Shown here piece after piece: positions 1 to 64,000 of a DNA stretch of 64,000 nucleotides; position 1 is the stretch's first letter, and each line of letters begins with the position of its first letter. A program made the translations under genes and the position numbers. Origin of the DNA: Natrinema pellirubrum DSM 15624 (lineage in GTDB: Archaea; Halobacteriota; Halobacteria; Halobacteriales; Natrialbaceae); the NCBI RefSeq assembly GCF_000230735.2, contig NC_019962.1:2480001-2544000 (forward strand), written 5' to 3'. The notes below the pieces were generated by a model. That model was not told the DNA's origin. It ran no database searches and saw only the letters and a list, made by a program, of their open reading frames with translations.

Positions 1-1173
1 GAGTTCGTCGCCCTGTCGCAGGGCGTCGTCGAGTCGGACGCCGATCCCGCCCGGCGGGTCGTAGGTCTCGAGGGTCCCGCCGGTCGCGGGCGCGAAGTCG
101 TTCGCGGCGTTCTCGGCGTTGATACGGAACTCCATCGCGTGACCGTCGATATCGACCTCGTCCTGCTCGAAGTCGATTTCCTCGCCGGCGGCGACCTCGA
201 TCTGTCGCTTGACGATGTCGAGGCCGGTGATCTGCTCGGTGACCGTGTGTTCGACCTGAATGCGGGTGTTGACCTCGAGGAAGAAGAAGTTCGCGTCGGG
301 GCCGAGCAGTTCGCCCGCCTCGCGGTCCTCTTCCTCGACGAGGAACTCGACGGTGCCGGCGTTGGTGTAGTCCGCGGCGGCGACGCCCCGACGGGCTGCC
401 TCGCCGATCTTCTCGCGGAGTTCGTCCGAGAGCGCTGCCGACGGTCCCTCCTCGATGACCTTCTGATGACGTCGCTGGAGCGAACAGTCTCGCTCGCCCA
501 GATGGCGGACGTTGCCGTGTTCGTCCGCGAGGATCTGGACCTCGATGTGACGGGGCTGTTCGAGGTAGCGCTCGAGGTAGACCGAGTCGTTATCGAAGTA
601 GGCCTCGCCCTCGCGCTGGGCGCTCTCGAGTTGGTCTTCGACCTCGCTTTCGTCCCAGACGACCTTCATTCCGCGACCGCCGCCGCCACCTTCGGCCTTG
701 ATGGCGATCGGGTAGCCGTGTTTCTCGCCGAACTCCTTGACCTCCGCGGGCTCGGTGACGGGGTCGGTCGTCCCGGGGACGATCGGCACGTCGGCCTCGT
801 TCATGATCGTCCGGGCCTTGGTCTTCTCGCCAAGCGACTCCATCGCATCGCTGGACGGGCCGATCCAGGTGATTCCCTCGGCGTCCTCGACCTTGCCCGC
901 GAACTCGGCGTTCTCCGCGAGGAAACCGTAGCCGGGGTGGATGGCGTCGGCGTCGGCCTTCCGTGCGGCCTCGATGACCCCCTCGTGATCGAGATAGGAG
1001 TCGGCGGCCCGTGCCGGCCCCACGTTGTACGCTTCGTCCGCGTAGCGGACGTGTCCCGAGTCCTTGTCCGCCTCGGAGTAGACGGCGACGGTCCCGATAT
1101 TCAACTCCTCACACGCCCGCATGACGCGGACGGCGATCTCCCCGCGGTTCGCCACGAGAACCTTCCTGAACAT
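1..1173 (-). CDS. pccA: Acyl-CoA/propionyl-CoA carboxylase, biotin carboxylase subunit (3' end outside window)
   Basis: The reverse strand encodes the first 391 residues of an ATP-dependent biotin carboxylase. It starts [16 protein letters not shown], the classic N-terminus of the family. The glycine-rich ATP-grasp loop ([14 protein letters not shown]), the [16 protein letters not shown] segment and the catalytic [14 protein letters not shown] segment are all present. The enzyme carboxylates biotin with bicarbonate and ATP, and the carboxyl group then goes to propionyl- or acetyl-CoA. In haloarchaea this subunit normally continues into a C-terminal biotin carrier domain, which would lie left of base 1. 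The carboxyltransferase and small subunit genes follow at 2591-4496 on the same strand, separated by an opposite-strand SPFH gene. The main substrate (propionyl-CoA) is inferred from the family and from the methylaspartate genes in this window. Confidence 0.95.
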
Positions 1174-1362
1174 TCCTGTGAGAACCGTCGGCAGGACCCT
1201 ACCTTACTTTTTCGCAACGGGTTCGACAACGCGTCAGTTTTTGCCAGTTGACGACCCCAATCGCCGCCGATTCGAGTCGGCCTCGGCGACCGCAATCTCT
1301 CACCGACCGGGCCCATGCTAGTTATGGGCAATCGTTATCCGATCACGGCCCCTGAATCAGGC

Positions 1363-2517
1363 ATGTCCGAGTTCGTACCCGGTCCGCTACAGACCCAGTC
1401 GGTACTCGAGGACCCCCTCTTGCTCATCGGTGCCGTGGGGCTGTTGCTCGTGGTGATCACGGTCTGGCAGATGGTCGAGATCGTCGACGCCTACGACCGG
1501 GCCGCACTGACCGTCTTCGGCGAGTATCGCAAACTGCTCGAGCCGGGGCTGAACATCGTGCCACCGTTCGTCTCCCGGATCTACACGTTCGACATGCGGA
1601 CCCAGACGTTGGACGTGCCCCAGCAGGAGGCCATCACGCGGGACAACTCGCCGGTGACGGCCGATGCCGTGGTCTACATCCGGGTGATGAACGCCAAACG
1701 CGCCTTCCTCGAGGTCGACGACTACCAGCGCGCCGTCTCGAACCTGGCCCAGACGACGCTGCGGGCCGTCATCGGCGACATGGAACTCGACGACACCCTC
1801 TCCCGACGGGAGATGATCAACGAGCGCATCCGCACCGAACTCGACGAGCCCACCGACGAGTGGGGGATCCGCGTCGAGAGCGTCGAGGTCCGCGAGGTCA
1901 CGCCCTCCGCGGGCGTCAAAGGCGCGATGGAGGAACAGACCTCCGCCGAGCGCCGCCGCCGCGCCATGATCCTCGAGGCACAGGGTGAACGCCGCAGCGC
2001 CGTCGAGAAAGCCGAAGGGGACAAGCAGTCGAACATCATCCGCGCCCAGGGTGAAAAGCAGAGCCAGATCCTCGAGTCACAGGGCGACGCGATCTCGACC
2101 GTCCTCCGAGCGCGTTCGGCCGAGTCGATGGGCGAGCGCGCGGTCATCGACAAGGGGATGGAGACGCTGGCCGAGATCGGGCAAGGCGAATCGACGACCT
2201 TCGTCATGCCCCAGGAACTCACCTCGCTGGTCGGCCGCTACGGCAAGCACCTCTCGGGCAGCGACGTGAAGAAAAACGGCTCGGAACTCGACAGTCTCGA
2301 GTTCGACGACGAGACGCGCGAACTGATCGGGCTGGACGACATCGCGGACATCATCGGCGAGATCGACGAACAGGCCGAGATGGACGTCGAGGCGATGGAA
2401 CAGCAGGCCCAGGCGATCAAGGAAGGGCAGGACGTAGGCATGGACCCGGACGAGCCGATCACCATGTCCGAGACCGACGACGAACCGGAACCGGAACTGG
2501 GCTCGGACTCGGAATAG
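1363..2517 (+). CDS. SPFH/band 7 (stomatin/prohibitin-like) membrane protein
   Basis: The product is 384 residues. One N-terminal membrane helix (about residues 20-40, LLLIGAVGLLLVVITVW) is followed by a band 7 domain (EYRKLLEPGLNIVPPFVSRI, then TLDVPQQEAITRDN) and a helical, charge-rich stretch (EGERRS, EGDKQS, QGEKQS) typical of SPFH oligomerisation helices. The C-terminus is very acidic. Such proteins build ring- or cage-like scaffolds on membranes and often work with NfeD-type proteases or AAA proteases, but no partner is adjacent here. Start ATG 1363 is preferred over 1315 because the extra 16 residues lack family similarity. The gene sits between the carboxylase genes on the opposite strand, which may be chance. 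Confidence 0.88.
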   Translation: MSEFVPGPLQTQSVLEDPLLLIGAVGLLLVVITVWQMVEIVDAYDRAALTVFGEYRKLLEPGLNIVPPFVSRIYTFDMRTQTLDVPQQEAITRDNSPVTADAVVYIRVMNAKRAFLEVDDYQRAVSNLAQTTLRAVIGDMELDDTLSRREMINERIRTELDEPTDEWGIRVESVEVREVTPSAGVKGAMEEQTSAERRRRAMILEAQGERRSAVEKAEGDKQSNIIRAQGEKQSQILESQGDAISTVLRARSAESMGERAVIDKGMETLAEIGQGESTTFVMPQELTSLVGRYGKHLSGSDVKKNGSELDSLEFDDETRELIGLDDIADIIGEIDEQAEMDVEAMEQQAQAIKEGQDVGMDPDEPITMSETDDEPEPELGSDSE

Positions 2518-2590
2518 CGCCGTCCGGTTCCATCGGTGTAAGATCGCTCTTTCTCGCCGACTAACCGATCGAAAACGGGCTAGCAGACGC

Positions 2591-2944
2591 TTAGAACTGC
2601 TCGGTCCGTCCCGCCGCCGACCACGCGTCGGTCGGCGCGCCGCGGGGCACGCGGACGGTCCGGTGTTGCTGTGCGCGAACCCGGCCGGCAAAGGCCCACC
2701 GCTTGTCGTCCCACGTCTCCTCACCGTCGGCGGCGGCCGCGGCGGCCGCGAGCGCGTGGTCGTGGAGGTGGGCACCGATCGCGGCCGCGATGGCCGCGGC
2801 CTCCTCGTCGTCGGCGTCGTCGGGTAACTCGATCGAAACGTCGCCGGGCAGGACCGCCTCGAGGCCCATCGACGCATCGTCGTCCCCCGCGCCGCCCGCG
2901 TCGGCGGCCCGGTCGTCGGCCGACGGCTGTTGCTGGGAGGTCAT
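2591..2944 (-). CDS. pccX: Small subunit of haloarchaeal propionyl-CoA carboxylase (PccX/epsilon-like)
   Basis: An acidic 117-residue protein starts one base after the stop of the carboxyltransferase gene, so the two are surely cotranscribed. It has an alanine-rich middle ([26 protein letters not shown]) and ends [18 protein letters not shown] with a short basic tail. The ion-tuned [11 protein letters not shown] pattern followed by W--K-WAFAGR is what acyl-CoA carboxylase epsilon subunits and oxaloacetate decarboxylase gamma-like small subunits show. In Haloferax mediterranei a small third subunit, PccX, is known to be needed for propionyl-CoA carboxylase. Assignment here rests on position, size and that pattern, not on an alignment. 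Confidence 0.75.
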
Positions 2945-2945
2945 G

Positions 2946-4496
2946 TTACAGCGGGATGTTGCCGTGTTTCTTGTCCGGGTTCGACTCGCGTTTCGTCTCG
3001 AGCATCTCGAGGTCCCGGATCAGCCGCGGCCGGGTTTCGGTCGGGACGATGACGTCGTCGAGGAAGCCCTTGTCCGTCGCGGTGTAGGGGTTGGCGAACT
3101 CCTCGCGGTACTCCTCGATGAGTTCGTCCCGCAGTTCGTCGGGGTTGTCGGCCTCCTCGAGTTCCTCGCGGTAGAGGATGTTGACCGCGCCCTGGGGACC
3201 CATGACGGCGATTTCGGCGGTCGGCCAGGCGTAGTTGACGTCCGCGCCGAGGTTTTTGGAGGCCATGACGCAGTAGGCACCGCCGTAGGCCTTCCGCGTG
3301 ATGACCGTCAGCAGGGGAACAGTCGCCTCGGCGTAGGCATAGAGCAGTTTCGCGCCGTGGCGGATGATCCCGCGGTGTTCCTGATCGGTCCCGGGCATGT
3401 AGCCGGGGACGTCGACGAAGGTGACGATCGGGATATTAAAGGAGTCACAGAAGCGGACGAACCGCGAGGCCTTCATCGAGGCGTCGACGGTCAGCGTGCC
3501 GGCGTTGACTCGTGGCTGGTTGGCGACGAGGCCGACGGAACGGCCGTCGAGGCGGCCGAAGCCGACGACGATGTTCTGGGCGAAGTTGTCCGCGACTTCG
3601 AAGAAGGACCCCTCGTCGACCACCGAGTCGATGACGTTGGTCATGTCGTAGGGCTTCTGGGGACTCGGGGGGACGATGCTCTTGAGTTCCTCGTCGCGGC
3701 GGTCGGGGTCGTCCCACGGCTCGACGCGGGGCGGGTCCTCGACGTTGTTCTGCGGGAGATAGGAGAGGAGTCGCTTGATGTCATCCAGGGCCTGCTCTTC
3801 GCTCTCGCAGGCGAACTGGGCGACGCCGGTCTTGTTGGCGTGGGTCATCGCACCGCCGAGTTCCTCGTGGGAGACCTCCTCGCCGGTGACGGTCTTGGTG
3901 ACACCGGGGCCGGTGATGTACATGTGGCTGGTGTCTTTGACCATGAAGATGAAGTCGGTGATCGCCGGGGAGTAGACGGCCCCGCCGGCACACGGCCCCA
4001 TCGTCGCGGAGATCTGGGGAACGACGCCGCTGGCTTCCTGATTCCGGCGGAAGATTTCGGTGTAGCCCGCGAGGCTCTTGACACCCTCCTGAATGCGGGC
4101 CCCGGCGGAGTCGTTGAGCCCGATGACGGGCGCGCCGACCTCCATCGCCATATCCATGACCTTACAGACCTTCTCGGCGAAGACCTCGCCGAGCGATCCA
4201 CCGAAGACGGTGAAGTCGTGGGCGAAGACGAACGTGGTCCGCCCGTTGACCTCGCCGTAGCCAGTGACGACGCCGTCGCCCGGGACCTTCTTCTCTTCCA
4301 TCCCGAACTGGCTCGTTTGGTGGGTCCGGAGCTGGTCGAACTCCGTGAACGTACCGTCGTCGAGGAAGTAGTCGATCCGCTCGCGGGCGGTCATCTTCCC
4401 CTTGTCGTGTTGCTTCTCGATCCGCGCTTCGCCGCCGCCTTTGCGTGCCTCTTCGCGAAGTTCCTCGAGTTCGTCGATGCGGTCTTCCATCGTCAT
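2946..4496 (-). CDS. pccB: Acyl-CoA/propionyl-CoA carboxylase, carboxyltransferase (beta) subunit
   Basis: A 516-residue carboxyltransferase of the crotonase fold that moves the carboxyl group from carboxybiotin to an acyl-CoA. It contains the [16 protein letters not shown]-terminal signature, the oxyanion-hole region [39 protein letters not shown], the [12 protein letters not shown] glycine loop, and the second-domain motifs [20 protein letters not shown] and [13 protein letters not shown]. The length matches the family. Start [13 protein letters not shown] (4496) is chosen because the upstream in-frame extension to 4580 is not conserved in character. Methylmalonyl-CoA made here feeds succinyl-CoA, which links to the methylaspartate genes at 46-52.7 kb. 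Confidence 0.95.
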
Positions 4497-4839
4497 AGGG
4501 AAACCCTCCCGTGGCGACTCATTGGCCGTGGCAACGGCCACCGGAATAAAAAACGTTCTGTAACTCGTATTATTTCCCATGAGGGTTCGGGTGTTGTCGT
4601 ATCACACGGGGAGGCAGCCGACCGGCCGCGGTTTCGTTCGGACGCGACGGTACAGTTACGCCGGTTCGATGGCTACCAGGCGTGAAACACATTCACAATG
4701 AGATGGACTATTACGCCCCATACGTTTCGATTTATAAACAAATCCGGGGCGAATACCGACAAATGTCACTGATGGTGGGGAATACTGAATATAGTCGCCG
4801 AATGTAAGGTTTTAAGGGATGGTGAGAAAGGGTTAAACC
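4497..4839. other. Intergenic region with divergent promoters
   Basis: 343 bases separate the carboxyltransferase start (reverse) from the transporter start (forward). I see no gene. The stretch is clearly AT-richer than its surroundings, especially 4690-4840, as expected for a divergent promoter region. No repeat or clear dyad stands out. Confidence 0.6.
4810..4815 (+). promoter_or_regulatory. TATA-like element for the split NSS transporter
   Basis: TTTTAA lies 25-30 bases before ATG 4840, in the context AAGGTTTTAAGGG. That spacing predicts transcription starting at or next to the ATG, the leaderless arrangement common in haloarchaea. Confidence 0.5.
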
Positions 4840-5157
4840 ATGGCAGAACGCGAATCATGGGCCACACGAACAGGCTTCATCCTCGCTGCGGTGGGGAGTG
4901 CAGTGGGATTAGGAAACATCTGGCGGTTCCCGTATCAGGTCGGTGAACAGGGTGGTGCGGCGTTCCTGTTCATCTATCTCCTGTTGATCGTGATGGTCGG
5001 GTTCCCGGTCATCCTCGTCGAGTTCGTTGTCGGCCGAAACACGGAGCGAAACCCCGTCGGGGCACTGAAACGGATCGGAACCGGGGCGTGGACGAAGATC
5101 GGCTGGGTCTTCGTCACGGCTGGGTTCATTATTCTGTCCTACTACCATCTGTTCTAG
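4840..5157 (+). pseudogene. NSS-family sodium-dependent transporter, N-terminal fragment (interrupted by IS)
   Basis: The first 102 codons are native. They carry the neurotransmitter:sodium symporter N-terminus: ESWATRTGFILAAVGSAVGL, then GNIWRFPYQVGEQGGAAFL, which builds the substrate and sodium sites in TM1, followed by TM2 and the start of TM3. Native sequence ends at ILSYY (base 5145). The last residues before the stop at 5157 (HLF) come from the insertion sequence. The rest of the protein resumes at 6781. Joining 4840-5145 to 6781-7827 gives an uninterrupted frame of about 450 residues, normal for prokaryotic NSS proteins. The substrate (amino acid-like) cannot be told. Confidence 0.93.
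5136..5145 (+). repeat. Target site duplication, left copy
   Basis: GTCCTACTAC precedes the left end of the insertion sequence and occurs again at 6771-6780. It is part of the transporter coding sequence (Ser-Tyr-Tyr). Confidence 0.9.
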
Positions 5158-6770
5158 TTTAGTGACGGAGTGAAGCAGGATCTCAGCGGAGACTATACCG
5201 AATTGAGGCGGATTAGCTCAGGAGACTGGGTTCGCTGGAGCAGGCAGTCGCTGATTTGTTGTGTGATACCTTCGAGGCGGCGCACTCACAGCCGTGAGTG
5301 CGTCGCCGTTCCAGCGCTGCCGCTATCGACACAGGTGCTTCCCCGGTCGTCAGGCGAGTTCGTTACCAGAACTCGCCTGACTCAACCTGCTCACGTAACC
5401 GCGGTCGATGCGGATTTGGATCACGTGAAGCCCACAGCAACAACTCATCTAAATCCGGAAGTTCGTACCCTAAATCGAGCATCACGTACAACTGAATCAG
5501 GTGTGAATGGCGTTCGACAGCGTGAGAACATCGTCGACGAGGAAGTTGCGGCGACGACGCTGTGGCGTCGTCGGCGCTTTCCCGTTGTTTCACGTCCAGT
5601 TTCCGGAGTTCATCGACGATAACACGGCTCATCAGCAGTGAGATTGCGGCCATGATGACCAGAGCTTCGATGATGTACGGATCGGTCGTGTTGATTTCGT
5701 CAAGTCCGAAGCGTGATTTCAGTTCTTTGAACAATAATTCTATTTCCCAGCGCGCCCGATAGAGCTGTGCGATATCGGGCGCACTATAGTCGTCTTTCGA
5801 GAGATTTGTCAAATAGAGATGGTACTCTTCAGTATCCTCGTTCCAAACACCGACCAGTCGGAACGTTCGGGTCGTGCTGGTGCACGACCCTCGCTTTCGC
5901 TCGAACGAGAGGGTGATGCGAACATCGATTTCCTGTCGCTGCAGGTCGTCAAGGACGTCCTGCAGCGACTCTCCTTCGAGCGGGATACTGTTCCCCCGCC
6001 ACGTCCGGAGCTCTTCGACGATCTCGAAGTTTGCGTCGTCTTTCACACGGGAGACGAACCAGCCGTTATTCTGGTCGATGCGGTCGAACAACCAGAAGTC
6101 GTAGAAACCGAGATCGAGCAAGACAAGTGCGCCAGCTACCCACTCGCCGGTGGGTAGCTGGCTCCGTTCTTGGGTTTTAGCGTCAGTTGTTCGGTACCGT
6201 GTTGGAAGGCCAGTTGAGAGTGATTCTGTTAGGTGAAGTTTCAGACCGGCCTGATCGTCACCGGTCGCAGCGTACACATCCGCGGCGTCTTGATAGAGAG
6301 AAACAATGCTCCCATCGGCAATGAGGACGTCTCGAAAGCGTTCGAGACGTCCGCTAAGGTCGGCATTTCTGGTATCGAGATTCTCGATGGCATCATCGAG
6401 AATCTCTCGAAGGAGTGCAACGAACGGTGGAGAGAACCACCCGTGGAAGGTTGCATAGGAGAGTTCATCGCAGTCGGACATTTCGACGAATCGTTCGAGA
6501 AAAGCCTGTACAGATCGGTCTGACCCAGCAGCGAAGCCAAGTGAAAGCGTGTAGAACAGCGCAACAGCGTCGAATTTCCGTTCACGCTCGACGAGATTCG
6601 TTGCGCGAGCGCGCTCGCGCAACTCATCGGAGGGAAACGCTCTTTGAATCCGATCAACAATCACTGAATCCGGTGGGGAGTAAGTCACACTATCCACCGG
6701 ATTTCTCTGACTGGTAGTTACAACGATATCTAATCAGACGACGGTACACTCTGCTAACCTAGAACGGATG
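5146..6770 (-). mobile_element. Intact IS4-family (ISH8-like) insertion sequence, 1,625 bp
   Basis: Ends are imperfect inverted repeats: CATCTGTTCTAGTTTAG at the left and CATCCGTTCTAGGTTAG read inward from the right, followed by weaker similarity. Ten-base direct repeats flank it. One transposase gene fills the element on the reverse strand. Ends starting CAT, a 10-bp target duplication and a DDE transposase of about 440 residues fit the ISH8 group of the IS4 family; the family name is from recollection, the ends and duplications are visible. Element plus one target copy is 1,635 bases, a multiple of three, so precise excision would restore the transporter. Confidence 0.92.
5363..6697 (-). 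CDS. IS4-family DDE transposase
   Basis: A full-length 444-residue transposase. The DDE triad is visible: first Asp in VLIADGSIVSLYQDA, second Asp in LVLLDLGFYDFWLFDRI, and Glu within the Y-(2)-R-(3)-E-(6)-K signature (YRARWEIELLFKELK). The N-terminal helical region (VERERKFDAVALFYTLSLGF) resembles ISH8-type enzymes. No frameshift or stop is seen, so the element may still be active. Its codons are less GC-biased than those of the chromosomal neighbours. Confidence 0.93.
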   Translation of the reverse strand: MDSVTYSPPDSVIVDRIQRAFPSDELRERARATNLVERERKFDAVALFYTLSLGFAAGSDRSVQAFLERFVEMSDCDELSYATFHGWFSPPFVALLREILDDAIENLDTRNADLSGRLERFRDVLIADGSIVSLYQDAADVYAATGDDQAGLKLHLTESLSTGLPTRYRTTDAKTQERSQLPTGEWVAGALVLLDLGFYDFWLFDRIDQNNGWFVSRVKDDANFEIVEELRTWRGNSIPLEGESLQDVLDDLQRQEIDVRITLSFERKRGSCTSTTRTFRLVGVWNEDTEEYHLYLTNLSKDDYSAPDIAQLYRARWEIELLFKELKSRFGLDEINTTDPYIIEALVIMAAISLLMSRVIVDELRKLDVKQRESADDATASSPQLPRRRCSHAVERHSHLIQLYVMLDLGYELPDLDELLLWASRDPNPHRPRLREQVESGEFW

Positions 6771-6780
6771 GTCCTACTAC
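6771..6780 (+). repeat. Target site duplication, right copy
   Basis: GTCCTACTAC directly after the right IS end, identical to 5136-5145. Confidence 0.9.
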
Positions 6781-7827
6781 AGCGTCGTCGCCGGCTGGAC
6801 GGTTCGGTACGTCTTGCTCGGACTGCAGGGCCAGTACACTGCCGACAGTGCGCCCGCACAGTTCGGTGAGGTCGCGACCGGGCTCGATGCCGTCGTCCTC
6901 CATGCGGTCTTCATGGCGGCCGTCATCGCAATCGTCGCACTCGGTATCGAACGCGGGATCGAACTCTCCGTGAAGGTGATGGTTCCGGCCATCATCCTCA
7001 TTTCGATCGGCCTCGCGGCCTACGCGTTCACGCTCGAGGGAGCCGCCGACGCGTACGCCTACTACCTCTCGCCGGAACTCAGTACGATCACGTCGGAGTG
7101 GACGACGATTCTCCCGGCGGCCGCTGCACAGGCGTTCTTCACACTGTCACTGGGGATGGGCGTGATGATCACGTACGCGTCCTATCTCGGTGAGGACCGG
7201 AACCTTGCGTCGGATGCCGGTATCATTGCCTCGCTCGACACGTTCATTGCCTTTACCGCCGGACTGATCGCGTTCCCGGTCCTGTTCGCCGCGGGGATCG
7301 ATCCGGGTGCGTCCGGTCCGTCGCTGATCTTCGTCAGCCTCGCGGCGGCGTTCGCCGAACTACCGTTCGGTGGCATCCTCGGTGCGATATTCTTCGCGAC
7401 CGTCGCCATCGCCGCGCTCTCGAGCGCGATCAGTATCATGGAAGTCGTCGTCGCCTATATGATCGACGAACAAGGGTTCGACCGGATTCCCGCCACAGTC
7501 GCGCTGGGCGTCGCAATCTTCCTCGTCGGGACGCCGGCCGCGCTCGATCTCATCTTCGTTGACCTCTACGACGGCTTCGCGAACAGCATCCTGCTCATGC
7601 TCGGTGGCCTCCTACTTTCGATCTTCGTCGGCTGGGTCGTTCCCGAACTGGCGCTCGAGGAGATCGGGAAGGGGATCAAAGATACCGGGTCGCTTGGCCT
7701 CGCGTGGCTCTGGTTCGTCCGGGTTCCCGTCGTCGTCGCACTGATCGCCCTGGTCGCGCTGAACGCGTGGGACTACTACGGGTTCCTGACCGGCGGTTTC
7801 GCCGACTGGCTGGGCGCGAACTTCTGA
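6771..7827 (+). pseudogene. NSS-family sodium-dependent transporter, C-terminal fragment
   Basis: Continues the protein started at 4840. From SYYSVVAGW onward it has TM3 and the rest of the NSS core: VMVPAIILISIGLAAYAF, the AFFTLSLGMGVMITYASYL segment of TM6 with the unwound region, and several further helices to GGFADWLGANF. Codon use is normal and there are no other lesions, so the insertion is probably recent. An internal ATG (6814) could start a fragment, but that would lack TM1, which carries the ion and substrate site. A T-rich stretch at 7854-7859 may end transcription. Confidence 0.93.
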
Positions 7828-8038
7828 TCGGCACGGACGCCGTTTCGAGCCGCCGTTTTTTCGACACGACTCGAGATCGACCGGGCTCGTAGAGCGAACA
7901 GTGCTTGCTCGTTACGGCCGCCAGGGCACGTACCGCACTGTCGTATTGTCGCTCCCGGAGACTGCCGATCGCAGTCGTCGATGTCGTCTCGAACAGCGAC
8001 TCGAAGACCGGCGCCGAAAACGATGGGTGCGGCCGAGA

Positions 8039-8773
8039 TCAGGCCTCGCCGTACACCGGGACCGCAGCGCCGCTCGTCACCGCCGCGGCGTCGCTACAGA
8101 GAAACGCCATCACGTCGGCGATCTCGAGCGGATCGACCCACGCGTCGTGATCGGCGTCGGGCATCATGTCGCGGTTCATCGGGGTGTCGATGACGCTCGG
8201 CATGACGCAGTTGGCCCGCACCGTCCCGCGGTTCTCCTCGGCCAACGTCTCCGTCAGCAGCCGGATGCCGGCCTTCGTGATTCGGTAGGGGCCGTCGCCC
8301 TCGCCGCCCTCAAGCGAGGAGCGGGCGCTGATCCCGACGATCGCTCCCTCGGTTTCCTGCAGGTGTGGCAGGGCGTGTTTCGCGGCGAGGAAGGCCGTCT
8401 TCAGGTTGACGTCGACGAGCATGTCGAACTCCGCGAGGTCGGTCTCCTCGATGTGGTCGCCGCCGCGCCACGTGCCGGCGATATTCAGCAGGTGATCGAT
8501 CCGACCGTGGTCGTCGACGATCGTGTCCATCAGTCCCGCGACCTCGTCTTCGTCGGTCAGGTCCGCCTCGTAGAAGGCGAGGGCGGACTCGTCGGCGGGG
8601 TCGCGCTCGAGCAGGCTGTCCTCGTCGTCGGGTGCGATCACGTCGACCGCACAGACGGTCGCGCCGGCCTCGCGGAAGCGATCGACGGCGGCGCTGCCGA
8701 GCGCGCCGCTCGCGCCGGTGATCACTGCGACAGTCCCCTCGAAGTCGACCTCGAAGTCGGTATCGGGTGACAT
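8039..8773 (-). CDS. Short-chain dehydrogenase/reductase (SDR)
   Basis: A 244-residue classical SDR with the Rossmann motif TGASGALG (about residues 19-26), Asp in a VDVIAPDDE strand suggesting NAD(H) preference, the NIAG motif near residue 97, and the catalytic YRITK (Tyr-x-x-x-Lys) with a preceding SARSS serine. PSVIDTPMN resembles the usual PG-(x)-TP segment after the active site. It acts in the cytoplasm as an NAD(P)-dependent alcohol/ketone oxidoreductase; the substrate is unknown. It stands alone, converging with the broken transporter. Confidence 0.9.
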   Translation of the reverse strand: MSPDTDFEVDFEGTVAVITGASGALGSAAVDRFREAGATVCAVDVIAPDDEDSLLERDPADESALAFYEADLTDEDEVAGLMDTIVDDHGRIDHLLNIAGTWRGGDHIEETDLAEFDMLVDVNLKTAFLAAKHALPHLQETEGAIVGISARSSLEGGEGDGPYRITKAGIRLLTETLAEENRGTVRANCVMPSVIDTPMNRDMMPDADHDAWVDPLEIADVMAFLCSDAAAVTSGAAVPVYGEA

Positions 8774-9032
8774 ACGGGTGTGGTGTGTGTCCCTGTCGCA
8801 TCAAAGGCGGGGCTGCGAGCGGCGTCGACTCATACGGGCCGTGTAACGCCGGACCGGGACAGCCACAGGACGGTCGCGGTTGTACCGAGTACGACGGACA
8901 CCAGTCCATTTCACACCACGCGTGCTACTGTCGGATAGCAGCCGATACGAAGCCGATCGAGAATTCGCCGCCGTCCATACCAGCGACGGCCGCAGTGAAG
9001 CGACCGATCGTCACGTCGTTCCGTCAACAGTA

Positions 9033-9476
9033 TTAGCCGTCTCCCACCGGCAGGGCCGCGCGTCTGAACCAGAACTCCGCGACCGCTTCGACCAGTTCGG
9101 TGTACCCCTCGGCGTCCGTCGGCTTCTCGAGGGAGGCGTTCGCGCCAAGTCGGTAGCTCTCGCGGACCGCCTCCGAATCCCCCGGTCGGGCCAGCACGAG
9201 GACGGGACGCCGTCCCAGTACCGCCTCGTCGGCGAGTGCCTCGAGCAACTCGAGGCCGTCGGTTCGCGACAGGTCCCGGTCCAGCAAGACGAGATCGGGG
9301 CCGGCCGACGAGTCGGTCGCCGCGTCGGTGAGGATCCGAAGCGCCTCGGTCCCGTCGGACACGACCTGAACCGACGTTTCGACGGCGATCTCGTCGAACT
9401 CGGCTTCGATACGACTGCTCGTCTCGTCGTCCGCGACGAGGAGGACATCGACCGCGTCGTCACATCGACCTCTCAT
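9033..9476 (-). CDS. Single-domain response regulator (CheY-like receiver)
   Basis: A 147-residue receiver domain with no output domain. The acid pair is in LLVADDET (about residues 16-17), the phosphoacceptor Asp66 in LVLLDRDLSRTDG, and the conserved lysine in LEKPTD. Such stand-alone receivers are common in haloarchaea and pass signals from histidine kinases. No kinase gene is adjacent. The AT-rich stretch just upstream (around 9545-9570) has a TATA-like GTTAAAGG on the reverse strand, fitting its own promoter. Confidence 0.85.
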   Translation of the reverse strand: MRGRCDDAVDVLLVADDETSSRIEAEFDEIAVETSVQVVSDGTEALRILTDAATDSSAGPDLVLLDRDLSRTDGLELLEALADEAVLGRRPVLVLARPGDSEAVRESYRLGANASLEKPTDAEGYTELVEAVAEFWFRRAALPVGDG

Positions 9477-9658
9477 GCGTGGATCAGAACTGATCGGGCA
9501 GTCGGTGTCCTGCCCGGTGCAACAGTCGTCCCCATCTAGTCAGGCAGTTCCTTTAACAATACTTGCTAAGTGCTTTGGATCGGTCCCGATGACTTTCCGC
9601 GGATCCGACGGCTGCGACCCGCCGACCGACTGAAGCCGCTGGGCGACGATCGACCGCT

Positions 9659-10324
9659 ATGCGCTGTATCGCCCACCGAGGGTTCGCCGCGGTCGCGCCC
9701 GAGAACACGATCGGCGCGGTCCGCGCTGCGGCAGACCGCGCTGACGCCGTCGAGTTCGACGTGCGCCGCTGTGGGACCGGGGAACTCGTCGTCGTTCACG
9801 ACGAGACGATCGACCGAGTTACCGACGGGACCGGCACCGTCGCGGCGCTGTCGCTTGCGGCCCTCGCCGACCGGTCCGTCCACGGGACCGGCGAGGGGAT
9901 CCCGACGCTCGCCGCCATGCTCGCGGTCGTCCCGCCGACAGTCGAAGTCCACATCGAACTGAAAGAGCGCGGCCTCGCCGCCGACGTTCTCGCGATCCTC
10001 GACCGAGCCGACCTCCCCAACCGGGTCGTCGTCACTTCCTTTCTGGCCGGCGAACTGCGGACGATCCGCGAGCGTGATTCGAACCAACCGATCGGCCTGC
10101 TGGCCAGCCACCGCCTCGAGACGCCGGTGACGACGGCGATCGAACTCGACTGTGCCGTCCTCGGCGCAAACCGCGTTCGGTGCCTGGCAACCGGGATCGT
10201 CTCACGGGCGACGGCGGTCGATCTCGAGGTCCATGCCTGGACGGTCGAGCGGGCAGCGACGGCGCGGCTGCTCGAGCGGCGGGGCGTCGACTACGTCTCG
10301 GCCGATCGGCCGCTCGATGTGTAG
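9659..10324 (+). CDS. glpQ: Glycerophosphodiester phosphodiesterase
   Basis: A 221-residue GDPD-family TIM barrel. The N-terminal HRG--AVAPENT motif, the VEFDVRR metal-binding strand and the VVVHDETIDRVTDGTG motif hold the catalytic histidines and acidic metal ligands, and HIELKE supplies another. The C-terminal VHAWTV--A---RLLERRGVDYVSADRP ending is typical. It hydrolyses glycerophosphodiesters to glycerol phosphate and an alcohol. No signal peptide is seen, so it acts in the cytoplasm, probably in lipid turnover. Confidence 0.92.
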   Translation: MRCIAHRGFAAVAPENTIGAVRAAADRADAVEFDVRRCGTGELVVVHDETIDRVTDGTGTVAALSLAALADRSVHGTGEGIPTLAAMLAVVPPTVEVHIELKERGLAADVLAILDRADLPNRVVVTSFLAGELRTIRERDSNQPIGLLASHRLETPVTTAIELDCAVLGANRVRCLATGIVSRATAVDLEVHAWTVERAATARLLERRGVDYVSADRPLDV

Positions 10325-10354
10325 CTGGCGGGGACCGACCGCCGACCGTCTCGG

Positions 10355-10744
10355 CTACGCCTCGGTCGTCGTCACCGAGACGGTCCGCGTTCGCGGCCCG
10401 TCGCACTCGACGAGCAACACCGACTGCCAGGTCCCCAGCGCCGGCTCGCCGTCCGCGACCGGGACCGTTACGTCGGGGCCCAGTAGTGTGGCCCGCAGAT
10501 GAGAGTCCGCATTGCCGTCCAGTTCGTCGTGTGCGTGCCCCGAATCGGGTACGAGGTCCCGTAGGAACGACTCGAGGTCGCCCCGGAGCCGTGGCTCGTT
10601 CTCCTGGACGACGAGCGCGGCCGTCGTGTGTTCGACGAAGGCCGTACAGGTACCCGACTCGCAGTCGTCCGGAACCGCCGCGGCGATCGACTCGGTCACG
10701 TCGACGGTCGTCAGTCGCTCGTCCGTCTCGACGGTGAACGTCAT
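10355..10744 (-). CDS. YjbQ/UPF0047 family protein (secondary thiamine-phosphate synthase-like)
   Basis: The 129-residue product matches the family size and has its signatures: FVEHTTAALVVQENEP, the HAHDELDGNADSHLRATLLG histidine-rich segment, and a final GTWQSVLLVECDGPRTRTV. UPF0047 proteins can replace thiamine phosphate synthase weakly in E. coli; their true role is open. Start ATG 10744 gives the conserved MTFTVETDE; the longer frame to 10819 runs into the neighbouring gene. It lies 50 bases downstream of the HEAT-repeat gene and may be cotranscribed. Confidence 0.88.
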   Translation of the reverse strand: MTFTVETDERLTTVDVTESIAAAVPDDCESGTCTAFVEHTTAALVVQENEPRLRGDLESFLRDLVPDSGHAHDELDGNADSHLRATLLGPDVTVPVADGEPALGTWQSVLLVECDGPRTRTVSVTTTEA

Positions 10745-10794
10745 GGGCTGGCCTACGGCGGCGAGAAAGGGCTCGGTTTCGGTTCCGGCACGGA

Positions 10795-11817
10795 CTACGA
10801 CAACCGACCAGCGGCCCACGACGCGCGGTCGCGGACGTTCGGTGCCGGGTCCCGATTCGCGAGGTCGGCGAGTCGCGGTTCGGCAGCTTCGACGCCGCCG
10901 TGTCCGAGCGCGACGCAGGCGTTCGCCCGAACGTGTGCGTGGTCGTCGGCGAGCAACGAGAGCAACTGGCGGCGGACCGGGTCGACCGCGGTTTCGGTGC
11001 CGGCGGCGATGCGGGCGATCGTCACCGCGGCTGCGGCCCGGGTATCGGGATCGTCACAGGAGAGCGCAGTCCCCAACTCCGCAGTGACCGATTCGACCGC
11101 CGCTGGGTCGTGGTGGGCCACGTCGCCGAGACAGCCGATCGCCTCGTGTCGGACGGCCGGGTTTTCGTGATCGACGAGCGCCGCGGCGTGGGAAACGAAC
11201 GCGAGCGAGCCGAGATCCCCCTCCGACCGCGCTAGTCGCCCGAGCGCGCGCAGTGCGGGCCGCCCGTTCTCTGCCGGAGCAGCCGACAGCGCCGCTTTCA
11301 ACACGGATACCGCCGGCTCGAGTGCCGTCGGATCGACCCGAGAAACGTGCGCCAGCGCGTCGAGGCCGTCCGTATCGTAGCCCGACCGCTGCTCGAGGAC
11401 GTCGGCGATCGCCACGGTATGATCGACGACGACGTCGGGTCGCTCGGCAGCGACGGCCGCGAGACACCGAAGCAACTCGCCGGTCATCGGCCGATCGGGG
11501 TCGTCGCGGGCGACGGCGACGATCGACCCGGTCGACGGCGCGACGTCGGTCGGTGCCTCGGCCGCCAGATCGGCGAGACAGGCGGCGACCGTCTCCCGGA
11601 AGTCGATCTCGGGCCGCTCGAGCAGCGACCGGAGTTTCGGGACTGTCGGGGCACAGCCGGCCGCCCCGTCCCGCTCGTCGATCGCGGTCCGAATCCGGTT
11701 TACCGCCGCTCGTTGTTCGCTCGGCTCCCCATCGAGTCGCGTCAGGACTGCTGGCAGGTCGATCCCGGTGGCTCCCCGGCCCCGGGGCTCGACGGCCTCG
11801 CCCCCATCCCCATCCAT
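10795..11817 (-). CDS. HEAT-repeat protein
   Basis: A 340-residue soluble protein built from tandem helix-turn-helix HEAT units, for example HENPAVRHEAIGCLGDVAHHDP, DPDTRAAAAVTIARIA and DHAHVRANACVALGHGG, each about 35-40 residues. Such proteins act as protein-binding scaffolds; no enzymatic motif is visible. ATG 11817 (MDGDGGEAVEP) is preferred to the in-frame ATG at 11862, whose extra 15 residues are hydrophobic and basic, unlike the acidic rest. Related HEAT proteins are frequent in haloarchaea. The binding partner is unknown. Confidence 0.8.
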   Translation of the reverse strand: MDGDGGEAVEPRGRGATGIDLPAVLTRLDGEPSEQRAAVNRIRTAIDERDGAAGCAPTVPKLRSLLERPEIDFRETVAACLADLAAEAPTDVAPSTGSIVAVARDDPDRPMTGELLRCLAAVAAERPDVVVDHTVAIADVLEQRSGYDTDGLDALAHVSRVDPTALEPAVSVLKAALSAAPAENGRPALRALGRLARSEGDLGSLAFVSHAAALVDHENPAVRHEAIGCLGDVAHHDPAAVESVTAELGTALSCDDPDTRAAAAVTIARIAAGTETAVDPVRRQLLSLLADDHAHVRANACVALGHGGVEAAEPRLADLANRDPAPNVRDRASWAAGRLS

Positions 11818-11952
11818 CGTGTCTCGCCAATCGAACAAAACCAGCAAAAGCCTTCTGGCCAACGCGATCGCCCGGTCGCCGGGCGGGACCTCTCTCAGGG
11901 GCCGGTGCCGGCTCGAGCGCGGCCGTTCGACGCCGTCCGACGGCGGACCGGC

Positions 11953-14900
11953 TCAGGCCAGCCACTCGTCGGGCTTCGTGTCGTAGTCCACGTCGTCGGC
12001 CGCGAGGTGTTCGACCTCTTCCCAAGGGACGTCCTCGGTCGTCATCGTCTGGCCGTCGTATCGGATCAGTTTGCCCTGCTCTTCGGCGTCGGGCTCGCGG
12101 TTGCGCCGCTTTGCGACCTCGATGTCGTGTTCGTCGACTTCCTTGACGATCGTCAGCAGGTTCACCGGGCGGCCCCACAGCTCGAAGATCCGCTTCAGCG
12201 TCTCCTTGGCCTGCCCGAGATCGAGCATGACGCCGTTGTACTGGTGACCAAGCAACAGTTCGTTGGCGTTGTTGTAGTTGCCGTCGTAGACGGCGATGGT
12301 CGGCTTCCCGAAGTTGGTAAACTGCAAGAGCAGTTTCTTCTTGACGTCTTCGGCGGCGTCGCTGGCGACGTGGAACTGGCCGGTCGCTTGCGAGTGTTCG
12401 TAGGTGAAGTAGTTGTTCTCCGTAATGAACTCCTGAGTCAGGAACTCGTCGAGGAAGGTCACGTCGTTGTGGCTCTCCCGGACGTCGAACAGCCGGTCCC
12501 AGCCGGCCGTGTAATCGACGTTCTCGAGTGCTTCGTCGACCGACTCGTACCGTGCGTCGTCGAAGAGGTAGCGGCCGATCCGCTCGAGGTCGTTCTGGCT
12601 GACTCGCTTGAGGAAGCCCCGATGCTGGCGCTTGACCAGCGAGTAGTGCCGGCGGGCAAGCCCCTCGTAGGTCAGGGCTTTCCAGGGGTACTTCTCGACG
12701 TCTATCTCGCCCTCGCGGGCCCGCTCGAGCGCCTCGTGATCGACCCACTCGTCGGGCACGTCATCGAGTTGCTCGAGCGTATCCGGGGTAATATTCTCGA
12801 TCGCTTCCGGTGGCCCGAGCGTCTCGAGGACATCGTCGAAGTCGACGACGTCGGTGAGGTTGCGCCAGGAGACGCCCTCGACGCGCAGCAGGGCCTCGAG
12901 GACCTCCCGCCGGTTGGTGGTGTTCTCGACGTACTCCCAGAGTTCCATCCCGAGGCTGTAGGGGTTGAGCCCGCCCGAGGCCAGGACTTTCGCCATGTGG
13001 TCGGCGTAGTTGAGGAACTCGTCGTCACCGGCGAAGGCCTCGTCGGTCATCATCGTCGATTCCCAGTAGGAGTTGTGGTTGATAACTCCAGCACCCGCGT
13101 ATCGGTGCGTTTCTTCGACCGAAATATCGTACACAGTCCCGGTCGACTCCTCTATCGAGACAACTTCATCACTCCATTCTTCTTCCTCAAACCACGCGAG
13201 ATCGTCGAGATACGCGCGAAGCGCATCGGCCTTCTCTGAGTACCCGAACCCGATTTCGTCGGCGAACGTGCGGGCCGATTTGCCAGTGAGATGGATGTGG
13301 TAGCACCCGTCCGTCTGTTCCCGGCGTCGACCGAGGATATCGAAGTTCGTCAGGAGCAACAGGACTGTTTCGCTCAGTTCCTCGCTCGACGTGGTCAGGA
13401 TCGCACCCTGATCGCCCGCGTAGCCATCCGCGTCGAACAGCCCGCGGATGAACTCGGCGACGACGCTTCGTGGGGAGCGACGGATCGGTTCCGGAACCGA
13501 CTTTCTGTCCGCTGCCTTGCCGTCCGGAAGGCCGATCTCTTCTTGCAGTAAATCGACCATATTACGGGAATACGCGTATACTCGCCATCGGTTCCCTTGC
13601 TGCTCGACAGTTGGATCGATCCCGAAGAGTTCGTCGACGAGCCCGGCGAACTCCTCGGCGTGGCGTTTTTCCCCGTTGGTAAACCCGACGTGCCCGGCAG
13701 CCGAAGAGATGTGGCCGTCACCCACGAGCAATCCCAAGAACCGACCGAACTGCTCGTCGATCGTGTCGGGAACGGCGATCGGGTCTCGCTGGGCCAGCCC
13801 TCGATCTCCCCCCTGGTACTCCCCCAAGGCGTTCTCTACGGCTTCGGCCTTTCGTGCCCGGCCGACTCGTCGGTACCGCATGACCGTCCAGACCGAAACA
13901 CCAGCTTCCTCGGCGACATCGTTCAGCGTGACGTTTTCGGGCGGCTGCCACTCGAGATCAACGTACGTCGATGGCCACGTTTCGTTCCCGCCCGAGACTT
14001 CGATTTCGTCGCCGACCGACAGATCGTCAAGGCGCGACCACGAGCCGTCCGGAAGCCGAATCCGGTGATTGTTCGACCCGGTCAGTTCGAAGCCGCGACG
14101 GGTCTCGATCGTCACGGTGTCGTGATCGTGAATGACGTTCGAATCGTAGACCGCTCGGGGCGTTTCTCCGTCGGAGACGGTCATGTGGTTATCGACCACT
14201 TCACGCATCGGGACAAGTCCGTCGGCAGTGAATATTGGCGTGTCCGGATCGACACAGGCCCACCCCTCGTTCATCACCTTCGTCATCTTCTGGGCGGCGA
14301 AGTAGTAGGCCTCCGCGCGCATCATATCGAGGATGTCGCGTTGCCACTCTTCCATCTCGACGCCGCGGCCGGCCGCCTCGTCGTACTGCTTGCCGTGTTC
14401 GCGGACGAACGCCAGCAGGTCCTTCTGTGGCTCCTCCGGGAAGCTCCCGGTGATCTCCTCGCCCTCGAGTTTCTCGACCCACTCCGCGTCGAAGACCTCG
14501 CCTTTGATCTCGTCGGAGAGGTCGAGTTCGTCCAACTTCTCGGCGAGATCCTCGTCGATCTCGCCCGCGGGACCGTCGACGTCGAGCCGACGGGTGAAGA
14601 CCTGATGCTGGTCGATGTTGTCCTCGAGGCTCAGACAGTGGTCGATCCACTTCTCGACCTCGGCGCGGTCGATGTCGGGATCGGACATGTACTCGTCGAT
14701 GGCTCTGGCGTGGCGCTCGAGCATGGCGGCGGCGTTGACCTGATCCTCGTCGGCCTGGCCGCCCGTGAACATGCCGAACCAGTCGTTGTTCGCGAAGAAG
14801 TCCGAGTGGGCCTCGACGTGCGTGATGACCGCCTTCTGGTCGGCCACCGTGTTCGACTCCTGCAGGAAGGCGTGGGCGGGGTTGTCGTTGTTGACGATCT

Positions 14901-15165
14901 CGAAGGCCTTCCCGCCGCCGTACTGGCCCTGTTTCTGTTGCTTGTCGTACTGCATGCCCCACCGCCAGTGGGGATACCGAGACTGGAACCCGCCGTAGGC
15001 GATGAGTTCGTTCATCTCGTCGTAGTCGATGATCCAGTACTTAACCGGGTAGGGCTCGAGGCCGAGCGTCTCGGCCAGATTGCGGGCCTCTTCGACCGGC
15101 TCCTCGAGTTCGCCCGCGATCGCCTGTTTGCGGAAGCGGTCCGCGTTGGAGTTGCGTTTACTCAT
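11953..15165 (-). CDS. SpoVR family protein with in-frame intein
   Basis: The 1,070-residue precursor is a 675-residue SpoVR protein interrupted by a 395-residue intein (residues 304-698). Extein landmarks are [45 protein letters not shown], and the family motif (H/N)EGWA-SYW, cut exactly between GWA and SYW. The C-terminal half has [15 protein letters not shown] and [18 protein letters not shown]. SpoVR works with PrkA kinase and DUF444 proteins in bacterial stress and sporulation; its biochemistry is unclear. Here it is the last gene of that operon and overlaps DUF444 by 8 bases. Splicing should be needed to make the active protein. Confidence 0.93.
13072..14256 (-). other. Intein in SpoVR, with LAGLIDADG endonuclease and LacI-like HTH
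   Basis: 395 residues from Cys1 ([13 protein letters not shown]) to the terminal His394-Asn395 (GAGVINHN), followed by Ser as +1 extein residue: all splicing residues are in place. Block B is [10 protein letters not shown] (His64). Two dodecapeptide motifs, [10 protein letters not shown] (about 173-182) and [10 protein letters not shown] (270-279), mark a DOD homing endonuclease with both aspartates. Between the N-terminal splicing domain and the endonuclease, residues about 109-147 hold a LacI-type HTH ([19 protein letters not shown]; 13816-13932). It could help DNA recognition by the endonuclease. Splicing and homing both look potentially active. Confidence 0.93.
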
Positions 15166-16486
15166 CTGATTCGCCCTCCGTCGAGAGGATGTCGTAGATC
15201 GCGTCGGTCACGTCCGACTGGTCGTTGACGTAGGCCACCGCCACGTCGTCGGCGTCGGTCCCGAAGTGGCGCTCGAGTTCCTCGGCGTGGGTGGCGTTGA
15301 TCGCGTTGCCGCTGGGCTGGGTCTCCACGTAAGCGTGGAGGTTCGCCGGGATCTCCTCCATCAGCGGGATCACGCGTTCTTCGGTGTCGTTCGAGGAGTT
15401 TTCCGAGTCTCCGGCCGCGAAGACGTAACGGTTCCAGTCACTCCAGGGATACTCCTCTAAGAGCTGCTGGGCGAGTTCGTACGCGCTCGAGATCTTCGTC
15501 CCACCGCCGCTGCGGATGCCGAAGAATTCGTCGCGCTCGACCGCCCAGGCGTCGGCGTCGTGGGCGATGTAGACGAACTCGGCGTTGTCGTACTTGCCCT
15601 GCAGGTACCAGTCCAGCGGGGTGAAGGTCCGCTCGACGAGTTCGCGTTTCTTCTCGCGCATCGAGCCGGAGACGTCGCGGATGTTGACGACCACGACGTT
15701 CTTCTCCTTTTCCTCGATGATCTCGGGGTGGCGGTAGCGCTCGTCCTCGCGGCGGAAGGGGACGTGTTGGATCCCCTCGCGGCGGATCTTTTGCTGGACG
15801 CTCTCTCGCTCGACGTTTTCCTCGACCGCCTCGATGGAGTCCCATGTCCCGCGCTCCTCGTCCGGGATGTCCTTGTAGGCCTCTTCGATCCAGGCCATCG
15901 ACACCGGGAGGTTCTCGCCGCGGGCCCACTCGAAGACCTCGCGGGGCGAAATCCCCTCGACCTTGCAGAGTTCCCGCAGGAACTCCTCGTCGAAGTCCAT
16001 CGCGAGCTTGCGCTTGAGTCCCTCCTTGAACATCCGCTCGAAGTCGAGCGTGCTGTTGGGGCCGGTCCGGGTGAGGTCGGTAAACGGTCCCTCCTTTTCC
16101 TCGACGACTTTCTTGCCCTTCGGGTCGAGGTCGAGCCCGAGTTCCTCGTCGAGTTCCTCGGCGAACTCCTCGGGGTCCATCTCGTAGTACTCGTGGTCGC
16201 CGCCCTCCTCGCCGGGCTCGCCGTCTTCGCCGTCGTCGTCGCCCGGCTGGGGCTGTGGCTGGCCGACCGGCTGGCCCGCGTCCGGCGTGCCGTCCTCTCC
16301 TTGGCCGACCCCACCCTGATCGCGCTGATCGTACTCGAACTCCGGTAGCGAGACGATCTTGACCGGGATGTTGATCTCGCCGGGGCCGCTCCCCGCGAGG
16401 TCGCCGTACTGGATGAAGTCGGCGAGATCCTCGCGCCGTTCCTCGCCGACCTCACGGAACCGCTCGAGGTCGTCTCTCAGTCCCAT
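15158..16486 (-). CDS. DUF444 family protein (YeaH/YhbH-like)
   Basis: A 442-residue protein. A low-complexity acidic, Gly/Gln-rich segment (about residues 60-100) precedes the conserved core with DYxQ-like [40 protein letters not shown], and the VWA-like MIDAS stretch [21 protein letters not shown] (D-x-S-x-S-like). A later [19 protein letters not shown] also fits the VWA fold. Members accompany PrkA and SpoVR. Its 3' end overlaps SpoVR by 8 bases and its start overlaps the second prkA by 10 bases, so translation is coupled. The molecular role is unknown, probably a metal-dependent adaptor. Confidence 0.9.
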
Positions 16487-18768
16487 CTGTAACTCACCTG
16501 GCCCATGACGTGTCTACTGGTTAGCTCGGCCGACGCCGCCGAGTAGCCGAAGAGGTCGACCATGGTCTCGATCGTCTCTTCCTTGACCGCCGCGGTCTGG
16601 GTGTCACTCGGCGGATCGCTCCACTGTCGCGGATCGAAGTCCTCGAAGGTCCGCTCGACGTCGTCCCAGTCGTGGCTCTCGAGGACGGTCTTGATCACCG
16701 GGATCGCGGTGAGATCGACGTCCTCGACCGAGAAGTCCTCGTCGCGGTGTTCCCACGCGTGGCGGTTCAACGACGTGATGACCTTCTCGCGGCGGAAGTT
16801 CCGGACGCTCTCGCGGGGCTGATTCCCGTCGTACTCGCTCTCGGAGAACCGGCCGAGGTGTTCGATCTCGAACAGCTTCATCTTCAGCGGATCGGGCTCG
16901 ACCCGCTCACCGCGGTCGTTGTACAGCGGCTCTTCGGTCTCCCACGCGTAGACGTGTTCGACGTACTCGGCGACGGTCTCCTCGTCGACGCGCTTGTCGT
17001 ACATGATTGCCTCGATAACGTCGCTCTCCTGCTGGTCGTAGACGTAGTTTTTCACGGGGACGACGCGGTTCTCGAACTCGGAACGCTCGCCCGTCGAGAA
17101 CACCGGCGCGTCGACCAACCCCTCGACCATCGCGTTGAGAACGTCGCGGGGCATGACGACGTCCTCGACCGGGAGGTCGGCGTGGTGGCGGTCGCGGTCG
17201 GTCTGGAGCAGTTCCGCGAGCGTGTCCCGCGTGTACGTCACCGGGATGCCGTGATCGCCGTCGTTCCCGTCGTCGTCGAAGTCGAACTCCGCTTTCTCGC
17301 GGCGGCTGTCGCCCTCCTGCAGGTAGCCCTGATCGTAGATCAGTGCCTTGTCGACGAGATCGAGCCCGTTCGGGAGGGTTTCCTCGTCCAGTCGCGTGAC
17401 GACGGCATACAGCGCGGCCGCCTCGATCGCGTGGGGCGCGAACTCCTGGACCCGCGTCTCGCCGTCGCGGTCCTTGATCGTCACTCCCACTGGCGCGCGG
17501 ATCCGGTCGGCGAGTTCGTCGTAGCTCTCGGCCTCCCAGACCGCCGTCTCGTTGGTCAGTTCCCGCCGGATCAGCTCCGTCTCGAGGCTCAGGTTCGTCA
17601 GGTAGCCGAAACGGTGTTTGTCCAAGCGCCGTTTCAGCGCCTTCAGCGGGTCCATTCCGTTTCGATCGGAGTGCTGGTTGAGCTGGGCCTCGAGATCGGG
17701 GTTGGAGATGATCAGCATCTGGCTGTCGACGTCCATCCCGATCCCCTTGTCCAGTTTCACCGACTGCTCGTCGGGGACGTTCAGCAGCTTCTGGAGGAGA
17801 TCGGCATGCTGGGCCGCGTCCTCGACGATAGTGAGGACGCCGTTGCCCTGCGACAGGACGCCGTCGTAGCTAAAGGCCTGCGGGTTCTTCCGGCCCCGCG
17901 AGTCCAGTTCCTGAAGCATCCCGTGCATCCACGAGCCGACGAGCCGTTCCTTGGGCCGGCCGTCGTCCTCGGAGTGGAGGACGCCGACGCCCTGTCCGAC
18001 GTCGACGACGTAGTTTTTCACGCGAAGGTGGTCGTCGTCGGTGATCGCCGAGAACAGGTCGTCCTCGCCCCGTCGGCGATAGCGCTCCTCGAGGAAGTCG
18101 TAGGCCTCCCGCGAGAAGGGGTCCAGCGCCGCGTCGACCTGAATCGGGACGTGATCGTCGAGTTCGTCGTTCAACTCGGCGAGCAGGTCCTCGCGGACGG
18201 CGTCGGGGAACACCGACAGGGGATGGGCCTGGACCGGGCTCTCGTACCAGTTCTGTTCGTCGGCGGCGCTCGTGCCGCCGTCGTCGCCGTAGCTCAGTCC
18301 GCGCTCGCCGCCCTCGGCGGTCGAGATGTTCCACTCGACGGTGTACCGGCGGCCCTCGGGCGTCTTCGAGTACTCGCGCAGCCCGTTGACCAGACACCGC
18401 TTGAGTTCGGACTTGCCCGTCGCCGTCGGACCCTCGAACCAGATGATCTTCTCGTCTTTCGCCCGGCCCGCGGCGATCGAGCGCAGGTCGTCGACGAACC
18501 CGTTCAGCACCTCGGTGTTGCCCAAGATGGCGTGTTCGCCGTCGTTGTGCGGATCGTCGAAGAAGCGGTAGCGCTCCTTCTCCTCGCCCTCTTCGACGAC
18601 CGTGCGGGTGCCGGCGGCCTCGATCGCCTCGAGCAAATATTTCGAGGCGTGGGAGGCGATCGACGGGTTCTCGAAGAGCCGATCGACGTACGCCGCGAGG
18701 CTCATCGGCTCCTCGTAGGTCTCCTCGAGGGCGCGGTCGGCCTCGGTGACGTAGTCGTGTCCGGTCAT
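16477..18768 (-). CDS. prkA2: PrkA-family AAA/serine kinase, second paralogue
   Basis: A 763-residue PrkA-type protein, more divergent than the upstream copy. It has an AAA+ core with Walker [10 protein letters not shown] (about residue 110) and a Walker B-like [10 protein letters not shown], then the PrkA C-terminal domain. PrkA proteins join an AAA ATPase with a kinase-like C-terminus and phosphorylate or degrade targets in bacterial stress responses. It begins one base after the stop of the first prkA and overlaps DUF444. Two different copies side by side suggest a heteromeric ATPase; that is inference. The longer middle segment (residues 150-260) has no equal in the first copy. Confidence 0.88.
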
Positions 18769-18769
18769 G

Positions 18770-20842
18770 TTAGTCTTCCATCTCGGTCTTGGCGACCTCC
18801 GCGCCGGCGAACTCGAGTACTTCCTTCGCGCCGCCCTCGGAGTAGCCCTGTTCGATCAGCGCGTCGATCCACGCGGAGCGTTCGTCGTCGTCGAAGTCGT
18901 TGGCCGACACCAGCGCGGAGAAGTTGATGTTGTGTTTCTTGTCCTCCCAGAGCTTGCGTTCCAGGGCGCGGCGTAGGCGTTCGTTGTCCTGCGGGTTGAA
19001 CGCCTCGCCCTCGCGGGCGCGGCGGGAGACCCAGTTCGAGACTTCCTGTCGGAAGTCTTCTTTCCGATCTTCGGGAATATCGAGTTTCTCCTCGACCGAG
19101 CGCAGGAACGTCTCGTCGGGCTCTTGCTCGCGGCCCGTCAACTCGTCCTCGATGGTGTCGTCGTCGATGTAGGCCATCACGTGGTCCATGTACTTCTCGC
19201 CCTGGCGCTGGATCTCGTCAATGTCGTAGGCCAGGGCGTGGCGGACGTCCTCGATGGCGCGTTCCTTGTATTCCTCGCGGACCGTCTCGAGGTAACGGTA
19301 GTACTGCTCGAAGTTGTCCTCCGGGATGGAGCCGTGGTGTTCGAGGTTCTCCTCGAAGAAGTTAAAGACCGTTAGCGGCGAGAGGAACCCGCGCTGGCGG
19401 TGTTTGGAGTCCATGATCGCCTCGGCGATCTCGTCGCCGATAAAGCGCGGTGAGACCCCGACCATGCCCTCGCCGATCTCGGCTTTCGCCTCGGCTTCCT
19501 CGCGGAGCTTTTTCGTGTCGATGTCGTCGCCCTCGTCGATCTCGCCGTTGTAGGCTTTGGCCTTCGAGAGCAGCCCGACGGTCTCGGTGTCGGGCTCCTC
19601 GATGCGGGTCAAGACGCCGAACAGCCCCGCCATCTCTAAGGTGTGTGGCTCGACGTTGATGTCGGGGACGTCGGCGTTGTTGAGCATCTTCTCGTAGATG
19701 CTGGCCTCGTCCTCGTAGGAGAGGACGTAGGGGAAGTCGATCCGCTTGGTGCGGTCGTTGAAGGCCTCCATCTTCTCGTCGCCCTTCTTGTCCTTGTACT
19801 CGGGCATGTTCGTCCGGCCGACGATCACCTGGTCGATGTCGATCCGGGGGTTGTTCTTGGGCTTGATCGTCTGCTCCTGAGTCGCATGGAGGAAGTCGTA
19901 GAGGAACTCCCGCTGGAGTTTGAGCAGTTCCTCGCCGGAGAAGATCCCCCGGTTCGCGTTACAGAACGCGCCGGAGTAGTCGAACGCCCGCGGGTCGGAC
20001 TCGCCGTAGATGGCGATCTTCGAGTAGTTGACGTCGCCGGTGAGTTCGGTCTCGTCCTGGTTCTTCTTGTCCTTGGGCTCGAAGGTCTCGAGGCCCTGTC
20101 GCTTGTTCTCGTCGGCGACGAACCGGACGATTTCGACGTGGTTCTCGAGGACCTGCTGGAGGTCGTCCTCGTAATAGGCCAGCAGCTTGTCCATGTAGAA
20201 CTCGCTTTCCGGATCCAGCGCCTGCTCGTTCTGGATGGTGTAGGGCGCATCGAGGTTCTCGTTGAGGTCGTCGATGACCCGCTGGCGCTGCTCGAGGGGG
20301 AGGAGGACGAGCGGGTCCTGGTTCATCGGGGACCGGACGGTGTCGTCGGCCGGGTCCTGGTCCTGGATGACGTCACAGAGGTTCGTCCACCGGAAGGTGT
20401 ACATCCGGCCGTCCTCGCGGAGCGTGTAGTCCTCGAAGTACTGCCGGACCTGTTTGTCGAAGTGGGACTTCCCGGAGCCGACCGGCCCCAGCAGGAGCTT
20501 GATCCGCCGTTCCGGCCCGAGCCGGCGAGCGCCCGATTTGACCTTGTTGACGAACTCGTGGATCGACTGGTGGATCACCTTCCCGTAGAAGGTGTTCTCG
20601 CCGTCACCGAGCGGGTCCTCGCTGGCGAGTTGATACTCGACCATCCCCTCGGTTTCGTCGTAGGTGGTGCCGTAGTAGTCGAACATGTCCGCGACGCGCT
20701 GGTGGGCGTTGCGGGCCACCTTCGGGTCCTCGTATACTTCCTCGAGGTACCAGTCGAAGGACTTGGTCTCCCGCAGGTCCGCGGGCATCGACTCTTTGTA
20801 ATCGGTACTGAGCTGCTCGAGTGTCTCGATGTCACCGGTCAT
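18770..20842 (-). CDS. prkA: PrkA-family AAA/serine kinase, first paralogue
   Basis: The 690-residue product matches the bacterial PrkA length and layout: SFDWYLEEVYEDPKVARNAH N-terminus, Walker A GPVGSGKSHFD, the FRWTNLCDV strand, DPLVLLPLEQR, the AFCNANRGIFSGEEL Walker B/sensor region, VGRTNMPEYKDKKG, RIDFPYVLSYEDE arginine-finger region and a C-terminal kinase-like domain with KHRQRGFLSPLTVFNFFEEN. ATG 20842 overlaps the stop of a short upstream frame (ATGA) and gives the family N-terminus MTGDIETLEQL; the longer frame to 21058 encodes basic, non-conserved residues. It leads the four-gene stress operon. Confidence 0.93.
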   Translation of the reverse strand: MTGDIETLEQLSTDYKESMPADLRETKSFDWYLEEVYEDPKVARNAHQRVADMFDYYGTTYDETEGMVEYQLASEDPLGDGENTFYGKVIHQSIHEFVNKVKSGARRLGPERRIKLLLGPVGSGKSHFDKQVRQYFEDYTLREDGRMYTFRWTNLCDVIQDQDPADDTVRSPMNQDPLVLLPLEQRQRVIDDLNENLDAPYTIQNEQALDPESEFYMDKLLAYYEDDLQQVLENHVEIVRFVADENKRQGLETFEPKDKKNQDETELTGDVNYSKIAIYGESDPRAFDYSGAFCNANRGIFSGEELLKLQREFLYDFLHATQEQTIKPKNNPRIDIDQVIVGRTNMPEYKDKKGDEKMEAFNDRTKRIDFPYVLSYEDEASIYEKMLNNADVPDINVEPHTLEMAGLFGVLTRIEEPDTETVGLLSKAKAYNGEIDEGDDIDTKKLREEAEAKAEIGEGMVGVSPRFIGDEIAEAIMDSKHRQRGFLSPLTVFNFFEENLEHHGSIPEDNFEQYYRYLETVREEYKERAIEDVRHALAYDIDEIQRQGEKYMDHVMAYIDDDTIEDELTGREQEPDETFLRSVEEKLDIPEDRKEDFRQEVSNWVSRRAREGEAFNPQDNERLRRALERKLWEDKKHNINFSALVSANDFDDDERSAWIDALIEQGYSEGGAKEVLEFAGAEVAKTEMED

Positions 20843-21051
20843 GGTATCGTTGAGTGGGTTCCCCCCGTTTGCGGTCGTCCGTGATCGCACGGAGTGAAAG
20901 CGGACGTCTTCGACCAGCCGAGGCGTCTCGCGGCCGAACCGTCGGAATCCGTCGCCTCGCTGTACCCGACGTGAGCGTCGAACTCGTCGGGCTCCTCGAG
21001 GGCACTCTCGGGGAGCGTGACCCGTTCGTGGGCGGCGTGGTAGCGTGTCAT
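20839..21051 (-). CDS. Possible small acidic protein upstream of prkA
   Basis: A 70-codon frame starts ATG 21051, after an AGGTGA Shine-Dalgarno-like run, and its TGA overlaps the prkA ATG as ATGA. The first 40 residues (MTRYHAAHERVTLPESALEE and on) are acidic with normal haloarchaeal codon use; the last 25 look less protein-like. Coupling with prkA and composition argue for a real leader gene or for a gene whose 3' part was frameshifted. I recognise no family. Confidence 0.4.
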   Translation of the reverse strand: MTRYHAAHERVTLPESALEEPDEFDAHVGYSEATDSDGSAARRLGWSKTSAFTPCDHGRPQTGGTHSTIP

Positions 21052-21058
21052 ATGTCAC

Positions 21059-21427
21059 CTTTCACCACTCTCCGTTGCGCAACACCGTGTGGGGAGTCGA
21101 GCAACGGTGCGCCGGGGACGGGCGCGGAGTGGATCGGTCCGGCGATCGGATACCGATAGTATTTAATGAGTGAGTAATCCAGCTACTTAACCTTAGCCCC
21201 AAAAGGTATTTGTCAGAAACTATTTCCACACGAATTCTGCTAGAAACATATATTGGGCCTAGGTATCACACCCCACATTCGGGCGACTACGGTATAAGTT
21301 GCCAGCCTGCACAGGCAGCGTGGGCTCGCGCGCGCCAGTTCGTGGTCGCGGCGAGTCACTGGACTACCCCCGTCCCTCTGGCCACCGTGACGAGGGGGAT
21401 TTAGGCGCGGGGCATCTATCGGAGGCT
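21059..21427. other. Intergenic region upstream of the PrkA operon
   Basis: 369 bases between divergent genes, AT-rich around 21160-21300, with no coding sequence I can support. It should contain the PrkA operon promoter and the promoter of the gene at 21428. Confidence 0.55.
21160..21166 (-). promoter_or_regulatory. TATA-like element for the PrkA operon
   Basis: On the reverse strand TTAAATA lies in CTCATTAAATACTATC. Transcription would start near 21135, leaving about 85 bases before the small upstream frame at 21051, so the message would have a leader with a Shine-Dalgarno. Confidence 0.4.
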
Positions 21428-21859
21428 ATGTCGGACTCGACCGCTGACGACGGGGGTATCGACTCGCGGCTCCCCGAGGCCTGGCAGGTCTGGAGTCGGG
21501 GCGAGGACGGCCGGCTCGTCCTCGCGTACCGACCGGACGTCTTCGACGCCGCGGACTTTCCCGCTCCCTGTCTGCCGACGCTGTATCTCACCCACGGCAA
21601 GCGAACCCGACGGCCCGGCGTTCACCCCGGCGACACCGCCGACACCGCGGACTGGTTCGTCACGCTCTATCTCGAGCCCGATGTCTCGCTGAACGAGACG
21701 CTCCGATATCCGACCCGGGAGGCCGCCCTCGAGGAAACGATCGCACTCGCTCGGCGGTTCGACGACGGCGAGATCGACTACCGCGACCTGTATCAGGTTC
21801 CCCGCGAGGCGTACTTCGAGCGACTCGACGACCTCACCGGCGACGGCCGCGAGGACTGA
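21428..21859 (+). CDS. Conserved haloarchaeal protein (DUF5820-like)
   Basis: 143 residues, soluble, acidic. Recognisable features are EAWQVWSRGEDGRLVLAYRP, LPTLYLTHGKR and TADWFVTLYLEPDV. I believe this is the haloarchaeal family DUF5820, but that is from recollection. No catalytic motif is visible. ATG 21428 is the first start giving haloarchaea-like composition. The next gene on the same strand (UPF0179) is 79 bases downstream. Confidence 0.75.
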   Translation: MSDSTADDGGIDSRLPEAWQVWSRGEDGRLVLAYRPDVFDAADFPAPCLPTLYLTHGKRTRRPGVHPGDTADTADWFVTLYLEPDVSLNETLRYPTREAALEETIALARRFDDGEIDYRDLYQVPREAYFERLDDLTGDGRED

Positions 21860-21938
21860 CTCCCGAAGCGGTGATCGACTGGACCGTCGCGGCCGCTGTG
21901 ACGTGACCCTTAACCGCCAGTGGCGAGTATCCGTTCCC

Positions 21939-22385
21939 ATGTCGACCGTTACGCTCGTCGGGTCCCGGCTGGCCGAACCGGGGACCGAGTTCATCTACGA
22001 GGGCGAAGCCGACGCCTGTGCCGGCTGTCCGTACCGGAGTCAGTGTCTCAATCTCTCGCCGGGCACGAAGTATCAGGTCACGTCGATCCGCGAGAACGCC
22101 CAAACCCTCGAGTGTGCCATGCACGACGGCGGGGTCCGGGCCGTCGAGGTCGAGCCGGTCTCCGTGCGCGCGAACATCACGTCGAAGGGTGCCTTCGCCG
22201 GCAGCAAGACCAGCCTCCCCGGCCCCTGCCCCTACGTTGAATGTCCGAGCCACGAGTACTGCGAGCCCGACGGCGTCGCCTTCGACGAGGAGTACCGCAT
22301 CGCCGAGATCGTCGGCGAGCCGCCACACGAGGTCTGTCACCTCGATCGGTCGCTCGAGCTGGTCGAACTCGAGACCGACGAGTAA
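21939..22385 (+). CDS. UPF0179 family protein
   Basis: 148 residues of an archaea-specific family. It has two cysteine clusters, CAGCPYRSQCLNL near the N-terminus and CPYVECPSHEYCEP in the C-terminal half, plus a late cysteine (VCHLD), which suggests a metal or Fe-S centre. The central ALTLECAMHDGGVRAVEVEP-like strand and RANITSKGAFAGS are family-like. Start ATG 21939 gives the usual MSTVTLVGSRLA. Function is unknown. Confidence 0.88.
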   Translation: MSTVTLVGSRLAEPGTEFIYEGEADACAGCPYRSQCLNLSPGTKYQVTSIRENAQTLECAMHDGGVRAVEVEPVSVRANITSKGAFAGSKTSLPGPCPYVECPSHEYCEPDGVAFDEEYRIAEIVGEPPHEVCHLDRSLELVELETDE

Positions 22386-22425
22386 TCACATCGAAAACCC
22401 CCGGCACTGTTCTCGCCGTCCGGAG

Positions 22426-22776
22426 CTACGCCTCGAGCGCGCTCTCCTCGAGCCAACTGCCCGCCCAGCACTCGATCTCGCCGAAAACCGGCTCGAGGGA
22501 CTCGCCCTTGTCGGTGAGGCTGTAGAAGGTGGCGACGGGGGCGTCCTCCTCGATACGTCGTTCGACGAAGCCCATCTCGCCTAAGTCGTCGAGGACCCGC
22601 GAGAGGGTGCGGGCGTTCGCGCCCGTCGAGCGCTTGAGTTCGTTGAAGCGCTGTTCGCCGTCCAGTAGCTCGTGGAGGACCGCCAGTCGCCACTTGGAGC
22701 CGATCTGCTCGAGGGAGGCGATCACGGGACAGGCACTGTCGTCCTGTTCGCGGGGTTCGGGCCGTTGGGATGCCAT
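22426..22776 (-). CDS. HxlR-family winged-helix regulator
   Basis: 116 residues with the HxlR layout: a cysteine near the N-terminus (DDSACPVIASLEQIGSKWRL), the recognition region FNELKRSTGANARTLSRVL, then the wing and YSLTDKGESL. HxlR proteins are dimeric repressors or activators, often redox- or electrophile-sensing through that cysteine. It faces a flavin reductase gene, with a perfect dyad (22813-22826) in the shared spacer as probable operator. Confidence 0.92.
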   Translation of the reverse strand: MASQRPEPREQDDSACPVIASLEQIGSKWRLAVLHELLDGEQRFNELKRSTGANARTLSRVLDDLGEMGFVERRIEEDAPVATFYSLTDKGESLEPVFGEIECWAGSWLEESALEA

Positions 22777-22812
22777 TGAGTACCGCCGCCTACGTCGCGA
22801 ACCGTTTTAGTA

Positions 22813-22826
22813 GTTCGCATACGAAC
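22813..22826. promoter_or_regulatory. Palindromic operator candidate between HxlR and flavin reductase genes
   Basis: GTTCG-CATA-CGAAC is a perfect 5-base inverted repeat with a 4-base spacer. It lies 37 bases before the hxlR start, next to an AT-rich TTTTAGTAG stretch that could be the reverse-strand TATA box, and well before the forward gene. Position and symmetry fit HxlR binding. Confidence 0.5.
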
Positions 22827-22899
22827 CGGGTATCATCGTGTTAGTAGATTGTGCGCGGCGACCGGCAGCGCCGACGCCGACCCGACGGGTGAGACGGCG

Positions 22900-23529
22900 A
22901 TGACCGACGGCGGAACGGCCGGAACGGACGGGGCCGACGCCCTCGAAATCGATGCCGCCGACCACGACGGCTCGCTCTATCGGATCCTCTCGAGCGCGGT
23001 CGTCCCCCGGCCGATCGCGTGGGTGAGTACCACGAGCGAGGACGGCGTCGACAACCTCGCGCCGTACAGTTTCTTCACCGTGGCATCGGTCGACCCACCG
23101 GTCCTGCTGTTCGCGCCGGTCGACGGGGCCGACGGGCTCAAGGACACGCCGCGAAACGCCCGCGACACCGGCGAGTTCGTCGTCAACCTCGTCACTGCGG
23201 ACCTCGCCGAAGCGATGAACGAGACCAGCGCCACGCTGTCGGCCGACGAGAGCGAGTTCGACCACGCCGGTCTCGAGCGGGCCGCCTCAACCGCGGTCGC
23301 GCCGCCGCGCGTAGCGGACGCGACGGTCGCCTTCGAGTGTACGCTCCACGACCTCGTCGACGTCGGCGGGTCGACGCTCGTGCTGGGTGAAGTCGAACAC
23401 GTCCACATCAAGGAGTCGGTGACGACTGACGGGAAGATCGACGTCGACGAGATCGACGCTCTCGGTCGACTCGCGGGGAGCCGGTACGCCCGAACCGGGG
23501 ATCGGTTCTCGCTCGAGCGACCGCCGTAG
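22900..23529 (+). CDS. Flavin reductase-like, FMN-binding protein
   Basis: 209 residues of the flavin reductase (FMN-binding split barrel) family. SAVVPRPIAWVSTTSEDGVDN and LAPYSFFTVASVDPPVL are the hallmark FMN-contacting segments, followed by DTGEFVVNL and a GEVEHVHI strand. Such proteins reduce flavins with NAD(P)H or bind FMN for oxidoreductases. ATG 22900 is taken as start; a TTG at 22849 would add 17 residues. Regulation by the divergent HxlR gene through the dyad at 22813 is likely. Confidence 0.87.
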   Translation: MTDGGTAGTDGADALEIDAADHDGSLYRILSSAVVPRPIAWVSTTSEDGVDNLAPYSFFTVASVDPPVLLFAPVDGADGLKDTPRNARDTGEFVVNLVTADLAEAMNETSATLSADESEFDHAGLERAASTAVAPPRVADATVAFECTLHDLVDVGGSTLVLGEVEHVHIKESVTTDGKIDVDEIDALGRLAGSRYARTGDRFSLERPP

Positions 23530-23570
23530 CTCCCGACCATCTCCGTCGCGAACGCGGGTCGCGGCCGGCG

Positions 23571-23990
23571 CTACTCCGCCGGCAGGTCGCTCTCGAGCAG
23601 CGTCTCGAGGTTCTCCAGCGCCCGCAGATAGACGGGGACCGAACCCGCGGCGTGGACGGGGAGTTCGAACGCAATCCGGCACCGCCGTTCGCCGAGGTCG
23701 TCGACGCGGTGGCCGGCTGCGGGGATCCCGGTCACGCGCCAGGTCCAGCGCCGTTCCGTACACGACGTGATCCGGAACGGGATCCACGCGCCCGGCACGC
23801 GGATCCGTCCCCGCGTGTCGGGACGAAGCCGCCGGTCGGTCGCCTCGACGCCGTTGATCAGCGGCGACCACTCCGGCCAGCGGGTCGTGTCGACCAGGAG
23901 GTCCCAGGCCTCGGCCGCGGGAACCGAGAGGACGTGCGACACCTCGAGGCGGCGGCCGTCCGGGGTCGTCGCGGTCCGAACTCGAGTCAT
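23571..23990 (-). CDS. SRPBCC (START-like) domain protein
   Basis: 139 residues. VSHVLSVPAAEAWDLLVDTT followed by WPEWSPLINGVEA is the typical first strand and helix of polyketide-cyclase/START-like folds, and W-WRVTGIPAAGHRV with LGERRCRIAFELP supplies later strands. The fold has a hydrophobic pocket for lipids or small ligands. Nothing here names the ligand. It converges with the flavin reductase gene. Confidence 0.8.
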   Translation of the reverse strand: MTRVRTATTPDGRRLEVSHVLSVPAAEAWDLLVDTTRWPEWSPLINGVEATDRRLRPDTRGRIRVPGAWIPFRITSCTERRWTWRVTGIPAAGHRVDDLGERRCRIAFELPVHAAGSVPVYLRALENLETLLESDLPAE

Positions 23991-24109
23991 CAGTGGCCCT
24001 ACGTCGTCCTCGACAATGGGGGTTTGGGCGGTTCGCCGATCTGGTCCCGAACCCGACTGTCGTCAGCCACTAGACTTTACTGGGGTGGCTCCCTCCGTCG
24101 GACTATCGA

Positions 24110-25027
24110 ATGGCGATACTCGAAGTGGACGACCTCCGGAAGGAGTACGGCGGCTTCACCGCCGTCGAGGGCAGCTCCTTCGAGATCGAACGCGGCGAGG
24201 TCTTCGGCGTCGTCGGCCCCAACGGTGCGGGCAAGACGACGACGCTGAAGATGCTGGCCGGGCTGATCGAGCCCACCGCCGGGACCGCCGTCGTCGCCGG
24301 CCACACCCCGGGTGAGCGTGAGATGCAGCGCCGACTCGGCTTCCTCCCCGAGGAATCCCCGCTCTACGAGGAGATGACCGCGGTAAGCTACCTCGAGTTC
24401 TTCGCTGACCTCTACGACGTGCCCGCGGACGTGGCCACCGAGCGGATCCACGACTCGCTGGACCGCCTCGATCTCGAACACCGGGAGCGCCGGATCGGCA
24501 ACATGTCCAAGGGGATGCAACGGAAGGTCGCGATCGCGCGGGCGCTGGTCAACGACCCCGACGTGTTGATCTTCGACGAACCGGCATCGGGGCTGGACCC
24601 GCTGACGACCAACTACATTATCGAGTTCACCCGCGAGCTGAGCGACGAGGGGAAGACGATCGTCTTCAGCGCGCACAACCTCTTTCACGTCGAGAGTATC
24701 TGCGACCGGCTCATCATCATGAACGACGGCCGGATCGTCGCCCGCGGCACGCTCGAGGCGATCCGCGAGGCCCACGGCGGCACCGAGTACCACGTCTACG
24801 CGACGACCGACGGCAGCGACGGGCCGGCAGCCGCCGACTCGCCGCTTGAGGTCACCGAGGAGAACGGGCAGTACCGCCACGTCGTCGCCGACATGGCCGC
24901 CGTCGAGGCCGTTCGAGAGGCCGTCGAGGCCGGCGGCGGCCGCGTGACCGACATCCAGACGAAGACCCCCAGCCTCGAGGAGATCTTCCTCGAGGTGGCC
25001 AGCGAACCGGAGGAGACGGAGGCGTGA
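24110..25027 (+). CDS. ABC exporter ATP-binding protein
   Basis: 305 residues with Walker A GPNGAGKTTT, Q-loop equivalent LGFLPEESPLYEEMT, a signature NMSKGMQRKVAIARALV, Walker B VLIFDEPASGLDP and the H-loop SAHNL. The C-terminal 80 residues form the usual regulatory extension of NatA/CcmA-type exporters. It energises ABC-2 type export with the permeases encoded downstream. Its TGA overlaps the GTG start of the first permease. Since both permease genes look broken, the ATPase may now lack a partner. Confidence 0.93.
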   Translation: MAILEVDDLRKEYGGFTAVEGSSFEIERGEVFGVVGPNGAGKTTTLKMLAGLIEPTAGTAVVAGHTPGEREMQRRLGFLPEESPLYEEMTAVSYLEFFADLYDVPADVATERIHDSLDRLDLEHRERRIGNMSKGMQRKVAIARALVNDPDVLIFDEPASGLDPLTTNYIIEFTRELSDEGKTIVFSAHNLFHVESICDRLIIMNDGRIVARGTLEAIREAHGGTEYHVYATTDGSDGPAAADSPLEVTEENGQYRHVVADMAAVEAVREAVEAGGGRVTDIQTKTPSLEEIFLEVASEPEETEA

Positions 25028-26281
25028 GCGACGGCCGACTCAGTGCGCTCGCCGACCGACTCGGACGGTTCCGCGAGTCCATCGCGCGCACGAGCCGGAT
25101 CGCCCGCTGGGAGGTCACCGCCAGCGCGGGGACCGTCGACCGGAAGACGGCGGTCGCGCTCGTGGTGTTGGTCCTCGCGGCCGGGACCGCCGGTTTCTCC
25201 GTCGCCGACGAGGGGCTCGGCCTCGAGCGCGAGATCTACGTCGTCGGGGTCGCCGAGGAGAGTCAGTACCACGACGTCGCGGTCGAAGCAGAGCAGTTTC
25301 GCCCGGTTCCACTGGAAGACGTAGTGGCCGAATCCGGTAGCGGGAACGCCGACACCATCGCGCTTCGGGATGACGCAAACATCGACGTCGTGGTGACCCG
25401 CGACGGGCGGATCGCCCACGATGGCCCGAACGGCGCGGCGGCCTACGACGAGTTCCGGAGCGCAGTGGAGACGTACAACGCGAACCTGATGGATCGGGAG
25501 TCGGACCAGGCGGCGGCCTACCCGGTCCTCGTCTCGCTCGAGTATCAGGACCGCGACCTCGGGGGGACGACCGCCGACGGGACGAGTGACGATGGGGACG
25601 GAACCGCGGACGAATCGAGCGACGGCGGAGACGGAACCGCCGACGGCGGGACCGGCAGCGACGGTGACGAACCCGCGACCGGTGGCGGCGGGGGCGGGGA
25701 CGACGGCGGCGACGACCGCCTGCAGGTGCCGAACGTCGGCGGCGGCTCGGGGGCCTCGAGCGCGCCAGGCACGCCCGGCTCGATCGCGCCGCCGTTCCCC
25801 TTCGACTCGCTCGTGTTGGCCTTTCTGTTTGTCGTGCCGATGAACTTCGTGATTCAGGCCTACGGGAGTACGATCATGGACGAGCGGCTCAACCGCCGCG
25901 GCGAACTCCTGCTGGTGTCGCCGGCCTCGAGCCGCGAGATCGTCGCGGGGAAGACGCTCCCGTACCTGCTCGGACTCGTCGGGATCGTCATCGCGATCGC
26001 GGTCGGTATCGGCGGGAGCCCGCTCGCGGTCGCCGCCGCGGTACCGATCGCCCTGCTTTTCCTGGCAGCGTCATTCACCGGCGCGATGTTCGCCCGCTCG
26101 TTCAAGGAACTCACGTTCGTGACGGTCACGATCAGCGTCTTTCTGACGACGTACACGTTCATTCCGGCGATCTTCACTGACGTGAACCCGATCGCGCTGA
26201 TCTCGCCGCTGACGCTGATCGTGATGGACTTACAGGACGAGTCGGTTCGGCTCGGCGAGTACCTGTTCTCGACGGGGCCGT
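25024..26281 (+). pseudogene. ABC-2 type exporter permease A, 3'-truncated
   Basis: Starts GTG 25024, overlapping the ATPase stop. It encodes one N-terminal helix (about residues 40-58), a large external domain ending in an acidic, glycine-rich linker (GDEPATGGGGGGDDGG region), then helices including FVVPMNFVIQAYGSTIMDERL, typical of NatB-like permeases. Sensible sequence stops at GEYLFSTGP near 26280. The frame then runs through to a stop at 26478, encoding a Pro/Thr/Ser/Arg-rich tail that is the next gene read out of frame. The last helix and tail expected for the family are missing. Best read as a deletion fusing permeases A and B. Confidence 0.75.
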
Positions 26282-27185
26282 CGACGGCTACGAGCTGGAC
26301 GTCGCGGTCACCGGCGACGACACCGAGACCCTGCTGTCGGTCGCGAACGAACGCGACGGCGTCACTGCCCGGCAATTCGACGATCGCGGAGCGGCCTACG
26401 AGGCGTTCGATGCCGGCTCCGTCTCGACCGTCCTCGATGCCAACCGGACCGACGACGGTCGGCTCAGCGTCAGGGTGACGGCTCCGGAGGAGGGGATCCG
26501 GACGACCCTGCTCGTGGTCCAGCTGCGGGACACCCTCCAGCAGGTCGAACGCGTCGAGCGCCAGCGAAACGCCGACGCCGGGCGGCTCGAGCGCTCGCCG
26601 GTCCCCGTCCCGAGCGAGATCGAGGCCAGTCCGTACGTGGGCTTTACCTACACGATCCTCGTGCCGCTGCTTTGCTTCCTCCCGGTGTTCATCAGCGGCT
26701 CGATCGCCGTCGACTCGCTGATCGAAGAGCGCCAGCGGGGGACCCTCGAGCTGCTCCGGGTCGCGCCGCTGTCGCTCGCCGAGGTGGTCGACGCGAAGCT
26801 GCTGGCGATCGCGGCGCTGGCACCGGTCCAGGCGATCGCCTGGCTGGCGCTGCTCGCCGTCAACGGGACGGCGATCGCCGGCCCGGTCGCGCTCGTCGCA
26901 CTGGTCGCCGCGCTGTCCCTGCTCGTGGTGACCGGCGGCGTCGCGGTCGCGCTGTGGGCCCCCGACAGGCGGCAGGCGCAGTTGCTCTACTCCATGGCCA
27001 CCGTCGGCGCGCTGGTCGTCGCGACGGTCCTGCCGGAACACCCCGCAAACACCGTCGCGAAGTTCGCGATCGGCAACCCGACGACGACCACGTGGGGGCT
27101 GCTCGCCGGCTACTGCCTGCTCGCGATCGCCGCGTTCCTCGCGCTGCAACGCGGGATCGACCGCCTCGAGCCGGAGTCGCTCTGA
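26271..27185 (+). pseudogene. ABC-2 type exporter permease B, 5'-truncated
   Basis: In a second frame, clear coding sequence begins at the junction (DGAVDGYELDVAVTGDD) with no start codon and no N-terminal helix. It continues as the external domain and then as membrane helices: VGFTYTILVPLLCFLPVFIS, SIAVDSLIEERQRGTLELL, four more helices, ending RGIDRLEPESL. An ATG at 26475 could start a shortened product lacking about half the external domain. The start of the gene was probably lost with the end of permease A. Out-of-frame contact rules out a functional fusion without recoding. Confidence 0.75.
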
Positions 27186-27266
27186 CGGGGATCGGTCGCC
27201 GGCGCCGTCCGGCGGAACCGGGGGAGATCCGAAACGATTAGTCGCTTCCCGAATGCGTATGCGGTA

Positions 27267-29138
27267 ATGAGCGATTCGGATCCTCCCGACCGGCAACGGA
27301 CGAACCGAGAGCCGCCCGGCGGGGGCTACAGGACCGACGACTCGACGGAGCAAGAACAGGTCCGCGAAGCGGTCGAACGATCCAGAAGCGGGGCCCCGGC
27401 GGTCGGCGCGGTCGTGCGCGACCGGTTTTCCTCGGACGAGATCTTCCAGCGGATCGTCGCGGCCGCCGACGAGGAGGTGACCTCGGGGGGTCGGGAACTG
27501 TTCTTCAGCGGCCTCGCGGCCGGTTTCGCCATCACGATCACGTTCCTGCTGTACGCGACGCTGACCGCCTCGACCGACGGTCATCCCATACTGAGCAAAC
27601 TCCTCTATCCCCTCGGGTTCATCTACATCATCATCGGCGGCTACCAGCTCTACACCGAGAACACGCTGCCGCCGGTCGCGCTCACCTTGGAGCGGTTGGC
27701 CAGTATTCCCGCACTGCTTCGTCACTGGTCGATCGTCCTCGCAGGCAACTTCGCCGGCGGCGCGCTCGGCGCGCTCGCGCTCTCCTACGGCGGCGTCTTC
27801 GACGACGACTCGGCGGCCGCGGCGATGGACCTCGCACGACACGGCGTCGAGACGTCGTGGTGGACGCTGTTTTCCAAGGCGGCCTTCGCGGGCCTGATCG
27901 TCGCCGGCGTCGTCTGGATCGTCTATGCCTCTCGCGACACCATCTCGCGGCTGGTCGTCGTCTACATGGCCTTCCTCGCGATCCCGCTGGGCGACCTGTT
28001 CCACGTCGTCGTCTCCTTTACCGAGATGGTCTATCTGGTCCTGGCCGGCGAACTCGCCGTCCTGACCGGACTCTACGGGTTCGTCCTGCCGGTCCTGCTC
28101 GGGAACACCATCGGCGGGATCGTCCTCGTCACCGTCGTCAACTACTTCCAGACCAGCGAACACCGCCTCGAGTCGGCCCGGTTCGAAGGGGCCGACCGCC
28201 AACTCTCGATTCGGGAGTGGCTGTTCGGCAGCTATGCCGGCCGCTCGTACGTGCCGCTGATCGACACCGCGGAGGCCCACGCGAGCGAGAACGGCGATTA
28301 CCGGGTCCTCGTCCCGATCGCCAACCCCCGCACGGAGTCGACGATCGTCGATCTGGCCTGCCGGCTCGCCAGCGGCCACGAGAACGCGACGGTTCATGCC
28401 GTCCACATCGTTCAGATGCCCGGCCGGTCGTCAATGCGGTACGGTGCGGGACAGACCGAACGGATCGTCTCCGAGTCCGAAGATCGGATGGAGACCGTCC
28501 GGCAGCGCGCAGCCTCCTACGACGTCGACTTCGAGACGTCGACGGTCGTCTCGCATCGCTCGTTCGAGGACGTCTTCGACACCGCGGAGCGGGAACGGGC
28601 CGATCTCGTGGTACTCGGCTGGGGCGACGACCGGCCCTGGGGCCAGGGCCGTGCCGAGGGCCGGATGAACGAACTGACCAGCAACCTGCCCTGTGACTTC
28701 CTCATTCTCAAGGACCGAGAGCTGGACACCTCCCGGATTCTGCTCCCGACCGCCGGCGGCCCGGACTCGGATCTAAGTGCCGAAGTCGCGCGTACGCTCC
28801 GGGACCACTCGGACGCCGAGATCACGCTGCAACACGTCGTCGCCAGCCCCGACGACCGGGAGCGCGGCGAGCAGTTCCTCGCCGAGTGGGCCGCCGAACG
28901 CGACCTCGAGGACGCCGAACTCGTCGTCGACGACTCCGGCAACGTCGAGCGAGAGATCTGTCGCCGGTCCCGGGACAACACGCTCATCCTCATCGGTGCG
29001 ACCGAGGAGGGCGTGATCTCGCGGCTGATGAGCGACTCGCTGCACATGGACGTCGTCAACGAGGTCGACAGCTCGGTCCTGTTGGCCGAACGGCCAAGCG
29101 ACCGCACCGTCATCCAGCGGCTGTTCGGGCACTGGTAG
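27267..29138 (+). CDS. Formate/nitrite transporter (FNT) channel fused to two universal stress (USP) domains
   Basis: 623 residues. A short polar N-terminus (1-60) leads into an FNT domain (about 75-300) with six helices and family segments such as LFFSGLAAGFAITITFLLYA, HWSIVLAGNFAGGALGAL and IPLGDLFHVVVSFTEMVY. Residues about 340-480 and 490-610 form two USP-like domains: DYRVLVPIANPRTESTIVDL with VLGWGDDRPW, and DTSRILLPTAGGPDSD with LILIGATEEGVISRLMSDS. FNT proteins pass formate, nitrite or related anions across the membrane. The fused cytoplasmic USP pair probably senses nucleotide or regulates the channel; that is inference. Confidence 0.88.
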   Translation: MSDSDPPDRQRTNREPPGGGYRTDDSTEQEQVREAVERSRSGAPAVGAVVRDRFSSDEIFQRIVAAADEEVTSGGRELFFSGLAAGFAITITFLLYATLTASTDGHPILSKLLYPLGFIYIIIGGYQLYTENTLPPVALTLERLASIPALLRHWSIVLAGNFAGGALGALALSYGGVFDDDSAAAAMDLARHGVETSWWTLFSKAAFAGLIVAGVVWIVYASRDTISRLVVVYMAFLAIPLGDLFHVVVSFTEMVYLVLAGELAVLTGLYGFVLPVLLGNTIGGIVLVTVVNYFQTSEHRLESARFEGADRQLSIREWLFGSYAGRSYVPLIDTAEAHASENGDYRVLVPIANPRTESTIVDLACRLASGHENATVHAVHIVQMPGRSSMRYGAGQTERIVSESEDRMETVRQRAASYDVDFETSTVVSHRSFEDVFDTAERERADLVVLGWGDDRPWGQGRAEGRMNELTSNLPCDFLILKDRELDTSRILLPTAGGPDSDLSAEVARTLRDHSDAEITLQHVVASPDDRERGEQFLAEWAAERDLEDAELVVDDSGNVEREICRRSRDNTLILIGATEEGVISRLMSDSLHMDVVNEVDSSVLLAERPSDRTVIQRLFGHW

Positions 29139-29230
29139 CTGACGGCGACGCCGCGCTCGCCGCTTCCTCGTGATGTGGTATCGTTTGACGCACCACGTAC
29201 CGTTTTCCGGCCGGTTCTCGTAGCGCCGGT

Positions 29231-30205
29231 ATGGAATACACCACCCTCGGGTCGACCGGCATGCAGGTCAGCCGCATCTGTCTGGGCTGTATGAGCTTCG
29301 GCTCGAGCGACTGGCGCGAGTGGGTCTTAGAGGACGACGCGAGCAAAGAGATCATCGACCGGGCGCTCGATCTGGGGATCAACTTCCTCGACACCGCGAA
29401 CATGTACTCCCGGGGCGAGTCCGAGCGGATCCTCGGCGAGGCCCTCGAGGGCCGCCGCGACGAGGCGGTCGTCGCCACGAAGGGGTTCTTCCGGATGCGC
29501 GAGGACGACCCGAACTCGGGCGGGCTCTCGCGGAAGGCCATCGAACAGGAACTGGCAGCCAGCCGCGACCGGCTCGGGATGGAGACGATCGACCTCTATC
29601 AGCCCCACCGCTGGGATTACGACACGCCCGTCGAGACGACCCTGCGGGCGCTCGACGATGCCGTCCGTCGGGGCCACGTCCGCTACATCGGTGCCTCCTC
29701 GATGTGGGCCCACCAGTTCGCCGAGTCGCTGGGGACGAGCGACCGGCTCGGCCTCGAGCGGTTTCAGACGATGCAGAACCACTACAACCTCGTCTACCGC
29801 GAGGAAGAGCGGGAGACCCTACCGCTGTGTGACAAGGAAGACGTCGGTGTCATCCCGTGGTCGCCGATGGCTCGGGGCTATCTCACCCGCCCCCACGAGG
29901 AGATCGATGCAACGGCCCGCGGCGAGACCGAGGAGTACCTGTACGAACACCCCTACCGCGAAGGCGGCGGTCGAGAGATCAACGAGCGGGTCGCCGAGGT
30001 CGCCGCCGACAAGGGCGCGACGATGGCCCAGATCGCCCTCGCGTGGCTGCTCCACAAGGACTGGGTTGACGCACCGATCGTCGGTACCACCAGCGTCGAA
30101 CATCTGGAGCAGGCGGTCGAAGCCCTCGAGATCGACCTCTCGGAGTCCGACATGGCCTACCTCGAGGAGCCCTACGAGCCGGTGCCGGTGTCCGGCCACC
30201 AGTAA
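29231..30205 (+). CDS. Aldo/keto reductase
   Basis: 324 residues of the (beta/alpha)8 AKR family. Landmarks: GSTGMQVSRICLGCMSFGS, DTANMYSRGESERILGEAL (catalytic Asp and Tyr), VATKGFF (Lys), QPHRWDYDTPVETTLRAL (His), HYNLVYREEERE, GVIPWSPMARGYL, and the cofactor-binding IVGTTSVEHLEQAVEAL. It reduces aldehydes or ketones with NADPH; the substrate is unknown. It stands alone with its own 90-base upstream spacer. Confidence 0.93.
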   Translation: MEYTTLGSTGMQVSRICLGCMSFGSSDWREWVLEDDASKEIIDRALDLGINFLDTANMYSRGESERILGEALEGRRDEAVVATKGFFRMREDDPNSGGLSRKAIEQELAASRDRLGMETIDLYQPHRWDYDTPVETTLRALDDAVRRGHVRYIGASSMWAHQFAESLGTSDRLGLERFQTMQNHYNLVYREEERETLPLCDKEDVGVIPWSPMARGYLTRPHEEIDATARGETEEYLYEHPYREGGGREINERVAEVAADKGATMAQIALAWLLHKDWVDAPIVGTTSVEHLEQAVEALEIDLSESDMAYLEEPYEPVPVSGHQ

Positions 30206-30253
30206 GCGAGTGCCGTGCGACACGGCGCGCCGATGACGGGTTCGGGTGCCCCA

Positions 30254-30478
30254 TCACTCCCGCGAACAGGAGCCGTCGTCGGTCGTATCGATACCTAACA
30301 GGTAGTTGCCGCCACAGAAGCGGGCCGTCGCGTTGAACAGCAGGCCCGCCGCCCCGACGGCCAGTACTGCCGCGGTCGCGCGGCGGCCGGCGACCAGCGC
30401 GGCGACGGCAACCGCAAGCACCCAGCTACCCAGGACGGCCCTGACGATTCGATCCAATCCGCCGACGTTTCGCTGCAT
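30254..30478 (-). CDS. DUF2892/YgaP-like small membrane protein
   Basis: 74 residues with the family opening MQRNVGGLDRIVRAVLGSWV, two membrane helices and the ending FCGGNYLLGIDT with a cysteine in the second helix end. The domain occurs alone or fused to rhodanese in YgaP. Its role is not known; cysteine chemistry or sulfur trafficking has been proposed for relatives. Confidence 0.85.
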   Translation of the reverse strand: MQRNVGGLDRIVRAVLGSWVLAVAVAALVAGRRATAAVLAVGAAGLLFNATARFCGGNYLLGIDTTDDGSCSRE

Positions 30479-30613
30479 ACACGAGCGGAGGGGCTGCGAG
30501 GACGTATCGGTTCGGCCGAAAATATCGGCCCCGTTTATCCCTGCGGGCCGGCGCTGCGTTCGATCGTGGCCCCTGGGGCAATCGTTTTCAGCGTCTTGTT
30601 CGAAGGCTGACTC

Positions 30614-31270
30614 ATGAAACGCGTTCGTATCACGCTCAATCCGCGAGGGGCGTACGCGCCGCCGATATACGAACGCCTCGCGGGCGGCGCGAACTACCTC
30701 GAGCGGACCCTGATCATCAACTGGAACGTCTCGTCCCCGCCGACGGGGTTCCTGTTCCGGCTCGAGGGCGAGTACCGGCGCTTTGAAGGCGAACTCGCGG
30801 AGAGTCCGATGGTCTCGGACTACGAGGTGCTGCCGATCACGGCTCGGGCGTGCTACTGCTTTCTCGAGGGAGAGGTCTCGGTCGCCGCGCGGGCGCTGTT
30901 CGAGAACTTCACTCGCGGGAGCCTCATGACGGTACCGCCGATCGAGTGCAACGACGACGGGACGAACACGTTCACCATCGTCGGGACGGAGACCGACATC
31001 CAGACCGCGGTCGACGGCGTCCCCGAGGGCGTCGGCGTGACCCTCGTGCAGGTCGGCGGAAAGCGAGTCGCCGCCGACAGCGTCGTCGGCCGACTACCAC
31101 CCCGGCAGCGTGAAGCGGTCGAAACGGCCCTCGAACTGGGCTATTACGACGTTCCGCGGGATGTGACGACCGAAGCCGTCGCCGACGAACTCGACTGCGC
31201 GACCGCGACGGCGGCTGAACACCTCCAGAAGGCCGAGTCGACGGTGATGGCGTCCCTGTTCGGAACGTGA
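30614..31270 (+). CDS. Bacterio-opsin-activator-type HTH regulator
   Basis: 218 residues. The C-terminal HTH_10 domain is clear: LPPRQREAVETALELGYYDVP followed by VTTEAVADELDCATATAAEHL and LQKAES. The N-terminal 150 residues resemble the sensory half of haloarchaeal Bat-like regulators. These bind DNA and control many haloarchaeal operons. Neighbours give no clear target. Confidence 0.88.
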   Translation: MKRVRITLNPRGAYAPPIYERLAGGANYLERTLIINWNVSSPPTGFLFRLEGEYRRFEGELAESPMVSDYEVLPITARACYCFLEGEVSVAARALFENFTRGSLMTVPPIECNDDGTNTFTIVGTETDIQTAVDGVPEGVGVTLVQVGGKRVAADSVVGRLPPRQREAVETALELGYYDVPRDVTTEAVADELDCATATAAEHLQKAESTVMASLFGT

Positions 31271-31329
31271 GGACGAAAACGGCCGGCGCGGTCGCCGCCG
31301 GCCGTCTGAACGGGGCGCTAGCGGCGTGG

Positions 31330-32226
31330 TCAGTTCGGTTCCGAACCGGCAGTGGGGTGAACCGCGAGGACCGGGACGGGCGCGCGTCTGACGAACCGTT
31401 CCGTCGTACTCCCCAGGAGGACCCGATCGAAGCCGGTCCGACCGTGGGTCCCCATCGTGACGAGGTCGATGTCGTGGTCATCGACGTACTCGAGGAGGCC
31501 CTGCGACGGGATGTCCTTTCGAACGTGTGTCTCGACGTCGAGTCCCGCATCCCGCACCGTCGCGGCGACCGTTTCGACCGCGGTTTCCGCGTCGGACTCG
31601 AACTGGGCGAGGATATCGTTGGGAGCCACAATGGTCGGCCTGCCCGCGACGGTGCTGACGTCGACGACGCTGACGACGTGGACCGTCGCGTCCGCCCGCG
31701 TCGCGATCGCGAGCGCGTGGTCGACCGCAGCGGCGGCCGGCTCGCTGCCGTCGGTCGGCAACAGTATCTCGTCGTAGCCCCCGGCCCACTCGCTTCGCTC
31801 GGTCACGCGGGCGGTCATCACCGGCACGTCCGACTGACGGACGACGCGTTCGGTGACGCTGCCGGTGAGATAGCGGTTCACGCCGGTTCGGCCGTGAGTC
31901 CCCATCGCGATGAGGTCGACGTCGTTCTCGTCGGCGTACTCGAGGATCGTCGCTGCCGGGCTGCCCTTCAGGACCGCCGACCGAACCCGATCGGTGTCGG
32001 TCATCGTCTCGATTCGTTCGATCGCGGCCGCCGCTTCGTCCTCGAGGCGCTCGACGAACGCCGGGCTGACGCCGCCGGCGTCGAAGACGCCGCCCGCAGC
32101 GCTCACGTCGACGACGCTGACGACGTGGACCGTCGCGTCGAACCACCGCGCGAGCCCCAGCGCGTGACCGGCGACTCGAGCCGCGTGATCGCTGCCGTCG
32201 GTCGGAACGAGAACGGAATCGTACAT
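31330..32226 (-). CDS. Universal stress protein with two tandem USP domains
   Basis: 298 residues, two repeats of about 145. Each has the opening VLVPTDGSD / ILLPTDGSE, an ATVHVVSVVDVS strand, and the nucleotide-binding MGTHGRTG(V/F)xR end (DLIAMGTHGRTGVNRYLTGS and DLVTMGTHGRTGFDRVLLGS). The G-2x-G-9x-G(S/T) signature suggests ATP binding in both halves. Cytoplasmic stress role inferred from the family. Confidence 0.93.
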   Translation of the reverse strand: MYDSVLVPTDGSDHAARVAGHALGLARWFDATVHVVSVVDVSAAGGVFDAGGVSPAFVERLEDEAAAAIERIETMTDTDRVRSAVLKGSPAATILEYADENDVDLIAMGTHGRTGVNRYLTGSVTERVVRQSDVPVMTARVTERSEWAGGYDEILLPTDGSEPAAAAVDHALAIATRADATVHVVSVVDVSTVAGRPTIVAPNDILAQFESDAETAVETVAATVRDAGLDVETHVRKDIPSQGLLEYVDDHDIDLVTMGTHGRTGFDRVLLGSTTERFVRRAPVPVLAVHPTAGSEPN

Positions 32227-32284
32227 GAATCAGCAAACGCGGCCGCGTCGCTTAAATCGGTCCCGTCGATCCTGCGGGCCGGGA

Positions 32285-32527
32285 CTACACGCCGGCGACG
32301 AGCGCGGCGAGTACGGCGCCGTGCCAGAGGACGATCGCCGCCGTGTATCTGGGCTCTGCCGTCGGTACCGGCGGGCGACGAACGATCGCGTCCCAGAGGA
32401 ACCCGGTCGACAGCAGCGCGCCCGCGAGGAGACCGTACCGAACGTCGATGGCCAGATACAGCCCGAGGACGGCCCCGAGGAGCAGGGACGCGAACATGCC
32501 GACGAGCAGTCGATCGTAGTGATCCAT
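32285..32527 (-). CDS. Small haloarchaeal membrane protein
   Basis: 80 residues with two strong helices near the N-terminus (LLVGMFASLLLGAVLGLYLA and YGLLAGALLSTGFLW) and a third at the C-terminus (AAIVLWHGAVLAALVAGV). No known motif. It has normal coding bias and lies 58 bases upstream of the USP gene on the same strand. Confidence 0.65.
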   Translation of the reverse strand: MDHYDRLLVGMFASLLLGAVLGLYLAIDVRYGLLAGALLSTGFLWDAIVRRPPVPTAEPRYTAAIVLWHGAVLAALVAGV

Positions 32528-32666
32528 CTTCCTACGTGGATGTACTGGACCCGACTGGAAAGGAAATACGTCGATTCCGAGCCGGCTGGAGTCGTGACGG
32601 GGACTGAAGGTCCCGAAGACCGGTGTTTACTACAATCGGACGGAACTCGAGATGGACTCGAGGTGG

Positions 32667-33206
32667 TCAGGAGAGGCGAGCGGCGACGTCGGCCTCGGTG
32701 ATGATCCCGACGGTCTCGCCGGCCTCGGTGATCATCACGGCCTTGTAATGCTCGAGCAGATTACTGATCTCGTCCAACGTGGCGTCTTTCGAGACGGTCG
32801 GGAAGCTCTCGCTCATGTGTTCCTCGATCGGTTCGTCGCGATCCTCGGAATCGAGGTGGACGAGGTCGCTCTGACTGATCGAACCGACCGGAATCCCGTC
32901 CTGAATGACCGCCAGCTGGGAGTAGGCCTCCTCCTCCATTCGCTGGGCGGCCTCACTGACCGGGTCGTCGGGCGAGACGCTGACGACTGCCTCGTTCATC
33001 AGGTCCGCGGCGCGGATGACGTCGTGTTCGGCCGTCTCCAAGGCGTTGACGATCCGTCGGAGCGTCGACAGCCGTGGGTCGACGTCGCCGCCCTCGATGC
33101 GGGCGATCAGCGGCTGGGAGACGTCGGCCGTCTCGGCGAGTTCGCTCTGAGTGAGTCCGAGGTCGGTACGACGTTGGCGCAGATCGGCGGGCGTCGGAAG
33201 CTCCAT
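32667..33206 (-). CDS. HTH (XRE-type) plus two CBS domains, transcription regulator
   Basis: 179 residues. An XRE-like HTH (RQRRTDLGLTQSELAETADV with SQPLIARIEGGDVDPRLSTL) occupies about residues 9-60, followed by two CBS domains (VSVSPDDPVSEAAQRMEEEA ... IPVGSISQSDLV and FPTVSKDATLDEISNLLEHY ... ETVGIITEADVA). CBS pairs bind adenine nucleotides or SAM, so the regulator probably senses energy state. The family is common in archaea. ATG 33206 fits the MELPTPADLRQRR start. Confidence 0.92.
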   Translation of the reverse strand: MELPTPADLRQRRTDLGLTQSELAETADVSQPLIARIEGGDVDPRLSTLRRIVNALETAEHDVIRAADLMNEAVVSVSPDDPVSEAAQRMEEEAYSQLAVIQDGIPVGSISQSDLVHLDSEDRDEPIEEHMSESFPTVSKDATLDEISNLLEHYKAVMITEAGETVGIITEADVAARLS

Positions 33207-33269
33207 ACGGAACAATAACTGCGGGTTATAGAAAGAGCTTTGGGTCCCTCGGCACAGCGTCGCGAGTCG

Positions 33270-33626
33270 CTACTCGTCGTCGTCGGGGACTTCGGCGATA
33301 TCGACGACCGACAGCGGCACGTCCCGCAGCGCGCCGCCGACCTCGCTTTTCGCGATTCGGGAGGCGTGTTCCTCGCCGTCGGCGTTGAACACTTCCATCT
33401 CGAGTGCGAGTCCGACCAAGGCGGTGTCGGCCGCGATAAAGGCCGAGTCGAAGGGTTCGCCACAGGCGGGACAGCCCGTCGCGCCGACCTCGACCTCGAC
33501 GTAGTCCATGTCTTCGCTGTTGAGTCGCTTCCCGGCTTCGCTGACGGCGACGCCGATCGCGTCGTCGATCTGCTCGACGTCACGAACGAGCCATGCCGCT
33601 TCCATCGCGACGAGATAATTGCCCAT
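33270..33626 (-). CDS. DUF555/UPF0212 protein
   Basis: 118 residues, archaeal family. MGNYLVAMEAAWLVRDVEQI opens it, a CPACGEPFDSAFIAADTALV zinc-binding pair sits mid-protein, and the ending is acidic. Function unknown. ATG 33626 is chosen because the upstream 30 residues are proline-rich and out of character. It lies 63 bases upstream of the HTH-CBS gene. Confidence 0.9.
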   Translation of the reverse strand: MGNYLVAMEAAWLVRDVEQIDDAIGVAVSEAGKRLNSEDMDYVEVEVGATGCPACGEPFDSAFIAADTALVGLALEMEVFNADGEEHASRIAKSEVGGALRDVPLSVVDIAEVPDDDE

Positions 33627-33988
33627 ACGTGGTGGTCGTTCCGGGGGGTTTCCTGTCTTGCGGTTCGTCGGCGTCGGTATCCGCGGCCGTTCGGAGGGGG
33701 TCGGCGGGCGACTCACCCGGGGCGAGGGCGAGCGTCGACGGCTGCCGCTTGGCTTCGGCCGGACGTGCGCACGTGAATCGCATTATTCGCATAAGTTACG
33801 GGAAATCCCCCGATCGATTCCCCCCGACATACCCGTAGATCGATCCGAGTACGCCTCGAGTTGGACGCGTAGAAAATGTAGTTGAATCGCAAGCCTGCGT
33901 CGACCCGATCGACGATTTACTATCGTTATGGTTTCCTATTTTCACAAAGGCTTATATATGGGCTCCGTCTGGGGACGGACGAACGCTG
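33627..33988. other. Intergenic region, no gene supported
   Basis: 362 bases. The left part is GC-rich without believable coding; a reverse open frame at 33580-33792 is proline/arginine-rich and rejected. The right part (33780-33988) is AT-richer and holds the promoter of the small gene at 33989. Confidence 0.55.
33952..33959 (+). promoter_or_regulatory. Strong TATA box for small membrane protein gene
   Basis: TTATATAT lies 30-37 bases before ATG 33989, predicting a start of transcription at about 33980 and a leader of under ten bases. Confidence 0.6.
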
Positions 33989-34159
33989 ATGATATCCCGC
34001 GCGTACCATGCGACGTTGTTCGCACTGTACCAGCTCTGTATCGTGATCGGCATCGTCGCGATGCCGCTCGCGATCGCCGCCCGCCAGGCCGGCCTCACCC
34101 TCCCGATCCACCGCCTCATCGAGACCGTCGAGGGGGCCTACGAATCGACGCAACGCTAA
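33989..34159 (+). CDS. Small membrane protein, 56 residues
   Basis: MISRAYHATLFALYQLCIVI starts a 56-residue protein with one long hydrophobic helix (about residues 9-30) and a polar tail ending YESTQR. It has a strong, well-placed TATA box and the codon bias of real genes, so I take it as expressed. I recognise no characterised family, though similar short haloarchaeal proteins seem familiar. Confidence 0.7.
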   Translation: MISRAYHATLFALYQLCIVIGIVAMPLAIAARQAGLTLPIHRLIETVEGAYESTQR

Positions 34160-34352
34160 GGACCCGACTCGAGTCGCTCGTTTTCGCGGACCCTCCGACG
34201 CAGAACAGTCGGTATCGGCCCCTGACTGGCCGCTCGCGTGTCGAGGAGAGCAGCCTCGACTATAGAGGTGACGGGCGCTACCCCTTTTGAACTAACTTAC
34301 AATTCCGAAGTTCACGGGGCGGTGAACGTCGTCGGCTCGGAGGGCCAAGGCT

Positions 34353-34374
34353 GTGTTAGTTCCCAACCTAACAC
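34353..34374. promoter_or_regulatory. Dyad operator candidate of the TumE/TumA-like operon
   Basis: GTGTTAG and CTAACAC form a perfect 7-base inverted repeat with an 8-base spacer. More CTAAC half-sites lie just outside (AACTAAC near 34291 and ACTAACAT near 34393). The repeat directly precedes a TTATTGTG TATA-like stretch 28-34 bases before ATG 34408, so a bound repressor would block the promoter, as in autoregulated toxin-antitoxin operons. Confidence 0.6.
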
Positions 34375-34407
34375 TTATTGTGTAAGGATCCATACTAACA
34401 TACAGGG

Positions 34408-34704
34408 ATGAGCGAGGACGTTACTGTCGTTCGCGACGAGGTCGAAGCCTACGCGGACGGTACTGTCGCCCGCGTCCGCATACTCGCGGTCCCTGAGTCG
34501 GAGCAGTTCCCGGACGGCATCAAATATGCCTTCCACTACGATGACGCCGGTGCTGACGACCCGATCATCCGGTTCGACAACCACCACGGCGTCCACGAAC
34601 TGCATCTCGGATCACGGGTATTCGAGACCGACTACCCGGGACTACAGACGCTGTATCGAGCCTGGCGTGCAGCACTTCCGTTCGACAAGCGAACCGACTG
34701 GTGA
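34408..34704 (+). CDS. TumE-like toxin (DUF6516 type) of a toxin-antitoxin pair
   Basis: 98 residues. The layout DGTVARVRILAVPESEQFPD followed by GIKYAFHYDD, DDPIIRFDNHHGVHELHLG and a final aromatic stretch matches the haloarchaeal proteins annotated as TumE-family toxins. The HNNxHG-like histidines may be catalytic for a nuclease, but that is unproven. It is followed at once by an HTH protein with which it overlaps or nearly overlaps, and an operator dyad lies upstream. Confidence 0.78.
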   Translation: MSEDVTVVRDEVEAYADGTVARVRILAVPESEQFPDGIKYAFHYDDAGADDPIIRFDNHHGVHELHLGSRVFETDYPGLQTLYRAWRAALPFDKRTDW

Positions 34705-34724
34705 CCGACCTAACCCCTAAACCC

Positions 34725-35117
34725 ATGACCCGAACACTCCACGTCCGAATCAACTCGTCGTCCGATCGTAGCGACCTCGAGGATACGCTTGCAGCACTCG
34801 ATGCCGGCGAGAGTGTCGACCCGAAGCCGTCGACGCTCTCTGTCGAGGATCTCGAGACGTTCGGCCGGATCTTCCGACCGACGAACCTCGAACTGCTCGA
34901 GGCGATCGCCGATCACGAACCCGAGAGCATCCGTGAACTCGCCCGGATCGTCGACCGTCACCCGCCGGAGGTGACCGACAACGTCACCGAACTCGCCGAC
35001 TACGGCCTCGTCGACCTCGAGGAGAACGGGCGCGCAAAGCGGCCGGTCGTCTGGTACGACGAGATCGATGTCGACATCCCGATCGGCCAGCACTCGCCCG
35101 ATATCGCGCCGGCGTGA
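34725..35117 (+). CDS. HVO_A0114-like HTH antitoxin (TumA-like)
   Basis: 130 residues from ATG 34725 (MTRTLHVRINSSSDRSD); a GTG at 34701 overlapping the toxin stop would add 8. A winged helix follows: EDLETFGRIFRPTNLELLEA, then IADHEPESIRELARIVDRHP, PPEVTDNVTELADYGLV, and LEENGRAKRPVVWYDEIDV as wing. It belongs to the haloarchaeal HVO_A0114 family of DNA-binding proteins, the usual partner of TumE-like toxins, and probably neutralises the toxin and represses the operon. Confidence 0.82.
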   Translation: MTRTLHVRINSSSDRSDLEDTLAALDAGESVDPKPSTLSVEDLETFGRIFRPTNLELLEAIADHEPESIRELARIVDRHPPEVTDNVTELADYGLVDLEENGRAKRPVVWYDEIDVDIPIGQHSPDIAPA

Positions 35118-35263
35118 CGCACGTCGATCTGACAGTTCCAGCTGTCGTAGACGACCGCGACGATCATGACGTCCGTCTTCGAGCGGAGCCCGTCGCCGGC
35201 GTCCGACACGCGTCGGCTCGACCCGTCGTCGGAAGCGGAAACGACGGTTGTGACCGCCGGTGT

Positions 35264-35270
35264 TTTATAT
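35264..35270 (+). promoter_or_regulatory. TATA box of the proteasome beta gene
   Basis: TTTATAT lies 25-31 bases before ATG 35295, predicting a leaderless transcript; it also supports 35295 as start. Confidence 0.6.
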
Positions 35271-35294
35271 CGTCCCGGCCGTAGATGTCGGTCA

Positions 35295-36026
35295 ATGCAT
35301 ACGCCCACGAACGACTCCGATTTCTCCCGGACGGTCGAGCAGCTGGCCGACGATCCGAACCCCTACGAGCCCGAGGTCGGCTCCCTCCCCGAGAACGATC
35401 TCACGCAGGCCGACCTCGAGAACGTCAACAAGACGGGAACGACGACCATCGGTATCTCGACCGCCGACGGCGTCGTCATCGCGACGGACATGCGCGCCAG
35501 CCTCGGCGGGCGATTCGTCTCGAACAAGAACGTCCAGAAGGTCGAACAGATCCACCCGACCGGCGCGTTAACCCTGGTCGGCTCCGTCGGCGGTGCCCAG
35601 TCCTTTATCTCGACGCTTCGGGCCGAGGTCAACCTCTACGAGGCCCGCCGCGGCGAGAACATGAGCATCGAGGCGCTGGCGACGCTTGCGGGCAACTTCG
35701 CTCGCGGCGGCCCGTTCTTCGCCATCCACCCGATCCTGGGCGGCGTCGACGACGAAGGCAGTCACGTCTACAGCATCGACCCCGCCGGCGGCGTCATGGA
35801 AGACGACTACACCGTCACCGGGAGCGGGATGCAACTCGCCTACGGGCACTTAGAGCAGGCCTACGAACCGGACATGTCCACCGAGGAAGCCAAGACCGTC
35901 GCTGCCCGCGGCATCAAGTCCGCCGTCGAGCGCGACACCGGCTCCGGCAACGGCGTCTTCCTCTGTGAGATCACCGACGAGGGCGTCGACATCCACGGTC
36001 ACCACGACTTCGACGACGTTCTGTAA
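35295..36026 (+). CDS. psmB: 20S proteasome beta subunit
   Basis: 243 residues. A 48-residue propeptide (acidic, MHTPTNDSDF on) ends at the processing site KTG-TTTIGI, exposing Thr49 as catalytic nucleophile; the Asp of DMRASLGG and the Lys after it complete the active site, and SGSGMQL-like GSGMQLAYG follows. Beta rings assemble between alpha rings and degrade proteins delivered by PAN/Cdc48 ATPases. The gene stands alone with a good TATA box, as usual in haloarchaea. Confidence 0.97.
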   Translation: MHTPTNDSDFSRTVEQLADDPNPYEPEVGSLPENDLTQADLENVNKTGTTTIGISTADGVVIATDMRASLGGRFVSNKNVQKVEQIHPTGALTLVGSVGGAQSFISTLRAEVNLYEARRGENMSIEALATLAGNFARGGPFFAIHPILGGVDDEGSHVYSIDPAGGVMEDDYTVTGSGMQLAYGHLEQAYEPDMSTEEAKTVAARGIKSAVERDTGSGNGVFLCEITDEGVDIHGHHDFDDVL

Positions 36027-36214
36027 TCGCGGGCGAAACGGGCGGTTTTCCTGTTTTTACCGGCGCGGAGCGTTAGCTCTCGAGCGACTCGTCTCGCGGG
36101 CCGTTCGAAGACCGGCGTCGTTTCGCGACGCGGCTGCCGTCGCCTCTCGAAACAAGCGTCCGACTGACGGACGATTCTACCCGCCGAAATCGGACCGCAG
36201 AACGATCGAACCGA

Positions 36215-37339
36215 TCACTCCAGGCGCGTTGCCCGCTCGATCTTAGCGTCCGTCAGCGTCGACTCCGCAAGCGTCACCGACCGTCCGGACTCGCTCGAGC
36301 GATAGATCGCGTCGATGACCCGCTGGACGGTCAGGGCCTCCTCGACCGTGTTCGACTCCGGCGTCGTCCCGGCGGCGACGGCCTCGAGGAACTGCTCGTC
36401 CTGTTCGGCGTAGCCGGTCATCGCGGTGTCGCCGGTCATCTCCACGTCGGTGTAGTGGTCGGAGCCGGCGGTACCGGACTCGAAGATCCGCAGGTTCGTG
36501 TCGCCGATGTCGAACTGGGCTCCCGCCGCCGTGCCGCGGACTTTGAAGTCCATGCTCTCCTCGCGGTTGGTCGCCCACGCGGCCTCGAGCGAGATGGTTC
36601 GCCCGTCGTCGGTCCGGATGAAGGCGCTGACGGAGTCGTCGACCTCGTAGGTCTCGGCCTCGGCGTCCCAGTTGTCGCCGAAGCCCTCGGGGTCGGCGTA
36701 CTCCTCGCTGGTCCCGAACGTGGTCCGGGTGACGCCGCTGACCTCGGCGATCTCGGGGAAATCGAGCGCGTAGAGCGCCAGATCGAGCGCGTGAACGCCG
36801 ATATCGAGGAGGGCACCGCCGCCGGCGAGTTCGGAATCGGTAAACCACGAGCCGGGACCGGGGACGCCACGCCGGCGGACGTAGTCGGCCTCGACGTGGG
36901 TCAGATCGCCGAACCGGCCGCGGGCGTGTTGTTCGTCGAACATGGCCATCGATGCGGCGTGGCGGTTGTGAAAGCCGACCATACAGATCCCGTCCGCGCG
37001 GGCTGCCGTCTCGGCGATCCGTTCCGCGCTCTCGAGGGTGTGTGCGAGCGGTTTCTCGACGAGGACGTCGCAGCTGGCCTCGAGGGCCGAGACGGCGATG
37101 GGTTCGTGAAACCGGTTGGGCGTCGTCACGATGACGGCGTCGACCGCGTCGTCCTCGAGGAGGTCGTCGTGGGTCTCGTAGGTCCGCGCGCCGAACTCCT
37201 CGGCGAAGCGGTCGCGCTGCTCGGGGACGAGGTCCGCGCCGGCGACGACCTCAGCACCGAGGTCGCGGACGCTGCGCGCGTGGAGGGTCCCCATCCCGCC
37301 GAGACCGACGACGCCAACCCCGATTCCGCCGCCGATCAT
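36215..37339 (-). CDS. Gfo/Idh/MocA family oxidoreductase
   Basis: 374 residues. The Rossmann motif GVGVVGLGGMGTLHAR opens it; VEKPLAHTLESAERI carries the E-K-P signature with the catalytic lysine, and GALLDIGVHALDLALYAL the conserved D-x-G-x-H segment. It is an NAD(P)-dependent sugar or polyol dehydrogenase; the substrate is unknown. It faces a ThuA-like gene across a 277-base AT-rich spacer. Such pairs are typical of disaccharide/glycoside 3-keto sugar pathways, so joint regulation is plausible. Confidence 0.92.
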   Translation of the reverse strand: MIGGGIGVGVVGLGGMGTLHARSVRDLGAEVVAGADLVPEQRDRFAEEFGARTYETHDDLLEDDAVDAVIVTTPNRFHEPIAVSALEASCDVLVEKPLAHTLESAERIAETAARADGICMVGFHNRHAASMAMFDEQHARGRFGDLTHVEADYVRRRGVPGPGSWFTDSELAGGGALLDIGVHALDLALYALDFPEIAEVSGVTRTTFGTSEEYADPEGFGDNWDAEAETYEVDDSVSAFIRTDDGRTISLEAAWATNREESMDFKVRGTAAGAQFDIGDTNLRIFESGTAGSDHYTDVEMTGDTAMTGYAEQDEQFLEAVAAGTTPESNTVEEALTVQRVIDAIYRSSESGRSVTLAESTLTDAKIERATRLE

Positions 37340-37616
37340 CGTCCGACCCCCGATCCCGTCGCATCGCCGAACGGCTCGCAGTGAGAAAGGTGCCGTTTCG
37401 ATGTCGCTTGTGTTCGATCCCGTTCCATAGGCAGAAGCGGTCGGCGACCAAAATAAGGGTTATGACCGATTAATGCGTGTGGACGTTTTGCACTTCGAGT
37501 TTTACTATACTATTTTTGCGTGAATTTCCCCATTCGGTGAATAAATAATATCTTTCGGATGACCAGTCAGCGCACTGACCGAGCGTGCTAAGGACTCGAG
37601 CCCTGACCGCCCGGTC

Positions 37617-38312
37617 ATGGTCGCAGTCACCGTCTGGAACGAGTACCGCCACGAACGGGAGGACAGCGACGCCGCGGCGGTCTACCCCGACGGCATCCAC
37701 GAGACGATCGCCGAGGCCCTCGCCGTCGACCACGATGTCCGGACCGCGACGCTCGACGACCCCGACCACGGGCTCACCGCGGACGTCCTCGAGACGACGG
37801 ACGTCCTCCTGTGGTGGGGCCACGAGGCCCACGATGAAGTCGCGGACGGCGTCGCCGAGCGGGTCCGGGACCAGGTCCTCGAGGGGATGGGGTTCGTTCC
37901 GCTGCACTCGGCTCACTACTCGAAGCCGTTCACACGGCTCATGGGAACTTCGTGTAGCTTACAGTACCGGGAGGACGGCGAGACGGAGCGGCTCTGGGTC
38001 GTCGATCCCGGCCACCCGATCGCCGACGGCCTCGCGGAATCGATCGCCCTCCCCGAGACGGAGATGTACGGCGAGCCGTTCGACGTCCCCGAACCCGACC
38101 GGCTGGTGTTCGTCAGCTGGTTCGCCGGCGGGGAGGTGTTTCGCAGCGGCTGCTGTTACCGGCGCGGGAGCGGGCGGATCTTCTACTTCCGACCGGGCCA
38201 CGAGACGTATCCGATCTACGAGAACGAGGCGGTTCAGCGCGTCCTACGCAACGCCGTCGCATGGGCGGCCCCGACCGAAGGCTCGCCGCGGACGTTCGGG
38301 GAGCGCGAGTAG
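37617..38312 (+). CDS. ThuA-like (trehalose utilisation) protein
   Basis: 231 residues of the class I glutamine amidotransferase-like ThuA fold. [20 protein letters not shown], the [16 protein letters not shown] strand-turn, [18 protein letters not shown] and the [20 protein letters not shown] ending are characteristic. ThuA proteins act on 3-keto sugars in trehalose or sucrose use in rhizobia. The divergent Gfo/Idh/MocA dehydrogenase supports a role in sugar metabolism here. Confidence 0.9.
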
Positions 38313-38317
38313 GCCTG

Positions 38318-39610
38318 TCAGCCGCTTCGCTGCGTATCGACCAGTTCGACGACGACCTCGAGATCGACGCCGACCGCCGCCTCCAGCCGGTCGCGGACGT
38401 CGTCGGCGAAATCGCCCGGGAACTGCTCGCCAGGCGGTCGTTCGACGAGAACGGTGATGACGGGCCGATCGCCGGTGTAGACGTCGATGAGTTCGTAGTC
38501 GACGTCGCTCTCCCGGAAAGTCAGTCCGGCTTCGCTAGCCCACTCCTCGTCGCTCATCGCCTCGAGTTCGGTCTTCGCATCGTGTTCGACCGCGGCAGTA
38601 CGGTACGTCCCGTACGTGACGCCGCCGAGGACGACGGAGAGAACGACGATCGCCACGAGGAGGACGACGATTCGGGAGCGAAGACGACCGTAGACGCGCT
38701 CGATGTTCGCGGCCCGGTTCGGTCGGTAGCCGGACGCCCACAGCAGCAACAGCGCCGTGAGGTTGATCGAGAGCATGTTCACGAGAACGAGCGTTCCGGC
38801 GGTGACGACGACTTCCGGGTTCCCCCAGGCGATTCCGAGCCCCGCAGTGGCGGCGGGAGGAACGAGCGCGACGGCGATCGCAACGCCGACGAGGACCGAT
38901 CCGACGTTCCGAGTGAGGCTGACGACGGCGGCCACGCCCGAGCCCAGCGCGAGAAACAACGCGAGGACATCCGGCGTGATCCGCTCGTGGATCTGGGGCA
39001 CCGTCGTAATGTCGAGCCCCGGCGGAAGCAACACCGTCCCCCTGAGCGCCCACCCGATCAGCGCCGCCGTCGCGATCGCGACGACCAGCCCGGCCCCCTG
39101 CAGGACGACGCCGCGCGTCGCGAGCGACTCGTCGTCGACGATCACGCCGACGCTCGCCGCGAGTGCGGGCCCCATCAGCGGGGCGACGACCATTGCGCCG
39201 ATGATCGTCGCCGCCGAGTCCAGCAACAGTCCCGCCGTCGCGATCGCCGTACTCACGACGAGCAGGCTGAAGTACGTCGACGCCGCGGGCGCGAGGTCGG
39301 CCGCTCGTGCCCGGAGTTCTTCCCGGGAGATCCGCGTCCCGGAAGCCGACCCGGAGACGGCGTCGGTTCGACTCGAGACGATCGCCTCGGCCGCCGTGAC
39401 GACCGTGTACGACCGTTCGTCGAGGCCCGCGTCTCGGAGATCGGACAGCAGTGGTTCGACACCTGACGGCGAAAGCGGAATCGAGACGACGGCCTCGAAC
39501 TCGCCGCGGTCCGTATCCCGGGAGACGCTGTAATCGACACCGGCTTCGTCCGCCGTCTCGAGGACGAGGTCCAGCTCGCCTCGGGGGACGAATACCTGTA
39601 CGAGACGCAT
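38318..39610 (-). CDS. DUF389 (TIGR00341) membrane protein
   Basis: 430 residues. A 90-residue ferredoxin-like cytoplasmic domain (MRLVQVFVPRGELDLVLETA) is followed by about six membrane helices with the family's conserved segments IIGAMVVAPLMGPALAASVG and VGVAIAVALVPPAATAGLGI, then a cytoplasmic or external C-terminal domain of about 90 residues. Widespread in archaea and cyanobacteria; transport function suspected but unknown. It converges with the ThuA gene, only five bases apart. Confidence 0.92.
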   Translation of the reverse strand: MRLVQVFVPRGELDLVLETADEAGVDYSVSRDTDRGEFEAVVSIPLSPSGVEPLLSDLRDAGLDERSYTVVTAAEAIVSSRTDAVSGSASGTRISREELRARAADLAPAASTYFSLLVVSTAIATAGLLLDSAATIIGAMVVAPLMGPALAASVGVIVDDESLATRGVVLQGAGLVVAIATAALIGWALRGTVLLPPGLDITTVPQIHERITPDVLALFLALGSGVAAVVSLTRNVGSVLVGVAIAVALVPPAATAGLGIAWGNPEVVVTAGTLVLVNMLSINLTALLLLWASGYRPNRAANIERVYGRLRSRIVVLLVAIVVLSVVLGGVTYGTYRTAAVEHDAKTELEAMSDEEWASEAGLTFRESDVDYELIDVYTGDRPVITVLVERPPGEQFPGDFADDVRDRLEAAVGVDLEVVVELVDTQRSG

Positions 39611-39715
39611 ACGGACAGTACGTCAAAGAGTGGTATAGGCTGTCGTCATGCGGCGACGACTGTCGACCGTGTTGACGGTTCGATCCGAGCTACGGATAGC
39701 GCAGGTCGAGGCGGC

Positions 39716-40567
39716 TCACAACTCCTGGCGACCCTCGTCAGTGACGACGCTCTCGAGCAGGTCCACCGGAGTGGCATCGTAGGCGGGGTTCTCGACGGCG
39801 AACCCGTCGGCTGGTTCGGCCATTACCTCGCTGCCGGGCCGGTGTTCGTTCTCGAAAACGAACCCCTCGGCGACGATCTTCGAGGACGCCCCGAGGACGG
39901 TAACCGGCACGTCGAGCCGGTCGGCCGTCGACGCGATCGGGAAGGTCCCGACCCGGTTATACAGCGTCTCGTCGACGATACAGTCCATGCCGACGACGAC
40001 CCGGTCACACTCCTCGAGGTAGATCCCGTGTGCGCCGTCGGTGATCAGCGTCGCGTCGACGCCGTCCATGGCGGCCAGTTCCCGTGCGGTCTTGCGGCCG
40101 AGATACCGGGGCCGGGCCTCGGTGACGTACACCTCGACGGTCTTGCCCGCGTCGGTCGCTTGCTCGAGGGCCGCCTGGACCGTCGAGGAGTAGTCGTGGA
40201 CCAAAAGCGTCGTGCCGTCTTCGAGGACGTCGACGGCGTTTTCGGCGGCCAGTTGCTTGCCGGACTCGATCCGCGAGACGACCGCGTCGATCCGCTCGCT
40301 GGTGAGGCGCTGGGCCGCCGCGACGTCGTCCGGGTCGGCGTCGGTCACGGCGTCGACGACGTCCCGAACGGCGTTTTGCAGGGAGGCGTGGGAGGGGTTT
40401 GCCCCCCGCAGCACGGAGCCGTTGCGCTCGAGGGCGCGGACGTACTCCTCGACGGTGGCGAATTCGCGCTCGGTCAACTCTGCTAGGGCCTGGGCGGCAC
40501 GGACCGCAACCACCGAGGAACTGTGGGTCTGCATCTCCCGGATCTCCTCGGCCGTCTCGTCGATCAT
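39716..40567 (-). CDS. eIF2B-related protein, probable ribose-1,5-bisphosphate isomerase
   Basis: 283 residues of the eIF2B alpha/beta/delta - MtnA - R15P isomerase superfamily. HDYSSTVQAALEQA, VTEARPRYLGRKTARELA, ITDGAHGIYLEECDRVVVG and the GMDCIVDETLYNRVGTFPIA segment (with catalytic Asp) are typical. In archaea such enzymes convert ribose-1,5-bisphosphate to ribulose-1,5-bisphosphate in nucleoside breakdown. In haloarchaea several paralogues exist, so the exact one cannot be fixed. Start ATG 40567 gives the usual MIDETAEEIREMQTHSS. Confidence 0.82.
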   Translation of the reverse strand: MIDETAEEIREMQTHSSSVVAVRAAQALAELTEREFATVEEYVRALERNGSVLRGANPSHASLQNAVRDVVDAVTDADPDDVAAAQRLTSERIDAVVSRIESGKQLAAENAVDVLEDGTTLLVHDYSSTVQAALEQATDAGKTVEVYVTEARPRYLGRKTARELAAMDGVDATLITDGAHGIYLEECDRVVVGMDCIVDETLYNRVGTFPIASTADRLDVPVTVLGASSKIVAEGFVFENEHRPGSEVMAEPADGFAVENPAYDATPVDLLESVVTDEGRQEL

Positions 40568-40634
40568 ACCTACACGGTTTTCCGTGAGCGGCAAAGGTGT
40601 TCCGGGTACTCTCAGATGGATGCTCGCCCTGCCG

Positions 40635-40958
40635 TCACTCGGTCTCGTCGAACTCGAACTGCTTCCGCAGCTCGGCTTCGATCCGATCGACGAGTGTCTC
40701 GAGGACGGTGTCGAACTGCTCGTGTTCGGAAACCGAACCCACTCGCTCCCGCGGGTTCTCGGGGAGTTCGACGCGGAATTTACCGTCTCCCTGGTAGAAC
40801 GGTTCGCTCTCGCTCAACACCTGTCGATCGATCGCTTTGAGGATCGTCGAATCGTACCGGCCGTGGAGCTGTTGGTAGGCCTCTGAGTAGGCCGTCTCGA
40901 GTTCCTCGAAGTAGTAGACGTACTTTTCCTCGAACTTCTCGGTGTCGAACTCGGTCAT
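40635..40958 (-). CDS. Conserved haloarchaeal protein (DUF5783-like)
   Basis: 107 residues, acidic, helical: MTEFDTEKFEEKYVYYFEEL, YDSTILKAIDRQVLSESEPF, YQGDGKFRVELPENPRERVG. I believe it is the haloarchaeal family DUF5783, from recollection. No catalytic residues stand out. It is 67 bases upstream of the isomerase gene on the same strand and may share its transcript. Confidence 0.75.
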   Translation of the reverse strand: MTEFDTEKFEEKYVYYFEELETAYSEAYQQLHGRYDSTILKAIDRQVLSESEPFYQGDGKFRVELPENPRERVGSVSEHEQFDTVLETLVDRIEAELRKQFEFDETE

Positions 40959-41051
40959 AGCAGAACATCAGAGCGCGAGCGGGGAAACCGTTCGGAACCG
41001 ACATCGGCCACCGGCGAACGGTATAGGTTGCCGCAGCCCCTAGCCCGCCCC

Positions 41052-41375
41052 ATGACCGTCACCGTCCGCTACACCTGTCCCCACTGTAACGCCATGGTCA
41101 GCCTCGAGCGGCCGCCGGATCTGGCCGACCGGTCGGTCACCAAAGTCCGCCAGCCGGGCTGGGAGTACGCGAGCCCGGACGATCCCGACCGCGAATCGGC
41201 CGACGGGATCGAATTCGTCTGTGGCGAGGACGGCCCCGTCACCGACCTCGAGGGCGAGCCGGTCGAGGGCTGTGGCCGCCCGTTCTACCTCAATTTCGTC
41301 CGCTACGAGCAGGGGGTCGAACTCGAGCCCGAGCCGCCGACCTACGGTGGGCCGCGGTTCGATTTCAACGCGTAG
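41052..41375 (+). CDS. Zinc-ribbon haloarchaeal protein
   Basis: 107 residues. YTCPHCNAMVSLERPPD gives one C-x-x-C pair and FVCGEDGPVTDLEGEPVEGC a second loose pair, consistent with a zinc ribbon split by a long insert. The rest is acidic with no known motif. T-rich stretches downstream (41440-41465) could end its transcript. Confidence 0.75.
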   Translation: MTVTVRYTCPHCNAMVSLERPPDLADRSVTKVRQPGWEYASPDDPDRESADGIEFVCGEDGPVTDLEGEPVEGCGRPFYLNFVRYEQGVELEPEPPTYGGPRFDFNA

Positions 41376-41466
41376 AACCGCTGATGTCCGTGGCAGTTGG
41401 AGTGCAAGCGATGCACCCGCGAGCGACCAGCGGGAGCGAGCGGCCTTTTTGGTCCAGATTTTTGCA

Positions 41467-41513
41467 GTGGTTCGAGTGAGCGACGCGATCGAGAACCACC
41501 TGTAAAAAGGTGG
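41467..41513 (+). promoter_or_regulatory. Two overlapping, mutually exclusive hairpins before the Mrp gene
   Basis: GTGGTTC (41467-41473) pairs with GAACCAC (41493-41499), while CCACCT (41496-41501) pairs with AGGTGG (41508-41513). The two helices share bases 41496-41499, so only one can form. This could be an RNA switch, or overlapping operator dyads around a TGTAAAAAGG stretch about 45 bases before ATG 41553. Confidence 0.35.
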
Positions 41514-41552
41514 GAACACAACCCTTTTCGACGCCCGGCAGTAGGTACTGAC

Positions 41553-42629
41553 ATGGACGAAGCCGCCGTTCGCGACCGCCTCCGGACGGTCGAGGATCCG
41601 GAACTCGGCGACGATATCGTGTCGCTTGGACTGGTTAACGACATCACGGTCGACGGCGACGAGGTCGCGATCGATCTCGCACTCGGCGCTCCCTACTCCC
41701 CGAGCGAGAGCGACATCGCCGCCGAGGTACGCGAGACCCTGACCGCCGAGGACCTCGAGCCGGACCTGACCGCCAGCGTCCCGGACCGTGACGACCTCAC
41801 GAGCGAGGACCAGGTGCTGCCGAACGTCAAAAACGTCATCGCCGTCGCCTCCGGGAAAGGTGGCGTCGGCAAGTCGACCGTCGCGGTCAACCTCGCGGCC
41901 GGACTCTCGCAACTCGGCGCTCGAGTTGGCCTCTTCGACGCCGACGTCTACGGACCGAACGTGCCGCGGATGGTCGACGCCGACGAGCCGCCGATGGCCA
42001 CCGAGGACGAGACGCTGGTCCCGCCCGAGAAGTACGGCGTGAAGCTGATGAGCATGGCATTCCTGACCGGCGAGGACGACCCCGTCATCTGGCGCGGCCC
42101 GATGGTCCACAAGGTCATCACCCAACTCACGGAAGACGTCGAGTGGGGTCATCTGGACTACCTCGTCGTCGACCTCCCGCCGGGGACCGGCGACACCCAA
42201 CTGACGATGCTCCAGACCATGCCCGTCACCGGCGCGGTCATCGTCACGACGCCCCAGGACGTCGCACTGGACGACGCCCGCAAGGGCCTCGAGATGTTCG
42301 CCAAACACGACACCGTCGTGTTGGGGATCGCCGAGAACATGTCGACGTTCGCTTGTCCCGATTGTGGCGGCGAACACGACATCTTCGGCTCCGGCGGCGG
42401 CGAGGACTTCGCTGAGGAACACGAACTGCCGTTCCTCGGTTCGATCCCGCTCGATCCGGCCGTCCGCGAGGGCGGCGACGGCGGCAAGCCGACGGTGCTG
42501 AAAGACGACGACACGACCAGCGACGCCCTCCGAACGATCACCGAGAACGTCGCCAACAACACCGGGATCGTCCACCGACAGGCCATCTCCCAGAGCCGGC
42601 GCAACGAGGCCGCCTCCCCCGACCGATGA
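41553..42629 (+). CDS. Mrp/NBP35 family Fe-S carrier ATPase
   Basis: 358 residues. An N-terminal MIP18/DUF59 domain (about 1-85; RLRTVEDPELGDDIVSLGLV) leads into a deviant Walker A P-loop ASGKGGVGKST, then DADVYGPNVPRM and DYLVVDLPPGTGD. A CPDCGGEHDIFGSGGG pair of cysteines supplies the Fe-S site. These dimeric ATPases carry Fe-S clusters to apoproteins. The next small gene overlaps its stop by four bases. Confidence 0.95.
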   Translation: MDEAAVRDRLRTVEDPELGDDIVSLGLVNDITVDGDEVAIDLALGAPYSPSESDIAAEVRETLTAEDLEPDLTASVPDRDDLTSEDQVLPNVKNVIAVASGKGGVGKSTVAVNLAAGLSQLGARVGLFDADVYGPNVPRMVDADEPPMATEDETLVPPEKYGVKLMSMAFLTGEDDPVIWRGPMVHKVITQLTEDVEWGHLDYLVVDLPPGTGDTQLTMLQTMPVTGAVIVTTPQDVALDDARKGLEMFAKHDTVVLGIAENMSTFACPDCGGEHDIFGSGGGEDFAEEHELPFLGSIPLDPAVREGGDGGKPTVLKDDDTTSDALRTITENVANNTGIVHRQAISQSRRNEAASPDR

Positions 42630-42874
42630 CCGACGGCAGTGAGGCGGACGACGCCGGGGCTGACGAGTTCGAGCCCGATCCCGAACGCGTAGACCGGTTG
42701 CGGGAGATCGCCGACGACGTCCGCGGCGAGACCAGCGAGAGCAAACAGCTCGCGAACATCCTCTACCGGACCAGCGACCTCTACGACGAGGACGAAGAGA
42801 CCTCGCCCGAGGAGATCGTCCGCAACGTCAAGTTCATTCTCGAGGTCAACGACCGCGGCGGCCTCGGCCGCTGA
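42626..42874 (+). CDS. Small acidic protein coupled to Mrp
   Basis: 82 residues, very acidic, mostly helical (DPERVDRLREIADDVRGETS, QLANILYRTSDLYDEDEETS). It starts inside the Mrp stop (ATGA), so translation is coupled and a role beside Mrp is likely. I recognise no named family. Confidence 0.75.
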   Translation: MTDGSEADDAGADEFEPDPERVDRLREIADDVRGETSESKQLANILYRTSDLYDEDEETSPEEIVRNVKFILEVNDRGGLGR

Positions 42875-42942
42875 GCGGACAGCGGCGATCGCGGCCGGTC
42901 GCTCGGCGCGGCGCTTTTGTCGATCCGCCTCGAGAAGCCACT

Positions 42943-43584
42943 GTGGACGCGAATCAACGGTCTCGATCGAACCCCTACGGCATGGACGATGACTGCCGGA
43001 ACTGTCCGGCGCTCTGTGAGACGCGCGAGCGGGTCGTCCACGGCTACGGCGACGTGGCCGCGGACTTCCTGTTCGTCGGCGAGCGGCCGACCACACGGGC
43101 CGACGAGGTCGGCGTCCCCTTCGCCGGCGCGGGCGGGAGCGCCGGCGACGGTGGGCTCCGACGGATGCTCGAGCGACTCGGCCTCTGTGCCGTCGACTCG
43201 CCGGCCGACGCGCCCGCCCTCGAGAACGTCTACGTGACGCATCTCACGCGCTGTCGCGACCCCGACCGCCGACCGACCGACGCGGAGATCGACACCTGCG
43301 AGCCGTATCTCAGCGCGGAGATCCGGATGATAAACCCCGAGATCCTGATTCCGGTCGGCGAGCGCACGCTCTCGGAACTCGGCCGCGAGTACACCACGAC
43401 GCCCGCGGCGGACCTCGGGTTCCCGGACGATCACGCGCGGCGCATCCGGGGCCGCGGCTTCGAACTCGTCCCGATGATCGACCCGCGCGAGCAGACCGCC
43501 GAGCAGACACAGGACTGGCTCGAGGCGTTCGTCGAGCTGATGGCGTCGGACTATCGGCAGACGAAGGGGCGACAGGAACGGTAA
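42943..43584 (+). CDS. Uracil-DNA glycosylase-like Fe-S protein
   Basis: 213 residues. Cysteines CRNC (18, 21) and C-(14)-C in CRDPDRRPTDAEIDTC reproduce the [4Fe-4S] arrangement of family 4/5 uracil-DNA glycosylases; NPEILIPVGERTLSEL and a later hydrophobic strand fit too. However, the usual GEAPG-x-x-ED loop is replaced by GERPTTRADEVG, so base specificity may differ. GTG 42943 is chosen because a CTTTTGT element lies about 28 bases before it and the extension (MDANQRSRSNPYG) resembles relatives; ATG 42982 is the alternative. Confidence 0.8.
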   Translation: MDANQRSRSNPYGMDDDCRNCPALCETRERVVHGYGDVAADFLFVGERPTTRADEVGVPFAGAGGSAGDGGLRRMLERLGLCAVDSPADAPALENVYVTHLTRCRDPDRRPTDAEIDTCEPYLSAEIRMINPEILIPVGERTLSELGREYTTTPAADLGFPDDHARRIRGRGFELVPMIDPREQTAEQTQDWLEAFVELMASDYRQTKGRQER

Positions 43585-43607
43585 GGACCAGCGGCGCTCG
43601 AGCGGCG

Positions 43608-43826
43608 CTACCAGTAGGGGTTCTCGCGCCAGCGGCCCGAGCCGATGCCGGAGGCGATCAGCGCGCCGACGGCGACGACGGCGACGGCGAGGACGCCCAT
43701 CGACGGCGCGAAGTACTCGCCGGGCGAGTCGATCAGATAGCCGGTTCCGAACCCGTACAGACCGAAGACCGCCAGCGCGGCGATGACGGCCGTCGCGACC
43801 AGTCCAGCGATCGAACGTTCGTCCAT
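43608..43826 (-). CDS. Small two-helix membrane protein
   Basis: 72 residues from ATG 43826. Helices at about 6-26 (GLVATAVIAALAVFGLYGFG) and 40-60 (MGVLAVAVVAVGALIASGIG), ending RWRENPYW. No known family, but composition and a following convergent gene fit a real haloarchaeal membrane protein. Confidence 0.65.
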   Translation of the reverse strand: MDERSIAGLVATAVIAALAVFGLYGFGTGYLIDSPGEYFAPSMGVLAVAVVAVGALIASGIGSGRWRENPYW

Positions 43827-43930
43827 ACCGACTCGCACGCACTCCCCCACTATAATTCGTGGTCTTTCGACGCCGGTACCCACCCTCGGGAAGCGCCGCG
43901 TTCAAGGACCGCGCCCGCGGAGTACCGGCC

Positions 43931-44671
43931 ATGATCGTCGTCGTTCCGGTCGACCCGCCGCGGGACGGGCTCGTCCTGTCCGCGCTCGCCGACCAGTCGC
44001 CACTGACCGACTCCGAGGCCACGGCCCTCTACGAAGCCGCCGTCGCCGACGTCTGCCGGGCCGTCGCCTCGAGCGGGGGCGACCTCCTAGTCAACTACCG
44101 CGACGCCGAGACCCTGCCCGAGACCCACGCCGACGGCGATCCGGAGGCCGAGGTCCGGACGCTGGTCATCGAGGCCCTCGGCGAGGACGCCGAGGCCCGG
44201 TTCGAGCGACAGGTCGGCTCGAGCCGCTCGGCTCGCGTCGGCAACACGGTCACCCACCTGCTCGAGCAGGAGGGAGCCCAGAGCGTCGGCGTCCTCGAGC
44301 CGACGGCACCGCTGGTCAACCGGACGGAAATCGACGGCGCGGCGATGTCGCTGCGCCGGGACGACGTCGTCCTGGGCCCTTCGACCGGCGGCAGCGTCTA
44401 CTTCGCGGGCTTTTCCGAGCCGATCGACTTCACCGACGCCGACGCCACGCCCGCACTGTCGACGCTCGCCCGACGGGGGGCCGACGCCGGTCTCGGCGTC
44501 GGGTTCGCACCGATGCTGCCGACGATCCGGACGCCGGCCGGACTCCGTGAGACCATCGCCGGCCTCGAGGCACGACGCGCGGCCGGGCGGTCCGGTGCCG
44601 AGGCGACTGCGGCGCTCGTGGGCGAACTGGGGCTTCGGGTCGGCGAGGACGGGACGCTCGAGCGCGCGTAG
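43931..44671 (+). CDS. DUF2064-type nucleotidyl/glycosyltransferase-like protein
   Basis: 246 residues. MIVVVPVDPPRDGLVLSALA opens a nucleotide-sugar transferase fold; AMSLRRDDVVLGPSTGGSVY corresponds to the conserved D-x-V-x-GP-x-x-DGG-x-Y region of DUF2064, with Ser-Thr in place of the usual acidic residue. Substrate unknown. ATG 43931 is the first start in keeping with relatives. tRNA-Ser follows on the same strand 41 bases later. Confidence 0.8.
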   Translation: MIVVVPVDPPRDGLVLSALADQSPLTDSEATALYEAAVADVCRAVASSGGDLLVNYRDAETLPETHADGDPEAEVRTLVIEALGEDAEARFERQVGSSRSARVGNTVTHLLEQEGAQSVGVLEPTAPLVNRTEIDGAAMSLRRDDVVLGPSTGGSVYFAGFSEPIDFTDADATPALSTLARRGADAGLGVGFAPMLPTIRTPAGLRETIAGLEARRAAGRSGAEATAALVGELGLRVGEDGTLERA

Positions 44672-44712
44672 ACCGACAACCCTTTTTGAGCGTGTGCGGA
44701 AGCGATAGGTGA

Positions 44713-44796
44713 GGTGGGGTGGCAGAGCGGCCCAACGCGCCTGCCTTGAGAGCAGGTGGCTGTCAAGCCTCATGGGTTCAAATCCCATCCCCACCG
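44713..44796 (+). tRNA. tRNA-Ser(UGA)
   Basis: 84 bases, type II tRNA. Acceptor GGTGGGG (44713-44719) pairs with CCCCACC (44789-44795), discriminator G44796. Anticodon stem CCTGC/GCAGG encloses loop CTTGAGA with anticodon TGA (44747-44749). A long variable arm and the GGTTCAAATCC T-loop complete it. CCA is not encoded. Its 3' end is repeated downstream. Confidence 0.95.
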
Positions 44797-44808
44797 TCTT
44801 CTCACGAG
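44775..44808 (+). repeat. 34-bp direct repeat, copy 1 (tRNA-Ser 3' end)
   Basis: Runs from the T-loop (GGTTCAAATCCC) through the tRNA 3' end to CTCACGAG, and is identical to 44915-44948. This is what attachment sites of tRNA-integrating elements look like. Confidence 0.85.
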
Positions 44809-44852
44809 TACTATACGACGAGCGCAGCGAGGAGTATCGCGAGTGAGAAGAC
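44796..44852 (+). terminator. Stem-loop behind tRNA-Ser
   Basis: GTCTTCTCAC (44796-44805) pairs perfectly with GTGAGAAGAC (44843-44852), with further partial pairing inside. It may help terminate or process the tRNA transcript, or be a relic of the integration site. No T-run follows directly. Confidence 0.45.
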
Positions 44853-45148
44853 GACACGTTGGGATTTGAATCAGACCGAGGTTCTGCGAGCGTAGCGAGC
44901 AGGTTCTCGGGCGTGGTTCAAATCCCATCCCCACCGTCTTCTCACGAGAACGAGACGACGAGCGAAGTCGTTCGAAACGGCTTCGCCGTTTCGTGATGAC
45001 GAAAGACGCCCAGCGTCTTTCGAACCACGAGGAGTCTCTCGAGCGGAAAACGAAACGGTGAGGTTTGAATCAGCGAGTGAAACGACCGCGCTCGGGTGTT
45101 GGTTTTGCGATCTCAGACTTCGTTCGGCGAGCGTATCGGTACATCGAC
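44797..45148. other. Gene-free scar region after tRNA-Ser
   Basis: 352 bases without a gene. Besides the two 34-bp repeats it holds inverted partial copies of the T-loop (GGGATTTGAATC at 44861-44872 and GGTTTGAATCAG near 45062) and perfect hairpins (for example GAAAGACGC-CCA-GCGTCTTTC around 45001). It reads as repeated insertion and decay at a tRNA site. Confidence 0.6.
44915..44948 (+). repeat. 34-bp direct repeat, copy 2
   Basis: Identical to 44775-44808, 140 bases away, without the rest of a tRNA. Consistent with the second attachment site of a lost or reduced element. Confidence 0.85.
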
Positions 45149-45793
45149 TCAGGAGCGCGTTTCCTTCTCAAATTCTCGCTTCAAATACCGAGCGAGGTGG
45201 TCGGCAAACAGTTCGACGCCGGCTTCCGAGAAATCGATGTGTAGGTCTTCGGGTATCGAATCGGCAACCTCTTTCGCCGTCTTTTCCGCGACTGGTTTGA
45301 TGTTTTGTTCCTGAATACTCCAGTATCCCAGGAACAGAACGATGGCACTCGCTTCCGTTTCGGTCGCTGCCTCCAACTCGAAGTCGAGTATCTTCTTCGG
45401 CCCAGTTGGATCGTTCTGGTAGAGTTGAAACTGCAGCCCGTTCGTTAGCACGCCGAACTTAGCACCGGTGTCGTTGATGTATCCGTTCAGCTGATCGAGA
45501 TGGTCCGCTAACGTTCGCTCTGGTCCTTTGAACTCGTATACGACCGTCTTCGTATCTCGGATCGTATTCCCCTTTCCGGACGTGATGTAGTCGACGTAGC
45601 CACTCGGAACCGCGTATTCGCTCCGGAGGTCCGTCCCGACCCGCTCGTACCCTAACAGTTGGAAGTATCCCTCGTTGAGAAAGACCATCTGGACTTCGTC
45701 CTCCGAAAAATCACGTGAGACGATCTCTCCGATATCGTTCAACACGTCGGTAAATTCGGAGGTCTCGAGCAAGAATTCGGGGTCGGTCTCCAT
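45149..45793 (-). CDS. Orphan restriction-type nuclease domain protein
   Basis: 214 residues resembling only the N-terminal nuclease domain of type I HsdR or type IIG enzymes. PD-(D/E)xK residues are visible as Asp68 (GYVDYITSG), Glu87 and Lys89 (VVYEFKGPER), followed by HLDQLNGYINDTGAKFGVLT and NGLQFQLYQND, as at the start of the restriction enzyme at 52817. No methylase or helicase follows. Codons are less GC-biased than in the neighbours, and it sits beside a tRNA integration scar, so it is probably acquired. It may be a remnant or a complete stand-alone protein. Confidence 0.75.
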   Translation of the reverse strand: METDPEFLLETSEFTDVLNDIGEIVSRDFSEDEVQMVFLNEGYFQLLGYERVGTDLRSEYAVPSGYVDYITSGKGNTIRDTKTVVYEFKGPERTLADHLDQLNGYINDTGAKFGVLTNGLQFQLYQNDPTGPKKILDFELEAATETEASAIVLFLGYWSIQEQNIKPVAEKTAKEVADSIPEDLHIDFSEAGVELFADHLARYLKREFEKETRS

Positions 45794-45998
45794 ACCGCGT
45801 CTATTCTAGTACTCGAGAAGAGCGTTTCGAAAGAAAGGCCGTCCCGAGAGCCACTCTCGAGGCAGTCCTCGAGATACTAGCGGAGTCATAGCCCACCCGG
45901 ATCTCCGTACGGAGGCGTCGTCCGGTTGCTCGAGAACAGATGCGGCGAAGAAATCAGCGACGGTCGGGTCGCGACGCAGCACCGCCGGGCTCGAGGGC

Positions 45999-47042
45999 CT
46001 ATTCGTAGGACAGCTCGAGATCGAGCGTGCGCTCGAGGAGGTCCTCGTCGTAGTACTCCTCGGTCTGGCCGGGTCGCATCTCGTGGATCGCGCGGACCTG
46101 CTGGACCGTGTTACGGAAGTTCTTGAACGTGGCCTCGTCGACCATCTGGCCGTCGAGGGTGACCGCGCCGGTCCCCTCGGCCTTGGCCGCGTTGAAGCGC
46201 TCGATCTTGCTCACGTCGCGCTCGAGTTCCTCGGGCGTGGGCATGTGGACGGTGTTTGCCTGCAGGGTCTGTTTGGGATAGAGCGACCAGGAGCCGTCGA
46301 GCCCGAGCTGGGCCTCGTGTTCGACCTGATCCGCGTAGTCGTCGGCGTTGTAGAACGTCAGGCCGGCCCGTTCCTTGAACAGGTCGTCGAAGGGGCCGCC
46401 GATCGAGACGAGGCCGGCGGCGCTGGCCTCGTTCGAGAGCGCCTCGAGCAGGCCGTCCCAGCGAGGCATGCCGTCGCCGAGGTCACGGCCGCCGAGTTCG
46501 GCGGCGTAGTCGACGGGACCGAAGACCAGTCCAGTGAGCCGGGAGTCCTCGCCGAACTTGGCGATCTCACGCAGATCCGAGCGGGCGCGGCCGGTCTCGA
46601 TGATGATCGAGAGGCCGATGGAGCCGTCCTCGTAGCCGTACTCGGACTCGGCCTCGGCGACGACCTCGGCGGCGCGCTCGACGTCCTCGAGGCGGCCGAC
46701 CTTGGGGACGACGACGCCGTCGATCTCGTCGCCGATCTCGGCGACGAGCTGGTCGATCTGGTCGCGGCCCTTCTCGCGGTACTCCGCGTCCTCGTAGCTC
46801 CACTCGACGCGGGGCCAGATCTCGCCGGGGAAGTCGTACTCGGGAACCTTCTCGATGGTGTTCTCGAGCCCTTCGGCTTTCATGTTCGGCGCGGTGCCGT
46901 CCTCCATGTCGGGGACGAGCCAGTCTGGTGCCTGGAAGCCCTCGGCCTCGAGCGCGGAGACGAGGTACTTCGCGGAGTCGTCTTTTGGAACGGCGGCCGG
47001 TGCAGTCTGGAACGTACGGCAGAGTCGGATGTCGTCAGTCAT
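45999..47042 (-). CDS. citE: Beta-methylmalyl-CoA/L-malyl-CoA lyase (CitE-like)
   Basis: 347 residues of the CitE/HpcH lyase family. LVPDMEDGTAPNMKAEGLEN holds the metal-binding acidic pair near the N-terminus, VVVPKVGRLEDVERAAEV, SIIIETGRARSDLREIAKF (catalytic Glu) and GLVFGPVDYAAELGGRDLGD (second metal ligand) follow. In the methylaspartate cycle it cleaves beta-methylmalyl-CoA to glyoxylate and propionyl-CoA. It is the last gene of the glmS-glmE-mal-mch-citE run, 54 bases after mch. Confidence 0.93.
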   Translation of the reverse strand: MTDDIRLCRTFQTAPAAVPKDDSAKYLVSALEAEGFQAPDWLVPDMEDGTAPNMKAEGLENTIEKVPEYDFPGEIWPRVEWSYEDAEYREKGRDQIDQLVAEIGDEIDGVVVPKVGRLEDVERAAEVVAEAESEYGYEDGSIGLSIIIETGRARSDLREIAKFGEDSRLTGLVFGPVDYAAELGGRDLGDGMPRWDGLLEALSNEASAAGLVSIGGPFDDLFKERAGLTFYNADDYADQVEHEAQLGLDGSWSLYPKQTLQANTVHMPTPEELERDVSKIERFNAAKAEGTGAVTLDGQMVDEATFKNFRNTVQQVRAIHEMRPGQTEEYYDEDLLERTLDLELSYE

Positions 47043-47096
47043 GTGTTCGTATCTGAGTTCGTGATTGTCCGCGGTCGTTTGTGATAATCGATCGTG

Positions 47097-48158
47097 TTAG
47101 TTAGAACGCTTTCGGATCTCGGCCGTCCGCGTCCCCGAGTAGACGGGTTCGTCGTTCTGGTTGAACGCGATGTGCTGGAACCGGACGGTGCCGGCCGCGT
47201 CGCTCGAGGCGTCGTCCTCGGCCTCAAGGACGCGGGTGAAGGCGTAGACGGTGTCGCCGACGGCGACGAACGTGTGGAAGGATTCGTCGTCGAAGCCGAC
47301 CTCGCGCCACGTTTGCTCGTCCGAGCGAGCATGGCCGAGTGCCGTCGACCGGGTCACGTCGCCGTAGGTGACGATGTTGCCCGACGGCGAGTCGGACATG
47401 ACGTCGACGTTGTGGTGCTGTTTGGCGGTGTTGAGCGTCGACAGCGGCAGCGAGGCGACGGTCACGTCGTCCTGCGTGCGACCGCGCTCGTGGCGGTAGG
47501 CGACGGCGGCGTTCTCGTCGTCGGCGTCCTCGAGGGCCGCGACGAAGTCCTCGAAGTAGCCCCCTTCGGGTGCGATGAACTCGTCGGGGAGTGTGGGTTC
47601 GTCCTCGTCTTCGGCGGCCGCAGCGCCGCTCCCGTCCGTGGCCATCGGCTCGCGGCGCGGGATCATGTTCGTCCGCTCGTAGGAACAGAGGACGTCACCG
47701 GTCTCGGCGTCGGTGCCGCGGGTGCGCCAGGAGACGATGCCGTACTCCGGTCGGGAACTCGAGGTCGCCGTGTTGACGACCTCGCTCTCGACGTGGAGTT
47801 CGGTGCCCGTGTAGACGGGTGCCTCGGGGAATCGAACGTCGGTCCGCCCGAGGAAGTAGCCGCCCTTCTCACTGAGGTCTTCGACGGTGATCCCCAGCGT
47901 CGCGGCGGTCAGATAGTCCGGGTGGACCGGCGGTTCGTCGAAACCACGCGCCGCGGCGGCGTCGCTACGCCAGTAGGCGGGGTCGTGGTTCAGGGTCTGG
48001 CTCATCCACTGTTCGTTGCCGAACTGGGTGAGCGTGAGGCCGGGGTCGTGTTCGATGATATCGCCCTCCTCGAAGTCCTCGAAGCAGTTGCCTTTCTCCT
48101 TGGTCTCGACTTCCTCGAGCGCCTGTGCGAACGTGTCCGGATCTGTCCAGTCAGTCAT
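47097..48158 (-). CDS. mch: Mesaconyl-CoA hydratase (MaoC-like)
   Basis: 353 residues with two MaoC hot-dog halves. FEEGDIIEHDPGLTLTQFGN, NHDPAYWRSDAAAARGFDEP and HPDYLTAATLGITVEDLSEK belong to the first; QHHNVDVMSDSPSGNIVTYG and VAVGDTVYAFTRVLE to the second. It hydrates mesaconyl-C1-CoA to beta-methylmalyl-CoA. Its start overlaps the methylaspartate ammonia-lyase stop by 8 bases. Confidence 0.93.
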   Translation of the reverse strand: MTDWTDPDTFAQALEEVETKEKGNCFEDFEEGDIIEHDPGLTLTQFGNEQWMSQTLNHDPAYWRSDAAAARGFDEPPVHPDYLTAATLGITVEDLSEKGGYFLGRTDVRFPEAPVYTGTELHVESEVVNTATSSSRPEYGIVSWRTRGTDAETGDVLCSYERTNMIPRREPMATDGSGAAAAEDEDEPTLPDEFIAPEGGYFEDFVAALEDADDENAAVAYRHERGRTQDDVTVASLPLSTLNTAKQHHNVDVMSDSPSGNIVTYGDVTRSTALGHARSDEQTWREVGFDDESFHTFVAVGDTVYAFTRVLEAEDDASSDAAGTVRFQHIAFNQNDEPVYSGTRTAEIRKRSN

Positions 48159-49428
48159 CTGCAGTCACCTCGTCAGTGTCGGTCGCTAACTGTTCGCGTT
48201 CCCGGCGGGCGATCGTCCGTCGCATCTCGTTCTCGACGATCATGTAGCCCTCGTCGAAGCCCATGCCGGGCTTTGCCAGCACCTGCGCGGCGTTGGTCGC
48301 GAGCGCGACGTGGGCGCAGGCCCGCGCGGAGGTCTCGGTCTCGTTGCAGGTCCCGCCGAGGTAGGCGCGGGTGTCGGTCCCCTCGCAGTAGCGGACCGCT
48401 TGCCCGCTGCGGTGGATGCCCCCGAGATCGGGGGTCTTGACCTGCACGAGGTCGGCGGCCCCCGAATCGACGAACGCCTGCACGTCCTCGAAGGTGTTAC
48501 ACCACTCGTCGGCGACGATGTCGACGTCGACACCGGCATCGGCAAGTCCCTCGCGAAGTTCGACCATCGCATCGATCTGGTCGGCACGGTTGCCGACGTC
48601 CATCGGCCCCTCGATCTGGATCGGGTAGGGGGCTGCGGCTGCCTCGAGGTCGGCGAAGTAGTCGACGACCTCGTCGCGGTCGTAGGGCGCGCCGAAGATC
48701 TCGCCGATCATCCCGTAGACGTCGATGTGGAAGCGGGGGTCGTAGCCCTCCGGCCCGAGTTCCTGGGAGCGTTCGACCAGCCACTCGACGTACTCGAGCA
48801 GCACTTCGCCGTTCTCGCCGATCTTCTCGACGCTGTTGATCAGCGCGTGGGGCAGGACCGGGACGCCCTTGACGAACATCTTTTCCGTATTATTGTAGCG
48901 GTCGTCACCGGACTGCCCGAAGACGGGGACCGGCTCCGTGGCGGGCTCGGTGCCCAGCGCGTCGGCTATCACGTCCGTCTTCGTGGTGTTTTCGGCCTCG
49001 GCTGCGGCGGCGAGTAAGGCCTGCGAGACGCCGTAGCGGATCGCGGTGTGGAGTCGGTCGCCCTCGACCTCCAACTGCTCGAGGGACTCGGCGTTGTCGA
49101 GGAAGTGGGTCGCGTCCCGGCCTTCGAGTGCGTCGGCGACGGGGCCCTCGATGACGGGGGCGTACTCGTCGGCTTTGAACAGCGGGTCGCGCCCGCCGGC
49201 ACCGGAGTACTGGACCGCGGCACAGTCGCCCCGGACAACGGTCTCGTCGGCGAGTTCGATGTCGACGATGATCGACTCGCCGGCCTGGCGAATCTCGTCG
49301 AAGCCGTCGGTAACGGGCTCGCCCTCGTAGGTGAACCCGTCGTGTTCGGCACCTTGCTTGATCGCGCGCTGATCGTCGAAGAAGAACCCGGAGTAGCCGG
49401 GCGTGGCGTGAATTCCTGTAATCTCCAT
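48151..49428 (-). CDS. mal: Methylaspartate ammonia-lyase
   Basis: 425 residues of the enolase superfamily. YGVSQALLAAAAEAENTTKT, FHIDVYGMIGEIFG, IQIEGPMDVGNRADQIDAM (metal Glu), IVADEWCNTFEDVQAFVDS (metal Asp) and LVQVKTPDLGGIHRSGQAVR (catalytic Lys) match the family; YLGGTCNETETSARACAHVA follows. It removes ammonia from 3-methylaspartate to give mesaconate. Its ATG directly abuts the glmE stop. Confidence 0.96.
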   Translation of the reverse strand: MEITGIHATPGYSGFFFDDQRAIKQGAEHDGFTYEGEPVTDGFDEIRQAGESIIVDIELADETVVRGDCAAVQYSGAGGRDPLFKADEYAPVIEGPVADALEGRDATHFLDNAESLEQLEVEGDRLHTAIRYGVSQALLAAAAEAENTTKTDVIADALGTEPATEPVPVFGQSGDDRYNNTEKMFVKGVPVLPHALINSVEKIGENGEVLLEYVEWLVERSQELGPEGYDPRFHIDVYGMIGEIFGAPYDRDEVVDYFADLEAAAAPYPIQIEGPMDVGNRADQIDAMVELREGLADAGVDVDIVADEWCNTFEDVQAFVDSGAADLVQVKTPDLGGIHRSGQAVRYCEGTDTRAYLGGTCNETETSARACAHVALATNAAQVLAKPGMGFDEGYMIVENEMRRTIARREREQLATDTDEVTADD

Positions 49429-50874
49429 TTAGACGTCACCCTGTGGCTGTGACTGCGGTCGGCCGATGAGCTTTCCGTCGCTGATCGCGTCGACGTCGTC
49501 CGCGACCATGCGGAACGACTGATCGCGGCCCTCGGTGTCGGCACGTCGGGAGAGTCGGGCCTTGTGAATCTCCTTGATGTCCTCGTCCATCTCGAGGTCG
49601 GCCCACTCGAAGATGCGGACGCGACCGTCGTCGTCGCGTGCGGGGAGGACGGCTCCTTTCGCGCTGTCGCTGGGTGCGAACGGCACGTCGAGTGCGCCCG
49701 AGTCGAAGGCCTTGAGCGTCCCCTGAACGACGTCGCCGTCGCCGTGTTCGAAGATGGTGTCCATCAGACAGCGGGTCTCGCGCTCGATGAGGTCCTGTTC
49801 CTCTTCGATGCCGTCGATGTCGATTTTCTGCTCGATGGCCATGTCGATGACCTGCCGCGTGGTGCGCAGGCCGGCCGAGTTGGCCTCCTTGGTCGGGACG
49901 CCCTGGAACTCCTGTGGGGACTTGGTGATGACCTTGTCGGGCTGGGCGATGGCGGCGGTCATGCCGCCGAGGCTGATCACGCCGTTGGCGCGGGCCTCGT
50001 CCGGCGGGAAGCCGCCCATCCACTCGTGGAAGACCGTCGTGACGACGACCTCGTCGGGCAGATACTCGTTGCCCAGCTTCTTCAAGGCGTTCAGGGCGGC
50101 AACGTCCTGCACGACATTGCCGACCTGCCCGTAGCCGAGGGTAATCGAGCGCACGCCCTGCGTGGCGGCGAGTTTCCCCTCGACCAGCATGACTGCGATC
50201 GCGATCGACGGCGGGACCAGGGTCCCCGTCAGGGGGCCGAACGGCTCGCGGTTGATCCGCACGCCCCGTTCGGTGTAGGCTCCCGCGAGTCGATCGACGA
50301 ACTGCCACTTCTCGATGGTCTCCTCGAGCCCGTGGCGCTTCGTGTACGGAATGTTGTAGGAGATCGGGCCGCCCTCGAAGCTCTGGAAGCCGCCGGCGAA
50401 GGTGATCGCCGCCAGCAGGCGGGCGTCGGGCGTCCCGTGGCGCACCTCGATCGGCGCGTCGACCGCGTCGATCAGCTGTCGACAGCCGTCGACGCCGTGA
50501 TTGACGGCGGGGAACCCGTTGAGCGTGTCGTCGCCCGTCTCGAGGGCCTTGTCCAGCCCCTGTTGGGCCTTCTCGTACTCGTTGTCCCGGGTGTAGGAGT
50601 CGATCGTGGTCGGCAGGAGATCCGCCTGTCCCTCCTCGTGGAGGTATCGCAGGAGTTCGATCTGATCGTCGAGCCGGGGGACGCCGGCCCGGGGCTGCAG
50701 AAGGGGCTTGTCGGCCGACTCGAGGACGTCGGCGAATCGCTTGTGGTCGGGCAGCGATTCGTGGTACTCGATGGCCTCCTCGAAGTCGACGTCTTCGCCC
50801 GTCGGCCAGTTAGATCGAATTTCCTCGTCGATACGCCGTAGCTCGTCGGACGGAATACGTTCGTCTCGTATCAT
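49429..50874 (-). CDS. glmE: Methylaspartate (glutamate) mutase, large subunit E
   Basis: 481 residues. A TIM-barrel B12 mutase subunit with LLQPRAGVPRLDDQIELLRY, NGFPAVNHGVDGCRQLIDAV, RHGTPDARLLAAITFAGGFQ, EGGPISYNIPYTKRHGLEE (glutamate-binding region) and FHEWMGGFPPDEARANGVIS. With GlmS and adenosylcobalamin it rearranges glutamate to 3-methylaspartate. Packed without gaps between glmS and mal. No B12 genes occur in this window. Confidence 0.96.
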   Translation of the reverse strand: MIRDERIPSDELRRIDEEIRSNWPTGEDVDFEEAIEYHESLPDHKRFADVLESADKPLLQPRAGVPRLDDQIELLRYLHEEGQADLLPTTIDSYTRDNEYEKAQQGLDKALETGDDTLNGFPAVNHGVDGCRQLIDAVDAPIEVRHGTPDARLLAAITFAGGFQSFEGGPISYNIPYTKRHGLEETIEKWQFVDRLAGAYTERGVRINREPFGPLTGTLVPPSIAIAVMLVEGKLAATQGVRSITLGYGQVGNVVQDVAALNALKKLGNEYLPDEVVVTTVFHEWMGGFPPDEARANGVISLGGMTAAIAQPDKVITKSPQEFQGVPTKEANSAGLRTTRQVIDMAIEQKIDIDGIEEEQDLIERETRCLMDTIFEHGDGDVVQGTLKAFDSGALDVPFAPSDSAKGAVLPARDDDGRVRIFEWADLEMDEDIKEIHKARLSRRADTEGRDQSFRMVADDVDAISDGKLIGRPQSQPQGDV

Positions 50875-51315
50875 CTAGGAACTAATAGTAGCGCGTTCCG
50901 ACTCCGTCGGTGTGATCTGGAGGTCTTCGCGCAGCGCGGCAATCGCGTCCTCGGGATCGGTTTCCGAATCGAAGACGCGGTCGAAACCGAGTTCGCGGAA
51001 GGTCCGACGGGTTTCCTCGAACTCGTCTTGCCCGACGGCGAGGTTGCCGCCGATGTAGGTGACCGCGTCGACGCCCGCGTCCTCGAGAACGCCTTGGAAT
51101 CCCTGACAGTCCTGCTCGGCGTGTCCGTAGAGCGAGGAGACGAGTACAGCGCTGGCGTCGTGGGCTTTAGCGGCCTCGGCGAACTCCTCCTGGGAGGTCT
51201 GGACACCGAGGTTCACGACATCGAAGCCGGCTGCGCTGAAGGCTTGCTCTAGGATTGTGATGCCAACGACGTGGGCATCGGAGCCGATCACGCCGAGGAC
51301 GACCGTTTGGGACAT
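50875..51315 (-). CDS. glmS: Methylaspartate (glutamate) mutase, cobalamin-binding subunit S
   Basis: 146 residues with the base-off B12 signature: D13-x-H15-x-x-G18 (GVIGSDAHVVGITILEQAF), VSSLYGHAEQDCQGF, and TYIGGNLAVG. His15 ligates cobalt. The start at 51315 is preferred over ATG 51330 because the reverse-strand TATA box (51343-51348) would place transcription near 51319, downstream of 51330. First gene of the methylaspartate operon. Confidence 0.95.
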   Translation of the reverse strand: MSQTVVLGVIGSDAHVVGITILEQAFSAAGFDVVNLGVQTSQEEFAEAAKAHDASAVLVSSLYGHAEQDCQGFQGVLEDAGVDAVTYIGGNLAVGQDEFEETRRTFRELGFDRVFDSETDPEDAIAALREDLQITPTESERATISS

Positions 51316-51342
51316 CGTACTCGGACTCATGAGCGACCGGGG

Positions 51343-51348
51343 TATAAA
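51343..51348 (-). promoter_or_regulatory. TATA box of the methylaspartate operon
   Basis: The forward strand TATAAA reads TTTATA on the reverse strand, in AGGTTTATACCCC, 28-33 bases before glmS ATG 51315. This is good leaderless spacing and decides the start. Confidence 0.55.
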
Positions 51349-51492
51349 CCTAATGATCTTCCATGATAATACTCCTTAAAGATCCTAAGACCGTCTCAAT
51401 GGGTGATGTTCACTCAGCCCTCGGTATCTGCCACCAACTACATGATCGATGGTAAGGGTTTTGGTACTGGTTTGGCAAGGGGGCGTACAGAC

Positions 51493-52665
51493 ATGGGCGC
51501 ACTCTCGAACCTTCGCGTGCTGGATCTGACCCAGGTGCTGGCTGGGCCGTACTGCACGATGTTGCTCGCGGACATGGGCGCGGACGTGGTCAAGATCGAG
51601 CGGCCGGGCGGGGACATGATCCGGTCGAACCCGCCGTTCGTCAACGACCCCGACGAGGAAGCCTACGGGGGCTACTTCCAGAGCGTCAACCGCGGCAAGA
51701 AGAGCATCGAGCTGAACTTAGGCGACGAAGAAGATCGTGCGGACTTCCTCTCGCTGGTCGAAGAGGCCGACATCGTCGTCGAGAACTACCGCTCCGGGAC
51801 GATGGAGAAGTACGATCTGGGCTACGAAACGCTTACGGAGTACAACGAGGACATCATCTACTCCTCGATTCGGGGCTTCGGCGACCCGCGGACCGGCGAA
51901 ACCCACCGCCAGGGCCAGCCCTCCTTCGACCTCATCGCACAGGCGCTTGGCGGCGTCATGGAAACGACCGGCCAGCCCGACGGTCCACCGACCAAGACCG
52001 GCCCCGGCGTCGGCGACCTCTTTACCGCGACGCTGAACTGCATCGGCATTCTCGCCGCCGTGAACCACCGCGAACAGACCGGCGAGGGCCAGTACGTCGA
52101 CACCGCGATGTACGACTCGATGCTCAGCTTCACCGAACGCGCCATCTACCAGCAGTCCTACACCGGCGAGGCCCCGACCCGACGGGGCAACTCCCACCCC
52201 ACGCTCTTTCCCTACAACGCCTTCGAGACCGACGACGGCTACGCCGTCATCGCCGCGTTCAACAACAATCACTGGGCCGAACTCTGTGACATCATGGGTC
52301 GCGAGGACCTCGCCGAGGAGTATCCCACGACCGCCGAACGCCTCGAGAGCCGCGATCACCTCCGCGGCGAGATCTCGGAGTGGGCACTCGAGCAGACCAA
52401 CGACGAACTCGTCGGCCAGCTCGAGGGGCGGGTCCCGGCCGCGCCCGTCCAGACCACCGAGGAGATCTTCGCGGACGACCACGTCCACGCACGCGACATG
52501 CTCGTGCCCGTCGAACAGCCCGGTGCAGACACCGACGTCGAGATCGCGGGCAATCCGATCAAGATGAGCGAGACCGAGCCCGAGCCCCGCGGTCGCGCGC
52601 CGCTGCTTGACGAACACCGCGAGGAAGTGCTGGGCGAGCAGGCAGAAGAGACGGCCGACGACTGA
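51493..52665 (+). CDS. mct: Succinyl-CoA:mesaconate CoA-transferase (family III)
   Basis: 390 residues of the CaiB/BaiF family. VLDLTQVLAGPYCTMLLADM, GADVVKIERPGGDMIR, KKSIELNLGDEEDRADFLSL and GQPSFDLIAQALGGVMETTG, with the nucleophilic Asp in GPGVGDLFTATLNCIGILAA. It moves CoA from succinyl-CoA to mesaconate. It is divergent from the methylaspartate operon across an AT-rich 177-base spacer. ATG 51493 gives the family start MGALSNLRVLDLT; the frame open to 51403 is not family-like. Confidence 0.94.
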   Translation: MGALSNLRVLDLTQVLAGPYCTMLLADMGADVVKIERPGGDMIRSNPPFVNDPDEEAYGGYFQSVNRGKKSIELNLGDEEDRADFLSLVEEADIVVENYRSGTMEKYDLGYETLTEYNEDIIYSSIRGFGDPRTGETHRQGQPSFDLIAQALGGVMETTGQPDGPPTKTGPGVGDLFTATLNCIGILAAVNHREQTGEGQYVDTAMYDSMLSFTERAIYQQSYTGEAPTRRGNSHPTLFPYNAFETDDGYAVIAAFNNNHWAELCDIMGREDLAEEYPTTAERLESRDHLRGEISEWALEQTNDELVGQLEGRVPAAPVQTTEEIFADDHVHARDMLVPVEQPGADTDVEIAGNPIKMSETEPEPRGRAPLLDEHREEVLGEQAEETADD

Positions 52666-52816
52666 ACTCGATTGGCCAGGACTTCGAGGCGTTTTGCGAC
52701 TGGCTCGACCGGGCCGCGTAATCGTTTGACACCGTCCAGCGGACTCCCGAATCTTACTCGTTAACGGCCTCTGCTACCAGTACTTTCTTAGGGTGACAAT
52801 TCAAGTGTCGCGTATC

Positions 52817-55800
52817 ATGAGTCAGGCGACGCTGTCGGACCGCCCGTACACGAACTCGAATCTCTTCTCCGGCTACTATCTCGACGAGCGGATCGAAGAC
52901 CGCGAGGAGTGGGACTGCGACGCCGCCGCGAGCGAGGCCCTCAAGGAACTGCAGGACCTGTACGATCTCGAGTCTGGACTGGTCGACGGCTACAAGGAAG
53001 ATCCGTTGATCGACAATTGGATCGACGAGGTCCTCGAGATCCTGGGCTTCGGGACGAACGTCGAAACGACGCTGCCCGAGGGCGGGGGCTACGTCGACGT
53101 GTTGCTGTTCGAGGACACCGAGGCGCGTCGCGACGCTGCGGAGGTCTACTTGAGTTCCGAGGACACGACCGATCTGTTCGACCGCGGGGTGGGGTTGGTC
53201 GAGGCCAAGCAGTGGGACGCTGACTTCACGACTCGCTTCAGCGATCAACGACCGTATCGCAACGCTTCCCACCAGATCAAACACTATCTCGAGCGGACGC
53301 CCGAGCGGATTCAGTGGGGGATCCTGACCAACGGCCGCAAGTGGCGACTCTACGGGACGAAGGATTACGAGACCCAGACCTACTACGAGATCGATCTGCC
53401 GGAACTGCTCGAGCGCGGCGACCTCGAGGCGTTCAAATACTTCTACCTGTTCTTCCGGCCGGCGGCGTTTCGCGAGTCGGGCGGGACCACCTTTCTCGAT
53501 TCGGTCCGGTCGGAAAGCGAGACGGTCGCCCAGGAACTCGGGGAGGACCTGCAGGACAACGTCTTCACCGCCCTGCGGGTACTCGGCCGGGGCTTCGCCG
53601 AGACGAACGACCTCGCGATCGAGCCAGGAGACGACGACGGGCTCGCGGAGCTGAAAGAGCAGTCGCTGGTGTTGCTGTATCGGTTGATGTTCGTCCTCTA
53701 TGCCGAATCGCGCGGGCTGATCCACCCCGAGGGTGGGGACGCCGTCGCGGAGTACGAGGAAAACTTTAGCCTCGACGAACTGCGCCTCGAGATCCACGAG
53801 GAGATCGGCGAGGTCGACGAGGGCTTTGCCGACGCCTACAGCGACCACTCGACGACGATGTGGAGCCGTCTCGAGGACCTGTTCCGGCTGATCGACGAGG
53901 GTGAGGAATCGCTGGGGATTCCGCCGTACAACGGCGGGCTGTTCAACCGGGACAAACACGAGTTCCTGGCCGACCACGAGGTCAGCAACCGCTATCTCGC
54001 GGAGGTCATCTACCGGATTTCGACGACGGAAAACGACGAGGGACGGTACGTGTTGGCCGACTACGCCGACCTCGACACGCGGCATCTGGGCAGCGTCTAC
54101 GAGGGGCTGCTCGAGCATCAGTTCCGGATCGCCCCCGAGGCGTATGCCGCGGTCGCGGAAGACGGCGGGCAGGTCTGGAAGCCCGCGACAGAGGTCTCGG
54201 TCGCGGCGGCGGTCGAGACCGTCGACGAGGGCGGGCTCTACGTGGTCAACGACGAGGGCGAGCGCAAGGCCACGGGGGCCTACTACACGCCGGACTACGT
54301 GGTGACCTACATCGTCGAGGAGACGGTCGGGCCGCTGGTCGACGAGATCAAAGCCGACCTCGAGTCGCAGGGCTTCGAGCCCGGTACCCACGAGTATCTG
54401 GGGGCGTTCTACCGGCGGGTGACGGACCTGAAGCTGCTGGACCCGGCGATGGGCAGCGGTCACTTCCTCACGCGGGCGACGGAGTACCTCGCCCAGCAGG
54501 TCATGGAGGAGGTGCGCGAACTCGAGGAGGCGACGGCCTTCGACGAGCAGCGGGTGCGCCGGGACGTGGCCAAGGAGTGTATCTACGGCGTCGACCTGAA
54601 CGGGATGGCCGTCGAACTCGCGAAGCTCTCGATGTGGCTCGAGACGCTCGCGGCGGACCAACCGCTTGCCTTCCTCGATCACCACCTCAAGGCGGGCAAC
54701 TCGCTGGTCGGCTCGGACGTGACCGAGGTTCTCTCGAGCGAACACGCCGACGACGACGGGCAGTTGACCCTACAGCAGGCGCTGGCCCGCGTTCGCCAAG
54801 ATACGCTCGAGCATGTCATGGAGCGCATGCAGGAGTTGCTCGAGATCGACAACGAGTCGCTCGAGGACGTCAAGTCGATGGAGGAGATCTACGACGAGGT
54901 GCGGGCCGACGCGTTCTACCAGCGGCTGTTCGAGGTGGCGAACGTCCACACGGCCGAGCGGTTCGATCTGGACGTGCCCGAGGGGGCCTACGAGCGGCTG
55001 GCGCGGGCGATCGACGACGACGAGGCGTGGGCCGAGATGCGCGAGGAGCCGTGGTTCCAGACGGCGCAGGCGATGAGCGAGGACGAGGCGTTCTTCCACT
55101 GGGAGTTGGAGTATCCCGAGGTGTTCTTCGACGATGATGGGGAGAAGCGGGCTGATGCTGGGTTCGATGCGGTGATCGGGAATCCGCCGTACGTACAAAT
55201 CAAAGACAGTTCCGAGAATTACTTAAGAAATCAATACAAATCCACACAGTACAAGATTGATGCTTTTCATGCTTTCATTGAACAAGGCATAATTCATCTT
55301 TCTGAGGGTGGAAAGTTCGGATATATCGTCCCAAAGCCATGGCTTACATTAGAAAATACGGAGGGACTTAGAGACTATATTTTTGAAGAAACATGGATTA
55401 GACAGATCGTCCAGTTTAAAGAGCCAGTGTTTGATGATGCAACGGTTGACACAATAATACCTATCCTTACAAAATCTGGACATAGAGGGGCTACTAAGAT
55501 AGTAAATGTGGAGAATGCTGGTAACGAATTGTTAGACAAATCGATTGTAGAGCGTGATAATCAATCGGAACTTAGAGAATCTGCTGGAAAGATAGAAATT
55601 AGGCAGTCAAAAGGAGAAGAGCGAATTATAGGGAAAATATCAGATAATTCAACAGATTTAAATAATATAGCTTCAGTTTCGATAGGAATCCAAGCATATG
55701 GGCAAGATGACCACACGGAAAACCAAATAAAGAATCGAGTTTTCCATTCTGACACAAAAGAGACTGAACGACACGTTCCACTTTTGTCTGGTGACAATAT

Positions 55801-56890
55801 TCGGCGATATCGTATTAAAGATCTTGAAGAGACATGGATTGACTATGGTAATCATCTACACCGAGAACGAGAGTGGAAGTATTTTGAGGGAGAGCGCATA
55901 TTTATCAGAGAAATAACTGGATCTGGGCGTTATAAAATACATTCCTCATTTGTCAACCGGGATGCAGTCTGTTACAAGACTGTACTTAGTGTTATTCCTG
56001 AAGAAAACGTGTCTGCGCAGTCGTTAGTTCCAGTAATCAATTCGTCAATTATGTCTTGGTATTTCATAAGAACGTCAAATAAGATTGTCACTGATAACTT
56101 CCCGCGAATCACGTTAAATGACGTTGAAGAGTTACCGATTCCAGATCTCGATAGATCCATAGAATCACTCACCATCGAACAGAATAATAGTGCAATTGAT
56201 ATTATCGATGGAAAAGGAGAAAACAGTGTGCGGGAATTGATGTCAGACATAAGTAATTCACACGCAGAGAATATCCAACTACGAGAGAATTTAAACCTAA
56301 ATATAATTGACCATTTAGGTGTGTATGAGGATGGAGTACTGATTACAGATCTCGGATTTGCTCAACCTGCTGAAGGGGTATCAGATTCGATTCTCTCGAA
56401 CACATCCGAGGACTACGAGAACCTCCGCATCGGCACTGTCGAAATCATCCGGAAATCCCCGATATCACTCGAGATCCACCTCACAGCCCGCTACAAACCG
56501 GACAACGAGGACGAGTACGAAACCGACCGCTGGGGCTACACCGAAACCGAGCCCCTGCCGGCCCTCGAGATTTCGGATCTCACCGAAACCGAGGCCGACC
56601 TGATCGAGGCCTTCGTCCCCGTGGCCGTCGACGAGGCCGGCGGCTTCGCGAACTTCCGCGAAACCGCCACCAAGACCAACTCGCCCGTCGATCGCCTCCG
56701 GAAGCTCACCCTCCCCGCCGTCGACGACGTTCGGGACGGCCTCGAGAGCTACCTCGAGACGAAAGCACGCGCGGAGGAACTCGAGGCAAAGATCGAGAAA
56801 ACCGACGATCTGATCGATGAGATCGTCTACGAACTCTACGGGCTGACTGACGAGGAAATCGCAATCGTCGAAGAAGCCGTCGGCGAATAG
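52817..56890 (+). CDS. Type IIG restriction-modification enzyme (Eco57I-like, single polypeptide)
   Basis: 1,357 residues. An N-terminal PD-(D/E)xK nuclease (Asp94 in GGYVDVLLFED, Glu129 and Lys131 in GLVEAKQW), a helical linker, a gamma-class N6-adenine methyltransferase with motif I DPAMGSGHFL (from residue 542), VDLNGMAVELAKLSMWLETL, and catalytic NPPY (789-792), then a target-recognition region and a C-terminal helical tail. It both methylates and cuts DNA. The recognition part (about 792-1193) is strongly AT-rich, unlike the rest. No separate specificity subunit or methylase gene accompanies it. ATG 52817 gives the MSQATLSDRPYTN start; the frame is intact throughout. Confidence 0.93.
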   Translation: MSQATLSDRPYTNSNLFSGYYLDERIEDREEWDCDAAASEALKELQDLYDLESGLVDGYKEDPLIDNWIDEVLEILGFGTNVETTLPEGGGYVDVLLFEDTEARRDAAEVYLSSEDTTDLFDRGVGLVEAKQWDADFTTRFSDQRPYRNASHQIKHYLERTPERIQWGILTNGRKWRLYGTKDYETQTYYEIDLPELLERGDLEAFKYFYLFFRPAAFRESGGTTFLDSVRSESETVAQELGEDLQDNVFTALRVLGRGFAETNDLAIEPGDDDGLAELKEQSLVLLYRLMFVLYAESRGLIHPEGGDAVAEYEENFSLDELRLEIHEEIGEVDEGFADAYSDHSTTMWSRLEDLFRLIDEGEESLGIPPYNGGLFNRDKHEFLADHEVSNRYLAEVIYRISTTENDEGRYVLADYADLDTRHLGSVYEGLLEHQFRIAPEAYAAVAEDGGQVWKPATEVSVAAAVETVDEGGLYVVNDEGERKATGAYYTPDYVVTYIVEETVGPLVDEIKADLESQGFEPGTHEYLGAFYRRVTDLKLLDPAMGSGHFLTRATEYLAQQVMEEVRELEEATAFDEQRVRRDVAKECIYGVDLNGMAVELAKLSMWLETLAADQPLAFLDHHLKAGNSLVGSDVTEVLSSEHADDDGQLTLQQALARVRQDTLEHVMERMQELLEIDNESLEDVKSMEEIYDEVRADAFYQRLFEVANVHTAERFDLDVPEGAYERLARAIDDDEAWAEMREEPWFQTAQAMSEDEAFFHWELEYPEVFFDDDGEKRADAGFDAVIGNPPYVQIKDSSENYLRNQYKSTQYKIDAFHAFIEQGIIHLSEGGKFGYIVPKPWLTLENTEGLRDYIFEETWIRQIVQFKEPVFDDATVDTIIPILTKSGHRGATKIVNVENAGNELLDKSIVERDNQSELRESAGKIEIRQSKGEERIIGKISDNSTDLNNIASVSIGIQAYGQDDHTENQIKNRVFHSDTKETERHVPLLSGDNIRRYRIKDLEETWIDYGNHLHREREWKYFEGERIFIREITGSGRYKIHSSFVNRDAVCYKTVLSVIPEENVSAQSLVPVINSSIMSWYFIRTSNKIVTDNFPRITLNDVEELPIPDLDRSIESLTIEQNNSAIDIIDGKGENSVRELMSDISNSHAENIQLRENLNLNIIDHLGVYEDGVLITDLGFAQPAEGVSDSILSNTSEDYENLRIGTVEIIRKSPISLEIHLTARYKPDNEDEYETDRWGYTETEPLPALEISDLTETEADLIEAFVPVAVDEAGGFANFRETATKTNSPVDRLRKLTLPAVDDVRDGLESYLETKARAEELEAKIEKTDDLIDEIVYELYGLTDEEIAIVEEAVGE
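55192..56395 (+). other. AT-rich replaced specificity segment within the type IIG gene
   Basis: Right after the NPPY codons the gene turns from GC-rich to AT-rich (AAAGACAGTTCCGAGAATTA and on), with A/T common at third positions, and returns abruptly to GC-rich at about GAGGACTACGAGAACC. The frame is unbroken. The encoded part is the target-recognition domain, rich in Asn, Ile, Lys and Ser compared with the flanks. Confidence 0.9.
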
Positions 56891-57006
56891 TACCGCGAAC
56901 GACCGGTAGCGCGGCGCTTTGCGCCGCGAGAAGACGAACGGGCGTGAGCCCGTGAGTCGGTAGAGATAGCCCAAAAACTATTGCGGAGACTGGCATAGCT
57001 TTGTCC

Positions 57007-57123
57007 ATGAGCAACGATGATGAGGACCGCCGTGAACAGAAGCGAGAGCAGGCACGGGAGAGTCTTCTCAGCGGCGGTGAACGCGTATCGAAAGGTCGGC
57101 AGCGCGACCGAGACGACGACTGA
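57007..57123 (+). CDS. Possible 38-residue charged protein
   Basis: MSNDDEDRREQKREQARESL followed by a Gly/Arg/Asp-rich tail (ERVSKGRQRDRDDD). Highly charged, normal for haloarchaeal small proteins. It lies 116 bases behind the restriction enzyme gene on the same strand. No family recognised. Confidence 0.5.
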   Translation: MSNDDEDRREQKREQARESLLSGGERVSKGRQRDRDDD

Positions 57124-57354
57124 ACTCGTTCTTGTCGTGCCGTTCCTCGAACGCTCCTCGTACTAGGGGTTTCCGACTCGGTACTACATCGAATCAGTTA
57201 CTCGAGTCCGTTCGAATGGGGCAATAGAATCCGAGCCCCGCTTACGGACCGACCGGCCGACCGACGATGCCGACGGAGAGGTGGTGTGTCGAATGGTGGA
57301 TTCGTCTGCGACGGCCGACCGGCCGGCTAACCGCCGGGGCTCGAGCCGACCCGG

Positions 57355-57525
57355 TTACTCGAAGCCGACGAACGTCGCCGGCGGCACCGAACAGCCACAG
57401 GGCTGGAGGGTACTCGAGTCGGGGCCGGTAACGACCGACACCGTCACCGGCTCGCCACAGCGGGGACAGTCCGGCAGCGACCAGTCGTCGTCCGACTCCC
57501 GGTCGCTCAACCGATCCCTACCCAT
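57355..57525 (-). CDS. Small CPxCG-type zinc finger protein
   Basis: 56 residues. An acidic N-terminus (MGRDRLSDRESDDDWSLPD) precedes two cysteine pairs, CPRCG (20-23) and CGCS (43-45), spaced as in haloarchaeal small zinc-ribbon proteins, which have been shown in other species to affect growth and biofilm traits. The ending PPATFVGFE is short and hydrophobic. Divergent from the structured region at 57624. Confidence 0.75.
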   Translation of the reverse strand: MGRDRLSDRESDDDWSLPDCPRCGEPVTVSVVTGPDSSTLQPCGCSVPPATFVGFE

Positions 57526-57595
57526 CGCGATCACCGCGTGCGGCGCGCAGCGTCGAGACTCGTCGCGTCGGGCGATTTGTGCGTCGTGCGGGACG

Positions 57596-57602
57596 TTTAT
57601 AT
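57596..57602 (+). promoter_or_regulatory. TATA box before the candidate RNA
   Basis: TTTATAT in GACGTTTATATCCCGG. Transcription should begin about 57622-57628, just before the folded region. Confidence 0.6.
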
Positions 57603-57623
57603 CCCGGAAGTAGTAATGTAATC

Positions 57624-57721
57624 ATGGCAACCGAATCCCTGTGGGGGATTTGGAAGCCAGTCTCGGGTGCCTATACACCCGGGGCATTTCGATGCGCCCC
57701 CTGTTTCGGAGTCTGACTTCC
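57624..57721 (+). ncRNA. Candidate structured RNA with three-way junction
   Basis: Helices: hairpin A AATCCC/GGGATT (57634-57650, loop TGTGG); P1 GGAAG-C-CAG-T-CTC (57652-57664) with GAG-T-CTG-A-CTTCC (57709-57721), 11 pairs and two 1x1 mismatches; P2 GGGTG/CACCC (57665-57680); P3 GGGG-CAT/ATG-CG-CCCC with a TTCG tetraloop (57681-57700). P1, P2 and P3 meet without unpaired bases except the strand 57701-57708. A 30-codon leaderless frame (MATESLWGIWKPVSGAYTPG and on) also begins at 57624, but its codon use is less GC-biased than real genes here. I match no known RNA class. Confidence 0.4.
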
Positions 57722-57920
57722 AGTTAGTACGTTTAGCTGTTCGGACTTATATCTACTGTTGGCTCGGTGGAAGGGAGGTCGCTCGAGCGATCCCGCGCGG
57801 CGCGTTCCGGCGGGTCTCGAGCGTCGCCGGTTCCGGACGGCGGGTGGCGGCCTCGAGGCGGCCCGTCGCGATCGACCGGCCAGCCACAATCTATATCCGC
57901 GTCGTCGCGAGAGAGGGGGC

Positions 57921-60143
57921 ATGAGCATTCGGGACGGGCCCCGCTCTGGGGGCGTCTCGATGGACGAGATCCGCGTCCTCTGCGTGGACGACGAACCGCA
58001 GTGGGCCGTGAAGATCGCCGAGTTGCTGGACCGACGCGACGTCGCCATCGACACGCTCAGTGCCACCAGCGCCAGCGAGGCCCTCGAGTACCTTGCCGAC
58101 CGCGAGATCGACTGTATCGTCTCCGAGTACGATCTGCCCGACGCCGACGGACTGGCGCTGCTCGAGGACGCCCGTTCGGAAGTCGACTCGATCCCCTTTC
58201 TGCTGGTTACGGACTCGGGCTCGGAAGCGATCGCGAGCGAGGCGATCTCGGCCGGCGTCACCGACTACGTGCGGAAGGCCGACGACCCGGAGCGGGACGC
58301 GGCCCTTGCCGATGCGGTCGTCGACGCCGTCGAGGCGGCCCAGCGCCGCCGGGAACGCGAGCGACACCTCCACGCCGTCGAAACCGCACAGGAGGGAGTC
58401 AGCATCCTCGACTCGAGCGGCCGATTCGTCTACGTAAACCGGGCCTATGCCGACCTCTATGGCTACGAGCCGGCGGAGCTGATCGGCGAACACTGGGAAC
58501 TGATTTACCCGGACGACGAGGTCGCGACCGCCCACGAGGAGATCATCCCGACGGTGATGGCCGAGGGCGAGTGGTATGGCGAAACGACCGGGCTCCGGGC
58601 CGACGGAACCACCTTCGTCGAGGCCCACTCGCTGTCGACGACGGGCAACGGCGATCTCATCTGTACGGTTCGAGACATCACGGACCGCAAGGAACGCGAA
58701 CGCGATCTCGAGCGCTACGAGACGATCATCGAGGCGCTTGGCGATCCGGTCTACACGGTCGGCGACGACGGGCGCTACACCTACGTCAACGACGCCTACG
58801 CCGAGATGACGGGATACGAGAAAGACGAGATCGTCGGCGAGCCGATCTCGTTCCTGCTCGACGACGAGTCCGTCGAGCGCGGGGAAGCGACCGTCGGCTC
58901 GCTGCTGTCCGCCGACACCGAGGGTCGCCAGTGTACCTACGAGATCACCGTCGAGACGAGCGACGGCGAGCGGATTCGGTGTGAGGACAACGTCTCGCTG
59001 TTGCCCCTCGCGGACGGCCAGTACCGCGGCGTCGCCGGCGTCGTCCGCGATATCACCGCCCGCACCGAACGCAAACGCGAACTCGAGGAGTACGAGACGA
59101 TCGTCGAGACGATCCCCGACGAGGTCTACACGCTGGACGCCGCGGGCCGGGTCACGAAGATCGTCCCGCCGAGCAACGACGAGCTGACGACGACCGGCTA
59201 CAGCCCCGCGGAGCTGGTCGGTGAACACGTCTCGCTGTTCATGGACGAGGCCGACATCGCTACCGGCGAAGCGGAGATCGCGGCCCTGCTGGCGGATCCG
59301 GACCGCGATCACGCCTCCTTCGAGATGGAGACGATCACCAGAGACGGGACGCGACGCCCCCACGAGAACCACATCGCAATCTTGCCGCCCGACGAGGACG
59401 GCCGCTTCCAGGGGACCGTCGGCGTCCTGCGGGATATCACGGACCGCAAGGAACGCGAGCGCGAACTGAAAGCCCAGAACGAGCGCCTCGAGCGGTTCGC
59501 CAGTATCGTTTCCCACGACCTTCGGAACCCCCTGAACGTCGCACAGGGCCGCCTCGCGGAGGCCCGCCGGACCTGCGACTGTGACGAGACCCACCTCGAG
59601 GAGGTCGCGTGGGCCCACGACCGGATGGGCGTGTTGATCGAGAACATCCTGACGATCGCGCGCGATCGGGATCCACAGCCCGACCCGGAGCCGATCGATC
59701 TCGCGGCGATCGTCGACGACTGCTGGGACCACGTCGACACCGGGACGGCCGCGTTGCGGGTCGACACCGACGCCGTCGTTCGGGCCGATCGGGCGCGGCT
59801 CAAGCAGTTGCTCGAGAACCTGCTTCGCAACGCCGTGGATCACAGCGACGTCGGCCCCGCAGGCCCCGACGGCGACGGGGGCCGCTCCGGCGTCACGATC
59901 ACGGTCGGCGACCTCGCGGGCGGGGACGGCTTCTACGTCGCGGACGACGGCCCGGGAATCCCACCCGACGAACGCGAGCGGGTCTTCGAGAGCGGCTACT
60001 CGAGCGACGGGGACGGGACCGGCCTCGGGCTCGCGATCGTCGAGCGGATCGCGGCGGCCCACGGCTGGACGGCGACGGCGACCGAGAGCGCGGCCGGTGG
60101 CGCACGGTTCGAGCTGGCCGATGTCGACTCGGTCGGCCGGTGA
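57921..60143 (+). CDS. Hybrid sensor histidine kinase: receiver, three PAS domains, HisKA/HATPase
   Basis: 740 residues. A receiver domain (about 15-125), three PAS domains (about 145-265, 270-395, 400-525; each ends RDIT(D/A)R) and a kinase core with H-box FASIVSHDLRNPLNVAQGRL, N-box LKQLLENLLRNAVDHS, DDGPGIPPDERERVFESGYS and GTGLGLAIVE. The receiver keeps the acid pair Asp23-Asp24 and Lys119, but the phosphoacceptor position is Glu69 (CIVSEYDLPDADG), so it cannot be phosphorylated normally. No membrane helix, so it senses in the cytoplasm. Start ATG 57921; 57960 is an alternative. Confidence 0.92.
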   Translation: MSIRDGPRSGGVSMDEIRVLCVDDEPQWAVKIAELLDRRDVAIDTLSATSASEALEYLADREIDCIVSEYDLPDADGLALLEDARSEVDSIPFLLVTDSGSEAIASEAISAGVTDYVRKADDPERDAALADAVVDAVEAAQRRRERERHLHAVETAQEGVSILDSSGRFVYVNRAYADLYGYEPAELIGEHWELIYPDDEVATAHEEIIPTVMAEGEWYGETTGLRADGTTFVEAHSLSTTGNGDLICTVRDITDRKERERDLERYETIIEALGDPVYTVGDDGRYTYVNDAYAEMTGYEKDEIVGEPISFLLDDESVERGEATVGSLLSADTEGRQCTYEITVETSDGERIRCEDNVSLLPLADGQYRGVAGVVRDITARTERKRELEEYETIVETIPDEVYTLDAAGRVTKIVPPSNDELTTTGYSPAELVGEHVSLFMDEADIATGEAEIAALLADPDRDHASFEMETITRDGTRRPHENHIAILPPDEDGRFQGTVGVLRDITDRKERERELKAQNERLERFASIVSHDLRNPLNVAQGRLAEARRTCDCDETHLEEVAWAHDRMGVLIENILTIARDRDPQPDPEPIDLAAIVDDCWDHVDTGTAALRVDTDAVVRADRARLKQLLENLLRNAVDHSDVGPAGPDGDGGRSGVTITVGDLAGGDGFYVADDGPGIPPDERERVFESGYSSDGDGTGLGLAIVERIAAAHGWTATATESAAGGARFELADVDSVGR

Positions 60144-60191
60144 CGGCGACGAGGAGAAATCCTTTTGCGGGACCCCTACACACGTCGAGGT

Positions 60192-60518
60192 ATGAGCAAC
60201 GATTGGCCAGTCGATCCCGACGGCGAGGAGGGCAGCGAGGGGATGCGCAAGTTCGACATGCGGATCATCGCGGACAAGGTCGACGAGGAGGAGGACTTCC
60301 CGATGGTGCGCGACGAGTTCGTCGAGGAGTACGGCGACTATCCCGTCCGAATCAACCACGAGACGGTCGTCGCGCTCAGCGACATCTTCGAGTACGTCGA
60401 ACCCGCGGAGTTCGAGACGATGGTCGACATGCACAAGGCCGTCGGCGCGGCGATGCGTGAGGGCGGTTTCTGGAAGTACCACCCACACGGCAAGGACCCG
60501 GAGAAGGTCCACGCCTGA
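60192..60518 (+). CDS. Conserved haloarchaeal protein (DUF5785-like)
   Basis: 108 residues, acidic: GEEGSEGMRKFDMRIIADKV, EEDFPMVRDEFVEEYGDYPV, RINHETVVALSDIFEYVEPA, ending FWKYHPHGKDPEKVHA. I believe it is DUF5785, from recollection. Size and composition fit a conserved core protein; role unknown. It follows the kinase by 48 bases on the same strand. Confidence 0.8.
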   Translation: MSNDWPVDPDGEEGSEGMRKFDMRIIADKVDEEEDFPMVRDEFVEEYGDYPVRINHETVVALSDIFEYVEPAEFETMVDMHKAVGAAMREGGFWKYHPHGKDPEKVHA

Positions 60519-60590
60519 TCGGGCGCCCGCGCCATCACGAATCTGGATTACGTATCACTTATACGACGGCGTTCGAAAGGAACGTTCACA

Positions 60591-61361
60591 GTGACTAACA
60601 CGCAGGTAACGCTCGTTCAGATCGACAACTACGGCCCCTGGACCGTGACCCCGGAGCCCCGCCGAGAAGCGGACCTCCAGACCATGCAATCCCGACTGTA
60701 CGCCGACATCTCCCAGTTCGTCGGCAACCGTGACGGCTACACCTTCTTCACCCGGTTCGACAACATCATCGCCGTCACGAACGGCTGCTCGATGGAGGAT
60801 CACGCGCTCCTCCAGGAGTCGATCGGGAACCGGTATCCCGTGACGCTCAGTCTCGGCGTCGCGACCGGCCGGAGTCCCGTTCAGGCGCTGTCGGAGGCCA
60901 CCGAACGCCTGCAAGACGCCGGCAGCGCACAGGACGAGGACCGCCGGGAGTGTCTCGAGGGGCGGGCCATCGACGAGGAGTTCCGGGCCGACGAGGACGT
61001 CCAGATCGCCCACTTCGACGTGATCAACGCGACCGGCAACTACACGGACGAACTCAACGCCTTCGACACCTTCATCGAGATCGAGCAGGGTTATGCGGAA
61101 CTCATGCGCCACATGCGCCACGCCCACGACAGCCTCTCGTTTTTCGTCGGCGGCGACAACGTCATCGTCGTCTGCCCCGACCTCGGCGAAGCCGACTACG
61201 AGGAGGCGGTCACACACGTCGAGGACGCCGTCGACGTCGAGATGCAGGTCGGCGTCGGCCGCGGCAAAAGCGCCCACGAGGCCGGCTACGACGCCAAACA
61301 CGCCCTCGAGACCTGTCGAGCCGACGGGACGCGGGTCGAACTCGAGTGGGAGAACGCCTGA
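60591..61361 (+). CDS. gch3: GTP cyclohydrolase III
   Basis: 256 residues from a GTG start. VTLVQIDNYGPWTVTPEPRR is the signature opening, GDGYTFFTRFDNIIAVTNG-like and VSFFVGGDNVIVVCPDL-like (SLSFFVGGDNVIVVCPDLGE) segments hold the metal- and GTP-binding GGDN motif, and GVGRGKSAHEAGYDAKHALE ends it, all as in archaeal ArfA. It opens GTP to the formylamino-pyrimidine precursor of archaeal riboflavin and F420. TATA-like ACTTATAC sits about 30-37 bases before the start. Confidence 0.95.
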   Translation: MTNTQVTLVQIDNYGPWTVTPEPRREADLQTMQSRLYADISQFVGNRDGYTFFTRFDNIIAVTNGCSMEDHALLQESIGNRYPVTLSLGVATGRSPVQALSEATERLQDAGSAQDEDRRECLEGRAIDEEFRADEDVQIAHFDVINATGNYTDELNAFDTFIEIEQGYAELMRHMRHAHDSLSFFVGGDNVIVVCPDLGEADYEEAVTHVEDAVDVEMQVGVGRGKSAHEAGYDAKHALETCRADGTRVELEWENA

Positions 61362-61445
61362 GTTCGGGAGTTAGAGAACTTCGCTCCCGATTTTCTTAAG
61401 TGTGGTGGAGGTAGCTTTTAGCCCGTCCGTGTGATCCGTACACGT

Positions 61446-62054
61446 ATGGAATCGGAACTGTCCGTCAGGGACGTGCTGACGAGCGAGTACGTCGGCGTCA
61501 GCGAATCGGATACCGTCCTCGACGTGGTGCGGCTCATGCGCGAGGAACGGACCAGTTGTGCGCTGGTCGTCCGGGGCTCCGAGCCCGTCGGCATCGTGAC
61601 CGAGTGGGACGTCCTGGAACTGATCGCCGGGGAAGGCGAGCCGTCCGCGACGACCGTCGACGAGGTGATGACGACGCCGGTCATCACGGTCGACCCCGAT
61701 CGATCGCTGACCGACGTCGCCACCACGATGGCCCGCCAGAACATCCGTAACGTCGTCGTCGACGGCCCGGACGGGATCGTCGGGCTCGTCACCCAGCGCG
61801 ACGTCATCGCGGCCGCCAGTTCCTTCCAGGCGACGATGACGCCCGCCCGCTCGAGCGAGCCGCCGATCGATCGCGACCGCGGCGTCGCCGATCCCGCGAC
61901 CGCGCCCCCCGCCGGGGAGGGCGAGGCCGCCGTCCTCCCCAACGGCGGCGACGAGTACACCACCCAGGGCGTCTGCGAGGCCTGTGGCTCGCTCGCGGAC
62001 GCGCTGTGGGACGCCAACGGCCAGCTGGTCTGTTCGGACTGCCGGACGGTGTAG
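61446..62054 (+). CDS. CBS domain pair with C-terminal zinc ribbon
   Basis: 202 residues. Two CBS domains (VRDVLTSEYVGVSESDTVLD ... PVGIVTEWDVLELIAG and VDEVMTTPVITVDPDRSLTD ... GIVGLVTQRDVIAA), then a variable Pro/Ala-rich linker and a C-terminal zinc ribbon CEACGSLADALWDANGQLVC with CSDC. CBS pairs sense adenine nucleotides; the ribbon may bind a partner or nucleic acid. ATG 61446 gives the family start MESELSVRDVL. Confidence 0.9.
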   Translation: MESELSVRDVLTSEYVGVSESDTVLDVVRLMREERTSCALVVRGSEPVGIVTEWDVLELIAGEGEPSATTVDEVMTTPVITVDPDRSLTDVATTMARQNIRNVVVDGPDGIVGLVTQRDVIAAASSFQATMTPARSSEPPIDRDRGVADPATAPPAGEGEAAVLPNGGDEYTTQGVCEACGSLADALWDANGQLVCSDCRTV

Positions 62055-62155
62055 GCCGCTCTCGACTCCCGCATCTTCGTGCGGTATGTCCTCAATCACC
62101 GTGGCCATCTCTCCGATAGAAAGACCTTTCGGGTGCCGCAGTGGACTGACCGGTA

Positions 62156-63379
62156 ATGATCGCGACCCTCGACGACCTGGACGTCGAAGGGACTACCGTC
62201 GGTGTTCGCGTCGACGTCAATAGTCCGATCGACGACGATGACACGCTCGCGGACGATGCCCGCCTGCGCGCCCACGTCGATACCCTCGCGGAACTGCTCG
62301 AGCGGGACGGTCGGGTCGCCGTCCTCGCCCATCAGGGCCGACCCGGCGGCGACGAGTTCGTCTCCCTCGAGTCACACGCCGAACGGCTCTCGGAACTGCT
62401 CGGACAGCCCGTCGACTACGTGGACGCCACCTTCACCGCCGCCGCCCGCGAGGCCGTCCGGGACCTCGAGGACGGCGACTGCGTCGTCCTCGAGAACACC
62501 CGCTTCTACAGCGAGGAGTACATGGAGTTCGAGCCGGAGCGGGCCGCCCGGACCCATCTGGTCGCGGGCCTCGAGCCAGTCCTAGACGCCTACGTCAACG
62601 ACGCCTTCGCGGCGGCACATCGCTCCCAGCCCTCGCTGGTCGGGCTCCCGACGGTCCTGCCGAGCTACGCCGGCCGGGTCATGGAGTCCGAACTCGACGT
62701 GCTGGGCTCGATCGAGGAGACCGGCGAACCCCGCGTCTACGTCCTCGGCGGGGCGAAAGTCTCCGACTCCATCGACGTCGCCTGGTCGGTTCTCGAGAAG
62801 GGACTGGCCGATCACGTCCTCACAGCCGGCGTCGTCGGCAACGTCTTTCTCATCGCCGACGGTGTCGACCTGGGCGATGCCAGCTCCGATTTCATCTACG
62901 ACCAGGGCTACTGGGACGAGATCGACCGCGCCGCGGACCTGCTCGACGCCCACGGCGACCGGATCGCGCTGCCCCGCGACGTCGCCGTCGACCGGGACGG
63001 CGGCCGCCACGAACTCGGCGTCAACGCCCTTCCGCCAGGCGACGGCGAATCCGCCATGGACATCGGCGGGTCGACTCTGGAGTACTACCGGCGCGTCCTC
63101 GAGGACGCCGAAACCGTCATCCTCAACGGCCCCGCCGGCGTCTTCGAGGATGACCGCTTCGAGACCGGGACGCGACAGCTCTACGACGCCGCGACCGACA
63201 TCCCGACGAGCATCGTCGGCGGCGGCGACACCGCCTCGGCGCTTCGCCAACTCGGCGTCGAGGGCTTTTCACACGTCAGCACCGGCGGCGGCGCGGCTCT
63301 CCGGATGCTCACCGCCGAATCCCTGCCCGCCGTGACCGCACTCGAGAATGCCCCCGAGCAACCAGCCGCCGACGATTGA
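62156..63379 (+). CDS. pgk: Phosphoglycerate kinase
   Basis: 407 residues. VGVRVDVNSPIDDDDTLADDARLRAH-type opening, VLAHQGRPGGDEFVSLESHA, ENTRFYSEEYMEF, YVNDAFAAAHRSQPSL, the YVLGGAKVSDSID phosphate loop, GPAGVFEDDRFETGTRQLY and IVGGGDTASALRQLG ending. It moves phosphate between 1,3-bisphosphoglycerate and ADP in glycolysis and gluconeogenesis. The catalytic arginine and the two-domain layout are intact. A 32-base overlap couples it to the GNAT gene. Confidence 0.97.
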   Translation: MIATLDDLDVEGTTVGVRVDVNSPIDDDDTLADDARLRAHVDTLAELLERDGRVAVLAHQGRPGGDEFVSLESHAERLSELLGQPVDYVDATFTAAAREAVRDLEDGDCVVLENTRFYSEEYMEFEPERAARTHLVAGLEPVLDAYVNDAFAAAHRSQPSLVGLPTVLPSYAGRVMESELDVLGSIEETGEPRVYVLGGAKVSDSIDVAWSVLEKGLADHVLTAGVVGNVFLIADGVDLGDASSDFIYDQGYWDEIDRAADLLDAHGDRIALPRDVAVDRDGGRHELGVNALPPGDGESAMDIGGSTLEYYRRVLEDAETVILNGPAGVFEDDRFETGTRQLYDAATDIPTSIVGGGDTASALRQLGVEGFSHVSTGGGAALRMLTAESLPAVTALENAPEQPAADD

Positions 63380-63863
63380 ACTCGCCACGCGGGCCGACCT
63401 CGACGCCCTTGCGGACCTCTGGGTCGATCTCGCCCGCGACCAGCGCCGGTACCAGTCGGCCGTCCGCCCCGAGGCCAACCGCGAGGCCATGCGGGAGACG
63501 CTCGGGGCCTATCTGGTCAGCGACGGCCTGTTCGTCGCCCGCCTCGAGGGCGCGATCGTCGGCTTCGTCTCGGTGACGGTCGAACGCGGCACCCTCGAAC
63601 TCGACACCACGCGCGGCCTGCTCTCGAACATCTACGTCCGGCCGGCCTACCGGGGGCAGGGGATCGGCACCGCCCTGCTCGAGGCCGCCGAAGCGTCGCT
63701 TGCCGACCGCGGCGTCGACGAACTGCTGCTCGAGGTGATGGCCGACAACGAGGCCGCCCGTCGGTTCTACCGCCGCCACGGCTATGATCCGTTCCGCGTG
63801 TCGATGACGCGCTCGCTCGCGGACCGCGACGAAAACGATACACACTCAAAGGAGGACGGCTAA
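63348..63863 (+). CDS. GNAT-family N-acetyltransferase
   Basis: 171 residues. ELATRADLDALADLWVDLAR opens it; NIYVRPAYRGQGIGTALLEA carries the acetyl-CoA binding R/Q-x-x-G-x-G/A motif, and DNEAARRFYRRHGYDPFRVS ends the domain. It starts inside pgk (ATG 63348), so translation is coupled. Substrate unknown. Confidence 0.9.
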   Translation: MPPSNQPPTIELATRADLDALADLWVDLARDQRRYQSAVRPEANREAMRETLGAYLVSDGLFVARLEGAIVGFVSVTVERGTLELDTTRGLLSNIYVRPAYRGQGIGTALLEAAEASLADRGVDELLLEVMADNEAARRFYRRHGYDPFRVSMTRSLADRDENDTHSKEDG

Positions 63864-63875
63864 CCCACGGCCTGC

Positions 63876-63949
63876 GCCAGGGGAGCATGGGCGGTTCATG
63901 CACTCGACTTGTAATCGAGACTTCCGGGGTTCAAATCCCCGCCCTGGCT
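63876..63949 (+). tRNA. tRNA-Thr(UGU)
   Basis: 74 bases. Acceptor GCCAGGG pairs with CCCTGGC (63942-63948), discriminator T63949. Anticodon stem CTCGA/TCGAG encloses CTTGTAA with anticodon TGT; T-arm CCGGGGTTCAAATCCCCG. No encoded CCA. It follows the GNAT gene by 12 bases on the same strand. Confidence 0.95.
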
Positions 63950-64000
63950 TACGACGGCACTCGAACTCGCGAGCGCCAGCGACGGACGACAGTCGAGCGC

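Follow-up and report, generated by a model that had tools for sequence, protein, structure and literature searches.

The window analyzed here, a stretch of 64,000 nucleotides from Natrinema pellirubrum DSM 15624, contains at positions 57624-57721 a segment that can be drawn as a hairpin and a compact three-way junction, and the question arises as to which strand carries this structure and what it does there. The first-pass annotation took it for a plus-strand RNA gene with its own TATA box at 57596-57602. The comparison with related loci indicates that the feature is most likely the structured 5' leader of a minus-strand mRNA, approximately 100 nt long, which extends from P1 (57721) to an ATG codon (57625) (Table 1). 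The first-pass annotation is supported in part. In the broader view, the leader appears to be an undescribed, control-like RNA of salt-loving archaea, heading genes for tiny zinc proteins, mobile elements and HRAMP (haloarchaeal RAMP).

Many haloarchaeal mRNAs are leaderless. If borne out, these organisms would possess a natural regulatory leader that is structured, widespread and without a match in Rfam. A single RNA would then connect a large group of tiny zinc proteins with defence and with mobile elements, and the array-less HRAMP would gain a constant RNA feature.

Table 1. Features of the leader locus, in coordinates of the window
Feature	Position	Strand	Remark
TATA-like element GATATAAG of the putative leader promoter	57746..57753	- (reads left)	fixed spacing to P1
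Structured 5' leader RNA (probable)	57626..57721	-	minus-strand minimum free energy (MFE) fold is the junction plus H1; covariation in HRAMP leaders and Natrialbaceae-type copies
P1 helix	57709-57721 with 57652-57664	-	part of leader junction
P3 helix	57696-57700 with 57681-57685	-	part of leader junction
P2 helix	57676-57680 with 57665-57669; loop 57670-57675	-	part of leader junction
H1 hairpin	about 57632-57651	-	immediately 5' of AUG
35-codon ORF (MITLLLPGYKRPARR...)	57518..57625	-	begins at AUG after H1
H0 hairpin (CGGGAU AUAAAC GUCCCG)	57589..57606	-	inside 35-codon ORF; paired stems in relatives
Small zinc-ribbon protein gene (CPRCG...PCGC motif)	57355..57525	-	probably coupled to upstream ORF

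Relatives of the element and their distribution

The first-pass annotation had called for a search for homologues and a covariance model, and both brought relatives to light, with compensatory changes in P1 and P2. BLASTN located five sites in the genome of the window and matches in 71 of the 125 genomes of the family. A covariance model built from 33 copies (R1) also identified five copies in the window's genome; across 391 Halobacteria genomes, it detected relatives in 96. The scan scored up to ten places per genome, so that copy numbers are lower bounds. Distant R1 matches retain the leader architecture. A second model (R2), trained only on the minus strand of HRAMP leaders, detected leaders in 184 of the 391 genomes. 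It recovered the window copy (L001) with an E-value of 0.004, which is rough like all R1 and R2 E-values (short calibration), along with other copies of the window's genome. The family to which the window's own copy belongs (f1) is referred to below as Natrialbaceae-type.

The leader falls in no known Rfam family. A search of the whole window against Rfam release 15 at the gathering threshold returned two tRNAs only, neither of them near the element. Around the element, no relevant family appeared at E-values of up to 10, in agreement with the initial impression of an undescribed RNA, and 12 distant loci gave no match at E-values of up to 1.

Outside the loci described below, leaders precede varied small genes, often accompanied by a divergent small helix-turn-helix gene, and some precede operons resembling mobile elements. 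Gene calls beyond the window were made with a simple codon-usage script, and mobile-element and provirus labels reflect gene content judged by eye. A search of phage records with a proviral locus produced weak matches only. The P2 core pattern of the Natrialbaceae-type RNA recurs exactly in three viral contigs from IMG/VR (L147, L148 and L149). In a relative of the window's genome (L007), two modules are arranged in tandem at 1561-1662 and 2036-2138, 475 bp apart. Plasmid pHSAL1 of the tractable Halobacterium salinarum carries a clear leader copy (L277:2038-2135; 80 bits), and a diverged candidate is located 5' of VNG_RS11530 on pNRC200 of the same species (L276:1980-2130; 8.8 bits, E 0.4).

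Association with HRAMP operons

At six of the loci matched distantly by R1 (L079, L081, L083, L084, L085 and L088), the leader was found 5' of a Cas7-like RAMP gene, whose match to Pfam RAMPs (E 0.0021) is below the cut-off. The same operon contains a DnaQ-like nuclease and further genes, and we take it to be HRAMP. The name rests on gene content, which matches the description given in the HRAMP passages of PMC8730458 and PMC12669027. These passages present HRAMP as an array-less CRISPR-like system; they treat its proteins and contain no mention of RNA.

As an independent check, a search with Cas7 alone located HRAMP Cas7 in 102 of the 391 genomes. Among 30 cas7 loci picked by protein alone, R1 matched 25, always at one spot 5' of cas7, and R2 matched four of the remaining five, which places a leader at 29 of the 30 loci; the exception, L144, has a 407-codon ORF between the expected leader site and cas7. 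In a set of named genomes that partly overlaps the first one, the leader was present at 39 of 40 HRAMP loci. The leader stops at the initiation codon of the first HRAMP gene. Inspection by eye revealed leader variants before a second HRAMP clade too, including one in the window's genome (L150). The window's own leader copy lies outside any HRAMP operon. Two HRAMP/leader loci (L098 and L102) were seen by eye beside genes resembling Dnd-type and helicase/PLD defence genes, suggesting that these neighbourhoods are defence islands.

A leader that is nearly constant at the operons of a system described as array-less (in the passages of PMC8730458 and PMC12669027) could, once processed, be the guide or scaffold RNA of the HRAMP complex, copies elsewhere being relatives or mimics. 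We assign very little probability to this idea: most many-copy genomes of the window's genus lack HRAMP Cas7 by profile, many leader loci have other downstream genes, and no variable stretch resembling a spacer and as long as a guide was observed. A related proposal, in which the leader RNA or a cut product partners the HRAMP complex and the copies place mobile-element and zinc-ribbon genes under the control of HRAMP or of the zinc-ribbon protein, appears very doubtful as well. H1 may resemble haloarchaeal CRISPR repeats; covarying changes in that strand speak against its reading as a CRISPR repeat or a CreA-like guide.

Strand, fold and putative promoter of the RNA

Both strands of 57624-57721 fold well. 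Calculated energies were -45.6 kcal/mol (z -3.7) for the plus strand and -44.8 kcal/mol (z -3.5) for the minus strand, and each exceeded 200 of 200 shuffles in stability. The hairpin and three-way junction initially noted on the plus strand are possible and go far beyond the shuffled controls, but the junction is the MFE fold on the minus strand only, the plus-strand MFE fold consisting of three consecutive hairpins with no junction. The junction is also the MFE fold of most HRAMP leaders folded in the minus orientation. In the alignment of HRAMP leaders in that orientation, pairing amounted to 91% in P1 and 100% in P2, and 11 pairs showed compensatory changes in which both sides were altered. 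The covariation of 0.317 compares with 0.191 after shuffling, and none of 500 shuffles reached the observed value. Compensatory changes were also observed in the element of Natrialbaceae-type copies, in an alignment read on the opposite (plus) strand. RNAalifold, applied to a MAFFT alignment of mixed families, recovered P2 alone.

Wobble pairs bear on the choice of strand. In the interior of P1 (columns 6-13), the HRAMP leaders contain 20 G.U pairs on the minus strand and 0 of the opposite kind, although these 20 come from related sequences and do not equal the number of independent events. Counted for the plus strand, the Natrialbaceae-type copies alone contain 48 G.U versus 32 C.A, which favours neither strand, and the count for the H1ext duplex leans towards the plus strand, mostly through one pair outside the core helix in related sequences. 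The minus strand is favoured by the interior-P1 wobbles taken together with the promoter-like sequence that reads into the leader and the location of the leader end at start codons.

This promoter-like sequence is a TATA-like ACTTATATCTACTG block that lies exactly 24 nt past the end of P1 in all but one of the 35 copies of the Natrialbaceae-type alignment (34 copies) and 23 nt past it in the 35th, despite RNA lengths in these copies ranging from 90 to 112 nt. On its far side, at the position of a BRE, the sequence CAGTA is conserved. Distant leaders have a BRE/TATA-like sequence about 28-30 nt 5' of P1 that is likewise directed into the leader. We infer that the element listed in Table 1 serves as the leader promoter and that transcription would start near 57721, the 5' end of P1.

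The element is multicopy and dispersed and has inverted repeats nearby, as might be expected of an operator array or a mobile-element end acting at the DNA level. The P1 wobble asymmetry, the nested covariation and the start-codon placement are features of RNA, and an unsystematic look revealed neither target-site duplications nor a transposase pattern; a DNA element is therefore exceedingly improbable. As in cis-regulatory mRNA leaders, the secondary structure is conserved with compensatory changes and lies on the coding strand, between a promoter-like element and a start codon, ahead of varied downstream genes.

The first-pass annotation had named a 30-residue plus-strand peptide as the alternative to an RNA. 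It is excluded by the many insertions and deletions among copies that are not multiples of three.

Downstream genes and proposed control of translation initiation

In the window, H1 is directly followed by the minus-strand AUG at 57625-57623 (CATG, 57623-57626), and an ORF of 30-79 codons opens at the corresponding AUG in all 50 copies. A divergent CPxCG/PCGC ORF adjoins 45 of these 50 copies, and CSxCG variants were noted at two more. Its Pfam matches are below the cut-off only, and the downstream product of the window has the same motif pattern as the haloarchaeal small CPxCG zinc-finger proteins; unlike these, the window gene is associated with a leader RNA and with an upstream ORF that overlaps it. 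Among the 44 copies in which the stop codon of this ORF and the start codon of the zinc-ribbon gene could both be identified, 43 show an overlap of the two, mostly of 4 or 8 nt and in three copies of 11 or 14 nt; the remaining copy has a 5-nt gap instead. The overlap is kept while the ORF length varies, which is best explained by translational coupling of the two genes. The plus-strand neighbours downstream differ between copies. A large plus-strand ORF of the window (52793-56890) resembles a methylase/restriction-type defence gene, and parts of its homologues lie close to leader copies in L006, L014, L049, L067, L231 and L233.

The short ORF appears to be constrained as RNA. The H0 hairpin is situated at nt ~19-39 after the AUG, and its stems differ between relatives yet still pair. 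Its z-scores, obtained with mononucleotide shuffles and in the first case from a set of related sequences, were 15.3 for Natrialbaceae-type, 10.2 for proviral-type, 6.7 for other and 2.2 for HRAMP loci. The ORF positions A29, C36 and G37 are 92-97% conserved in 37 mobile-element-type loci that encode unrelated proteins, and even more so in HRAMP. This conservation despite unrelated proteins points to an RNA-level constraint inside the ORF. Protein-level selection on the conserved peptide MIxxxLPGYKRPAR is doubtful, since the same nucleotides form H0 and silent changes are few.

H0 also bears on the plus-strand TATA box of the first-pass annotation. The sequence TTTATAT is indeed present at 57596-57602, but it corresponds to the loop region of H0 within the minus-strand ORF. 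A plus-strand small RNA transcribed from this site and acting in trans appears quite improbable. It would agree with the near-invariance, in Natrialbaceae-type copies, of this TATA-like sequence 27 nt 5' of 57623 and with the good fold of the plus strand; the stretch is, however, accounted for by H0 and is missing from HRAMP leaders, in which the P1 wobbles agree with the minus strand alone. Moreover, the plus-strand MFE fold lacks the junction, and the end of the element coincides with the start codons of genes on the minus strand. Neither a structure favoured on the plus strand nor a promoter specific to it was found. The idea of an undescribed structured RNA stands, with its compensatory changes and lack of an Rfam match, whereas its assignment to the plus strand, its promoter and its status as a separate small RNA gene are incorrect or lack support: the junction MFE, P1 wobbles, start codons and promoter-like element place the RNA on the minus strand.

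Transcription of both strands, with the variable P2 loop setting copy specificity by analogy with plasmid copy-control antisense RNAs, is a reading we regard as unlikely. The P2 stem is conserved around a loop of 6-7 nt that varies among copies, and AT-rich stretches flanked by inverted repeats occupy the plus-promoter site at Natrialbaceae-type and proviral-type loci. H0, however, accounts for the inverted repeats, nothing resembling a promoter is present at that site in HRAMP leaders, and a variable loop equally fits a loop that is free of constraint.

The feature is probably the beginning of a minus-strand mRNA, comprising some 97 nt up to the AUG, that works in cis as a control element of translation initiation, through a switch or a bound factor. 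It resembles translational riboswitches and protein-responsive leaders in that the 5' leader is structured, conserves a junction, shows compensatory changes and may have a competing helix at the AUG. It differs from them in the paired element (H0) within the coding region and in its downstream genes, which are of zinc-ribbon, mobile-element and HRAMP type and do not form one metabolic pathway; a ligand is only conjectured. The sole natural archaeal riboswitch experimentally shown as of PMC8241225 is the fluoride riboswitch of Thermococcus kodakarensis.

In the proposed mechanism, the mRNA would present in order the three-way junction (P1, P3 and P2), H1, the AUG and, within the coding sequence, H0. 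While its 5' end is paired in P1, the AUG-adjacent strand would be free. Opening of P1 would allow its inner strand (GGCUUCC in Natrialbaceae-type copies) to pair with the bases directly 5' of the AUG, and such pairing may impede access of the ribosome. Either a small molecule, as in a riboswitch, or an RNA-binding protein could provide the signal. The target in the window would be the 35-codon ORF coupled to the zinc-ribbon protein, and elsewhere the HRAMP and mobile-element operons.

A pairing score of at least 6 between the AUG-abutting bases and their own leader was obtained for 34% of the leaders, compared with 12% when partners were swapped. Several HRAMP leaders break the AUG-proximal alternative helix. 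The alternative pairing is consequently supported but not general, and a mutually exclusive switch common to all leaders is weakened, since some leaders retain the AUG-side helix and others do not. The calculated cost of unpairing the 5' strand of P1 averaged 6.5-7.3 kcal/mol. On the basis of this cost and of the AUG-side pairing, we propose, with moderate confidence, that translation may be controlled through a P1/H1 switch or a bound protein.
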